Below, one piece after another: positions 1 through 64,000 of a DNA stretch of 64,000 nt. Below the pieces are notes generated by a model. The model made no database searches and was not told the origin of the DNA. It was given only the letters and a program-made list of their open reading frames with translations. A program made the position numbers and the translations under genes. Numbering within the stretch: the stretch's first letter is position 1; each line of letters starts with the position of its first letter. This stretch comes from Macrotrachela quadricornifera (Eukaryota > Rotifera > Eurotatoria > Philodinida > Philodinidae). The DNA lies in the NCBI GenBank assembly GCA_022393335.1, contig JAJEKB010021269.1, positions 315,358 through 379,357 of the forward strand, in the 5' to 3' direction.

Positions 1-358
1 GTCTTCTGTTGGATAATGAAGTTTTTTTTTGTGGGGTACTTGGTTTTTATCAATTTTGAGGTTTTTCTGTAGTTTTCGCTCTTGGTATTTGGTAGGAAGA
101 ACTGTGTCGAGCGGCGTGTTTCTCAGAGTTTTATTGCGCGTGGTTCATTGTATTATTTATACGGCGGACATATAGGTAACTAAGGTGAATTTTTTTTAAT
201 CGGTGGATATGTATCGGTAAATTGTGGATGAGTTTTTATTGGCTGCTATTCTTTGCATTCCGATTGGTCGTCGTGGTAGCTTCACATCGATTTTTTAGTT
301 TGATTCAATAACAACTGACTGCTCAACAAACTCATGCCATAGATATTTAGATGATAAG
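1..358. other. Unannotated left edge
   Basis: I see no gene, RNA or repeat here. It is somewhat G/T-rich. I found no P-loop-encoding exon that would complete the GTPase fragment that follows, so either that exon lies outside the window or it is gone. Confidence 0.5.
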
Positions 359-745
359 ATGAATCAAGCATTAAAAATTTCTGTAACTGATACATCGGGA
401 GTCTGTTCTACACTTGATGAAGAAATAATTGAAACAATCCGATTAATGTTTGATCTTAATGCAGTCAAATACTATATATTCATTTTCACTCAAGAGGATC
501 AACTTGAGCCAAGTGATTTAATTCAGAAATGTGTGAAAAGATCAAGTCGAATACATTCTCTGATGCAGGAATATCACAAGTGTTATCTATCGATTAACAA
601 TAAGAATGTTGCAAAAGAAAAAATTAAAGAATTAATTGAAATGATCACAAAAAATGATAATAAATATTACACAAATATTGAGTATCAACGTATCGAACAA
701 CTGCGACAATTCAAAGGAAAACTTTTATTCATGAGCTTTTCTTGA
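359..745 (+). pseudogene. Truncated AIG1/GIMAP-type GTPase
   Basis: The 128-residue reading frame starts just before a DTSG motif (residues 11-14), which matches the G3 box (DxxG) of AIG1/GIMAP GTPases. It continues with an IFIFT-QED-QL stretch (about 40-49) where these proteins have the FTRxxDL G4 region. An NNKN motif (about 80-83) and a KYYTN segment near residue 100 are both typical of the family. The P-loop (G1) and switch I are absent. The spacing between G3 and G4 is about 30 residues, clearly shorter than in intact members, which points to an internal deletion. AIG1 proteins are membrane-associated GTP-binding scaffolds. Without the P-loop this product should not bind GTP normally. 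It could be the last exon of a gene starting outside the window, but the internal deletion makes a pseudogene or gene fragment more likely. Confidence 0.55.
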
Positions 746-2659
746 ATTGAACAATTTTGTGTAGAGAAAAAGATTTCAGAAGAAGTAGTAGCAAATGAAC
801 ATTTCCGACAAAGAAATGTATGCTCTTGTCATTTCATCTTCAAAGTCATCAGTTTCTATTAATTGTTTATTTATCTGTAGACTCAACATAAAAATGCATC
901 AAAACAACAATCATTTTTAACAGATGAACTGTATGCAGATGGAAAAAAGTATTGTCAAGTCTCTTAGATATTGAATGAAAGACAACGACGTCGTAAACGA
1001 CCTTAAACGGTTGCCGTTACAACTATCGTTTTCCTCCGGTTTTAAAGTATTATTACATCGAATTATAAAAGATATTTTAACGCGTGAATGCACATTATCA
1101 TATGAGACACTAGCAATACCTCTTGTTGATTTTTATCTTTTATTGCAAGGACACTATTTTGGAATATTAATCGAAGTTTTTCGGCTGTTATATACATGAA
1201 TCGAAAGTTCCTATTGAGACATTTTTAACGACATCACACATATTCTTTGAATCGATGTCTGTTTTATATTGTGTGATGATAAATACGTTCTCGATTATCA
1301 AACAATCGCGAAAAGTATACTTTTAGCATATTCTTCTTTCGTAGTATTTAGGTTGAGTTAATCATTACAAATCAATGCTATTATTATCTTTTCAAATATT
1401 CTCTTTATTTATTTATAATTAAATCTTTTTTACTTATTTTAGATCAAATAAAGTATCAAAAAAAATCGTAAGCATTAGATTTGTTTTAAATTTTAGATAG
1501 AATGAACTATTAAAAGAATAGTAAGTATTCTATTTATAAAAGCATTTTTTTTTCTTTAGCTAGATGCATCTTATTGTTACAAACAAGTGATAAGTATTAT
1601 TTTTATTTCCAAATATTTTGTTTTTTTATAACTTGCCGTTGTTCACCGGAAATGGCCTTAAACGGCGACGTTTCAAACGGCTTAAATGATGGAACTGTGT
1701 AGTGCCACCACCAGCCGACAATGATAAACTTAAAACATCATCTTCAGCCAACAAAAATTCTATCTCTCAAGATTCTGCGTATAGAACTCAATATACTCAT
1801 CAATCACTTTTGAGTCGTACAAGAAAGTCTGAATCGATGATATCCAACCTTTTTTGTATAGATTTATTTGCAATCAACACAAATAGAAATTTATTGAAAT
1901 AAATAAAATATGAACATAAGACTCAGAGACCGTATAGATCTCGAACCAATTCTTTACAGTCTGAGTGAAACAAAAACCGACTTATATGTAACACATTTTG
2001 GTATATTTTCGACTATAATAGATATTTCTATCAAAGGTTATAAGTTATTGTATCACAATAAAAATATCACAATTATTTCTATTTAAAAACACCTTCATCC
2101 CTCATCTTTATCACCGTATGATACTTTATGACAAATAATGATATATTCTAAAAGCTCCTGAAAATTTCTATCACTCTACTTATCTTTGTAATAATTTAAA
2201 TTCATACGGTATGTGAATAAACTGAGTACAGTGAAGAAAATATATTGCCCAAACACTCAAACCTTTGATTTGATCAGTGTTATCAAAATCAATGTTTGAA
2301 TTTTTTTTCTCACTATAAAATGATCTTTTTGCAAAGCAAATGGCACAGTCGGATAGAACGTTAAATTCTCTATTACTGTCTCCTACGCTGTCGCGAGAAA
2401 ATCTATTTATTGGTTGTCGATCATAATAGTTACGAACAAATAAGAAAAAGATGCGAACAGCGAAACATCAAATTACCGAATTTTCGTTCTTTTCTGTTTT
2501 TGTAATGAATCATTCATTGGAGAATAGGTACCTATTTATTTACCTTAAAAGAAAAGCTACAGGCGGTCTGTATTGCGATAGAACAAGAAAAAGAACGCAT
2601 TCGTATATTTTCGTTTATTTTCATTTACTGTTGGTCTTCGTACAGTACACATACACAGC
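746..2659. other. Intergenic, no clear gene
   Basis: AT-rich DNA. An open frame of 66 codons at 1702-1902 is Ser/Asn-rich, begins just after a possible acceptor (TGTAG) and could be a stray exon, but nothing supports it further. Two short segments sharing a CCTTAAACGG motif (near 1000 and 1653) flank about 650 bases and might be ends of a degraded repeat. The last 300 bases should hold the promoter of the reductase gene. Confidence 0.35.
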
Positions 2660-3843
2660 ATGCCGTTTGCACTAATTACACGTGAAAATAAGCAGCTTGT
2701 TATTGAAGAAATCGATGTAAGTAATCATGTTTTCTATCGAAGCATCGCAAAATACTTGATTTTTAAAAATTTTTTATAGCTTCCTAAATATGGACCTAAA
2801 GATCTGTTGATTAAAGTAACACATGCTGCACAGAATCCAACAGATTGGAAACATGTTCATTATGGATTGGCCAAACCAGGATCTATTGTTGGTTGTGATT
2901 TTGCTGGTGAAGTCGTCGAAGTAGGCAAAGAAGCTTCTGGTTAATATCTTAGTTGATTAATTCGAAAAAAAAGACTTTTACTATCATGATACTATTATTT
3001 AATTTAGGTAATTATACCAAAGGTGAACGTGTTGCTGGCTGTGTTCATGGTGGTCTCAATCCTGAACTCGGCATTCCTGGAGCCTTTTCCGAATATGTTG
3101 TTTTAGAAGCATCACTGGTTTTTCGATACCCATCGACGATGTCGCCAGAATCAGCCGCTACCATTCCTCTGGCTTCTGTCACGGCCGCTCTCGGTCTATT
3201 TCATGAGATGAACTTGCCTTTACCACCGACAAATTCTGGAATACCTTTTCTCGTTTGGGCGGGTAGTACAAGTGTTGGTCAATATGCTATTCAGTTAGCT
3301 AAGGCAGCCGGTTGTTTTGTTATTACTACTGCATCACCTGCTCGTCATCAATATTTAAAAGAACTTGGTGCTGATGTCTGTTTTGACTACAAGGATTCTA
3401 ATGTTGTTGCACAAATAAAAGAGGCAAGCAAAAACAATTTAGCTTATGCTATCGATTGCGTGTCAGAAAATGAATCAATTTCACAAGTATGTGCGGCACT
3501 GACAAATAACAGTTCACAAATAGTAAGTATTACACCAGGAACATCGGTTGACATGCCATCACATGTCAAAGAACGCCGAGTCTTAATGTACACCATTTTC
3601 GGACGCGAATTACACTTCTTTAACCAACTTATCAATGCTAAACCTGATGACAAGGAGTTTGCTGAAAAATTCTATAAGCTGCTTTCCGATGTCTTATTAC
3701 CTAAAGGTCTTTTAAAACCGAACAAAGTCACCAAGATTTCAGGTGGACTCAACGGAGTAGAAGATGGATTCAAACAGATGATGGAAAATAAGGTAGCAGC
3801 GGAAAAGTTGGTTTATACCTTAGCTGAAACCACCAAACAATAA
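2660..3843 (+). CDS. Medium-chain dehydrogenase/reductase, zinc-independent (enoyl-reductase/quinone-oxidoreductase-like)
   Basis: Three exons: 2660-2716, 2780-2939 and 3008-3843, separated by introns of only 63 and 68 bases with GT/AG ends. They join in frame to about 350 residues, the normal length for the MDR superfamily. The N-terminal half is a GroES-like fold with the conserved NPTDWK and GCDFAGEVVEVG segments. The Rossmann domain has an AGSTSVGQYAIQLAK-type dinucleotide loop (about residues 157-171). Zinc-ligand cysteines and the GHE motif of true alcohol dehydrogenases are absent, so an NADPH-dependent C=C or quinone reduction is likely. By memory of the family, the sequence resembles fungal trans-enoyl reductases of polyketide pathways more than animal zeta-crystallin. 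The start is the ATG that opens the MPFALIT exon. A poly(A) signal AATAAA lies at 3910. The substrate is unknown. Confidence 0.85.
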
Positions 3844-3962
3844 ATAAGACACGTAGCAAGAAAGATGATCATATTATCAGCTATTTTTTGTATTTTCTAG
3901 CCTTTACACAATAAAATGAAAAGAATAAATCAAAGACAGAAATACCACAATATTTTGTTTTC

Positions 3963-4264
3963 TTATACATCATCGTCACTAGAATGTTCGAAGTAATTGG
4001 TGTTTGCTACATTCATATTTTCATCACTGTCAATACTTGAACAATGAGTGCTGATATAATCTAATCGCTTGTAAACCATTTCTACTTTCGAATATTCAGG
4101 CAGATCAATTGTAAAACTACAGGTATGAGGTTCTAAAACACTTTAATTATATATCTCTCTCTCTTTCCAAACTAATATAGACTTGACTTACGTGGAAATG
4201 CTGCTTGATTGGCGTTATCGCTTTCCACACAAAATTTTCGTCTCCGTGCGATTACTAATAACAT
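3963..4264 (-). pseudogene. C-terminal fragment of a HERC2-like HECT E3 ubiquitin ligase
   Basis: Two short exons on the minus strand: 4264-4192, then 4132-3963, with a 59-base intron (GTAAGT donor, TTTTAG acceptor). They join to about 80 residues. The second exon starts with an HTC motif, the catalytic-cysteine region of HECT ligases, followed by LPEYS and a THCSSIDSDE tail. This matches the ending of HERC2-type HECT domains, where an NNCRSID-type segment and an acidic tail close the protein. Upstream of the first methionine the frame meets a stop after six codons, and I see no N-lobe. The roughly 300 residues needed for E2 binding are therefore missing. It is most likely a relic or a 3' exon pair of a broken gene. 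The assignment rests on the C-lobe motifs only. Confidence 0.5.
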
Positions 4265-5550
4265 TTTCTTTTCTTCTTCGTATTAACAGAAGGTTTTTCT
4301 TAACTTCTCTTTTACAAGTTTTAATATTTACATGAGAAACCAGGGTTGCCAACTAAACACCATTTGAAGTTTTAAGTCCATACTATGATAATTTTTGAAA
4401 ATACGGAACTTCTTATAGGATTCAGTCTTTGGAAAAAAAGGATTTCCTTTGAAAAGTGACGAAAATACGAGATTTTTCTTCTTTAGATGTTAATGAAATT
4501 TTTGATTAAAACAACTGTAGCTAGAATAAGGTGCAGTTTATAGACGCTAAAACAGAATGATTATTGTACTGATACATATATAGAAGTGGCTCTTCCAAAC
4601 ACACCACAATATGTCTCTTATCAGATTTCAATAAAACAAAAGAGAAATGTTTATAATTCCCAATAAAAAAAAATAAAAATAAAAAGTTTTACTGCTCTCG
4701 ATATTATATCTAACCTGCTTAGATAACGCACAAGTATCTGATGACTATAAACGTTTTCAAAGTGAACTTATGAGATTCTTTTAAAATATTTGTTTTTTGA
4801 ATTTTTCACATCGAAGGAGATAGAAAATACAGGATGAATCTAACTCCTGTAAATCGATCTTCTAGCAAGACTAAGTTACATTCTCTGATAGACTTCTGCC
4901 ATTTTTATAGATGTTTTTACAGTGAAATGTATTTTCAAAGAACTGGCCAATGAACCATTCTATCTGCCGACCTGAAACTGCTGAATTACAAATAAGATTG
5001 AGCTGGAAGATAATATATAATGAATTTTTTTGTATATTTTTTTTTAGAATGAACCAGAGTTAATCCAGTGTGGTCGACATTGAGAGAGGTATAGTGGTAG
5101 TTAAAAACCTTATTTTAGCTGATCCGATATTTAACATGATTTAATCTAAAATCTTCTGGCTTTCTTTGTTGGTTAGATTGTTTTCAAAATTATTATTTAC
5201 TTGTAAAAATGCTTTTTTGTGAAAAAATAAACATTTAATTGATCCTATTAGAACTTAAGATAGAATATTGTTTTTTTATATAAAGGAGGTGTTCTTCCAT
5301 CAGGTTTTCCAACAAAATTTTTCTATTTCAGAAACTAAGTTATATACCCCATTTCAAAATTAACAACTGACAGTCTTGCTAGAAATTTACAGTAATACTG
5401 TACCAATCAGAGTTCATCTGAATTAAACTTCAAATATTAGATAAGGTTTTAATACAATGACTATGATTTGAGAATTAAAATTTGTGCAATAAATCATCTT
5501 AATAAACAACAACAGAGATAGAGTACATGAAAAAGTAAAAAGTTCCTTTT
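4265..5550. other. Intergenic, no gene seen
   Basis: AT-rich sequence without long open frames on either strand. I found no repeat, RNA or conserved motif. Confidence 0.5.
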
Positions 5551-5946
5551 CTAGAAAAAATAATTGTATCGCCTATTAAAGAGAAAAAAAATATCACTGT
5601 TCAAGACTTTGTAAGTAGAAGAATTATTTAAACTGCATTGTTGTGCTGCTGTTTGATTATAACCACCATCCATATCATCATCTGGTCTAATAGAATTATC
5701 AATAAGTGTTGTTGATCTTTTGGTTTTTGATGTTGGTTGAAGATAAGCTTTTCTTTCTCTTGAAACAGGTTGTTTTATTGGTTTTTTAGTATATTTTTTT
5801 GTCTGGGGTATTGAAGTTAATTTAACTTTTTTTTTAGGAAATTTTAAAGATGTATCACTTAATGTATTTGTATTTGTTGAACTAAGATTTTTCTGGACAT
5901 TTCGACGAAAAATTGGACGTAAACTCGTTTCCGGATACGAAAGTTG
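5551..5946 (-). CDS. Possible exon, basic Thr/Lys-rich, unidentified
   Basis: On the minus strand 132 codons are open between a TGA (5947-5949) and a TAG (5551-5553). There is no ATG at its beginning, so it would have to be an internal or last exon. The translation is rich in Lys, Thr, Ser and Gln, includes a KFPKKKVKL run that looks like a nuclear-localisation or microtubule-binding basic patch, and later a DDDMDGGYNQTAAQQ segment. The third-position pattern and absence of stops in such AT-rich DNA suggest coding use, but I do not recognise a family. It might equally be the disordered tail of a gene whose other exons are lost. Confidence 0.3.
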   Translation of the reverse strand, partial: QLSYPETSLRPIFRRNVQKNLSSTNTNTLSDTSLKFPKKKVKLTSIPQTKKYTKKPIKQPVSRERKAYLQPTSKTKRSTTLIDNSIRPDDDMDGGYNQTAAQQCSLNNSSTYKVLNSDIFFLFNRRYNYFF

Positions 5947-6327
5947 TCAATGAATCAACCTGTTCTAACGTGATGATTCAAGATATGATTTTATCGATTG
6001 AGTGGGCCGAACCAAAAATTACTGTTTATTTATTAGCGATACGGCCCTAAAGAGACTGAATATTGTCTAGTACCTTGAGGTTATGTTAAGTCAATCTTCG
6101 CTCACACTAGAAGAATAGATCAGAAGCGTTGCCATCATGCGATCGCACATGATAGTAGAATACTATCATATCAACTATTAGAAATATAAGATTCCTTGGT
6201 CGGTACCTAGGAGAACTCAACCTGATTTTTCAACAACATTCATATCGGTTCTTTCATAACATTATCCATAGAAAATGATTCTCAAAATTCAAAAAAAATT
6301 TATCAGAAATAAACAATTATTTATCAA

Positions 6328-6832
6328 CTAGCGGTAGTACCCGGCGTTGCTCGGGAAATCTCCATGCTGAAAACTTAGTATGTCCGAAAACGACAGAAGA
6401 CATATAGAGGGCTTGTTTGTGACCTTTTCATCTATTATTACTGCATGTCTCCCCGTGCGTACACTTACGATCATTCTTAAATCGGATAATTCAGCAAATA
6501 GTATGCAGCGTGAGTGTCTTTCACTTAACTCATGCCTATTGCCAAATTTTATACTGACATCCAATGCAAAAAAACAGTGACAGTAAGAGGTGGATATTCC
6601 AATAATGACGACACATGCTCTGAAGTTTCTGAAAGATACGTAAAAACTGAAACATATCATAGCTTGTGTGAAATTTCACTCCAATTCTTCCGCCGGTTAT
6701 CCTAACCTCCTCTCGATCCTCCTCAGGACCCAAGAGTATATTATGAAAAACTTTGCACCGCTAGCTCGTGCAGTGTCCGAATGTATAAAAAACGGAAAAA
6801 AGACACAATTCTTTCTTTTTATATATATATTA
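6328..6832 (+). repeat. Dispersed repeat copy 1 (CCCGGCGTTGCTCGGG type)
   Basis: The copy begins with a short GC-rich hairpin sequence (around 6338-6356, CCCGGCGTTGCTCGGG) that stands out in AT-rich DNA. It ends with GTGTCCGAATG followed by an AT tract of repeated TA. I recall similar headers and tails in interspersed repeats of several invertebrates, but cannot assign the transposon class. Short open frames inside are not convincing genes. Confidence 0.5.
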
Positions 6833-7079
6833 TGAGTTATGAGAAATGCAATTTTATCTCACTTGTTGCCTTCTTCATTAGATGGATATTTTCATTCATA
6901 TAATTGTTCTTCATTTTACACATCCTGCCAGTCTTTTTCGAGTATCCTAAAATGTCCTGTGTACAATGGCAAAAAGCGTAGATTTTTATATATTTTCCTT
7001 CTTAAATTATTGAAGAAACAATCATATACACAAATAACCTGAAAAAGACACTTACTATAGTAAATCTAACAATAGGAGG

Positions 7080-7245
7080 AAGCAAATAGCTCCCTAAGTA
7101 AAAATTTTGGGTCGAAAACTACCCTATTGCTTTGCTCTGGTTAAGAGGGTATTCTGTGCAAAATTTCTTTGCATTTCCCCGTATTGTGTCCAAATGAATA
7201 GCGAATAGACAAACAGATAGACATTCTTTTATATATATATGGATT
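7080..7245 (+). repeat. Dispersed repeat copy 2, 3' part
   Basis: The segment shares the tail of the copy at 6328-6832: a GGGTATT...GCAAAATTT block, TGTGTCCAAATG, an AACAGATAGACA stretch and a terminal TA run. Only the 3' portion is visible. A third, more diverged piece (7340-7440) resembles the AATTTCAC...CCTCCTGACC part of copy 1. Confidence 0.45.
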
Positions 7246-8687
7246 AGAAATCTGCGGTTTTCACATTATGACCAAAGAATTATCGATACGAAATGATTCA
7301 TTTTAGAATCATAACAAATTCGCTAGATTTCATTGCGATATGGCTTTATAAAATTTCACCCAGATACCCCTCTCTACTTCCGCTAATGGTGACAGCACTC
7401 TCCTAAACCACCTCCTGACCAAGGAAAGCATCCTAAAAATTTTCGTAATTTTAGCTATTACAGCACATCTGAGTGAGATTTCATCAACACCCAAGAATGT
7501 TTTTATAGCAATCTTAACTGATATTTTCGAGGTTGCCACCTTGACATGAACATTAGTCTTTCTTGTTCTCTTTGTGGTTATCCTGATAAAAATCCACAAG
7601 CAAAAGTGTAGTTTATCGATATAAGATAAAAATCGATAAACAGAAGACATCAAGATGATAAAAGTATCAAAAAAGAAAAGCATGTTCACGATCATAAAGC
7701 GACTAGTGAATGAGGTAGATTGTAATGATGCTATAATTTTTGATTAAATTTTGCTCTGATGGAAAAATTTTTATTATTTTATATGCTACATCCATCAGAT
7801 ATGAAGCTCTCCATGATATTTTGAGGTATTATCATCACATTAATCTGAAAAAAAATCATAATTGTTGAATTTTGTCAGTTACTTATGCTTCATATCGATA
7901 AAAATCATGTACATGTTCAGCTACCTATTCATTTTTTTTTATATGAATTATGCTCTCTAAAAACGATCCTAAAATAACCTTCCTAGATTCCAGAAAGATT
8001 CAATAAAAAATTCTTTTCTTACAGAGCATGATTGATCTAACTTAGTTGTTAAATTATTTTCAATTAACTCCTTGAAGACGGGACTACTCTTGAAACAAGG
8101 ATGCCATATCGATAGTGCTATACTTATATACTGTGCAAGCATGAAATTTATCACTGCGCTGTAAAACACATCAAAATATTCATTACAAGCTGGTTTAGAA
8201 TCGAACGTATAAAAACGTCTCCCATCCCGAAGGAATTTAGCATCAAACAATTTCCAAAAACTTTCTATTCAAATTTTCTGACCAATTATTGCTTTTATTT
8301 GATATATTTTGTTTTAATTGTTGTACTTCTCGCCTATCTTTAAAGAGCACCATTAAATTAAATTTAAAATAATAACATAAATGTCTATAATAATTACCAA
8401 AGATACTTTTCATGATTAAATCTTAATTTTAATTTTGATATGTGCTATCATAAATACAAAGCAAAATCTACAACAAAACCTTTGACAACTTAAAATAAAT
8501 GCAACAGTTAAACTATCTACCTGGAATATTTTAATCCAATCAAAATTCAATGAGAAAAAAATACATTGAGGTTAGTTGAATTATATTAGTGCAATAAATT
8601 GATTTAAAAGAAAAGAAAGTAAAAACGAAAAATAAAATCAGAAAAAATGTTCGAAAAAGCAGTTTCAAAGTTCTCTGGCATATCAAT
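7246..8687. other. Intergenic with repeat debris
   Basis: Apart from the degraded repeat piece near 7340-7440 I see no supported gene. Open frames at 7330-7695 and 7969-8250 (minus) have no recognisable domain and look like chance frames. Confidence 0.4.
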
Positions 8688-9894
8688 TTAATCGCCTGCA
8701 ATACTAGTACAACCAGCTTCTACAACAGTAGGATGAAAAGTGTCATAGGTAACTTTTGGTATTGTGGCGCCATATTTAGTATACCAGTATATCGCGCCCA
8801 TTGTTGAGCTTCCAATTGGATCAAGTTTGTCTAAACCCAAATAATAACCAGTTCCCTTTTGAGTATACAGGATAATAGGAAAAATACCAGCAGCATCAAT
8901 TGCATTTCCAATCCAAGCATCTACAGTTACTGGTTCTATTTCACCTAAACTCCATTTATTTGTAATTGTCCATTCACCAGCATAGTCTAAGAATCGAGAA
9001 TTATAATTATAGACCTCACAATAGTAATTGCATGCAGTTGACCATGTACATGTCTTTGAAATAGCATCATAGAAATAAAAACCATCTTTGTTGAAGTAAT
9101 AGTTAGTAGAGCCTAAAGTAACAATAAGTAGTTGATAAGTATCATCCATGATCCATGTTGAATTTACGGTTATATTATTGGTTTGTGAAGCAAAGATACC
9201 ATATCCATAATTACTTGTCAATGGATTAGGTAATACATGAGCACTGAGATTTTTATTAGGACATTGATCACTACTGTTATTCTTACAGATTTTAAAATAG
9301 CCAGTAGATTGAATTGTAACTCCAGAACTAAATACATGGCGAGCTTTACCAAATGGAGGTTGATTATCCTTTAGATCATTTGGAGAAGGAAAAGGATCAC
9401 CAGAAAGAATAGTATCTATTGCATATAATTTACCATCTAAAACATTAATATGCATCACTACTAATTGTGTATTTGGTAGAACACGACATCCAGGAGCTAC
9501 ACCATTATATCCAGCTGGTGGACATTGATAACTCAAATTATAATTATCTATTTTACCCAATACAATTAATGCCCCAATTTGAGCACGGTATGTTGCATTT
9601 GTAGTTGGATCCTTATAAGTAGTATAATACGTAGTGGAACTTTTAAATTCATCCCAATTGAAGGTATAACAATTGTCAGAAACACTACCACTCGCAGCTG
9701 TATCCAATGTAGTTTGAACACAAGATGATGGAATTCGTTGCATGTAGAAAAGACTATCACATACAACTGAAAAACATAAAAAATTAAAGTAAGGAGATAG
9801 AAACTCTATGATTGAATAAATTTAACAAACCTGGTTCGATGACAAAAAGGAATGAAAGTATAAATACTACCAAGATGTTGGTCACAGGCATCAT
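8688..9894 (-). CDS. Secreted protein of unknown family
   Basis: Two exons on the minus strand: 9894-9831 and 9766-8688, with a 64-base intron (GTTTGT donor, TTTCAG acceptor). They join in frame to about 380 residues. The first exon encodes MMPVTNILVVFILSFLFVIE, a clear signal peptide. The remainder is an aromatic- and Cys-rich extracellular protein with several N-glycosylation sequons, a CPPAGYNG segment, and paired cysteines in a CTWSTACNYYC cluster late in the protein. No transmembrane segment follows, so secretion is expected. I do not recognise the family. The first of two tandem ATGs was chosen; the second is equally possible. Confidence 0.75.
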
Positions 9895-10960
9895 CGTCCT
9901 TTTAGTAAACCAAATCGTTATTTTTTATTGTATTAATTTATACTAATCTATAAAAAAAAAACAATCATCAAATAATAATAATACATATTTACTCCATTTT
10001 CTTTTCTTTTTCTCATCTTGTATAAATGAAACTGATCAAAGACTGAATAGTTTATAACTAATAAAGAATACAGCATAAGCAATTAAAGTTTTTTTTCCCA
10101 ATAATTAAAAATATCCGTCAACATGTTGCAGAATATAATTACGTTCAAATATATTCACTGTTTTTATAGATTGTTTCATAAGTGTCTTGTTTGTTTGAAT
10201 TGGCTCAAATTCAGTTTCGAAATTGAAAAAAAATAATTAAGAACAATGCGTTTCTCCACACGATGTTCAGAATTTTTTCTAATTAGGAATGTTTTTTTTT
10301 ACCTCGTCTTGCTTGTGAAAAACATACTATTTATCTAGTATCTTATAACTATCATAAGTAACACCTGTAATTTATAAAAAAAAAACTAGTAAATAATGAT
10401 AAAAAGCAAAAATGTGTATGTATAGATACATATCGAAAATTAATGGTAAACTGTTTGTACTCCAAGTTTGTCTCGAATAAAATAATCAAATCAGCGAATA
10501 ATGTATAAAAACAAAGAAATTATTCTAATATACGTATACGTTACGAACGACTGTGTAATCGTGCAGAACATACAGCACAAGGTAAAAAATATTTTTCTTT
10601 TATGTTAAGAAAGATTAGATAGAAATGTTTGTTTTGCTTTAATATATTGATTTATCCACGCGTTGTTACATAGAAGTGATAAAACTAACAAGCAAAAAGC
10701 AATAGGTAGAATCTTACTAATAAATCTATGTTAAATAAATAACAAACAGATTGGGATTATAAAGATGTAATATAATATTTAACTAACGAAAAATTGACGT
10801 CTTCAAGGCACTGTTTTCTTTGTCATAGAAAGGTGTGTTTTGTCTATCTACTTAGTTTTATTGTCGCGAGAGATAAACATTCGAATGTTAATGATCCTTT
10901 TGATAAATATCATTCAATAAATGATGACCGATGTCCTTATTTTATAATTGAGATGCAGAT
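9895..10960. other. Intergenic
   Basis: AT-rich spacer. The part near 9900-10100 would carry the promoter of the secreted-protein gene on the minus strand. No other feature is supported. Confidence 0.4.
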
Positions 10961-10963
10961 ATC

Positions 10964-11620
10964 TTGTCATCATCTGATTCAATTCCATTTGTGAATGTAA
11001 CTGATTTGAATCTATCAGCTACATTCTATACTAGTAATGATCAAATTGAAGTAACTTGGACATCACTATTGATTTCATTGGCATTTTATCGAAATTCTAA
11101 TTTTTACAGATATAAATTTCATTTATGTTTGATTAAAAGGAGAAACGAATCAAATACTTTTGTTCTGTTCTATTTATATAAGATGTATGTAATTATTTTG
11201 ATTATGAGTTTGTAGAAAAGAATAAAAAAAAAATGTCGTGATAAATGATCAATTTACGTCAGCCACTTGAATTTCGTTTATTATTCATGCAATCAATATT
11301 GTTCTGGCAACTATTCATTTATTGCTAAATCATCCGTTGTTCAATCACCATCACTCAAATGGTAAGTAATTGATACAACATTCATTTACATTGCATCGAA
11401 ATCCATTAACTACATACTTCGATCGTGTAGACATCGATAGAGATGGCTGATCATCAGTATTTTCGTTTATAAATCGATCAGAAAATGAAGATTCAGAAGT
11501 GACTCTGATTGCCTATAGAGATATGGGATTATATTACTGGTTCATCCAAGTACGAAATCAACAATTTATTCTCGAGGTATTAGTGCTTTGTAAGATGCAT
11601 TCATGACCCCGATAGGACCG
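10964..11620 (+). pseudogene. Possible decayed gene, unidentified
   Basis: Several short open stretches with protein-like composition follow each other. One includes NVTDLNLSATFY and IEVTWTS (10980-11080). Another reads through a VTLIAYRDMGLYYWF segment (about 11470-11620). They are broken by stops and frame changes. Donor-like TGGTAAGTAATT sequences occur twice (11359 and 11659). The pattern of VTWT and LYYWF suggests a beta-rich extracellular domain, but this is a guess. The segment may be non-coding. Confidence 0.22.
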
Positions 11621-12145
11621 ATAACATCCAGTATACTATGGAGGATTTCGTCCCAAAATGGTAAGTAATTCTTTAATCACTAAATTGTTCTCGTGCATCA
11701 TGATTTATTATTGGTTTACATTGACCGATGTATTCATCACAAGTAATTGAAATAATAATGCTACAATTATATTTAGAACGATTATTTTATAAATATTGTG
11801 TTGAAATTAAACTTTATGCTCATATGCATTCATATGAACGAACTTGTTCAATGTATTAATAAAGATGTATTGATGATAGTATTACACAAATTTTAATTGA
11901 TATAGCTGGATAAAATTTGATTTTTACTTAAGAAATGAAATATATAAAAATTTCTAATTCATCTTATTTTATTTTAGAAATAAAATAATTAATTATAATG
12001 GTTTTAGTTGAAAAATATTTGCAAAAAAAAATTGTCGAATATTATTTGACTCTATTATTCGTAAAATAAAAGCTATACTGAAACCATTAAAGTTATAAAT
12101 TAAAAAAAAGAAAAGAACGATTGTGATCATTTGTATTTATGTTAT
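11621..12145. other. Intergenic
   Basis: AT-rich spacer at the 3' side of the receptor gene. No gene or repeat recognised. Confidence 0.4.
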
Positions 12146-13357
12146 TCAAATATGTGTAGTTTCCATAATGAGTTGTTGAATTGTAGCTGTACTTGATGCT
12201 CGTCGACGTCGTTCCATTAATTCTTTTTCTCTTTTTCTTTTATACAAACAACAACATAATATTCTATAAATACATGTTTTTTGAAATTCTTTTATATAAA
12301 TTTCACTTGGATAAATATAAATTATAAAAGTAGATATTATTGGTCCATGTAAAAGAAATACAAATGCAATATGAAGACGAAGTTTAATAACATCTATATA
12401 TGTAATACAAATATTAAGTAAATTTCCATAGATTAAATTTGGAAATACAAATAAAATCATACATAATGGTGGAATAAAAAAATCTCGATGAATATACAAT
12501 TGTTGAAACCATACATAACAAGGATGATGAGTTGATTGTATAAAAATTTTTCGTCGTACAATTGTTATTAAAATACATATTGAACAAATTAAATGAATAA
12601 TAATTGGTATAATAATATGAATATAAGAAAAAACTTTATTGAAATAATCCCATGTTGGATTTGATCTATAATCGTATATACATATTGGATGTCCTAATGG
12701 ATCATATGTATAATGTCGAACAAATATATTAGCAAGATTTGAAATAGCTCCAAAAATAAAAAATCCGATTGAGAAAAGTGTTGCACGAAGACGTGATCCA
12801 GAAATGGAAAAATTAAAACATTCAATCAGTACTTTTTCAATAGAAATACCAACACTTAACCATATTGATGTATAACCTAAAGTTAATGATATATATGGAA
12901 TAATATTACATGACCATATACGATATGATATTGAATCATAACCATATACTGTAATAGCAGTTGTTTGAAAAAAGCATATAAGTATTAAACTGCATAAAGA
13001 AAAATTAATAAGATAAATACCACAAACTGTTATTCGAATTCGTTCACGTAATACTGTTACTAATGATAAAATATTATTTATTAATGCAATAAAAACAAGA
13101 ATAGTAATTATAATAATATATATTTTATGTGTATATAGATTATCTTGTAATATAGCAGAAGGAAATGGAAGATCAATAACATTAAAAGATATTTCACATT
13201 GATTACCAATAAAACATATATTATTACATTCACAATAATTTTCTATACATTGACCATTATTAAAACAAATTGTATTGTTACTATTAACACACGATGACAT
13301 CTCATTAAATCGAAAAAAATTCTTCGAAAAATCTGAAAATCTACCAATAATCGACAT
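12146..13357 (-). CDS. Orphan seven-transmembrane receptor with N-terminal EGF-like module
   Basis: Single exon, 403 residues. Residues about 23-54 hold seven cysteines in a CFNNGQC-x4-CEC arrangement that fits an EGF-like module. Seven hydrophobic segments follow at about 79-101, 111-132, 150-172, 193-212, 245-267, 293-313 and 328-349. Cys150 at the start of helix 3 and Cys226 in the second outer loop are placed for the canonical rhodopsin-family disulfide. The helix-3 end reads SIEKV instead of DRY/ERY. The tail is short, with a CCC cluster that may be palmitoylated and a run of arginines. It is probably a plasma-membrane GPCR; the ligand is unknown. Intronless, high-copy GPCRs are common in rotifers. 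Met20 is an alternative start; without a strong signal peptide either is possible. Confidence 0.75.
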   Translation of the reverse strand: MSIIGRFSDFSKNFFRFNEMSSCVNSNNTICFNNGQCIENYCECNNICFIGNQCEISFNVIDLPFPSAILQDNLYTHKIYIIIITILVFIALINNILSLVTVLRERIRITVCGIYLINFSLCSLILICFFQTTAITVYGYDSISYRIWSCNIIPYISLTLGYTSIWLSVGISIEKVLIECFNFSISGSRLRATLFSIGFFIFGAISNLANIFVRHYTYDPLGHPICIYDYRSNPTWDYFNKVFSYIHIIIPIIIHLICSICILITIVRRKIFIQSTHHPCYVWFQQLYIHRDFFIPPLCMILFVFPNLIYGNLLNICITYIDVIKLRLHIAFVFLLHGPIISTFIIYIYPSEIYIKEFQKTCIYRILCCCLYKRKREKELMERRRRASSTATIQQLIMETTHI

Positions 13358-16117
13358 TTATCCTGTTTATATACTCATATTTAAAGAAACAAAAATTATA
13401 TTATTCCTATTTTTCTTTGTTTTTATCGCAACTATGCATTAAAACATTCACTTCCTTTTTTTTTATAAAATATTAAAAAAACTGCACTATGTTTAGAAAA
13501 ATAAAACACTCCATTCATTGACTCATACCATCAAGAAATAATCAATAGAATTTTACGAAACGTCTATTAAATGATTTTATTTTTAGTATATATAAAAAAT
13601 AAATCATAAATCATAGTTACTGAAGATCTAATGAAGAATCTTTACGAATGAAATAGTATCACTATATATTAATATTGATCAAACTTATTGCATAGTTTCT
13701 ATGGAATTTCATATGAATACAACGTTTATTTGATTTTTAATGTCATAATAAAATGAAATTTGTCTTTTTCTTCCATTAAAAAGAAAGAAAGAAAAAAAAG
13801 GAAATTGTCAACATATGAAAAATAAAAACAAACCATAATGTGTTCTCCGTGGTTTGTCTCGCAGACAGAAAGAAAATTTTGGTATTAATGTTTTTCTTTG
13901 CGTTTTGTTTGTTGCATCAAATGGTATGCCTTGGAAATTTTCAATGTATCAACATCATGAATTACATCATTTTTTATTTATTTCAACTATCATCACAAAT
14001 CACTTTAAAACAAATTGTCAGCATTCGAATCATCGAAGAATTGCTTTGATCTACCTAAAATATATGAGAAAATATTCACTATTTATTATTAAAATTTTTG
14101 TATCGATTATAATTGAGAGAATTCGTTCTTAACTCATTCAATTGAGAATGTATTGCTCTATAAAACCATATTTTTTTTGTATTGACACATGCTTTATAAC
14201 GAATATTGAAAAACCCCACAAGATATAAAAATTTTAATTCATGAAAACAAAATTAAAATTTAGAATTTGTACGCTTCGTCATGTTTTCATTTCAATTTAA
14301 TAGCTAATCATCTATGATCCTGCTACATACAGGTTGAGAGAGAAATGATTATTTTACAACTCTTTCTGGACAAAATAAATGCAATACCTTCTTTTTTTGA
14401 TTATTAGAGAACCATCGAAATCTTACATGTACCAAATAGTAGGCATAAAGCTAAAAATGGTTTTGTAATATGAAAAACTACCTCATTTTAGTCAGAATTT
14501 GACACTGATTTGGAATATGTAAGGCTTTTTAACAAGTATCGTAGACAAAATAATGATCTTACTAATACTATCTATATCAGTTTTACTGCTACATGAGGTA
14601 TATTTATAATTTTCTCAAGAAATCCTCATTCTATAAGGCTCAAACTTTCAGAAAATAATAAGTAATTAAAGGTGTAAATCTGTTAAGAATCTGAAATCAA
14701 ATAACAATAATAAAGAGAAATAAACAAAAAAAGAAGATCTTACATTTATTTTAAACAGAGATATTCATAGATATAAATATGTACACGTGTTTTCTGTGTT
14801 TCATCATCAATTACCTGTGACACAATTATTATTCCAGCTACAAATACTGCAGTTAAACCTTTGTTTTCTGCTAGTAATAATAGAATAATTGAAACACAAA
14901 ATTGTTTATCATCTTAAACTATTCTTTTTATTGAATAGAATATAATAGCTTTAAATAAAATTCTAAATAAAGTTGAAATATTATATAACCTTGCTTTTAA
15001 TAATTGTTATATCCGTTTAAGAAAAGAAAAAATATCTACATCAAAGTTTATTCGATCTTGATAATGATGATGATGATGATGAAGAATGATTGAAAGATCA
15101 TTTTGGTATTAAATATTTATATTGATATACTAAATTGATTTTCGAAGTAACATCGATTTAAGAACAATGAAATTTGAGAAAATTTTCACAGTCGAACTAT
15201 TAAAATCAGAAAAATGTAACTAAGAAAAATCGTATCATATATCTGCCATTCTGATACATATAGATAAAAGAATATTTGCGTTATTTAATAAGTCAAAATT
15301 ATTCATGACAATTTTGTATGTATTCATAAAAGTATATAGATTGTAAAAAAGAATCATGATTAAGAAGCAGTACCAGGAATGAGACTAGAAACAAAAATGA
15401 TTTTGTTGATCCCTAATCAGATCTTATTCGTAAGATAATCTAATTAGTAGCGTTTGTTGAGTTCTAAAATACTCTTCTTATTTGATTAGTATTTCTAAGA
15501 TGTAAATTTTATATGATGAAAATCTGAAAAATTCAGACAGTTCAATTTGGATATTTATACTCTTGAACAAACTTCTGCTTACTCTTCCGTTCCTGTTTTT
15601 TTCTGTATGACATGTTTAATATCTCGTTTTTTTGTTAATCTGAACAATGAAATGAATGTATTATTTTGAATAGTCTATAACTAATCATTGTTTGATTCAT
15701 TTATGTTTATATAGAAGAACTAGAAAGTTATATTATTTTTCTTTGAAAAAAAAGTTTATTTTAAACAATTTTATATATTTGTCTTAATTTAAAATCAAAT
15801 TTTCCATGAATCCTAATTTGCAAAATTTAGCAGTCACTAAATAAAAACCAAGAATTTTTGGACAGAAAAAAAAGTATTTTATAATGAGTAATACAATAAG
15901 AAAAGCATTTTCTACTAGAAAATATTTCTTTGTTGATTGTGAACACATTCTTCAAATCGTAAAACACCTTATTTATGGACAAGTCATTTTCTTTGTTTTA
16001 ATGTTTGTAAAAAATTTCCATTTTCAGCAAATACTATTATAACAATTGAACCAAAAGCAAACAAAATTTCTATTTCAATTTAAAGGTGCAAGTAAAGCAA
16101 ATCTTATAATTATCATA
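13358..16117. other. Intergenic
   Basis: Long AT-rich region. A (GAT)n-like run sits at about 15064-15084. Overlapping open frames near 13840-14132 have no recognisable domains. I see no supported gene. Confidence 0.4.
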
Positions 16118-17870
16118 ATGATATTAAAGTATTTTCTGTTCATGATACTTTTTTCAATTTACCCATCCGCGTATCAACAACAATCACAAATATATCAATC
16201 TTCTATTTATTTAACACCTTTCGGTACTGTATTTCAAGCTCGTAATCAAATTGAATTATTGGGTATAATCACAAATATTCAATCTTTAATTCATTGTTCA
16301 ATGCAATGCAATCAACATCGTCAATGTCGTACTTTTGATTATGATAAATTATCATGTATCTGTCGATTATTTGAAGGTGAATTTTCAACTGGAATAATTA
16401 TTACTAACTCAACTTTATCATCATCAAGAATAGGCGCTATTCGTTATAATACTACTTTTACAATGCAATTCTATTCATCGTACAATCAATCATGTGATCA
16501 ATGTAGTATTGGTAAAAATCGTTATCTTCAATGTATAAACAATACATGTCAGTGTCTATCCAATACTTATTGGAATGGTCAAGAGTGTTTGAATCAATTA
16601 TACAATGGATCAAATTGTTCTTACATATTTTCATCTTGCCGACAAGATTTAAATCTTACTTGTTCAATTCAAACACGTAAATGTGTTAATTCTCAAGTTT
16701 CAGGTGAATTGTTCACATATCTTTTATATGATAATACTTTTTATTGTGATTTACTAGGCTATTTTAACGCTAAATTTTTGTTTCACTATTATAGTGTGTC
16801 ATAATGTCACATACCAACAGCCACCGACTCTATATACAGTTGGCGCTGGTCCACAATCCGTGATATCTGTCGACTTTAATAAGGACGGCTATTTAGATTT
16901 AGCTGTTACTTGTTATAACGGAAATAGTATTTCTATTCTATTCGGTATTGGTAACGGGTCTTTTCAAACGCCTTCAATAAATATTCCTTCCAGTGGATCA
17001 AATCCTTATTGGCTTGTTGCTGAAGATTTGAACAAAGATGGCAATCTTGATTTGGCTATATGTATTGAGGGATCAAATAGTATCGATATTCTTCTTGGTC
17101 GAAATAATGGATCATTCCAGTTGTCCGTTATGACTTTTTCTAGTGGAGGAGGGTCACCTTCGTCACTCACCGCAGCAGATATTAATAACGATAACAATAT
17201 TGATTTAGTCGTGGTCAATACTGTCTCAGATTACATTACTATTTTTCTTGGATTAGGTAATGGTACGTTTCAGATTTTCGGACAGTCATATTCAGCGGGT
17301 ATAAGACCAAGTTCAATAGTTAATGGAGATTTCAATAACGATGGAAATACTGATCTGGCTGTAGTAAGTCGTACCAATGATCAACTAATAATTTTTCTTG
17401 GTTTCGGTAATGGATCTTTTGTAAGAAATTCTACAAATTATACAACAGAATCTTTTCCTTACACCGTTCGTACGGCCGATTTAAATGGTGACTTAAACTT
17501 AGATTTAGTCGTTGCTAATTTTTATGGCGATACAATAAGCATTTTTTTAGGTAATGGTTTAGGAACCTTCTTTAGACCATCTCCACCATCATACACTACA
17601 GGTGGTAGTGGTCCTATGGGTGTTGAAATCCAAGATCTAAATGAAGATTTTAAGATGGATCTAATTATAGGTAATTACTATGGAAATAATCTTATCATTT
17701 ATTTGGGCAATGGAGATGGTACTTTTAGACAAAATGAAACATATTTGTCAAATGGAATAAGTATACAAACAGTTATCGCTGCAGACTTCAACAACGACGG
17801 TAAATATGATCTGGCTGTGACTAATCAAAATAGCAATAATTTGGCTATTCTCTTAGCACAATGTACATGA
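16118..17870 (+). CDS. Secreted PAN/apple-like protein with seven FG-GAP/VCBS repeats
   Basis: Two exons, 16118-16703 and 16795-17870, joined across a 91-base intron (GTGAAT donor, TTATAG acceptor, phase 1), give about 553 residues. The chosen start encodes a signal peptide (MILKYFLFMILF...). An upstream in-frame ATG at 16046 would bury it. Residues about 40-110 resemble a PAN/apple domain (CSMQC, CRTFDY, CICRLFEG). A Cys-rich stretch follows (CSIGKNRYLQC, CQCLSNTYWNGQEC). The second exon encodes seven repeats, each with a D-x-N-x-D-G-x-x-D-L calcium-binding loop and a FLGxGNGTF segment, the number needed for a seven-bladed FG-GAP propeller. This implies a secreted or cell-surface binding protein. 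A poly(A) signal AATAAA lies at 17921. Confidence 0.85.
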
Positions 17871-20585
17871 AAATAACTTTGTTCTTTTAATGCTAAACTT
17901 TCTTGATGTCTGTATTCACAAATAAATCTTGTGTTTAATTATTCAAGATCATACACTAGAATTAATCTTTGTAAGATGCTTCATAACTGTGTAATTGACT
18001 TAGTAAACATTTGGATTTGATGGGAATCTATCGTTCTCTTTCTTCATTTACTGTAGCAAATTATAATTAATATATTTTTTTTCCATTTCGAATATAACTC
18101 CTTCATATACAATATGAGCTATTTATAGACTGGATAAAACCAACTAATTCAGTACGTTAATATTAGATACGTATTAAATCAAAAAATATAGTACTCATTT
18201 GAATATTTATAAGATTTCATAAGAAAAGAAGAGCTGACTAACCGAATTTGGTTTCTTAAGATCTCTTTTAAAAATATCACAGAAATACTATAATTTTTTA
18301 TTTAACACCTTTTTTTTCATCCAGAACTTTTGTCAGTTTATGAAATATGCTAATAAAGCTCTACATTTCCACACTATTTGATCATTATTCAATAAGACAA
18401 AAGAAATTGCTTTTCGTATAAAAAAAAATGATTTTTTCGAGACGGCAAAAATTGATCGCATAGGATTTTAGTTTTTTTTTGAAAACAAGAAGTAAATAAA
18501 ATTAAAATAAGCTTTACTTTGTTAATAGTAGAGCTTTTTACGCTGCATCTTGTAACACAGTTTGCTTTTCTTAAATAAAAGATATCAGGTGATAAGAAGA
18601 TGAAATCAACAAAAGTGAATTTGTCTTCTACCAAAGGAACATTATTTTCGCAGAAGCAAATATTGCTAACTCAAAATTTGGTTATTTCAAAAAAAATAGT
18701 ACAACTTTAAAATAAAAGGTCTTGCATAAATTATAGAACTTTTCATAATAATAATCAAATGGTGTAGAAATGTAAAGCTTTACTTTTACTCTCGGGTTAT
18801 ATAATAAAAAGAAATTTGTTGAAAGATTCTATTAGAAATTGATACAGTTCTGTAAAAGACTTTTGATATGATCTAAGTAAATTTAAAATACAGACTATAA
18901 CTATTTTTTGTCAGAGGCATGTATGGCATATTGATAGTTTTGCAATAGATACATGCAAGACACTTATTTTTCTAACTTGTATCAAAAAACATAATTCTAG
19001 CTGAAAGATCAATATGTAAATAGAGTATAAAAAAATGAGCAGATCACTCACTATATTCATTGATTATAGTCATAATTTCAAAAAAAGCGATAGTTGTTTT
19101 TTTGATTGAACCAAAAAGATAGACAAGTAACAAAATAATGTACAGATTTATGCATAAAACTCTTTCCTCTAGTGGATTAAAGTATAACATCAAATTTTTT
19201 ATCTTTATATTTAAGAAATTTCTCAGGTGACTATTTACATGTTCTTTTCGAATATAGTTCGCTACAGTCAAGTTTGATTTTAATTTTTAAAGAATGTCGG
19301 AAAAGTATGGTTGTTTGTAATTTTCAATTAAAATAGGAAAAAGATTGGTGATAAATGTTAACAGACACATAAGTCAAGATTTGTTTGATAAATTAAATAT
19401 CTCTTCATTAAAATGTTTTGAGGTTTTATTCCTAAGAAACAGAATGCGATTTTTTTTTCTCTCGTTTTATTGTAATATATAATTACTAAAAACAGAAATG
19501 AGAACATCATAAAGTGTAAAGAAAAAGAACGAGAAGAAAAGAAACATAGGAAGTTGACAATAACGTCACTGTCTAATTATCTTTTATTCGATTTTGCTTT
19601 TTTTTCTTTCTCTATCTTTTCGTATGTATTATATAAATGTAAGCGTCGATTAGTAATTTATGTTATTTCGTGCTTTATTTAATACTCTACAATGCGTAAG
19701 ATACAAGAATATCTGTTTATAAAAACACATGGTTGGATTTTTCTTTCCTTTTTATTAATCAATAGCAATAGCATATTGTGTAATAATTACGCCTAATATA
19801 ATGCAGACTTTCTTATATTATAATCAAATTCGATACGTACACACTCCTTTCTGAGTCGAACTCTTTTCTAGATTTTGAAATTTTTTATTTCTCCTTTATT
19901 ATACATCAATTGATGGCACAAAAATTTTGAAATAATCCAAAAACTTCTGGAAGTGTTAGTTTAGTTAAATAATTAATTCAATTGAAGTTCTGGAATTTTA
20001 TTCTTCCTATTAATTTAGATTGTTCTAAATTTCTTGTTATTCCGAAAGTGTGATAATTTTTATATTCCAAGTATTCGTTTTATTTCAGTATTCTTATGGT
20101 TGTGATTCGTGATTGAGAAAGAAGAGAATTAGAATCCCTATGAAAATTTTAGAATTTTAGAATAATAATACTGCTGCACAATATGTAAGTAGAAATTATT
20201 TCCATTTCAACTTTAAGATATTAGACATGCAAAAGATAAATTTGAACGGTTTTATTCAGAAAGATTCTACATTTGTTTGTCTAAGAAAATTCTAAATTCT
20301 ATTGCGTCTTACTACTCGTTATAGATATGATTGAAATAAATCTATATACATAATGTTCAGTGTCTGCTTGTGCCGGATCGCAGTTTAATGTTCGAATAAG
20401 GTTGGAAGGAGAAGAAACCAAGGGGCTATCCTATAAAGGTATCTATGAATCTTTATGAGACAGTAAAGCTTCGATCTATATACGTAATATTGAGTATCTG
20501 TATATCTGTTATTGAATGAAAAGTTATACGTTAAAGAAGAAATCTGTCGTTAGTGATAATATGTTTTTTCTTGTTGATATTTTAG
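17871..20585. other. Intergenic with a repeat relic
   Basis: Mostly AT-rich, no gene. Between about 20335 and 20505 there is a piece related to the palindrome at 41584-42085: a 20-base exact match (CTATATACGTAATATTGAGT at 20476-20495 and 41717-41736) and a diverged copy near 20340. The sequence immediately before 20586 ends in TTTTAG, an acceptor placed directly before the F-box start codon. Confidence 0.45.
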
Positions 20586-22550
20586 ATGGAAATATCTTCT
20601 AATCAATCAACATTGGAAATATTACCAGATGAAATTCTATTAGAAGTTTGTAAATATTTATTATGTATTGACATTCTTCGATCATTCTTTGGATTAAACT
20701 CTCGAATAACTCGTATGATTACCCAATATACTCATCATGTTTCACTTCACAGAATATCCATTAGTCATTCCTCTGATCTATGTAAAAATATTCTTCCTCA
20801 TATTGGTTTTAAGATTCGATCATTAGTCATTGATCATGATTATGCTGCATTACAAAATACGTTATTTATAAAATATTTTGGTAATAAAATGTCACTTACA
20901 TTTCCTTCTTTGGAAAAGATTCGTCTTGTTTCATTTCGATATTGTCATTTGATTGCTTTTCTTAATATTTTACATGATTTAAAAAATCTTGTTCAAATCA
21001 ATATATGTAATCTCTTGGACATGAGTGAAAATCATCAAACAATAGCACTTAAAACATTACTAGAAGCCAACAATAACCAAGTGACATCAATACTAATTGA
21101 TGATCAATCTAGTTGTTTAACTTTTAATGATATTGGTTGTTACATAAATATTCTTCAACTTCGTATAAAACTGAACTCAATAAAAGAATTACCTTTTCTC
21201 TTTGCTGCTTTACCAAATGTTCGTTACTTGCATGTAACATTTGAAGAACCCAATCACAGTGAATTTTTCAATGAAATTAATATTTTTCCTCTTCTGTATT
21301 TGACCGATGTACGAATTCATTCTACGACACATTGGTGGGACTTAAATCAACTACTCATAATACTTGATAAAATACCAAACTTACAAAGGCTCTCACTTTT
21401 TCTTTCCACTAAAGATTCATATCTTGTCTACGGTAATACTCTTCTACCATTACTTTCTCCAACTATTCAACAATTCAACTATGCTATTTACTATTATCCT
21501 GAATTACAATTTGATCGAAGTGATGCAATAGTTGCTTCTTGGCCACTATCACATTCAATAAGGTGCTACGTCAGTGATACTTTGTGGTTTATTCATACAT
21601 TGAATTGGTATAGCAAATGTATTTATATTATACCGCAAATCGGTAAAACATTCTCTTTACAGAAATATCACGATACTTGTTACGATAAACGAGTGGAACG
21701 ATTAGAAGTTGTTAATGATAGAAGTTTTCCTTTAGGCAAATCTTTATCAATTATTGCACGATGTCATCGAATGAGAGAACTCGCTATTTGGATAAGTGCC
21801 GAAGGTGATACTGTTCAAGGTATGTGTATCTTTTTAATTTTTGTTTTTAAATGTACATCTATCTTTAAAGAAATAATATTTTGAGTTTTTAAATCGGATA
21901 TAAACTTTCATCTCTGAGAAAGTCGAGGAATGAAATAAATATTTAATTTTTTCTCATAAGTCTAAGTAGTTTTATTATTTTTAGAGGATAAATATTGTCC
22001 ATCATCTCTTCCACAACTCACTCGACTCATTCAATTTCAAGTATCTGCAACAATACCTGTTGATCTTAATTACTTTTCATTAATTCTTATTGCTGCACCT
22101 AATCTTATTCGTTTGAATTTGCCTTTTGATTGTTTGATCGGCTTATTTGAAATCGAGAAAATAAGTCATCTGCTTTGTCAACGTATTAAATCATTGGCCA
22201 TCTTAAACGCCACTGAATCATCACAAATGACAATAAATGAAGAGCATGTACATCTCATTGCTTCTAATTTTTCTAGTCTTCGTGATTTATATGTTGATTT
22301 AAAGCATTTAAAAGCGAGCATTACAACAGATTCGAATGAAATAAAATCATCTTCAATGGAATCAATGTTATTATGTTTATTATCTCAATTGAAACAACAT
22401 AAACTTCATGTACTTTGTGTTGTTATTCAACCTTCTGAAAATCTAAGAATAGATGCAAAAGAATGGTTAAAAGAAAATATTATTCTTGATGAACAACTAT
22501 TCGATGCTGAGTTTGATGAAGAATTAAATCAATTATTAATATGGATGTGA
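20586..22550 (+). CDS. F-box/LRR-like protein, paralogue 1
   Basis: Two exons, 20586-21819 and 21985-22550 (GTATGT donor, TTTTAG acceptor, phase 1), give about 599 residues. Residues about 11-50 form an F-box (LEILPDEILLEVCKYL, then GLNSRI). The rest consists of Leu-rich helix/strand units such as LPNVRYLHV, IPNLQRLSLFL and APNLIRLNLP, as in divergent LRR F-box proteins. F-box proteins dock substrates on SCF (Skp1-Cul1) ubiquitin ligases in cytosol or nucleus; the target is unknown. The ATG directly follows a splice acceptor, so a 5'UTR intron is likely. The intron position and domain order match the paralogue at 43309-45416 on the other strand. The reading frame is intact throughout. Confidence 0.85.
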
Positions 22551-22796
22551 AATATGTTGTACCTTTATTTTATTCAATGTGAAAATTTTATAAAAAATAT
22601 ATTCATAGACATTCATTAATATTGTGAATGTATGACTTACTCTTCTAGAGAAAATTAAACGTGCAGTTAGATACAGTAACACCTGCCTATATAAACATCT
22701 TCTAGTCCGCTCGAACTGTTTTTTGCTGGAAATGAACCTCCTGAATGTGAGGACACTTTTTTCTGGTCTTACTCATAACAAATAATCTGTTATGTC

Positions 22797-23018
22797 TAAA
22801 AGCGCTTGGGTTAGATTCAGAATTTCATTTTGAATCGAATAGTATCAATTTCGAGAGTAGTTATCGAATAAAAATTGGCACTTTGACCCCAAATACCGGT
22901 TTTTCGACCAAAATTATTATTTAGGGTCAAATGACCGTGTTTTGTCCGAGAATCCTCCTTGAAATTGGTATCATTCGATTTAGAATGAAATTCTACATCT
23001 AACCCAACTGATTTTAGA
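22797..23018. repeat. Palindromic (foldback) element, ~220 bp
   Basis: The sequence at 22797-22861 recurs inverted at 22952-23018: both arms carry TTGGGTTAGAT, AGAATTTCATT and ATCGAAT blocks in the same order. Inside, TTTGACCC and GGGTCAAA form a further inverted pair, so almost the whole unit can fold back. It looks like a MITE or foldback element. I see no coding capacity. Confidence 0.6.
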
Positions 23019-25906
23019 AACAACCCAACCAATATAGCGAATCCGGAAAAGAAAATCCGAATATAGTACTAACTTTTGCGACGTGAAATATATTATACAT
23101 TTTCAAAAATACTTCAAAATTAATAGTGTCCAAATTCATTAGATGTTTCTAATTAAAACTGTGTAGTAATTGCATTTGTCTTTGATTGAAATACATTTTC
23201 AGATAATACTTCTGTACTGCCGAATTCGAAAATCACTAATATAAAAATATGTTGAATTGAAAACTGAATCGATAGTTTAAATTCACCGATTCGAAACAAT
23301 ATTATTTGATTAAATTTGATGAAATATTGTTTCAATTAATACAAATTTATCCTATTATATAGAAATATGAGAACATGAACAATATGTATTAGAAGATAGA
23401 ATTTTAAATTGATCTTTATTTGGATGTTTAAGTGTAACAATTATTACCACAATAATTATCTGTACATGAAAACTATTCAAATTGTAATTATATGAGAACA
23501 ACGATCATGATCATTTTTTTTATTAGTCTCATTAGATGGTCAATTAACAAAATATTTAAATTAATAAGAGAATTTTTCAATAATGATATCTTATGAAATT
23601 ATTTGTTAAAGAATTTCAAATAAAATATAATATAATTTCTTCATATAGAAAAAATTCTCCTAAAATATTTGATAAAAATATTTACACAATTGTGACTTTT
23701 ATTAAAAGTGAAGATCATTATTAATGCTTGTTTACCAGATGTTATATGTAGAATTTTCTTTTGTTGTTCTAGGACATTTTTTTTCAATTTTAATTCTATT
23801 TCTGAATAAATCTATTTGTCAAAATTATTATAAATAATTTCATATTATACGAGAATGTAAAATATTTTCAACAATGATTAAATTATCATAAGTATTATCT
23901 ATTTATTAAGTGAACAATGTTTTCTTGTGTGTATTAAAAAGAAAATATTAAACTAAAATTTGAAAAATTTTTTATTAAAAATAATATAGATTTTTATTTT
24001 TATTTTTCCATATATTCAGAGCAACAGCAGATATATTAGTTAGTTTTAAAGAAAAAAAAAAAGAATAATTTGTTTAATGAACTATAGAATAGTGCCAAGA
24101 GAAATTTTCATTAGCTACGCAAAAGGAATGATGTCTGACTTCTAAGTCATTTAGCAAAGAGATTGTTAACAATGTCCATTCTGTTTACTTACTTAAATTG
24201 AGAAGAAGAAAAAATAAAGTAATTGAAATAAGTAGTCGTTCATAGAAAATAAAATAATTTTATTTTCTGTTTTTAAGTTTTTAAGTCTCGATTCCTTTTT
24301 CTTGAAAATCTAGAGTTTTATGAATGATCTTTAGATATGCTGCTTAGTTACTTTTTGAAAAACATTGATATTTTGTTTTGATATGATAGTCTTCAGAATA
24401 ATCAACAATATGTAAGGTAAATCACTATCTAGATACAACATAACTTGAATCATCTCAAAAACTGTGAGATATGCAAATAAGGAATTTATTTTGATTTCGA
24501 TATTCGTGCAGAAAATGAAGAAAACTCTCGAGTATTTAAATAAAGAGAATATTCTTTGTCATTAATCTTCTAGTAATAGTTAGTGTATGTATTTCATACT
24601 TTATGGCTTATACTACTCACATAAAGAACAACGAAAGAGAACATCTTATTTCTTCCGATCCGGTGGACTTTATTGAGTCGAAAAGGTTAATTCATTAAAT
24701 TGTTCAATTTTTAAAAATTTATCAGAATGGATTCAAAAACAGTAAGTAAATAATTTACTATTAATTATTGATCAGTCTATCGATTATTCGAATAAGCAAT
24801 GTTTCAAAGCAAAACAAGTTTCAAGGTATTTGTTATTAAGGTTAACGGATGTAGCGTAGAAATTTCGAAGTATAAGAATAGATTTAGTAGAAATGAATCA
24901 TAATTCCGAAAGTTAATTGGTTTTTTTTCTTGAAACACTTATAATGAAGATAGTGCAAATTCTTACAGAAAACTTGATAAAATAGATGGATATGTGTAAA
25001 AATGTTTTTCTTTGAAATATTTCTGTGAAAAACTCTCATAAACATCTTGTGAATTGATGTCGCATCATAAAGAAAGAAACAAGTTGACTATATACCTTAT
25101 GTTGTATCGTCTTTTTTTTGTTTAACTATGCATCGACAATAAATGCATATCGTGCAAACGCTACACTTGTTTGCTGAAGTTATTTTGGATGTTCTATTAT
25201 ATATTACTTATCAGGAGATTAATGTTATTTCGAAAATATAGACTTCAGGTTAGTTTCTTAATTTAGTAACCATCTATAGAATTACATTTATTGAACTATA
25301 TTTTAAAAAACAAAGAAATCTTCCAGAAATATACGAAACAAAATAAAATAACGAGAAACTTAATATATAAAAACTATTTAAGTTCACAGTAAAAACAAAG
25401 TCTATTGTGTATATTGAAAAGTTTTACATGAGAAAATAGAAATTTATAGTGAAGATTAATTTGAATAAATAATCATATGGAATATTTAGTCTAACACCGA
25501 TTCGTTCTCTGTAAAATATTCATGACTTTCTACATTATTGAGTATGTTAATGGGATCATTTTTGACTAAAGCCTTTCATTTAGGTTGACCATATACATGA
25601 TCATCAGTATGAGCTGCTTTTGAAAAGTGTCATATTTCATGAATTAACGTACTACCCATTCAGTCCTCACCCGTCACTACTGATGACGAAAACATAGGGC
25701 ACAAATATATGTTATAAGGTTGATCAGGAAAAACGTAAGCATATAAGTTGTTTTGTCGACATGTACAATCGAACAGCATGTGTTCGTTTGTCAACATTTA
25801 GTCAATACTGTCAAAATGTAACCTCAATGTGTGCATCTTTTCCGATGAATACTCGCTAAACCACGTAGTATAGCGTGTGGTACCCTCTGGTGAGGAAAGG
25901 CCACCA

Positions 25907-26600
25907 ACTATTTCCTCGTTTTTGGACTGAAATTCAGTTGACAATCGATAATTGAACGTGCTGATTCCAAATATCATAATGGCTTTTACCCCTTTCGATT
26001 TAAAACCCGTTTTAACTGAAAAAAATACTTTTGATCTGTCCAAATGGAAGAGCATGTCATCAGACCTACAGAAAACAATTTTTCAAGGTTCTAAGCGAGA
26101 TTTTTGAGCGAGTTTTCTGCATTTAAAACTTAAAAAATGATGGAACGTTACTAATAGTCTTACATAATTCATGAAAGAAAACCTACTGTTTTTCTTTGTG
26201 TTCTGTTTTTTTTACTTATCAAAGGCATTTAAAGAGGATGGCTGCATGTATGTGTTAGACATGATGATACATTCCAATTTTATAAGAATTTGGGAAGAAG
26301 GAAAACTTGTGCGCAGATAACAGCTATAAACAAATTGTGTAAGACTATTAGCAGTTTTTTCCTCATTTTTTAAGTTTTAGACGGAGAAAACTTGCTCAAA
26401 ACCTCGCTTAGAATCTTGAAAAATTGTTTTCTGTAGGTTTGAAGACGTGCTCTTTCATTTGAACAAATCACAAATATATTTTAGTGAAAAAGAGTTTTAA
26501 ATCGAAAGGATGCAAAAACTATTGTGATATTCGGAATTAACACGTTCGATTCACTATTATCAATTGAGTTTCAGCCCAAAAATGAGGAAGCAGTTCATGA
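25907..26600. repeat. Inverted repeat, ~235-bp arms
   Basis: The left arm (25907-26140) and right arm (26363-26600) are diverged inverted copies, separated by about 220 bases. Shared blocks include CTCGCTTAGAA, CTTGAAAAATTGTTTTCTGTAGG and TTTTAAATCGAAAGG. The left arm keeps an open frame of 85 codons on the minus strand (25798-26055). The same frame is interrupted in the right arm. Confidence 0.6.
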
Positions 26601-26957
26601 TCTTCTCTCGTTAGAGCAAATTTATATAAGAGTACTTTCAATCAACAGAACTCGTTCAACTCTACCAAAATTCATTATAATCCAAAAATGCTGAAATATG
26701 GTTTTTTGATGACATTTGTTTCGATTTTAGTAGATCCTGATGGATGTTAATCAATTTCGAAAATCGTGAAATACAATCAGTTCACGAAAATTTGTTTGAA
26801 TTCGAACGATTTTCTTTATTAACAAGTGTTGAATGTATTTCATTAATTGTGTTCTCATATCAATTTAGTCTTTTAGTCCTAATGATTTTCTTTCATCGAA
26901 GGTACAACGTTAAACTATAATTGTTTTGTTTTAGACAAGTTTTTTTTTCTCTTAATC

Positions 26958-29900
26958 ATGCGTACCTGTCTAAAGATTGGTTTGGCATTTCTGTTGTTTA
27001 TTATAGCGGCAACAGTTGTTTCTATTACTGTTGGGGTTTATTTTTCACGAAAACACAATGATATTTTGTTATCAAGTAGAGTTATATATTTAATTATATT
27101 TTTGCCTATTCAAACCTATTTATTTGCTAGATGAAACAACAACAGCAGGAAGAATATCAAGCACTTCAACAACAAGAAACGGTAAATCTGGAACTTATGA
27201 AAAATAAATAAAACACTATTTCTACTATTTTGCTATTCTACTGCTTTAGAAATGAAAATATTCATATATTTGTTTGGTTACATTGAGTTTCTTTTTTGTA
27301 ATTCCAGGCTAAGACACCTTTTCCCTGATAAAATATTCATATATTGTCTATCCAACACTATAAACATAGAAATTTTCGTTCTCATTAAGGTCTCTTGCAA
27401 AAAACTCTAGTCTTGAAAATTTTGGCAGATAAAGTCATCTATGTCTTTCTATATAATATATTAGAATCTCATCATAACAAAGAACACATAATGTTTTAGT
27501 TATATAATAATATCTTGCTCTTCAATAATAAAAATTTTACTCTACATATATAGAAATAGTTGGTATTATTTATAGTTCTTCCTAACATCATAGTTTTTTT
27601 GGAAAAATTTCTCCGTAATCTCAATTTCTTCAAAATGTTATATTCAATATTCTAAAAGTATTTTCCCAAGTACGAAATATCTTGGATGTCAATTTCTCGT
27701 TTTAAAAATAGTTTGTATGGAAATGTGTGGCGCCCAGCTGGATCAATTCCATAAGATTTCACGAGCCAACTAAATTTAATAAAAAATTTAGATCGCAAAA
27801 TTCTAAGGAAATCTAGTAATCAATTTTAATAAAAAGATTAAAACAACCTAGTCCATTCTCCCTTATGAAATCTCCGAGGAGTTCCCTAAAAAATGCGAAA
27901 TCCTCAGTAAATCCTCAGGGAATCATCATACTACTCCCTGGGGAATCCCCATTTTTAGGGATTTTGAAGTAAGTTAAAGACTCCCTAGGGAGTCACTGTG
28001 CGGGGACTCCCGAGAGAGTTTCTTTTTTTTTAGAGAGATAGACAGATAGATAGGTAGTAGTTATGTAAGTAGTTAGTTAGATAGGTAGATAGAGAGATAG
28101 GCAGATAATTAGGTAAGTAGGTAGATGCAGAGGTAGATAGTTTGATTGATAGATAGATAGTTAGGTAAGTAAGTAGATATAGAGATAGATAGATAGATAG
28201 TTATATAGGTACGTAAATAGATAGATGGTTGGGTAGGCAGATAGGTAAGTAGGTTGAAAGAACGACACTTGGTCATGGCCTTAGGACCTCCCTTTGAGAA
28301 CGAGGGACTCAGTAGTGACTTTTAAAACCATTCCCAGAAAAATTCCCAGGGATTCCCTCGAAACTCCCCCTTAAATCCCCAGGGAGTCCATGTCGGGAAT
28401 CTCCGGGAATTTCATAACGGAGAATGGACTAGGGCATGCATTTTGACATGGTTCGTATAGAATTCTATCAAATTTCATCTTGTTCTTCGTTTCCTAACTC
28501 ATTTGATTAAGTTTTTGAAATCTTTACTTCCTGTTTTGGAACATTCAACTAGATGAATAGTTGATGTAGACATAAACATCTGTATATAAATAAGAGTTAG
28601 ATATCCGATATAATTCATCAATAATATTCGATTGTCAAGTAGAAATTTGCACTACGTATAAAATAACTACGACGATTACAAAACAGCAGTGTAACTGATG
28701 ACCACTCTAAAATCTTTTTGACAACGATCGTCTGACGATACTTGCTTAATGGTAACTGAGAAAAAATATTCCCTCATTAGCTTTTTTTGTCATTGTTACT
28801 CTATTATACTATTTTGTAAAAAGTAGCATTTTCTTTCTGAACAGCTCTGTATGAATAACAATATAAATTTGAAAACATCACAGAAGAATATTCAATTGAG
28901 CAAGATATAGCTACACTCACCAATATATATATAGTGGAATGCAGAAAATTTGTTGTTAGTATCTGATGAAGATATTTTACCGAGCATGACGATTGTTGAA
29001 AGCTGTTCGTTGCACGTAGTCTATACAACGATGAATATATAAACATAATAATTAATAACTAGTTTAGCTTTCCTGATACTTAAAAACACATGAATAGTGT
29101 GTCTTCGATTCTGCACGCAAAGCCATTTAATCTAGTTTTACTCATACATATTATTTTGATCATCAAGTATAAGAGGGAATTAGAATAATAAAAGAACGCC
29201 TATGCATCTTAGTTTATATCAAACTTTTATAGGCGGAGTTTCAGCTCGAAATAAAACGTCAGGCAAAAGACAAACTAAATGGTACTTCTTTGATGTGATC
29301 CGCATTTGTACTAAATGATATATTCTAAGAACTGTTCAGTTGGGACAAACTTCATCTATTAGCCAAGATCTCTCAACACTAAAAATTTTAGGTTGATCGT
29401 ATCAATTATTACTGAGAAAATGTGGGAATCGGATGAAAAGACTATTTGTATAGAGAGAGAGAACTATAGATCATGATCATCTATTCACTGTTATGATCAA
29501 CTATTGTCCGAGCTTATTTACATGTTATCAGGTACTATGAACAAAGATCATTGCTAATAATATGATTTCTATGGTTCCACACTATTCTCAGTGTTGAGTA
29601 CAGTACGATGGTCATTCAATCCATAGATAATACAAATGGATCTCAAATGACAACACTTTTCAATTAATCTATAGATTCTTTTTCAAAAGTCTCGCTTACG
29701 CTGATTTCTGTAGTATAGTCTGGATCATCTAAGAATGTTTTGGAGTAATTCGTTCCTATACTCACTAAATAGAACTTGAGCAAGTGTATGTGTACAACGA
29801 AAGATTATTTTTATTTCCATTTTAATTTGTTTCATAGTTAAACTTGCAGAAATTTGAACTGAAAATAAATCTATGTGGGATATTAGTTATATTGAAATTC

Positions 29901-32900
29901 ATCGAGTTTTGAGTTAGATCATTTTATTATCTGTATAAGATTTAATTAACATTGATCTATTTGTAACTTAACACAAACTTAATAAAAAGTATCAAAATGA
30001 AGTAATTTCCCATTATAAGATAATAGTTCTTATTTGAAATGATGATTATCTGAGAAAACTCAAAATTCATTTTATTTACAATGGATACAAATCAATGAAA
30101 AATGTAAGATCATAAATATTTCTGTTTATGAAATCACACATTCTCTATGAATGTCTATTCAATAGAAAGAGATAAGAAATACAAAGACATCCCTGGAAGC
30201 ATCGATTTATTAATAATTGAATCTCCTTTTTTTTGTAACTTTTCAACGCTTAAGAATATTCATTACAGAATGTGATAATTTAAGTAGTGATTAGTGTCTA
30301 TAATACTTCATTAGGTTCTTATTCTAAGTTTTAATCGATTTTTAATATTGAAAATCTGAAAGCAAATATAAAAGATCAATTATAGATTGTCTCTTAAACA
30401 TGATACGATAGTTCAAACAAATGTGATCACTCACTTTAGCAATTTAAAATTCGAATGTTTCAAAAAAACAAAAAATAATTAATAAATAGATTTAAAAGAA
30501 AGAAATCCTGAATAAATATAATAAAAACTAATGCCTTATTTGTTGCGTGATTAGATTGAAGATAAATTAGTTTCTACTAATGAAAAACTTTTTTAAAAGT
30601 TTTTAAAATCAATAAAAACATTTTTTTAAAAACATCAATAGTATTTTTTCAGAGAAAAAAAAAAATTTTTCAATTTAAATATTACATTGAATAAAAAATA
30701 TTGATTTTTATTATATATTACATTTTTTTAAAAAATTATGTTAGAATTAAATTCATATTTTACTTAATTTACTTTCGAAAAATTAATTTGAGTTTACAAT
30801 CATAACTTTTCTTGATTAGTCTTCTTGAAACTATCAGTGCAGATTGAAAGATATACTTAATGACTGATACAATATTCACTCTCTACTGTCAAAAAAAGGA
30901 CAAACTATTTGATAAAAAAACTTTACTTTTTCCATTATATTGTCCATGAATGAATATTGTACCTATTTACATTTTATTTTTTTTATATTTTATAGATGGT
31001 TCAATAAGTACTACAACTAATATAATCACAAATATGATGAACACTTCAAATACAACAACTGGTCGTGCAACAAGTATTACAACTATGACAAACATTGTTA
31101 TTACAACGACAAGATTAGCAACTCCTAATGTTACAACAACAGGATTAACAACTACCCGTAACACAAACAATATGTCAACAAGTAAGTTTATTTTACAATA
31201 TTCAGTTCGTAGATAAATATGCTTATTAAGAAGTTATCTTTCTTTCATTAAATATTTGTCGTAATTTGAATTATTTTTCATATGTACATATGCGAATAAA
31301 TAAGATCTATATTTACACATATTATAATTGTGATATAGTTAAACTTTACCATAATCGAACATTTTTTGGGATGCGCATGAAAACAATCTTGAACATCATG
31401 AGCAAATAAATCATGTGATATACACACATCTTGAGGTCAAGATATGTCAAGTGGAGGCAAAAAATAGTTCGTTTAGGGTATCTTTTACAAAAGTTAGTGA
31501 AAATTTTAAGGAAAATAATAATTTCTCAATCTATACATAATAATTAAGTAAGAATAATGATTTGTTATAGAATATGTCTAATCTTGTAATGTCTTATAAA
31601 CTGTATATTCGTCTTGAATACTCATTTTCTGATGCTGAACAGTGTTTCATTAGGTAATTTCACTTGTTACTGAAAATTAGAAAATCCATTTAGAGTTATC
31701 ATATATATTTCTATGCAAATTGATGTCAAATGAAACTAGTTGATTATTCTGTAGAAATATTTTTCAAAGAACGTATACGAGAAGATTTAAGATTTAAATA
31801 TCAGTTGAAACGTTGGAATATCTGTTATAGTTGATTAAAAATTAATATTTTGTTTACAAATTTACAGTAAAATCCTCAGAACTTTTATCTAGATTTTTCT
31901 TTGAAGTCAAATTCCATTCTCATAGATGATCTAGTTTTTCTTGATCTTTAACCTAATCAATTATACTATTGTGTAGAATTAAAAACAAAGAAGAAAATAA
32001 AGGGGCCAGAACTTAGTTTGTTCCACATAAATTATTATTCTTTAATAAAATATATAATTCAACATCAGTTATATGAACTATTATCTCTCATTATATAGAT
32101 TTAATCTTTCAATACTTATTATTTATTTAATAGCCACTTCGTTGATGACACAATCGCAATACTTATCAGTCTTGACCATCAATAGTTCAATGTTTTGTCG
32201 TACAACTTCCTGTACCGTTCCAGATACATATTTTGAAGCAATTGCAATCAATGTTTACACTACTGGACTTTATACTATTGTGTCCAATAGTAGCCTAGAT
32301 ACATATGGCTATATATATAATAACAGTTTCGATCCTAATTCTCTAGATGAAAATTTACTATTAAAAAATGATGATGATGCAGGCAATCAACAATTCAAAT
32401 TGACAATCACGTTGGAAACTACAACAAAGTATATTTTTGTAGTAACAACATATGCATCAAATAAACTAGGACAAATCTTTATCGCTGCAAGTGGCCCGGA
32501 TTTCGTTAATTTTACCCAATTAAACATATCAAGTAAGAAAACGAGTTATGTGACCATAGTTTTCGAGTTAAACGTATCAGTCACTGATATAAGAATGTAA
32601 TGAATTGTACAGAATATAAGATGTTCTATCACCAAAATAACTCAGTAACACTACAGTGAAAGTGTTTGTTATAGGGAGTTCTAAACATAATGAAAACTAT
32701 TATTAGTCATTAGATATAAATTTTTAAAACTAATAGTTAGTAAGAAAGAAAAACTTTTTTTTTCTTTATTCTAATATGTTGAAATTTTCATTAAATATAT
32801 CACATTGAATACTAGATATAAAAACTAAATCGAATCAAATTCTTTTATAATTTGCTTAGTTCAATTAAATAAAAATCTTTTTTCCTCATTTATTATCAGT

Positions 32901-35476
32901 TTAATTTTTTTTGTCGGTATTTAGCTTCGATCAAGGTACTATACTCCTCTTATTATTCCCTTCCATTTTACTTTTTAATACATGTTGATTAATGTATAAG
33001 AAATCTCTCATTTATTTGTTGGATATGATAACATTAGTTCAGTCCTGGGGTTTTCATCAATTACAAGCGAATAAATTGGGATATGTTTGTTTTTCATAAT
33101 GTATAAGATGAAATATATTTATGACTAATCATCTTTAAAACCTAATGAAAATGATTCAGAATCTAGATGAGATTTTGATTCTAATCATTAACTTAGATAA
33201 AGAAACTTGAGATTTATAATTCAAGATATAATGAAAATAATTCTCTGATTATATTCCAACATTGAGCAAATAGACTCACGTATTTATATTTACTAAATTA
33301 TCGTAATTTTTACTTGTAATAATTTGAGATTTTGATGAAAATATAATGAACAATAAGAAAGAATATTGTATCTTGAATTAAAGATTTCAAGTTCTTCTAC
33401 TTAAACTAATGATCAGAATCGAAGTTTTCTCTTGTTATCAGATTATTTTCATGCATTATTTTGTCTGATTTTTCTAAAATGATTAGTTTAAAGTAATCTC
33501 TTTCTTATACATTATCGGAGAAGAAAGTGTGATGATTTTGTTTCTTTCAATTGGTGAAAATTACACATCACTAGCTATAGAATTCTTTGTTAGAAATACG
33601 TCATCTTTTATAAATTATATTAATAATGACATGATTTTATTTCTGGATTATTTAGATGTTGCTGTCAACAATATAAAGTAAAAATATTCTACTAGAACTA
33701 TAAATTTGTTTTATATGAAACAGAATTAAATTACTTAGATTTGACCAAACGTTTTGAAAACATTAAATAAAAATTTGCAGATAAGAAAGTATTTTTTTTT
33801 ATTTTTATTTTATCAAATGTTGAGGATAGTTGTCGATATTATTTATTCCAAGATGAATCCCCTTTCGACATAATTTGTTAAAAGTTTTTTTCTTCAAAAA
33901 TTTTTAGGTATCTTAGATATTGCATGAGCTAATCAAGTTTCATTTATTTCAATACTTAAACTACGTTGGATAAAAATAGTTAATCAGAATTTACATAATA
34001 TCAGGTCTGGTGAATATGACATTATATTGTTACTTTATTCTGTCAAATAATTAATAACATGGAATAAGTATTAAGTCACCGATGATCATCAAGTATTTTT
34101 GAACATTTTGAACCAGATATCTACCTCTATTTGTTTTCATATTCCATTAAAAAAGGGCATCAATCAATTTTTGGTATAATACTTATACTCTACAATCTTA
34201 TCTTTATCTACATTCCGAATTATTTTATTTAAAGAATATATTCCTTTTAAGTTTTGATTAGAATCTGTTTTCATGAACAATAGAGTTAGATAATTCGTTC
34301 TCAATAAGTTAGTTAGCATCAAATGACTTATGACTGGCTTATCCGAAGCAGTGCTAGAACACAACTGACATAATTGAATAAAATTTTGCTGCATTTTTAA
34401 AACAAATAAAACTTGATTAACTCATACAATATCTAAAATGTCCAAAAATTTTTAACATATTGTGTCGAAAGGGAATTTATCTTGGAATGAATAATACTGA
34501 CAACTATCCTCAATATTTGATAAAATAAAAATAAAAATACCTTCTTATTTTTAAATTTTTATTTAATGTTTTCAGAACTTTTGGTCAAATCTAAGTATAT
34601 TCCTTTGATGATATTGTAGTATAAATAGCGATCCACCTAAATGAGTACAACTAGATTAAAATTATACTTTTCTGTTTACTGATTATTTTTATTATTTGCA
34701 TAATAAATATTTCAAAATATTCTAAAAAACATAAAACAGAAAATAAAATATTTTTAGAAATGAAATACAATTAATCATGACTACATTTATTAAAGAATAA
34801 ATACATTTAAAACGATAAAATGCAAAAAATAAATTGACAAAGTTATTGCCTTAAGTGATATTTTACTCGAATCGAATGAAACATACGTTGATCTAATAGA
34901 AATCATTATTGAACTAGAATTTTGTGAATGTCTTTTGTTTCCAATTGAATATACTTGTTAAATCAGTTAGAATAGTATTTAACATCGGTCCATATATTAA
35001 AAAAAAAGCAAAATTTTATTTTGTACCGCAGAGCTCTTTTTAAATTCAAAATATTTATTAATTTTGATTTTTTTTGTCTAGATAGTGTGCCTCCATTTGC
35101 TGTGCAATCACAATACACATCAGCTTTGACCACCAGCAGTCCATTGTATTGTCGACTAAGCTCATGTACAACGCCAGGATATTATTACCAAGCTTTTCAG
35201 ATCAACGTATCTACACGAGCTTATCATAAAATTTTATGTAATAGTACTATGGATACATATGGCTATATATACGAAACTAATTTCAATCCTAATTACTCGC
35301 AAAATTACGTATTCTTCGATGATGATAGTGGTGGTAATAGTCAATTCATGTTCACTGTTATGTTAGAAACTATAATAAAGTATATTTTGGTGGTAACAAC
35401 ATACTCATCAAATGTTACAGGACCATTTTCAATCAGTGTAAGTGGTCCAGGACCTGTTACTATCAGTGGTGGTTAA
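26958..35476 (+). CDS. Type II membrane protein: Thr-rich stalk plus two PPC-like domains
   Basis: Five exons join in frame to about 382 residues, all through phase-1 introns: 26958-27075, 27131-27181, 30996-31181, 32134-32532 and 35082-35476. Exon 1 gives a short basic cytoplasmic tail and one membrane helix (about residues 7-29). Exons 2-3 give a Thr/Ser-rich mucin-like stalk. Exons 4 and 5 each encode a related domain with a DTYGYIY motif, an acidic DDD-G patch and YILVVTTYSSNVTG-type strands, resembling bacterial pre-peptidase C-terminal (PPC) domains found in extracellular proteases. Introns are 55 bases to 3.8 kb; the long ones hold mobile elements. Alternative: the reading frame opening at 32073 has its own hydrophobic start and could be a separate gene. 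The role is probably cell-surface recognition. Confidence 0.6.
27847..28433. mobile_element. TIR element with GATA-rich core, 587 bp
   Basis: The ends are inverted: CCTAGTCCATTCTCC at 27847 and its complement ending at 28433, extended by TTATGAAAT (about 26 matching bases with one mismatch). Just inside, both flanks are unusually GC-rich and made of short palindromic units around CCCTGGGG and CTCCCTAGGGAGTC. The core (about 28034-28255) is an imperfect TAGA/TAGG microsatellite. It lies inside the long second intron of the PPC gene. No transposase is visible, so it is a non-autonomous element. I could not find a clear target duplication. Confidence 0.65.
28034..28255 (+). repeat. Imperfect (GATA/TAGG)n microsatellite
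   Basis: Runs of TAGA, TAGG and TAGT quadruplets over about 220 bases, interrupted by single-base changes. The run is enclosed by the TIR element at 27847-28433. Confidence 0.8.
33734..34595. mobile_element. Long-TIR element flanked by TA, 862 bp
   Basis: Both ends read CTTAGATTTGACC inward and are flanked by TA (33732-33733 and 34596-34597). The inverted arms extend about 220 bases (33734-33957 and 34396-34595) with many shared blocks, e.g. AACATTAAATAAAAATTT, TTGAGGATAGTTGTC and CCCTTTCGACA. The central 440 bases are unique; a minus-strand frame of 76 codons there has no recognisable domain. TA duplication fits a Tc1/mariner-type or related cut-and-paste mechanism, so this looks like a non-autonomous derivative. 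It sits in the intron between the two PPC exons. Confidence 0.7.
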
Positions 35477-36359
35477 AAACAATACTATTTATCACTTGAT
35501 ATTAGAAATCTAACATTGAATTTCTCAATTTTCTCTTATAATTAAATGAAAAATATTTTTCTCCTTATAAATCTTAAGAAATTTTATCATAAAATTCTTT
35601 AATCTTTTCAATCAGTCTTAACATATATTTTCTAATTTTGCGCTGCTAAAATATTGTCTTTTTCAATCTACTCTTATTGCTTTTCTATATACTTTGGCTT
35701 ATTTAATTCAACTTTCATATTTATATTTTATTTGCTTTTTCATTCTTTTGAATAAATATTTAACCAAGCGATTTTTTTTATTTCATTCAATAACAAAAAC
35801 ATAGTATAGTTATATTTATTAGTTTGAATTTGGTACTACAAAAGTTATCATATTTGATTAAAAAGATGTTAATATTAATTGATCATCTAACTTTTATTAT
35901 ATTCTTGATTGATTTGAAGAAGTTCATATCATTGTTTATAAATATAGTTGACGGCAAGACTTTTAAAACACTCACTGGAAATGGCTCGCCGAGTTGCAAT
36001 ATCCCTTTCGAATTAAACTTCAGAATGGTATCATAAATTCAAGAAATCGGAGAATCTCAAAGATCTTCAAAGAGATATTGCATATACTAATAATATTACA
36101 ATGTAATATTGAATTATTAGATAGTAATTATATTTTTTTTACGATCATCAACTCTTTAAGAAGATGTCGCATTTCTACAATAAATATCGAATCTCTTAGA
36201 TTTGTATGTGTCTATGGAAAATTTTTTCTTATTTTAGCCTACGAATGATGCTGAATATGTAATATCTCTTAAAGGCATGTGATGAGAGATAGTATTTCTT
36301 CGAAAGAGAAAGACTAATATTAGATGTCTAATACAGAAATACGATGAAAATGGTTCTAT

Positions 36360-36680
36360 ATGTAATATTTCTATAAAGATTTTTGAGATCCTCGATTTCC
36401 TAAATCTATGATACTACTGATCCAGAAAGCGTGGAAGAATTTTTCAGGACCTTGACAAGTTTCATCAAGATTCTATTTAAATCATAAGAATTTTTGTTTC
36501 TAGGATTTCTTAAAGTTGACCAAAATCCTGTTAAGGATTGGTTCAGGATCCTGACAAGATTTTATTAGGTTTCCACCAGGATTTAAACCATTTTTTTTCT
36601 AGCAGGATTTTGTCGAAATTTATAAAAGCATTGGATGAGAATCTTAACAAAATCTGTCAAAATCCAAAACTGACTAATTC
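36360..36680. repeat. Diverged short repeats (AGGATCCTGACAAG type)
   Basis: Several near-copies of a CAGGA(T/C)CCTGACAAG unit and AAAATCCTG half-sites occur in both orientations, likely remnants of a small repeat. Boundaries are unclear. Confidence 0.3.
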
Positions 36681-36949
36681 TGCTAATCTGCAATCATGAT
36701 CCTACTCAAAACAGCTCAAGAATGAACGTTCTCGAAACTCGTATGACAATATCAATACTAATTAGAATCTTAATAAGAAAGAGATAAGAATTCTGGTTGG
36801 ATCTCTATAAATTATTGCCTACTCTAATTAAATTTACATCATTCAAATCATTTTATTCTGCATATTAATCAACATCAAACTGTTCTTTATCCCAATGTTA
36901 TGTATCTTCAAATAATAAAAAAAAATCTATATTTCATCATCTACAGTAG

Positions 36950-37497
36950 ACTTTGACTATCGTACATGAAATAATAGTAGCTAGTGTGCAGTCAAATAAT
37001 CTATGCTCGACTTTGGAATCATATAATAATACTACGTATAGCTGTACATCAAACACTTCTGTTTGCATCATCAATTTATGTTATTCACCACAAACAGTGT
37101 GTTTACCATTGTCTATAATACATTTATACAGATCAAATAATACTATTTTATATAAAAAAAAGTCAATTTTCATGAATTGATTACATATGTAGATATTCAA
37201 TATATATTTTTAGGTTGATCAAATACTAGTAGCATAAATATCGCACGAGATTCTCACACAGTATCGACATTAGCAAATGGAAATGTTTTAATTACTGGTG
37301 GAAATGAAGGTGAAAGCATGCTTAAAAGTGCTGAATTATATGATCCATCATTAAAAACTTGGATAATTACTTATAGTACGAATATTGCGCGAATTCGTCA
37401 TACAACAACCATATTAACAAATGAAAAAGTACTAGTTACAGACGGAAATAATAATAACATTTATTTAAATATTAGAGAGATATATCAATCATCATAA
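36950..37497 (+). pseudogene. Broken 3' end: Cys-rich segment and two Kelch repeats
   Basis: A Cys-rich frame (36950-37171) contains six cysteines in a NNLCSTLE...CLPLS stretch but begins in phase 0, unlike the phase-1 exons upstream. A second exon (37214-37497, TTTTAG acceptor) encodes two Kelch units: SINIARDSHTVSTLANGNVLITGG, with AELYDP, then ARIRHTTTILTNEKVLVTDG. The second codon is TGA (37216-37218), exactly where bdelloid-type Kelch repeats have the Trp of a W-(T/S) motif. A nonsense change from TGG is therefore likely. This was probably once the distal part of a stalk-Kelch surface protein related to the gene upstream. Confidence 0.55.
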
Positions 37498-39507
37498 ACA
37501 AATTCCCAATCGACACTTTTTTTTAAAATATTTAATTAATTGTCTTATTATTGTCTGAACAGTCTGTTGTTTTATTTTATTATAAGTACAACAATTTTCA
37601 ATAAAAAAAAAAGATGATATCAATATGAAGACTATTGACACAGCAGTAAGACATGTGAATGTTTTAAAGCCTATAGTAACTGTAGAAGTGGAAGTAAATG
37701 CATAAAAATCATTATATATTGTTCTCTGATATCGAGAAAATGCCGCTTTTTTTTCATATTGAAAGCAGAAATAATTGTCTTGAAAGAATGATTGTTTTAT
37801 TTGTTGTTGTGAAGAAAGACTTAGATCTCTCCTGTCATAGATAAGAAAAAGAACTATAGACTTTTAACTCTAGTATTTTCCTTCATTTTCACGTGTTCGG
37901 AATACAGATCAGAGTAGATAATAAAATATTGAAGTTGTGAGTTTGATGCTCAAGAAAAAAAAAATCATTACAATTGACATAATTGAAATCGATTGAAACT
38001 CAAAATATTTACTTAAATGTTTAAGAATCAAATATTTGATTAACTCTTTTTACTCACACATATCTACATGTCTACTTATTAACAAATTACAGTTCGATTC
38101 AAATATATCCAAAGTGTATGGTTCTAGTTCACATATCATTTTCTTGGCGGTTATATAAAGTTAATCAATTGTATTAAAAACCAATTTAATCAATAAAAGA
38201 AATATGCTAAGAATTAACGCTTGATAAATTAGAAAAGACTTCCTATGACTTTATGAGACTATAATGCGTATTCAAAGTTTTGATTTCAAGTATGCTAAAA
38301 ATTGTGAAAGACTTCATACGACTTCATCGAGACTTTGAAATGCTGTGTTTGACTTCAATATATATTAATAACTGTGACCTCACATACGTTGGAAATTGTG
38401 TAAGTAGGTATGCACTAGTTTCAGTTAATTGGAGCTGGTGTAACTGGCTTTTCAGTCAGATTGGATACCTAGTCTAACTGGATATCTAATCATTTGTTCT
38501 TCATTTCATCAACCAGATGATATTTTCTTCTGTGTAACTAAATTGAAATGAAGTGATTCTCAGGCTGTTAAGAGAGGATTTAAAATGAAAGATTTTGTTA
38601 AGGCTTTTCGAAATCCTAACTATCCAATTCGTCTGACATACCTGTAAAAAGTGTCAAAGACTACAATCCTCCATTTTTGGAGTCAGATCATAAAAATTAA
38701 AAAAAAAACTTTTTCTTCATATTTCGGTAGCATTGTAAGATTTTCTCAACCATTGTTCATTGTTTTGAGTTAGAAAACGCCTTAAACGCTGTAAAAAAAG
38801 TTCTCTACAAAACCGATTAGGGAAATGGTGATGGAAGTAATTTATAGTGAACGAACAATCCCACACAATGCAGAGAATTGTATGGTTTATGATTGTTATC
38901 TTGCTAGTAATTTGTCACTCATTCCAAATATGATATTTGTTTTGTTCTCAAACCGAGCTATGATTACGAAAACTGCCAGATAATGACTCGAATTTTGATA
39001 GGTTACTATGGCTTTCTCACTATTACGTGAAAAAATTCAGCTTTCCATGCTGAGAACGAGTTGGAATTCATTTTATGATTTGAGACAAATTTAGTCAGTG
39101 TAGTGGTCAGATATCGACCAGAATAGCCATTGTGAAAAGAATAGTGAGTTGATTCAATGTTATTTCTCAAATAAATATTTTAAAAACCTGAATATCACTT
39201 CATATCAATATATTCGAAAAGAGGAAAGTACTATTTACTTAATGAAATAAAGATCAGATGAGTGTCTAGTGGAGTGATACTGAATGCATTTCACATAGAC
39301 ATGAAACGATTTCAAAAGGAAAGAATCAATTGTACTGATACGAAGAAATACATCTACAAAAGTTAAAAATCCATTTTTTGAAGTATTTTTCACTTGAGCA
39401 CTTTTAAATCGTAGTCAATTTATTATTTTTTTCTTCTTTTGCAGAAGATAATATCAATTACAAATATTCTGTTGATGGAAGAAAATAAAATAATATAAGA
39501 CTGATTT
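37498..39507. other. Intergenic
   Basis: AT-rich, without recognisable genes. Two near-copies of a GACTTCxTAxGACTTxATxGAGACT unit occur about 85 bases apart near 38240-38340. Confidence 0.4.
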
Positions 39508-40302
39508 TTATGTAGTTTTTTTTCTAACTACAAAAGTAAGTATTTCCCTTGGATGATCAGCGTCATTTCTGGATTGTAAAGTAGCACTTTCCACTTGCCA
39601 TTTTCCATCTGTAACTTCATCCCACATACGTGCGAAACTCTCCGGAGAATGCCACATTTTTCTTGTACCTGCAGGACCTGAACCTCTAGAGCTTTCCATT
39701 GGTATTGATGCACCTACTTGCCGACCAGCAATAGCTCGTTTACAGAGTCGACTGAGTCGTTGACATACTTGTTTTTGTGTTTCAGCATCAAAAAGATGAA
39801 TGAATGAACCAGCATAAAGGTAATCGGCTGGCTCGATTGATGCCAAAACCTGATCATCAAATATATCAGCCGGAATAATGATTTTCTTTTCTTTCATCAG
39901 TTCTCCATCACGAAATAGTTCATAACCTTGTTCAATAAAAAAAGGATCTAACTCATAACCACGTATCTGATCGATAGGTACACCATCATAAATCAGTTGT
40001 CGTATGTCTTGACCAAGGCAACATCCAAAATCAATTACTGTTGCACCTTCGTTTTTGCATTTCTCAAGAATTTCTTTGTAAATCGGACTTCTTTGAATCG
40101 AAAAATCAAGAAAAGACCAACGACCCAAACATGGATAGTTAAAATTTTTCCATGCACGCTCGCGTATGTTGATCAAATGATCGCGTAATGTAGAAGCTGG
40201 AATGGAAGCATAGTTTGCAAAGAAAGTTTCGATATTAGGATTGATTGGTGGTTCATTGATATAAGATGATGCAGTTTTATCAGTAGATTCATGCGTAGAC
40301 AT
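39508..40302 (-). CDS. Class I SAM-dependent methyltransferase, fungal secondary-metabolism-like
   Basis: Single exon, 264 residues. Motif I is VIDFGCCLGQD (residues 89-99), the glycine-rich SAM loop. An acidic residue after strand 2 (YELDP, 117-120) should hold the ribose, and PADIFDD (144-150) fits the adenine-contacting strand. The order of DFGCCLGQDIRQL, IRGYELDPFFIEQGYELFRD and ADIFDD matches, by memory, a family of fungal methyltransferases found in terpenoid and polyketide clusters. Animal homologues are not familiar to me. The lack of introns agrees with recent acquisition. The substrate is unknown. The C-terminus (REILTFVVRKK) closes the fold, so the protein looks complete and cytosolic. 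Confidence 0.82.
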   Translation of the reverse strand: MSTHESTDKTASSYINEPPINPNIETFFANYASIPASTLRDHLINIRERAWKNFNYPCLGRWSFLDFSIQRSPIYKEILEKCKNEGATVIDFGCCLGQDIRQLIYDGVPIDQIRGYELDPFFIEQGYELFRDGELMKEKKIIIPADIFDDQVLASIEPADYLYAGSFIHLFDAETQKQVCQRLSRLCKRAIAGRQVGASIPMESSRGSGPAGTRKMWHSPESFARMWDEVTDGKWQVESATLQSRNDADHPREILTFVVRKKTT

Positions 40303-40789
40303 GTTTGAGAAATTTTCTACAAACAGTATCTTTTTTTTTAAAAAGTGACTGTTGTATTAAAACTACACCTCTATCGCCTTTTATCTACTAAACTCTCTAA
40401 CGACCAAATTATAAATGAAGAATAAACACAATCTTAGTATTTTAACGTACGATGAAATAACGTACTTCGATGCACTGAAGTTGTGCTTTTCATTCTTACC
40501 TTACCTAGAATAAACAATGATAAGAAAACAATAAAAAATAATCACTCACACTTTTAATGCATCTTTATTATCAGTATCATTTATCTTAATATGGAAAAAT
40601 GGTGGTGGTTTTTGTGGACAATATTATACTGTCAAAATTTTGTCATCAAGGGAGTGATGACAACATCTCAGTACAAGATTATGCTACATGCTACAAAAAA
40701 AACTGATGAGGTATTGGCAGTATGTTGAGATGCTTGAATCAACTGTTTTCTCTTTTTTATTCTGTCTCGTTAATGTCAATTCACGCTTA

Positions 40790-41215
40790 TTTATGCTGAG
40801 ATATTTAGTTTTTACAGCATTTTTTATCAAAAAGCCATGGCTTCCCTTAAGTTTACATGAAAAAACAAACTTTCGAATTTCGACTTGAAATTTTGCGCAG
40901 AGAAAGGTCTCAGTGGGTCTAATTTATTCTGAAAGTTTTGGACTTTTGGATTGTGTCTAATTCAATATACAGGTATAATCAAAAATAGTTTTTTTCACAT
41001 TACTTATAGCACAATATGTTAAATGTTCATACTTAAGGATTGCAGTAACCAATAAATTTGAAAATCAGAATTAACTAATCTCATTTCAGACCTTTCTCTG
41101 CGTGAAATTTCAAGTCGAAATTTGAAAGTTGATTTTTCAAGTGAACCTATGGGAAATCATGGTACTGTGCTATAAAATGCCAAATATCTCAACAAAGGTG
41201 CAACGGAGCATCTTT
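40790..41215. repeat. Palindromic element, ~130-bp arms
   Basis: The arms at about 40790-40925 and 41080-41215 are inverted copies sharing TTTCGACTTGAAATTT, GCAGAGAAAGGTCT and TGAGATATTT blocks. Their spacer is about 155 bases. No coding capacity was seen. Confidence 0.55.
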
Positions 41216-41583
41216 GAGCATCTATTGAAGATAGATCATGACACGCTCTATCAAACGATAAATTTAAACTTGAACTTAAACTTTCGCCAAATCCCGCGAA
41301 TGAACTGCGTTATGGAACACTGTATAACTACGTAATAAATAACGAATATAACTTGATTGTTGATTTAAAATATGCATTTTACTTATATAGTCTTATTAGT
41401 GTTATTTACCTACTTTATGTATATTAGGATGCCTGCAAGTTAACAGATACTTGCTTTCAATTATTATCGAGAATGCAGTTAAATGCATGATCACATCAGC
41501 TCTAATGCTAGCTACGATATGGGTTTAAATCTTGAAAATCCATTTTTCCTCGTGGCTGTCCACTGTGCCCTCGTGAGGTGGGT

Positions 41584-42085
41584 GAATGAAGGTGACTATG
41601 CCTTACAGCTGAATTTTTGACCAGATAACGAGATATATGTAGGTTTATAGAGGACGACTTCCTCCATCCAGCGGTATATATATTGTTCAATTCTATTGTG
41701 CATCGTGAGAGAAAACCTATATACGTAATATTGAGTGTGTCTGATATCGGGTCAAAGGTCACTTATCGATGCTGAAAGATTAGTGGATGGTAGGCAGAAG
41801 TGTGGGTGATTGTGTCGTAGTAGACCAGCTGTAACTGGTGCTTGATGATCTCCAATAAAACCAGAACCACACCCGCCTGTATACTCCTGAAGATTAATCC
41901 AGTCGTTGACCGTTGACCCGGCACCAGACACACATTCAATATTATGTATATAGGCTTTCACTCACAGTACGCAACAGAATTAAATAATATATATATCGTT
42001 GGATGGAAGAAGTCTACCTCTGTGAATCTACATATATCTCATTTTCTGATCAAAAGGTTATAGTCGCCTTTATCAGTGAAAAACA
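41584..42085. repeat. Palindromic element, ~180-bp arms
   Basis: The arms at 41584-41768 and 41905-42085 are inverted copies. They share GAGATATATGTAG, CTTC(C/T)TCCATCCA and CCTATATAC(G/A)TAATATTGA, extending into CGGGTCAA-GGTCA. The spacer of about 135 bases is relatively GC-rich. Open frames on the minus strand (41508-41961) follow from the palindrome and show no domain. A related fragment lies at 20335-20505. Confidence 0.6.
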
Positions 42086-42714
42086 TTTATACTCATGTCT
42101 GTTGATCTTTGAAGCCATGAAAATCAATAAAAAACGAGCAAAATACACTGATTTTTGTTGGTTTTAAAAGTGTGTCCGGATCGGACCAGTCCGATTCCAA
42201 GTCTGATATCATAAGAAAGTTTTTTTTAGATTTTATTTCTATATTGTTTGATAATGTAATACATAAATTCCGGATTGATCTTTATCATATAAAGTTTTAC
42301 AAGTTTCTTGTAATTAAATGTTACAAAATGTTTGCAGTATTGTTCATTTATGATATATCTTCACACAAGCTAAAAGGTTAAATAATGGTTATTTTCCCTA
42401 AAAAATTATCTAAGAAAATATTGTTTTTTTTTTAACTCTACTTCATATAATTATCTCAATTCAATTTTAAAAATAAACCAAAATCAGTAATAATAAAAAT
42501 TTGATTAAATAACCATATAATTGAAAGTTTCGTATCGATCACTTCAAGGCAATGGAAAATCGATAAAGAAATTTTATTATGAAGAGAAAGTAAAATGAAA
42601 TCTAAGAAATTGTATACTCTAAAAGTCAAATTCATTCAAAGAATATTTCATCTTATGTTTTATAATCAACATTAAAATTTCATTATCTGTTTTGAATAGT
42701 TTTATATATTAAAA

Positions 42715-43207
42715 TAGGGATGTATCAGTGTCGGTATACTGACCACTGATGAAACCGAGANNNNNNNNNNNNNNNNNNNNNNNNNNNNNNNNNNNNNNNN
42801 NNNNNNNNNNNNNNNNNNNNNNNNNNNNNNNNNNNNNNNNNNNNNNNNNNNNNNNNNNNNNNNNNNNNNNNNNNNNNNNNNNNNNNNNNNNNNNNNNNNN
42901 NNNNNNNNNNNNNNNNNNNNNNNNNNNNNNNNNNNNNNNNNNNNNNNNNNNNNNNNNNNNNNNNNNNNNNNNNNNNNNNNNNNNNNNNNNNNNNNNNNNN
43001 NNNNNNNNNNNNNNNNNNNNNNNNNNNNNNNNNNNNNNNNNNNNNNNNNNNNNNNNNNNNNNNNNNNNNNNNNNNNNNNNNNNNNNNNNNNNNNNNNNNN
43101 NNNNNNNNNNNNNNNNNNNNNNNNNNNNNNNNNNNNNNNNNNNNNNNNNNNNNNNNNNNNGTCAGTGTCAGTATTTCGGTGCATACACCGACACTGATAC
43201 ATCCCTA
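42715..43207. mobile_element. hAT-like element with 8-bp target duplication, interior missing
   Basis: The ends are perfect inverted repeats over 21 bases (TAGGGATGTATCAGTGTCGGT and complement). They are flanked by the same 8 bases, TATTAAAA (42707-42714 and 43208-43215). An 8-bp duplication and TAGGG ends fit the hAT superfamily. Only 46 and 47 bases of the ends are sequenced; the middle is a run of N. Whether it encodes a transposase cannot be seen; the stated gap length would only allow a non-autonomous copy, if that length is real. Confidence 0.75.
42761..43160. other. Assembly gap, 400 N
   Basis: Exactly 400 undetermined bases. The gap falls inside the inverted-repeat element, where hairpins or multiple copies often break assemblies. 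The true length may differ. Confidence 0.98.
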
Positions 43208-43308
43208 TATTAAAATCAATTGAACTTTACAGTAAAATAGATCATTCATGTACAAATATAAATTAATACATGAATATCTCGTCTATCATATATTATTCTT
43301 ATTAAATA

Positions 43309-45416
43309 TCACATCCATATAATTAATCGTTGTAATTCAGAACTGTAATTAGCGTCAAATTGTTGCTCACAAAGAATAGTATTATCTTGTAACCATTGTT
43401 TAGCATCTGATTTTATCATCTCAGAAGATTGCATGTCAAGACAAAGTGAAATAAGTTTATGCTGTTTAAATTTCGATAACAAACATAATATCATTGATTC
43501 CACAGAAAATGACATTATATCATTTGATGTTGTTATTACACTTGCTGTTAAATGTTTTAAATCAACAAATAAATCTTGAAGTCTATTAAGACTAGCAGCA
43601 ATAAGAGGTATATATTCTTCGGTAAGTATTACTTGTGATGAATCTGTAGCATTGTAGATAGCAAGAGATGTAATCTGTTTTCCAAGTAAATAACACATTT
43701 GTTCATTTTCAAGTAAATGTATTAAACAATCAGAAGGCAAATCTAATCGAAGAAGATTAGGTGCAGCAAGAATAATAGACGAAAGATCATCTACATCGAC
43801 AGTTAATGATGGACAAAATTGAATATGATTAAGATGAGATAGTCTTAGATGACATGGCGGTTTTGGTGGTGGTGGTGGTGGCTGTTGTTCTTCTAAATAT
43901 AGTTAAACTACTTAGATTCTCATTGATATAGTGCTTTTTCGAAGTTTTAAAACAAATATATAAAATTAATCATTGAAGAGTATATTGAAATTTTTCAATT
44001 AGACTTTATATGTAAATACTTGAAGGAAAGAAATCAGCAGATACACTATGACAACTAGGTTATATTTAGGTAAAAATTACAATTCTATATCTTAACTTTG
44101 TCTTGAGATATTAAATAAGTAAGATTATTTATTAGATATACGATCAATTTTGAGAATGAAATGAAAATTCTTTACTAACCTTGTACAGTATCACCATCTG
44201 CTTTAATCCATATACTAAGCATTCTTATTCGATGACACTTTGCAATAATTTCTAAAGATTTAATTAAAGGAAAATTTTTATTATTAACAATTTCTAAATG
44301 TTCCACATATTGATCATAACCAGTCTCATGTTTTACTCTAATAGACATTGTTTTACCAACTGATGATAGAACTGACATTCGTTTAAAATGCCAAGGTAAT
44401 GTATGAATAAGCCAAAAAGTATTACCAGAATAACACATTATTGAATGTGAAGATGGCCATGAAGAAATTATTGTATCAATATCAATATGTTCCCATCTAG
44501 GAAAATAATAAGTAGCATAATCAAATTGTTGAACAATTGGAAGAATTAATGGTAAAAGTATATCACCAAAAATAAGTTGGTGATCATTAGTACAAAGAAA
44601 AAGTGAAAGTTTTTGTAAATTAGGAAAATTATTCAATAATATTAATAATTCATCTAATTTCCACCATCGTCTAGTAGATTTTAATCGAAAATCAATTAAA
44701 TCAAGAAGAGATATAAAATTTATTTCATCAAATAAAATTGATTCACTATCATTATCATCTAATATAACATCTAAATAACGAATATTAGGAACAGCAACAA
44801 AAAGAGATGATAATTCTTTTATATCTTTTAATTTTATATTCAATTGAAGTATATTTGTATAACAATCAATATTATTAAAACTCAAACAACTTGATTCATC
44901 ATCGATTAATATTGATATTAATTGATTATTATTCGATTGTAATAATGTTCGAAGAGCATTTGATTGATGATCATTATCAATTTCAAATAGACGAAATAAA
45001 CGAATTTCAATAAGTTTATTTAAATTATATAAAATATTAAGAAAATCAATTAAATGTTCATATCGAAATGCAATAAGACTAATTTTTTCTAAATTAGGAA
45101 ATAAAATTGACATTTTTTTATCAAAATTTTTTATAAATAAATCATTTTGCATTACAGAATAACAACGATCAATAAGTAATGAACGAATATATAAACCAAT
45201 TTCAGGTAATATATTCATACATAAATTAGTTGATTGAATAATTGATGATTTATAAAGTGATACATTATTATAATATTGACTAATCATACGTGTCATACGA
45301 GTATTTAATCCATAAAATGCTTGAAGAATATCAACACATAATAAATATTTACAAATTTCTAATAAAATTTCATCGGGTAATATTTCAATAGTCGATTGAT
45401 TAGAGAATATTTTCAT
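43309..45416 (-). CDS. F-box/LRR-like protein, paralogue 2
   Basis: Two exons on the minus strand, 45416-44180 and 43892-43309 (GTTAGT donor, TTTAG acceptor, phase 1), give about 606 residues. The N-terminal F-box (STIEILPDEILLEICKYLLC) and the Leu-rich repeats align throughout with the plus-strand gene at 20586-22550. The ATG again directly follows a splice acceptor (TTTCAG), so the 5'UTR intron is shared. A run of six prolines, absent from paralogue 1, lies at the start of exon 2 (encoded by the GGT-rich plus-strand stretch at 43866-43881). It probably serves as an SCF ubiquitin-ligase substrate receptor. The frame is intact; only about 100 bases separate its stop from the hAT-like element. 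Confidence 0.85.
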
Positions 45417-47660
45417 CTGAAATAAAAATGAAATATAATCTAATTAAATAATTCTTTTTATCTTCATTTAATTTCAGACTATAGAAATTGATTTTAAACC
45501 GAAGTAAGTGTATTATACACATTGATAACAAGTTTGAATTGAATATATATATATAAATCATACTATGATAAAATCTGTTTTTTATTAAGTACTATTACAA
45601 GGTAATATGTCTCTATTATTAATGAGCCAGAAGGAAAATTCAATTTTGTATGTATGAAAAGTGAAGAATGAAAATATTCTCAATCAATTCTTGCTATCAT
45701 ATACATGTGACGATAAGAAAAGAAACAAAATTGAATACATTAACGATATTTTTCTGTCAATAATAATATGTAATGCAAAAGCGATGAAAGAAAAAAAAAA
45801 CATAACAACTCGAATACCTCTTTCACTCATACAATTCATTGTAGTTCGATATGTTTATATCGAGAATTGGTGAAAATATTTGTAAACGAATGGACTAAGT
45901 ATTACTATTTTTTGTCCAATTTCTTCTTTAATTATGAGACCTTCATCAAGAATGTATCATAAATATTAGATTCTATAATTTTTGTAAGCTAAATAGCGAT
46001 AATACTATCGATTTTTATCTTCAAAACTCGCACTTGAAAATTCTCTGTTGTTTCCTGTTATACTGATATTGAAATCATGTCAGTTAAATACTGTTGATAC
46101 TATACTTTATTTTAAAGCAAATAGCTAATGATAGTTAAACAGATAAAATGATAATAATAATAATGTTGATGAATAATAAGAGAATGTAAAAAAAAAGAAG
46201 GACAAAAAATACAATAATAAAAAACAAAAAAATAGTAGATAGAACAAGAACATCAAATAGAATACGAAAAAACCAATAATAATTTATGAAAGGGTTACTA
46301 TCAAATAGGGACATCTATCAATGCATCATATATATTCGTTACTCCTTTCATATTTATTTTTAAATTTTTCTTAGCCTTTCTCTATTAGTTTAAACAAATA
46401 AAATTTGACTTTGTAAGTACCATATGAATGTATTTCTTTTTTTTTTATTGATATACTCTTAACTGAGAATTTTTTAGGTTTAATTTATCTATTTTCATCA
46501 CGATCATTATTATTAAAACAATAACAATAAAGATTTACTTCATTGTTTTATTGATCTAACTATCTATCACACTCGTCTAGTGATATATAACTATTTTTAT
46601 ATCAAATACCTATTGAATAAAAATCGTTTAAGCTTTTTTTTCTTATACGATAAAAACTCTCTGTAATAAACAGGCTTCGAACTTTTCTTAAGTACTCATG
46701 TTATATAGTTCCGCTAACATTATATATACCCTTAAAACTATCATACAAACACATATGCAATAAATTATCCTAAAGATATTTAGAGATGATTATCTGAACA
46801 ATAAGTAAAGTGGATCGTATTCTATTTTGTATTGTTATTTCATATAAACTTATCCTCAGCAGAGTCTTGAGAAGTGTTCTATACGTACCTTAAGATATTA
46901 AAGTACCAAAAAGACTTTATGACATACTGTTTACAAGATTGTTTTTTGAGTATCATAAGATCAGTATATTTACTGGTAAAATGAACGGTTGATAGTATAA
47001 CAAACATCTTTTCGAATTCTAGACTAATCATAATATAAAAAGAAAACTTCAATAATGTAAGAATGATCATCAAGTATAAAATACAAAAATATGATTTTAC
47101 TAAATTAATTTACTTCTATTTAATCGCATATTATTATAATATACATCAAAAATAAGACTAGTTTGATTTCAAAAAACTCCGCTAATCGATCCCATAATTG
47201 ATAAATATATGTTGAATAATATACTCATTATGAAATAATCATGTACGTTAAATAATAATAGAATAACAATGAAACTACGTTCATATTTTTAATAAGGAAT
47301 AAAAAAACAAATGTTTATTTAAATTTTCATTTACGATAGTATTAATATCTTTATCGATAGAATTTTATTATTTTTAAAGAGTAACATAATTAGTTGAATA
47401 AAGTTACCATAAAATAAATCATTTTTATCTTCTTATTGACATATTATTAAGTTGTAAAACACAAATAAGTAAAATGATTCATGAAGAAAAAGAAAAAAAA
47501 AGCAAACGAAGAACGGAAGTAGTACATATTATAAAATTTTTGTATCAAAATCAACATAGACAAATTTTCTTTTCAATTCATGTATAATTGTAAATAATAG
47601 AATTACTTCTCTTAGTCTGTCGATATTTATCATCAACCAAGATTCTCTTTTCTTTTTATA
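45417..47660. other. Intergenic
   Basis: AT-rich; no gene or repeat recognised apart from simple A/T runs. The first bases hold the 5'UTR intron of the F-box gene. Confidence 0.4.
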
Positions 47661-48860
47661 GACTCAATTCTCGACTATTACAAACGATTAATGATTACTA
47701 TCGACATGTTATTCTTGCTCAAGTTCTATTCAAACGATTGAATTATATTTCTAAAACAATTTTATCTAATATAAGTATTAATATTTGTTCATTAGTTATT
47801 AATGTAATGAAAATGAATTACAAACTTTATTTTTATCGAATATTAAATGCGAATAATAATCGGTTAAATTCAATTATTTTTGATTATTATTCGAATCCTA
47901 TTCCTATTGGTATGCAAAATGATGTTATATACTTTATAAATATAGAAAAATTGCACATTAAAGCAATATAATACAATGTCTAACTTAAAATATTTTCGTC
48001 TCGAATCAATTTGTCATTCATGGAATTTGGATGAATTTAAATCTATTATAAAACATATTCCTTATGTTGAAGAACTTTCTATTGCAATTGAAAGCTATCA
48101 TGATATTCATCTATTTGATGGAGAAATATTTTTTCTTTTCTATTTTCAAATTTATCTTTTAAGAAAATTTAATTACTTTCTTCAATTTTATGATTTATGG
48201 TATTCAATTGATCATACTAAAATTCTTTCTAGTTAACAAGAATTTAAATAAGATTTTATTTGTATTAAAAGTGATAATGACGAAATTTTCGTTCTATATA
48301 CGTTGCCTTTTATTTTATCTCATTTAAATTTTTCCAGTTCATTAGCTCAACATACATGATGGACACATTTTCTATCATTAAAAAATGTCTGTTTTCAAAA
48401 ATTATTTGAAGTATTATCTAATTTATATCATTTGAAAGTTAATTATGAAGTTCTTCAATCATTACTTGATAATGAATATGTGCGTTTATTATTAAGTCAA
48501 CGAATTACTTATATATACATCTTTATATCCTTATCAACAAATCTTGAATCAGTTATTTATTTTTAGAAAAAATTTTTCAAGCTTCTGAAAAATTAATTTT
48601 AGCTGTTCTCAATGATTTATTTAAATGGAATTATCTTGTTTCATTTGGTATAATAAATGCTGTAATAACAGAAGATATTCAACAGTAGGTGATGGAAAAT
48701 TCAACTTTACAGAATATAATTCATTTACTGTTGATTATACTAATCAAAAATATTTCAACTATGGCTTTAAATTGAATGATTTATTGACCTAGTTTTTTTT
48801 TTCGTCAATCAATTATTAATTCAGAATATCGAAGATATTTTAATAAAATTTTCTAAAACA
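47661..48860 (+). pseudogene. Decayed F-box/LRR-like relative
   Basis: After an acceptor-like TTTTTATAG the frame reads LNSRLLQTINDYYRHVIL, corresponding to the GLNSRI...YTHHVSLHR part just after the F-box in the intact paralogues. Matching pieces continue in order: ANNNRLNSIIFD, NLKYFRLES-CHSWNLDEF, IPYVEELSI, then a KNVCFQKLFE and LLLSQRITYI region. They are interrupted by several stops (e.g. 47969-47971, 48234-48236) and frame changes. The F-box itself is missing. The downstream limit is uncertain because the 3' part is less conserved. Confidence 0.6.
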
Positions 48861-49176
48861 ATCACTTTTCAATTCATATACATTTAAAAATATATTTTAT
48901 TTTGGGAACAGTCTAAAAGTAGTGAAAATGATGCTCTAATTTTCTATAAAAAGTATAAGTTAAGAACGAGATAAACACATATAAATGCCGACCATATGGA
49001 ATCTATCTATGCTGGTTTAACTCAAAGAATTTATTTCATTTACTGATCACATTGATTATATGTATTTACATAACATGAGACAATACAGTATCAATATTCT
49101 ATTCGATGAACGTTGTTACGTTAAATATGAATTTTTTATTGCTTCTAAAGATGGAACAAATGTCGAAGAAATATGC

Positions 49177-49654
49177 TTAAGATTTGAATTCTGTTTCTGC
49201 AGGAAAGCAATAGTGTACATCACTGAATTTATCACGTGCGAATACAAATAAAAGTTTTAACGGTTCTGTACCCGTATTGTGACAAAAATGTTCAGCATTA
49301 GCAGGTATCCATACTGATATACCTGGTTTAACATCTGTTTCAACACCATCGATATGAACTTTTCCTGTTCCATTTAGAAAATAATATCTGGACGAATAAG
49401 AAAAAAGTCAATCAATTTTATAATGATGCTAAATAAATAACATACACTTCTTCGGCATCATGTGTATGACCACGTTTTGGAGGAGAAGCTCCTACTGGTA
49501 CTTCTGCAATACCCATAGTGATTCCTGTTGTTGACGTTATATCACCATTGATAAGTTCCCACCATTTCACATGACCACGTTGTGGATGATTCCATTCTTG
49601 AGTCTCGCAATCTTCAACACACCGAAAAATGGGTTTTGAATTATGTTCAACCAT
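49177..49654 (-). CDS. Small single-domain cupin
   Basis: Two exons on the minus strand, 49654-49446 and 49387-49177, with a 58-base intron (GTATGT donor, GTCCAG acceptor, phase 2), give about 139 residues. Cupin motif 1 is GHTHDAEEVYYFLNGTG: the two His and the Glu are the usual metal ligands. Motif 2 is GISVWIPANAEHFCHNTG, supplying the third His and the Asn. It is the length of bacterial single-domain cupins. Such proteins bind a metal and act as dioxygenases, isomerases or lyases on small molecules; the substrate cannot be told. There is no signal peptide, so it is cytosolic. The frame is intact. Confidence 0.85.
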
Positions 49655-52333
49655 GATTGATAATCAACTGTTAATAAAAAATATTCTAACGTATATTTAA
49701 TATTTTATCTAAAAGAAAATTAACTTTGAGATTTTGAAAATTTTTGTTTTGATTTTCTTCACTCTAACTTAATGTGAAAAAAAAGAGAAATGATAAGCGA
49801 TAAACAGAAGATAATATACAAAAAGCAAAAATGCAGTAAGGGAAGCAACATAAACATATAAGAAATATTAAATGTTGTTTTTGCTCCACTTTATCGAAAC
49901 AATGTTCGTTTTGGTCAATTACTAAACTTAGCAAACTAATATTACATTGTGTTACACTCCTTTTTCCTTTATTATACATGACAGAACAAAAGAAAAAGTA
50001 ACACACTTGAAATTGCATCGAGCACAAAGATAATAAAAAATTTAAAATATTTATCTCTAGATGTTTCAACACTTTTGGCTACTTAAACATACAAAAGAAA
50101 ATTGTGATAGTGAAGAATAGAACTGTGAGATTGAAATATTCTTACAATTAATAAAATTGAATAGAATATTCGACAAACAGATCACAAAGAATTTTGCTAA
50201 GAAGTTTGTATTAACTATTTATAGAAGTTAATTCGATAAATTTTATGATTACAATTCACTTTTCTAAGCGTCTGACTAAATGAACTAGTATTTTCTTCTC
50301 GATTGTTATGATACATAGCAGCCTGATGTTTACTATCTTTATTTCATCTGAACTTTCAGCAAGTTCTAGCCATAATGATCTAAAGTATCGCTCTTACTAC
50401 TTTTGGATTGCCCTCAATAGCACACTTTCTTTATTCGATAATACATATTTATATTTAACATTTTTCTCAACATTGTATTGATTATTACTTCCTCTTTTGA
50501 TAAAATCAAATACCTACCACAAACCCAAGCAAATCCTGAAAAGCAAACGATGGGTTTGACCGGTGACCAAAACTAGAATATATATTTTTCTTGTTCTGTT
50601 TGAATTTTGACTCCTCGGACACATTTGCATCGCCTGAAAATTGTCGAAATATCGATTACTCGACATGATTTTGATCAATTGAAGTAATCGAAATATTGAG
50701 CGCTGAGTGAGACACATCTACCGAAAAATATAATTTAGATTGTTCACTCTAACTTTGATAGCTAGAAACTTTTAAGAAATTCAGTTTTCAAATGATGTTT
50801 TTTTTTTCGCTTCTTGCATAATTCCTTGGAGAATTTTTGTGTTCTATAGGTACTCTACATAGTTTCATGATTTAAACAATATTATTTCTAATTTACAATT
50901 AGAACAACGATATAAATCTGTTGAGAGTCTTGATTAAAAATCATAATCAACTTAGATTCATAATACCTAAATATATTGAGCTCTTGAATAACTCTAATTT
51001 TTAATTATTCATTGGTAAAGAGCTGGTTCATGACATTACATAATCTAATGAATTATAATATAATTTATTCTTTAGTATAAATTTTGTATATACTACAATG
51101 AAACTTATAACAGATAAAATTATTTTTATTTATCATCAACAATAGCAACATACACATGTATATACACCAATCATTGATTTTGAGAAAAAAAACCAATTAA
51201 AATTATATTTAAAATAAATAGAAAAAAAACCTAAAGTTAAATATATTTCAAGATGACACTTAGATTTATCTAAATTTAAGTCATCATATTAAGTTCATCT
51301 GACCCATGTAAGCTTCGTAATTGTAAGTACATATGTTCGACCTTTCATTTCTGCAAAAATATCCGACAGATATCGAGTGATCGAAATCTTGACGACTTGA
51401 ATCTCTGCTAATTTGACTCAGCGAAACCTCCCGGAATTCATCACAGATAGGTGTAGCGAGGTCATATGTCAATATGAAAGTAGAAATGAACAAACTTGTT
51501 GTATCATTATCGATAAAATGTCAATAAAGATGTAGTATGAATTATGAGTTCTTTGTTTCTCTTCCCAGGGTTCGAAATTGGACCAATTTTTAATGACCGA
51601 TTCGGCCTGACACTGTTGTAAGGATATCTTGCTTTTAAAAAAAACTTTCACTATGAAAAGTAACGACTATTTTTGTAGTTTATTTAAGCACTGTAAAAAA
51701 AATTTATCTTCATGATGATCATAGGTTGAATAAAATCAGACAGAAGTTAACATTCGCATAAACAGCATAAAACATAATTCAAAATATCTATTGAACTGAA
51801 AAAGTGAGATATCTTCTCCCAGTTCAGTTTCATGAAGGTTGTAATTTGTTAATCAGAACCTTCTGAAGTGAAATATTTACCGATCAATTAATATCATTTG
51901 AAAGATGCATGATCTGTATAAGATGTTTCACGATACATCAGGATAAAATTGATCAAAAAAGAGAAAGTCAATAAAATTATTTTTAAAGCTAAAGAACAGA
52001 TTTTACTCGTACCAAGATAGTAAAGTTTTAATCATTTTTTATCCATAAATTAATGAACTCTTATCGAAATTATGGACAGTTTTACATGTATAATTTGAAT
52101 TGATATTGTCTTTCAAAGCAGGATATATCTGTCAAAATTTAATATAATATTGTATGCGGTTTTTATTCACCTGAAAAGTTGGATAAAAATATTGGAAGTC
52201 AAAATTTCAGAATAAAATTTAAAAAAAACATAAACTACAATCATCGCTTTTAAAATCAATTTTTTTATTTTTTCTTACGAGAGAAATCTTTAAAAAACGA
52301 ATGAAGTTCAAACCAGGCGGCTCCTTTCGAGCC
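49655..52333. other. Intergenic
   Basis: AT-rich. Open frames at 49764-50072, 50514-50717 and 51284-51651 (all minus) have no recognisable domain. No repeat boundary found. Confidence 0.35.
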
Positions 52334-53951
52334 CTATTTCTTCCTACAATTTGTCTTTCGGTTTCTTTTTGGTATCAGTAATACATTCCCGATTACTTGC
52401 AATGTTCTTTTTTTTAGTCGATAATATTGAGGTGACTCTTGCCAATCATAATTTTTAAACAAGTTTTTTAATTCATGATTATTAGTAATCAGACGAATAT
52501 GCCGAATATTTTTCATAATTTCGATAAAATTAATTAATATATCAGGAAAAACTGACATATAATAGGAACATTTACTTTCAGAAATTAAAGAAACTTGATT
52601 CGTATCGATAATAAGATATTCAATTGTGGTATTTTCCTTACATTCTATTTTTTCAGATTGGCCATAAAATACTGCCGGAGAACGAATTTTGAGTTGTTTG
52701 ATTGGACTTTGAAGTCGACAAATAATATTTCCTAACAGATAGAAACTAATTTCATCGTCATACACAAGGAAAAGACGTTTCAATTTTGGAAAATATTTTT
52801 CAAATTCATTAATTAGTTCTATACGTCGAAGATTAAGAAGGGTAAGAGAAGTAACATCAGTAAAAATGGCTAAAGATGATAAATCCATTTCTGGCCATTG
52901 TTTAATTGCTTTGAGACGTAATGAAACAATTTGTTTAGGATTAATCATCTGATGAATTATTTTGATAAATGTATCACTAGGTTCAGATAGATGTAATTTA
53001 GATTTATATCTAAGTAATAATGGGAGAATCTCGAAAGAAAATGCTGTAATTGCATCGTTAAATGATAGATATTCAGCAATTTCAAGAATAATATTCCAAC
53101 AGATACCAGTTTTAGTGATGAATTTAGACGACTAAAATGAAATTAATAATATAATAGATGTTAATTTCTATAAACTATGTTTTTAGAAGATAAATTACAA
53201 ACTAAACAATAATTACTTACTAAAGTTTGTATATTTTTATTACATTTTTCTTTGAAATTAGTCAGTTCCTTTAATAATGAATCACAACGAATTTTTTCTG
53301 ATGTTTGTACCAATGTATCAGCCTCTAGTAATGAATAAAATTCATAATCTGAAGTTACTAAATAATTTTGTTCTTCTAGAACTCGTGGCATGATACCAAT
53401 AAGCATGGGACATTGTTTAATAAAATATATATTGATAAGTGGAAAACCAAATATCTGTTTCCAAGTTTCCATGAACCTGAATAGAAAATAAAATTTTTCT
53501 ATATGATTAAATATATATGTTGTTTCAAAATAATTTAATAATTAATAGATCATTAAATTTCTTTACCTGTTTCGATCTAACTCACATGTGATATCACATG
53601 GCCAAACAACATAATTTTTAGATAGATATTCAATAATTTCATTTGAACAGAATACATTGCTCAATAAATTCTTATCATGATGAATACAAACGAGTAATGG
53701 ACGATACTAAAATAAAATCGATTTATGTGTTTATATTAGAATAGATTTGAACAAATTTATTTAATTACGACAGAATTGAATGCTTTTTGACAAGCTTCTT
53801 GAAGAGAACCCATAAAAAATATTGGACAAACATTGTAATATTGTTTTAAACATTCGTCAAACGATTTTATATGTTTAACTTCATTTGAATACTCTTTGAT
53901 ACCTTTGAAATAACCAAAGAATTCATACATCTCTTCTTCATATAAAAACAA
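52334..53951 (-). CDS. Fusion of a FAF1-like UAS domain with an F-box/LRR-like region
   Basis: Four exons on the minus strand: about 53951-53769, 53706-53567, 53476-53221 and 53131-52334, each bounded by good GT/AG sites and joining in frame to about 458 residues. Exons 1-3 match the UAS domain of FAF1: FDECLKQYYNVCPIFFMGSL, QEACQKAF, RPLLVCIHHDKNLLSNVFCS, EIIEYLSKNYVVWPCDIT, then FPLINIYFI and MLIGIMPRV. FAF1-type UAS domains bind long-chain unsaturated fatty acids and multimerise. Exon 4 instead of a UBX domain encodes an F-box-like segment (CWNIILEIAEYLSFNDAITAFS) and leucine-rich units (TSLTLLNLRRIELI, FPKLKRLFLV). The UBA/UBL part of FAF1 is absent. The true start is uncertain: no ATG opens exon 1, only a possible acceptor just upstream or an internal Met. 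Alternatively these are two abutting genes. Confidence 0.65.
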
Positions 53952-56883
53952 AAAAACATCTTACAAAGACTTGAATCAGTCAATTTATTATGATCAATTT
54001 TTATTATATTGTTATCCTATATACGAATATAAATAAATCCAATTGCATGCAATATTTATTGTCTGTTTTAAGTAAATAAAATTATTCGGTTATTATATAA
54101 TAGAGTTCTTGTAAATTTATTTGTATGAAAATAATATGAATATCTTCCCAGGTCGAAGATTCCGGTCTCCGGATACGCCCGAAAATCGGCTGGAAATGGT
54201 GCATTCTAAAAGTTTCTGCTAACCGGCAAATAATCAGAGTGACAGCGTATCCTTCCAGAAAAAAGCAAGGAACTCACAGGAATTGTCTGGCATACAAACA
54301 GAATCCTTCTGGAAGCACACCAGAATTACCTCATGAATAGCCGGAAAACAAAAGGAAAAGATACCGTATCCCATATCAACATTTAAAACACTTTTTCATA
54401 ACAATGAATTCCTCACACTGAAAAAGACCACTTTGACAATGTCTCAATACATTATAATAAAGAAATCTCAAAAAATAATTTGAAATCAACTTAGTTACTC
54501 AAAATTGTGCTTTTAATGGTCAAATGTGTCATTGAGATTCCATAATGTCTCATTCAAACTTTTCAATGATCTACCCTCGTGAGTAGTAATCATACTCTCC
54601 TTAAGAAGTAAAAGTCTCTTTGAGACACCATACGATCGTATGGAGACTTTCCAGCTGGCTACTCTACTAAGTTGGTCTAATGTCTCAAAACAAGATAAAT
54701 CATGCTATATTGAAGATGAGGGTAAAGTTGAGCGTGCAGCTTAAGAGATGGGACTTCGCCTGAAATATATATCATATCGAAAAAGGTATGAAACTGTGCA
54801 TGCTAAGTATATGGAACTGTCCCCCTTATATAGGATGACACGGCAGGGAAATTGAGCGGAAAATTCTGGCGACTTTCGCTCCGAAATACTGCTTCTCTGA
54901 TCCGCTGAATTCCGGTCGGATCTGGCCCATAAGCTTCGATCTGGGTGGTATTAACAACAGTTTTAGCAAATAGAAAGATTGAAATCCTTTTGTACATTTG
55001 ACTCTCAATTCGACATATTTAGAATCTATATATATATATATATATGTTTAAAAAACCTACCATTGTAATTGTTTAATTCTATGCTTTGAGAATGTTTGTG
55101 TTCAATTGAAGGATATACTTGTCAGGTTACAGATTCAAATATAGAACTTCGATCAAAAGTATTCTAGAAGGAAAAAGACATATTTTTATAATCAATGCGA
55201 ATAAAACGGAGATGTCAGTTGAGTTCTCTTCATTTATTCAAACCATAAATACTAAAAAAATTTCTTTTGTATTTTACCCATCAATAAAATGATTCATAAT
55301 TTTGTCTGGATGGGTACTGGTTTATTGCCTCCTCCGCATAAGTTTTTTTTGCTAGTGTCATCTTACTCATTAATGTGAGGAAATAACAAGTCAGTAGCAT
55401 GAAAATAATAAAATACAATAAGAACGAAATAAATACACCTTGGAATTTTCCAGTTTCTCTTGTATTGCACAATCCTTTCTCAATGTCAAATGTTTTCTCT
55501 ATTAATGCTCTCTACTGAAAGGATGAGTGTATGCTTAGTGAATAATATACGTTTGTCGCAGAACGATAAGAAAACAAAGGTATATACGTATATACGTTGT
55601 ATGTTTTTTATTTTTTTTCTTTGTTCTCTTTCTCACAGAGAAGAGTCTAGGAAGAATAAATTATTTGCTTGTTTGCTTGGTTGCATGTGCACACTTCAGT
55701 CATTGATCCAAGAATAAGGTGAAAATAAATAGAATTATTTTTCATTAAACTTGATAAAAGGGTAATCGAAGGTTAGGAGTTTAAATCTGACATTAATTTT
55801 AACTAATTATTAATCCTTTCTATAAAACTTTACCAAAAGGTAATCAGGAGTGGTGGATTCGAATATCATAGCAGTTTTAATTAATCAAAATAAACAGTTT
55901 ACTGATAGTTTCAAAACACGATTTCTACGGAATGAATTCTTGGACGAGCGTTACTTGTTTAATATTGTAGGCTTTGATGAACTTAAGTTCGGTATTTATT
56001 GTGGAAACAATAAGAGAACCCTCACCCTCAAGAAGATAGAAGAGAACTGAAGAGGACTACACACACATATATAGGATCATGGTACAGAATAATCCCAAAC
56101 ATATACAAGAGAAAAGGAAAGATCCATATGTATGTACTATAGGAGAAGAACGAATGGATATGTCCATATCATGACGCACGATGGAAACGGTAAAATCCAA
56201 TATAGAACGTGTGATAGCATACTAGAAAAACCCAATGCATCATGTTGGGAAAACCAATATGTGATGCATGGACATTTTCAACACTTATGAATGTTCTAAA
56301 ACCCTCTACATCAACAAATATGTGCATGTCTCTTAGTATTCTACTGTTATTTCCATCAATTATTATTAGTCTTCGTTTCAATTTTAAAAAAAATGTATCA
56401 TACGATCCTCTAAAAGAATCTACACTTTGTATCTCATTCAAACATTTTTTTCTCATTGCAATAAAATATAAGGTAAAGAGCTTCAAAAAAAGTCATTTTT
56501 TGTAAGTAAGACAATGGCAATGATCCAATCAAGATCTCACGATTTCAATGGCTTGTTGAAATTAAATATTATGAAAGATGTGACAATAGAATATATCACA
56601 CTAATTCTATCCAGCTTTAAACAACTCTTGACATCTATTGTTTTACTCGAGCTAGTAAAATGATTTGAAAAGTGAAAGATAATATTGAATCAAAAGAAGG
56701 TAGTATTCGTTCGAAATTTGGGTAAGGAATACTCACTTACGAATACAAATACAAACGAAATAAAATCTCAAATTGAATCTAATAATTTTCGGGAAAGAAA
56801 ACACGAGAGAGATTTTATATTTAATGCTCGGTATCGATGGCATATACAATTGATAAAGTTAAAGTATTAAATTATATGATCCC
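53952..56883. other. Intergenic with a GC-richer patch
   Basis: The first bases should contain the missing 5' end of the UAS gene. The stretch 54150-54370 and again 54800-54960 is richer in G/C than its surroundings. A 64-codon minus frame at 54803-54997 reads protein-like (TTQIEAYGPDPTGIQRI) but matches nothing I know. A perfect 16-base palindrome (CCATACGATCGTATGG) is at 54628-54643, and a TA run at 55026-55045. Confidence 0.35.
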
Positions 56884-57087
56884 TCAGGATCCATATTAAC
56901 CAATGGATAAGTATTCGTTACAGGTGGAACCAGCAGCATTACTATAAATAATGTTGAATTGTATGATTCATCAACAGGAATGTGAGTACTTACTGCTAGT
57001 ATGACATATTCTCAAAATGTAGTCTAGTGACTGGTGGATCTAATGGAACCATTTATTTAAGTGCTGCTGAACTCTCTCAATCATAAT
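56884..57087 (+). pseudogene. Kelch-repeat fragment
   Basis: Broken Kelch units are readable: GSILTNG, stop, VFVTGG, then NNVELYDSSTGM, stop, VLTASMTYSQN and, after a frame change, TGGSNGTIYLSAAEL. These are the LTNGKVLVTGG and AELYDPSTGTW motifs of the bdelloid-type Kelch proteins. At least two stops and a frame shift exclude function. No flanking exons were found. Confidence 0.55.
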
Positions 57088-57244
57088 AAACCAATAGATC
57101 ATGAAAAGATCTTTTTGGTTTTTCTTGAAGAATAATTTCACTACAAAAAAAAATATATTCATCTGGTTTCTTTTTCTTGTCGGTATTTTCCTAACAAAAA
57201 TAAATATTTCATACAACAATTAATATCCTATTACATAAAACTGG

Positions 57245-57900
57245 TAAAGAACTTTGAAAATCATGTGCTATACTTTGATATAACTCTGCATTATCACATC
57301 GAACTGCATCTGTACTTATAATATGAATACCATACAGTTTAACTTGTCGATAGTTTTCGATCAGTTATTTATCATTATATCTGAGTAAAGTACGAGTTAT
57401 TTGACCATTGTTTACTGATTGAATTATGAGTTGCTCGTCTATCAATGGATTTAAAATACCGATAAAAGATGCATACGATAGCTCAGGATTTGTTTGAAGA
57501 ATGAAAAAGAAGTTTGAAAATCTTTGACATGTAGAAATTAATTCAATGAAATTATCTTCATCATTACTGAAAACTTCCACGAATTTTCCTCGAGAGAGAT
57601 ACACTGGTGGCTAACCATAATTATCATATGCATAGTTACCATGTAATTGATTGTATCTTTGTTTTTTCAATGCTAATTTGATTTACGTTTGATTTCCTTG
57701 TATTTGTTTTGGTAGTATAAATGAATCAATGGAAAATATTTGTAAGATTTGTTCGATGATTGATTCAACACCAGATAATCCTGTTAATAGATCTTCATAG
57801 AACATTTGTTTTACTTCCATGAATAGATAAATAGTATAATGCTCTGGATGTTGTTGAGACCATCGAATAATTGTAAATGATAAATGACATCATTATTTGG
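57245..57900 (-). pseudogene. Decayed protein-coding gene, unidentified
   Basis: One minus-strand frame is protein-like from about 57885 to 57245 but contains three in-frame stops (in the QT-stop-IK, YG-stop-PP and NDK-stop-LIE contexts). Segments such as RWSQQHPEHYTIYLFMEVKQ, LTGLSGVESIIEQIL, CQRFSNFFFILQTNPEL and YGIHIISTDAVRCDNAELYQ have balanced composition and consistent frame. It therefore looks like a recent pseudogene of a real protein. I do not recognise the family. Stop-containing codons could alternatively mark very short introns, but no good splice sites surround them. Confidence 0.45.
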
Positions 57901-58866
57901 CATTAAATGAATATCCAACTCAATTTATCGAATACCACTTCTCAGTTGAACTTCAAGATTTGCATGTTCATAACGAAAGAAAATATTTTCTTAATGATAA
58001 CTCTTCATAACAGAAAATATACTACTATTCACAACATATTGACATTGATCATTGTGATAAATAAGTTTGATCGAAACAAAGTAGAATAGGAAGAATAATA
58101 GAATAAATATGATTATTGATCGAAGAAATATGTCGATAATGTTACACATGATCTTTACCTCCCTCAGATTTATTTATCTTAATCGAAGAATTGTCGTGAT
58201 TGAAAATCTATAGTATTATCTTAAAGATATCTAAGAGTCTTACAAAACAATCGTGGATATTTTAATTAAAACTCATCATCTAATTTCACTAAGAAACAAA
58301 AATAGTTCAAAATACTGGAAGAAAAAAGTCGCAATATATCAATATGTATATTTCCCTATATCAAATATTATACTGCACCGATTCTCGACTACATAGAATC
58401 GTGTGCGTATCATCAATCAAAAGTCAAGAAATGAATCGTTGAAAACTACAGATTCTTCCGCTAGAGGTTTATGATGTAGAAAAAAGTGCGGAAGTAAATA
58501 CATCTAAAGTCTATAATAAATATTTTTCAATCTATATATAAATAAAAGATTTATAAATGAATAGTTTATAGTCATAACCTTCGAAAAGTTTTCTGTACCG
58601 ATAAGAAACAGAAAGTTATGGTTTACTATTCTCTATTCTTTTTTCTTCATAGTAATAAATCCATTGGAAGATAATGACAAAAAAAATGTCTGAAGTCATC
58701 ACGACATTTTTCTCTTTGTTTGAGTTCACAACGTATTTCAATGACATTACGATTAAGATTATTTGCATAACGAAATACTCTTCTATTGTAACTGCAAATT
58801 TTAAAAATAGAGATCTTTTTTCAGATATCAATGAAGTTAGAACTACTACTCTTACAGTAATATTCA

Positions 58867-58972
58867 CACAAGGGGAGAAAAGTGAGACTTCTGTACTTCG
58901 AAGTATCACGGAAGTATCATAGAAGTACGAGAGTATGATGTATTCTCTAAGACTCACTTTTCTCTCCTTTGA
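58867..58972. repeat. Small inverted repeat
   Basis: GGGGAGAAAAGTGAGACTT near 58871-58890 pairs with AAGACTCACTTTTCTCTCC near 58949-58968. The loop contains further short AGAAGTAC-type repeats. It could be a small MITE. Confidence 0.45.
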
Positions 58973-59322
58973 GATTTAAATCATTTTTTAATTATAAAAT
59001 GATTGATCTAAATCAGAAATGTTGATAGTTTTTTTGTATAGGAGGTAAAGCCTAAATATGTTATGGAGACATAATCATGGCACATCTATGTATATTCGCT
59101 ATGTCCTTACATTCCATTAGCTGTACGATCTCGAATAGATTTCATCAGGGACACCACGACGCGGGTCACTCTCCCTGCGTTTTGAAATATGACTAGTATT
59201 TTCTCCGATTTTGGGCTTTTTTTCATTTCTTCCTGGTATGAATGACTTTATGGGAGATGAAATATTTCTGCATGAACGAGAGCAATAGTGGGATGGGTTT
59301 TGGTCGGGTAAGAGATGTTTAC

Positions 59323-59387
59323 GGGGGAGGGGGGGGGGGGGGAAACCGTTTTAAAAAGGGGGCAAGCCCCCCCCGGCCCCCCCCCCC
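59323..59387. repeat. Poly-G and poly-C runs
   Basis: About 20 bases almost all G are followed, after 24 bases, by about 21 bases almost all C. They could pair as a hairpin or form a G-quadruplex, or they may be sequencing/assembly noise. Confidence 0.7.
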
Positions 59388-60040
59388 AGTGGCTACGCAA
59401 CTAGAGAGCAATTTCCCAATCGACAGATCCAATTGTCCACTGTTGAACTCATAGTGATGATGTGTTAGTTATATGCATATGTATCTTGTTTCTATTCTTT
59501 TCATTTTTTGTGCAAGATATTTTTGTAATGCTCCTTTGGACTTTTTCATTATCAGTATTTCAAGGCTATTCATATATATTTATATATAGTTGTAGTTTTA
59601 ATTGTTTTTTTTTGTGTCAGAACTATATTCATTACGGCATTTTTCATCTTTTATTCAGTCTACTAATACATGTATTTATGCACAAGCAAATAGAAGTGTA
59701 ACATTCAACATATAGATTATTATTTTGTTATAGCCAAGTTACTGATATGCCTTTACATATCTGCACGTCATTCTTCTTGCTCGGTTTTGTGCGCATTCTT
59801 TCCTTCTTTCTCTCGACTCGATGTCTGTCAATTTCATTAACAGTCTATGATTCTTTTTCTTATCATAGTTATTATTATTTTAGATTCATTCGTACTAGTG
59901 ATCACATAGAGAAGTGTTTTATATTAAAATATATGCGATTGTGTCTTCAAAAGTAAATTTTTAAGATAAGTTTGTTAAAAACAATTTGCTTACAAAGTAT
60001 TTGTAACATATCCTATTCGACTCTTCTTGATAAAATACGA

Positions 60041-60757
60041 ATGGAATTTCCTGATCTTGGTCAATATTGTTCTATTAAAACATGCAATCGATTAGATTTT
60101 CTACCAATGAAATGTAATTCGTGTGCAGCTGTTCTATGTAAAGATCATATTAAATACAATGAACATCAATGTCCATCATTTTATCGTAAAAATATTCAGG
60201 TACCAATATGTAATCAAGTTGTACCATTACAAAATCGTGATCAATCACCTGATTATGTTGTATCAACTCATATTGCTCGTGAGTGTAAATCTAACCTAGC
60301 ATTAAAAAAACGTCAAAGAATCTATTCATATAAATGTTCATTTACTTCATGTAAACAATATGAAGCAGTTGAAATTAAATGTTATAAATGTTTAAAAACA
60401 TTTTGTGTAAAACATCGACATCCTGACGATCATAAATGTCAAGAATTTGAAAATCCTGGTCGAGTTACGAATTTAACTAGTGCTGAAGCAATAGAATGCA
60501 TGAAAAAGACGAATGTTATTGTTACGAATAATAATGAATCAAATAATGCATCAGTGAATGATAATGAATTACTTACATTAACAATTAAATTATCTTTGAA
60601 TCAAAGGATACAAGAACAAAATGATTTTCTGTTAGCAAAAGCTTTACAAGAAAGTGAACAAGAAGAAGTCCTACGACCTTACGTTACTCCAATGGTCGCA
60701 CAATCTAATCATGTCGAACAAGTGAAGGCGAAAAAACATTGCTGTTCCATTCAATAA
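60041..60757 (+). CDS. ZFAND2-type protein: two AN1 zinc fingers, UIM and CaaX box
   Basis: Single exon, 238 residues from the ATG of MEFPDLG; an upstream extension of the frame lacks homology. AN1 finger 1: Cys10, 15, 25, 28, 33, His36, His42, Cys44. AN1 finger 2: Cys99, 104, 114, 117, 122, His125, His131, Cys133. A ubiquitin-interacting motif follows (FLLAKALQESEQEE, about 196-209). The C-terminus KKHCCSIQ ends in a CaaX-like box (CSIQ) suited to farnesylation. This is the layout of ZFAND2B/AIRAPL, which sits on the endoplasmic reticulum by prenylation and helps p97 and the proteasome handle ubiquitinated or stalled translocation substrates. It probably does the same here. The protein looks complete. 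Confidence 0.88.
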   Translation: MEFPDLGQYCSIKTCNRLDFLPMKCNSCAAVLCKDHIKYNEHQCPSFYRKNIQVPICNQVVPLQNRDQSPDYVVSTHIARECKSNLALKKRQRIYSYKCSFTSCKQYEAVEIKCYKCLKTFCVKHRHPDDHKCQEFENPGRVTNLTSAEAIECMKKTNVIVTNNNESNNASVNDNELLTLTIKLSLNQRIQEQNDFLLAKALQESEQEEVLRPYVTPMVAQSNHVEQVKAKKHCCSIQ

Positions 60758-61224
60758 TCATGAGTTTATTTATCATATTATTTTTTTTATTAGTCATCGT
60801 TATACTTATATATTTTTATTTGCATGTTAAAAATAAAAATTAGATAAACTAATAAAAAGCTGGGGTGGCTTAGTGATTCTTCTTTGAAAAAAAGGAGTTT
60901 TTTAGAACCTTTTTTTGAATACTGCCGTTCGGCATATTAAGAGTTCTATCTGATACTCGATAGCAGAACCCTGAAAATGGTTTTGTCCTGTGTGAAAAGT
61001 GTTGCATTACTAAAAAGATTTTCCTTCTTACATCTATACGCTTATAACTAAAACCTTAATTCCATAACTTTACAAACTATTTCTTACAACTATTCATTAT
61101 AGCTACAGTGTTAACCTAGTACCCGCATGTGTATACCTCGAAGGAGAAATGACGGAGACATCAGTCATGCAGTTTTTTGAAATCTTTCCAATTTTTTAAG
61201 TCTTTAATGTTGAAGCCTTTTGAA

Positions 61225-62888
61225 AGGATGGAGTGAGTTGGTCCACAAATCAGCTGTTAATCAAAGTCACATTGAAAACTTCTTCCACGTTCGAATTTGT
61301 GTTCTTCTCTTTGCCATTAAATTAATTTCAATGCATATAAACGATTTTCCTAAATACTTCATAGTATATTTTGGCAAATAGACCTTTATCTCTTTCACAA
61401 CAGTTTTTTCTTACATCGAGCAGTGTACATTATCAACTATCATTTTTTTAAAGGATAGATAGAGCTAAGTATGATCCACAAAATGATATTATTAATAGAC
61501 ATGAGAAAATATGCTGTGCTCGAAATTTTCCGAAGAGCATACTATGCAGGCCCTATGAGATACACATAGGGTGGAACAGGTCAGTCTGCATGGTATTCAT
61601 TATCACTAATGAAACCAAATACATATTGTCGAACTCGCATGTGCATATGCCAGTATACCCATAACTTGATGGCTGGGCGCTGTCCACGCTCGTTTCGGCC
61701 TGAGATATGCTTCCATTCAAGAAAATTAAGTTTGGTTCCTGACAGCCGCAATGCAGAAATTAATCGATATATGTAAGTGCAAATTATAACACGAGACTTT
61801 CGTTGTCGTATCTCCTAGTAGAGACCTCAATAAGCGGGAACTAAATACCATTGAGTATATTTCCCATAGCACCTTAGTATCGAAAAATGGTGTATCTAGA
61901 TATTCCCAACAAGGTTTATATGAGTCTAAAACATATTCATAACTTCCAAGAAATTTAAATGATTGGAATAGATATGTACAACTTCTACAAGGAAAAGTAT
62001 CTGAAAGTCGCGTAAATAAACGATTATATAATAAGATACTTTAACTTTCGAAAATTATTGGTATTAGAACTTGAAAATTTCTCAAGATGGATAATAACCA
62101 CATCGAGCTATACTGTCATTGAAATTGGTGGTTACAAAAATCAAGACTGATGAAAAACGAAATAAATAATGAGCACATGTCGATAAGTAATAAAAAGATA
62201 GACTACCAATAAAGCTAAGCAAAGAGAAATTTTTGTTAAAAATCTGAATACGAATAAAACGAATCATTCTACGCATGATCGGCCGTTAAGTGAAAGCAAA
62301 CAGTATCTATTACACATTATTCATTGCAGTTATTTTGCAATAGCATAATAAAATTAAGGAAGATATGCGCGCTATGCATTACTCTTAAAAAGCGGTTGCG
62401 CTGTTAACCTTTTTTTATCGCAGATAAAGCTCAGTAGCATCTACAAGATAATATTTCTATATCTAAACAAATATACTCTCCTCGAACTTTTTCCAAGAAT
62501 AATGTGCAACTCCTATGAGAAATGAATTGATTTCACAGTTTCATGACATAACAAAACGAAAGTGAATTTCATTCTTCGATGACGATTCAGCAGTAGCTTG
62601 TTAATAGGTTTTGTGCATTATGGTCTTCGGAAAATTTTGAGTACACCGTATTTTCTTACATCTATTGATATCATTTTGTGGAACTTACTTAGCTCTATCT
62701 ATCCTAAAAAACTGGTAGTTTGGGATTTTAATAAGGCTGCGATAGTTGATAACGTAGAGCGTGAGGGTTTGTATGCATTGAAACTAATCTAATGGCAAAG
62801 AGGAGGACACCAACTCTAACGTGAAAGAAGTTTGCAATGTCACTTTGATTTAGAGCTGATTTGTGGACCAACCCGTCTCCGTCCCTTA
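61225..62888. repeat. Large inverted repeat, ~300-340-bp arms
   Basis: The left arm (61225-61566) and right arm (62598-62888) are inverted, diverged copies sharing TTGGTCCACAAATCAGCT, CTCTTTGCCATTA, GGATAGATAGAGCTAAGTA, TCCACAAAATGATAT and AAATTTTCCGAAGA blocks. They enclose about 1.0 kb of unique AT-rich DNA. One reading frame is kept open and similar in both arms (LVHKSAxNQSxIxNFFHVR, followed by VLLFAI). Confidence 0.65.
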
Positions 62889-63430
62889 AGCTTACCATTT
62901 TTTTTGACTTACATGACTTCATGTCATCATTATGTGAATAGATTAAATATAACCACATGTAAGATTTAATTTCGAAATTTTGATAAAGATAAAAGAACGA
63001 AATGAAAGAAAAATTAGTGCTGATGACTCATAATTTGTTTTGAAAGTCTGCTGTGAAATTTATGGTTGCTGTGTGATGAGTGTATAAGAATGAAGAAGAT
63101 GAAACAATAATCATACTTATTTGCCACTGATGCATTCACGGTTAATAACGTGAATGCTCTAAATCGAGGCATGAGCATTGCACATCACTCTTGTGGATAC
63201 TTTTGAAAAGTGCAAATTGGACTTTCTCAAGTGGATAATTTATTCTGCGATCATTTGCGTTTGCGTATTGATTATTTTAATAGAAACTAATAAATTCTCT
63301 CAAGTAAACCGTATGCATTTGTATTTCTTTATGTAGTATTTAACTTTTTAACTATCGTAAGAAAACAAATAGAATCAATATTAGATTTTTACTTTGAATT
63401 CTTCTTGCAAAAACATACAATAACTTTTAA

Positions 63431-63663
63431 CCCTTTCGTGCCGGGCGTGGTATATATACCACCTCAGATTGTGAAAAATACTCGAAATAGCATTTATATC
63501 ACTCTAGCTGTCGAAGAGTGAAAGTAGTAAATAATAACTTATTTAGCAACCTCCCTAAAGGTTGTTAATATCCTGTATGGATAACAGGCAGTTTTATCAT
63601 ATTTTTTTAAAATATTAAATAAAAAAATTTTACTTGTTCAAAAATAATCCCGACACGGAAGGG
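63431..63663. mobile_element. piggyBac-like MITE, 233 bp
   Basis: The element starts CCCTTTCGTGCCGGG and ends with the complement of CCCTTCCGTGTCGGG: 15-bp inverted repeats with two mismatches. It is flanked on both sides by TTAA (63427-63430 and 63664-63667). The TTAA target and CCCTT ends are the signature of piggyBac elements. A perfect 16-base palindrome GTGGTATATATACCAC (63447-63462) lies just inside the left end. No coding capacity; it must have been moved by a transposase encoded elsewhere. Confidence 0.8.
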
Positions 63664-64000
63664 TTAAAAGAAAATTTCAAAAAAAAGTGATTATATCATC
63701 TGATAGCATATTAAATTTTATACCAGTTTCCGTATTTGTATTTTAGTTTATGCTTGAATAATATGGAAATAAATTGAATATAATGAAGGTACCTTCATGT
63801 CCACATTCTTAAAGATTGGATTTTGTTACCGACATAGACAACAGTTCTTTTAAATTTTTTAACATTGCAAAATTAACTCTTTAACATACTGATTATACAT
63901 TCTGATAGAGCTTAAAATTCTCTATCATCCCATATATTTATGTGTTACTTTGCATTTATGTATTAAGAAATATCAACTGAAAATTTTTCTCTTTGGCAGT

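Follow-up and report, generated by a model that had tools for sequence, protein, structure and literature searches.

Known from p97 adaptors, UAS domains have a role of their own that is little understood. The window analyzed here, a stretch of 64,000 nucleotides from Macrotrachela quadricornifera, encodes a protein that has a FAF1-type thioredoxin-like UAS domain in common with FAF1, Caspar, FAF2 (UBXD8), and UBXN7, whereas no UBX or UBA domain was found in its family and an LRR-like domain follows the UAS domain instead. In FBXL-type proteins, such as SKP2, FBXL17, TIR1, and COI1, short helices precede an LRR-like solenoid, and the same is predicted for the window protein, but its F-box sequence falls below the Pfam cut-off, its LRR-like units are irregular, and a UAS domain stands in front. 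According to PMC10080908, the RING ligases RNF111, RNF165, and TOPORS are docking partners of the UBXN7 UAS domain, the UAS domains of FAF1 and FAF2 do not bind RNF111, and the FAF1/FAF2 UAS has been reported with unsaturated fatty acid (Kim et al. 2013, as cited there). No fusion of UAS to an F-box/LRR-like region was found in the literature surveyed by titles and abstract openings, with most subscription papers lying outside this survey, and a term search of PMC5916493 gave no mention of F-box, UAS, or Pfam. The initial annotation had stated that no described protein with this order was known to it; this holds for the surveyed literature, but many such proteins are present in databases under generic names.

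The gene lies on the minus strand and consists of four exons. Exon 1 (53769..53930) encodes the N-terminal part of the UAS domain, with an ATG at 53930-53928 and an uncertain 5′ limit: its open frame extends to 53960, an alternative acceptor ends at 53903, and the region 53903-53760 is aligned by tblastn with P0002, a relative from the protein databases. The first coding base may be that of the ATG at 53930 or may follow the acceptor ending at 53903, together with an upstream exon; no convincing first exon was found upstream of 53960. Intron 1 (53707..53768; 62 bases) has the donor GTAATT and is followed by exon 2 (53567..53706), encoding the UAS core, intron 2 (53477..53566; 90 bases; GTAAAG...TTCAG), and exon 3 (53221..53476), encoding the end of the UAS domain and a helix after it. 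The fusion junction is intron 3 (53132..53220; 89 bases; GTAAGT...TTTTAG; phase 0), beyond which exon 4 (52334..53131) encodes the C-terminal domain of 265 codons plus a stop. All three introns are GT-AG, and the four exons join in frame into a reading of 461 residues that is open throughout; the exon 4 frame stayed open in none of 2000 mononucleotide shuffles. Thus, the in-frame junctions and good splice sites described in the initial annotation were found, except that the intron 1 donor is unlike that of all nine paralogues in which it was located. Elsewhere in the window, exactly 400 N at 42761-43160 mark an assembly gap.

A Pfam search of the spliced protein matched the FAF1-type UAS profile PF21021 (E=8.3e-19; 68.2 bits against a cut-off of 27) at 53440..53849 on the minus strand, across exons 1-3 (residues 38-123 of the 461-residue reading), which bears out the proposed FAF1-type UAS and excludes the absence of such a hit. 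The closest solved relative by sequence is the human FAF1 UAS chain 2ec4 (9.3e-15). With the family profile A2, FAF1 chains were retrieved from the solved structures at 3.6e-30 and 8.5e-30; the third and fourth matches, a BLUF-domain protein (0.006) and Numb (3.1), were treated as chance. FAF1 UAS also ranked first (3.8e-5) in a Foldseek search with the related protein P0003. As had been proposed, the UAS domain is followed by the C-terminal exon and not by UBX: with E values up to 1 allowed, neither the spliced protein nor exon 4 gave a Pfam UBX match, and UBX is absent from the 19 Pfam families matched by the 28 members of the alignment A1. Pfam scans detected no UBA in these 28 members or in the spliced protein, which may begin further upstream than read here, and the precomputed Pfam lists of the relatives contain neither UBX nor UBA. 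None of 10 UBX matches in the M. quadricornifera genome was located on the contig of the window (C4615).

A protein search retrieved 17 homologues, and all 12 that name an organism are from Rotaria or Adineta. Used as a query, the UAS part of P0002 gave 29 proteins (itself included), all from Rotaria or Adineta, and a C-terminal-exon profile gave 15, of which all nine naming an organism are from the same two genera. From 39 proteins gathered, 28 members were aligned as A1. The initial annotation had suggested looking for the same fusion in other bdelloids, and both parts are co-linear in 15 of these 28 relatives (at least 174 residues of the UAS part and at least 230 of the C-terminal part), which belong to Rotaria sp. 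Silwood1 and Silwood2, R. sordida, R. socialis, R. magnacalcarata, Adineta ricciae, A. steineri, and A. vaga. Over most of its length, the window protein shares 48% identity with P0002 and 45% with P0003. These two and P0008, P0021, P0023, P0026, P0027, and P0034-P0038 belong to the same family and have the same part order as the window protein; they carry automatic names only, and their Pfam lists give UAS but nothing for the C-terminal part. Examples of database names are "UAS domain-containing protein" and "unnamed protein product". Among the other gene models, P0004 (A. steineri) has an F-box and LRRs, then UAS and the same C-terminal part, and may represent either a longer fusion or two genes merged in annotation. 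The R. sordida models P0020, P0024, and P0025 have a DEAD-helicase-like part in front of the UAS domain and are probably merged gene models.

The M. quadricornifera assembly (450 Mb; 5695 contigs) contains 50 matches to the C-terminal exon. Among the best 38, 37 are free of internal stops, and 37 are preceded on their own strand by a UAS exon within 4.5 kb, 34 of them within 1.3 kb; the only one lacking it, on contig C4193, is also the one with stops. For all 50 matches, an upstream UAS exon was found in 41, within 1 kb in 28. The UAS profile gave 75 exon-level matches, which a 400-base rule merged into 69 clusters, a count not equal to that of genes, and a good part of these matches belong to other architectures. 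In a survey of 23 copies, which included the window and kept near-identical pairs, the intron 3 acceptor AG directly precedes the same codon in all 23. An in-frame GT donor directly follows the UAS-ending motif, in phase 0, in 22 of the 23, with introns of 52-139 bases; in five of the 22 (L057 and L061-L064), which carry a variant of the motif, the donor place was judged by eye. The remaining copy, L066:8883, has no such donor within 220 bases. In a tree of UAS exon 2, the F-box class groups as one clade (24 of 24 sequences; support, 0.80), although deeper branching is unreliable in this tree, which contains 41 sequences, each about 50 residues long. One cluster of six C-terminal-exon matches lies at about 1.797-1.956 Mb of contig C4635, with one further off at 1.153 Mb, and UAS exons are numerous there, including doubled sets (L025, L026, L036, and L065).

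The layout is conserved both among copies in the M. quadricornifera genome and across at least two bdelloid genera, and the locus is one member of a large, fast-changing bdelloid multigene family with the same layout. These data confirm the fusion of UAS to an F-box/LRR-like region at the window locus as a genuine observation, and the order, UAS followed by F-box-like and LRR-like parts, is a real new domain architecture. The alternative that a UAS remnant and a neighboring F-box/LRR gene were wrongly joined has on its side the database gene models P0024, P0025, and P0032, which end at or just inside intron 3. The metagenome protein P0006 reads through the junction intron in frame, which marks the place of the junction independently. 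Two stand-alone genes are a poor alternative because the exon 3 frame, if unspliced at 53221, reaches a stop at 53163-53161, and exon 4 has its first ATG only downstream of the F-box-like segment. Contradicted by the co-linear relatives in two genera, the conserved junction, and the upstream UAS exons, two adjacent unfused genes are extremely improbable and were rejected.

Exon 4 comprises, all on the minus strand, an F-box-like segment (53006..53110; exon residues 8-42), an LRR-like region of alternating strands and helices (52394..52996; residues 46-246), and a diverged tail (52334..52393), whose final residues are unlike those of the family and in which residues 250-265 have pLDDT below 50. 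The predicted model consists of helices and an LRR-like solenoid. In a Foldseek search with exon 4 alone, TIR1 (twice), COI1, SKP2, FBXL17, and the F-box protein 6brp occupied six of the top eight places, and a seventh was from an NLRP14-KDM2A-SKP1 entry; the best E value was 1.1e-3, TM-scores were at most 0.5, and unrelated enzymes such as ornithine decarboxylase appeared from rank 9. With P0003, the FAF1 UAS was followed by 4i6j (8.4e-5; titled as a ubiquitin ligase-substrate complex), which we take to be FBXL3, and then by COI1 and SKP2, and the alignments of those F-box chains that begin there start at residues 205-213 of P0003. Conservation is higher in the F-box-like segment and the LRR strands than in the stretches between strands.

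The F-box sequence in exon 4 is divergent and weak, and lies below the Pfam cut-off. Searched alone, exon 4 matched nothing in Pfam, even with E values up to 1 allowed. Of the 28 proteins in A1, 5 matched the Pfam F-box (best E, 0.031), as did 4 of the 13 in A3 (best E, 0.0014), and those scored sit below the cut-off; the best match observed had 18.9 bits against a cut-off of 20.5. The matches of L002, L057, L028, and P0041 share the same segment and register, and the best F-box stretches of P0010 and P0017 fall on a segment other than the expected one. A profile made from 16 F-box segments of the M. quadricornifera genome and tested on 37 family members placed its best stretch on the expected segment in 26, elsewhere in 9, and nowhere in 2; 4 of the 37 members, compared with 9 of 1850 shuffles, had at least 5 bits, and none of the 37 reached 8 bits, whereas 3 shuffles did. 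For this profile, hhalign gave P 0.005 with a probability of only 7%. No F-box chain was found among the solved structures (PDB) by sequence with profile A2. The ordinary F-box repertoire of this genome is very large: PF00646 gave 1533 first-look candidates, and all 150 that were scored exceeded the cut-off, none of them on the window's contig.

The F-box-like segment and leucine-rich units ascribed to this exon in the initial annotation are supported by the predicted fold and by weak profile matches, mostly on the expected segment, but not by any Pfam F-box match above the cut-off. The VIA-align result, in which LRRC8 and NLRC4 ranked above F-box chains and generic LRR proteins were favored, with a caveat on repeats, counts against a putative F-box/LRR domain, as do the low probability from hhalign and the profile scores of single members. 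These points are consistent with a real fusion whose C-terminal part forms an LRR-like scaffold, capped by helices that do not engage SKP1, so that the protein would act as a UAS-LRR receptor or adaptor outside SCF; the leading LP of the F-box, which is LC, LS, or similar in most A3 rows, also fits this alternative. It is at odds with the predominance of F-box/LRR proteins among the top Foldseek matches, with the start of the F-box chains' alignments on P0003, and with the shared segment and register of the four matches mentioned above. We consider the scaffold alternative rather unlikely, although the hhalign probability and the VIA-align caveat led us to place more weight on it and slightly less on the explanation we favor, namely that the locus is a family member combining UAS, F-box-like, and LRR-like parts into an SCF-type ligase component, which we regard as moderately probable.

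The window copy itself may be decaying. Among 11 paralogous places searched for exon 1, it was located in 9, each with a GT donor lying 12 bases downstream of the window's. At this position, the window has AT instead of GT, preceded by a stop codon, so that only the upstream GTAATT keeps the frame. Exon 2 of the window lacks five residues that all but one of the nine relatives compared over this part possess, and about 30 residues at the C-terminus are replaced by unlike ones. At other sites in the genome, long matches to the window copy have just 64-69% identity. Together with the unclear 5′ exon, the lost donor, the replaced tail, and these low identities would fit a decaying pseudogene in the window within a family whose architecture is real, which is compatible with the favored explanation for the family; we judge this possible, at somewhat below even chances. 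In contrast, the donor 12 bases upstream preserves the frame, all four exons are open, and P0009 shares a four-residue gap with the window copy. The dN/dS of window exon 4 against 19 others (about 0.42-0.82) is also inside the range of the 14 closest pairs, although NG86 estimates are weak evidence here given the window dS of 0.66-1.4 and the strong A+T bias. Among these 14 pairs, nine had exon 4 values of 0.24-0.59, one pair was identical, and the other four had 0.84, 0.88, and twice 1.17, the last three on few changes. Such fast nonsynonymous change among paralogues fits weak constraint or diversification.

UAS domains are joined to other parts elsewhere in this genome. In 5 of 10 ORFs scanned, the UAS end is followed by a PARP catalytic domain in one open frame, both at E of at most 0.01: L058 (2272-3063), L068 (1605-2183), L056 (2638-3201), and L055 (2849-3469) on the minus strand and L050 (2401-3000) on the plus strand. 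The PARP profile PF00644 matched at up to 4.9e-12 and exceeded its cut-off in L058 and L068. Like the window protein, these ORFs combine a FAF1-type UAS with a further domain, but that C-terminal domain is PARP, and tblastn found no F-box/LRR-like exon in those loci. In L051 and L053, UAS is followed by a stretch resembling UBX by eye; for L051, Pfam gave no UBX there. L051 carries two UAS exon sets in tandem (1531-3250 and 5719-7000; G000:C515), the UBX-like stretch coming after the second and the first ending in a motif like the UAS end of the F-box family, and may be a single FAF1-like gene bearing two UAS domains. On the basis of the UAS-PARP ORFs and the UBX-like stretches, we tentatively propose, with more doubt than confidence, that the bdelloid UAS is a portable input module placed, within one genome, before a UBX-like p97 adaptor part, in dozens of F-box/LRR-like proteins, and before PARP catalytic domains. 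Akin to immune receptor families, such expanded, quickly diverging families might turn one sensed signal (a lipid, ubiquitin-pathway, or pathogen-derived ligand) into ubiquitylation or ADP-ribosylation.

For the favored explanation, a plausible mechanism can be outlined. A duplicated part of a FAF1-like UAS gene would have lost its UBX-bearing part and gained the C-terminal exon. The helical segment would bind SKP1 and thereby CUL1, the variable LRR-like surface would select the substrate, and the UAS domain would serve as an input or docking module for an unsaturated fatty acid or a ubiquitin-pathway protein, handing its ligand to an SCF-type ligase rather than to p97. The docking of UAS on RING ligases in PMC10080908 was counted as a precedent for a tie between UAS and ligases. 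Because the family UAS is of the FAF1 type, we slightly favor a lipid input over docking to a RING ligase. The SCF function is what we infer for the UAS-F-box-like/LRR protein, and the F-box/LRR and ligase interpretation of the initial annotation is, overall, partly supported.

The family is thus made of known parts in a new order and is expanded in one animal group, with its proteins already in databases under generic names. With UAS kept and ligase-like (elsewhere PARP) parts in the place of UBX, the UAS ligand could be tested apart from p97, and the family would constitute a class of candidate substrate receptors expanded in bdelloids.
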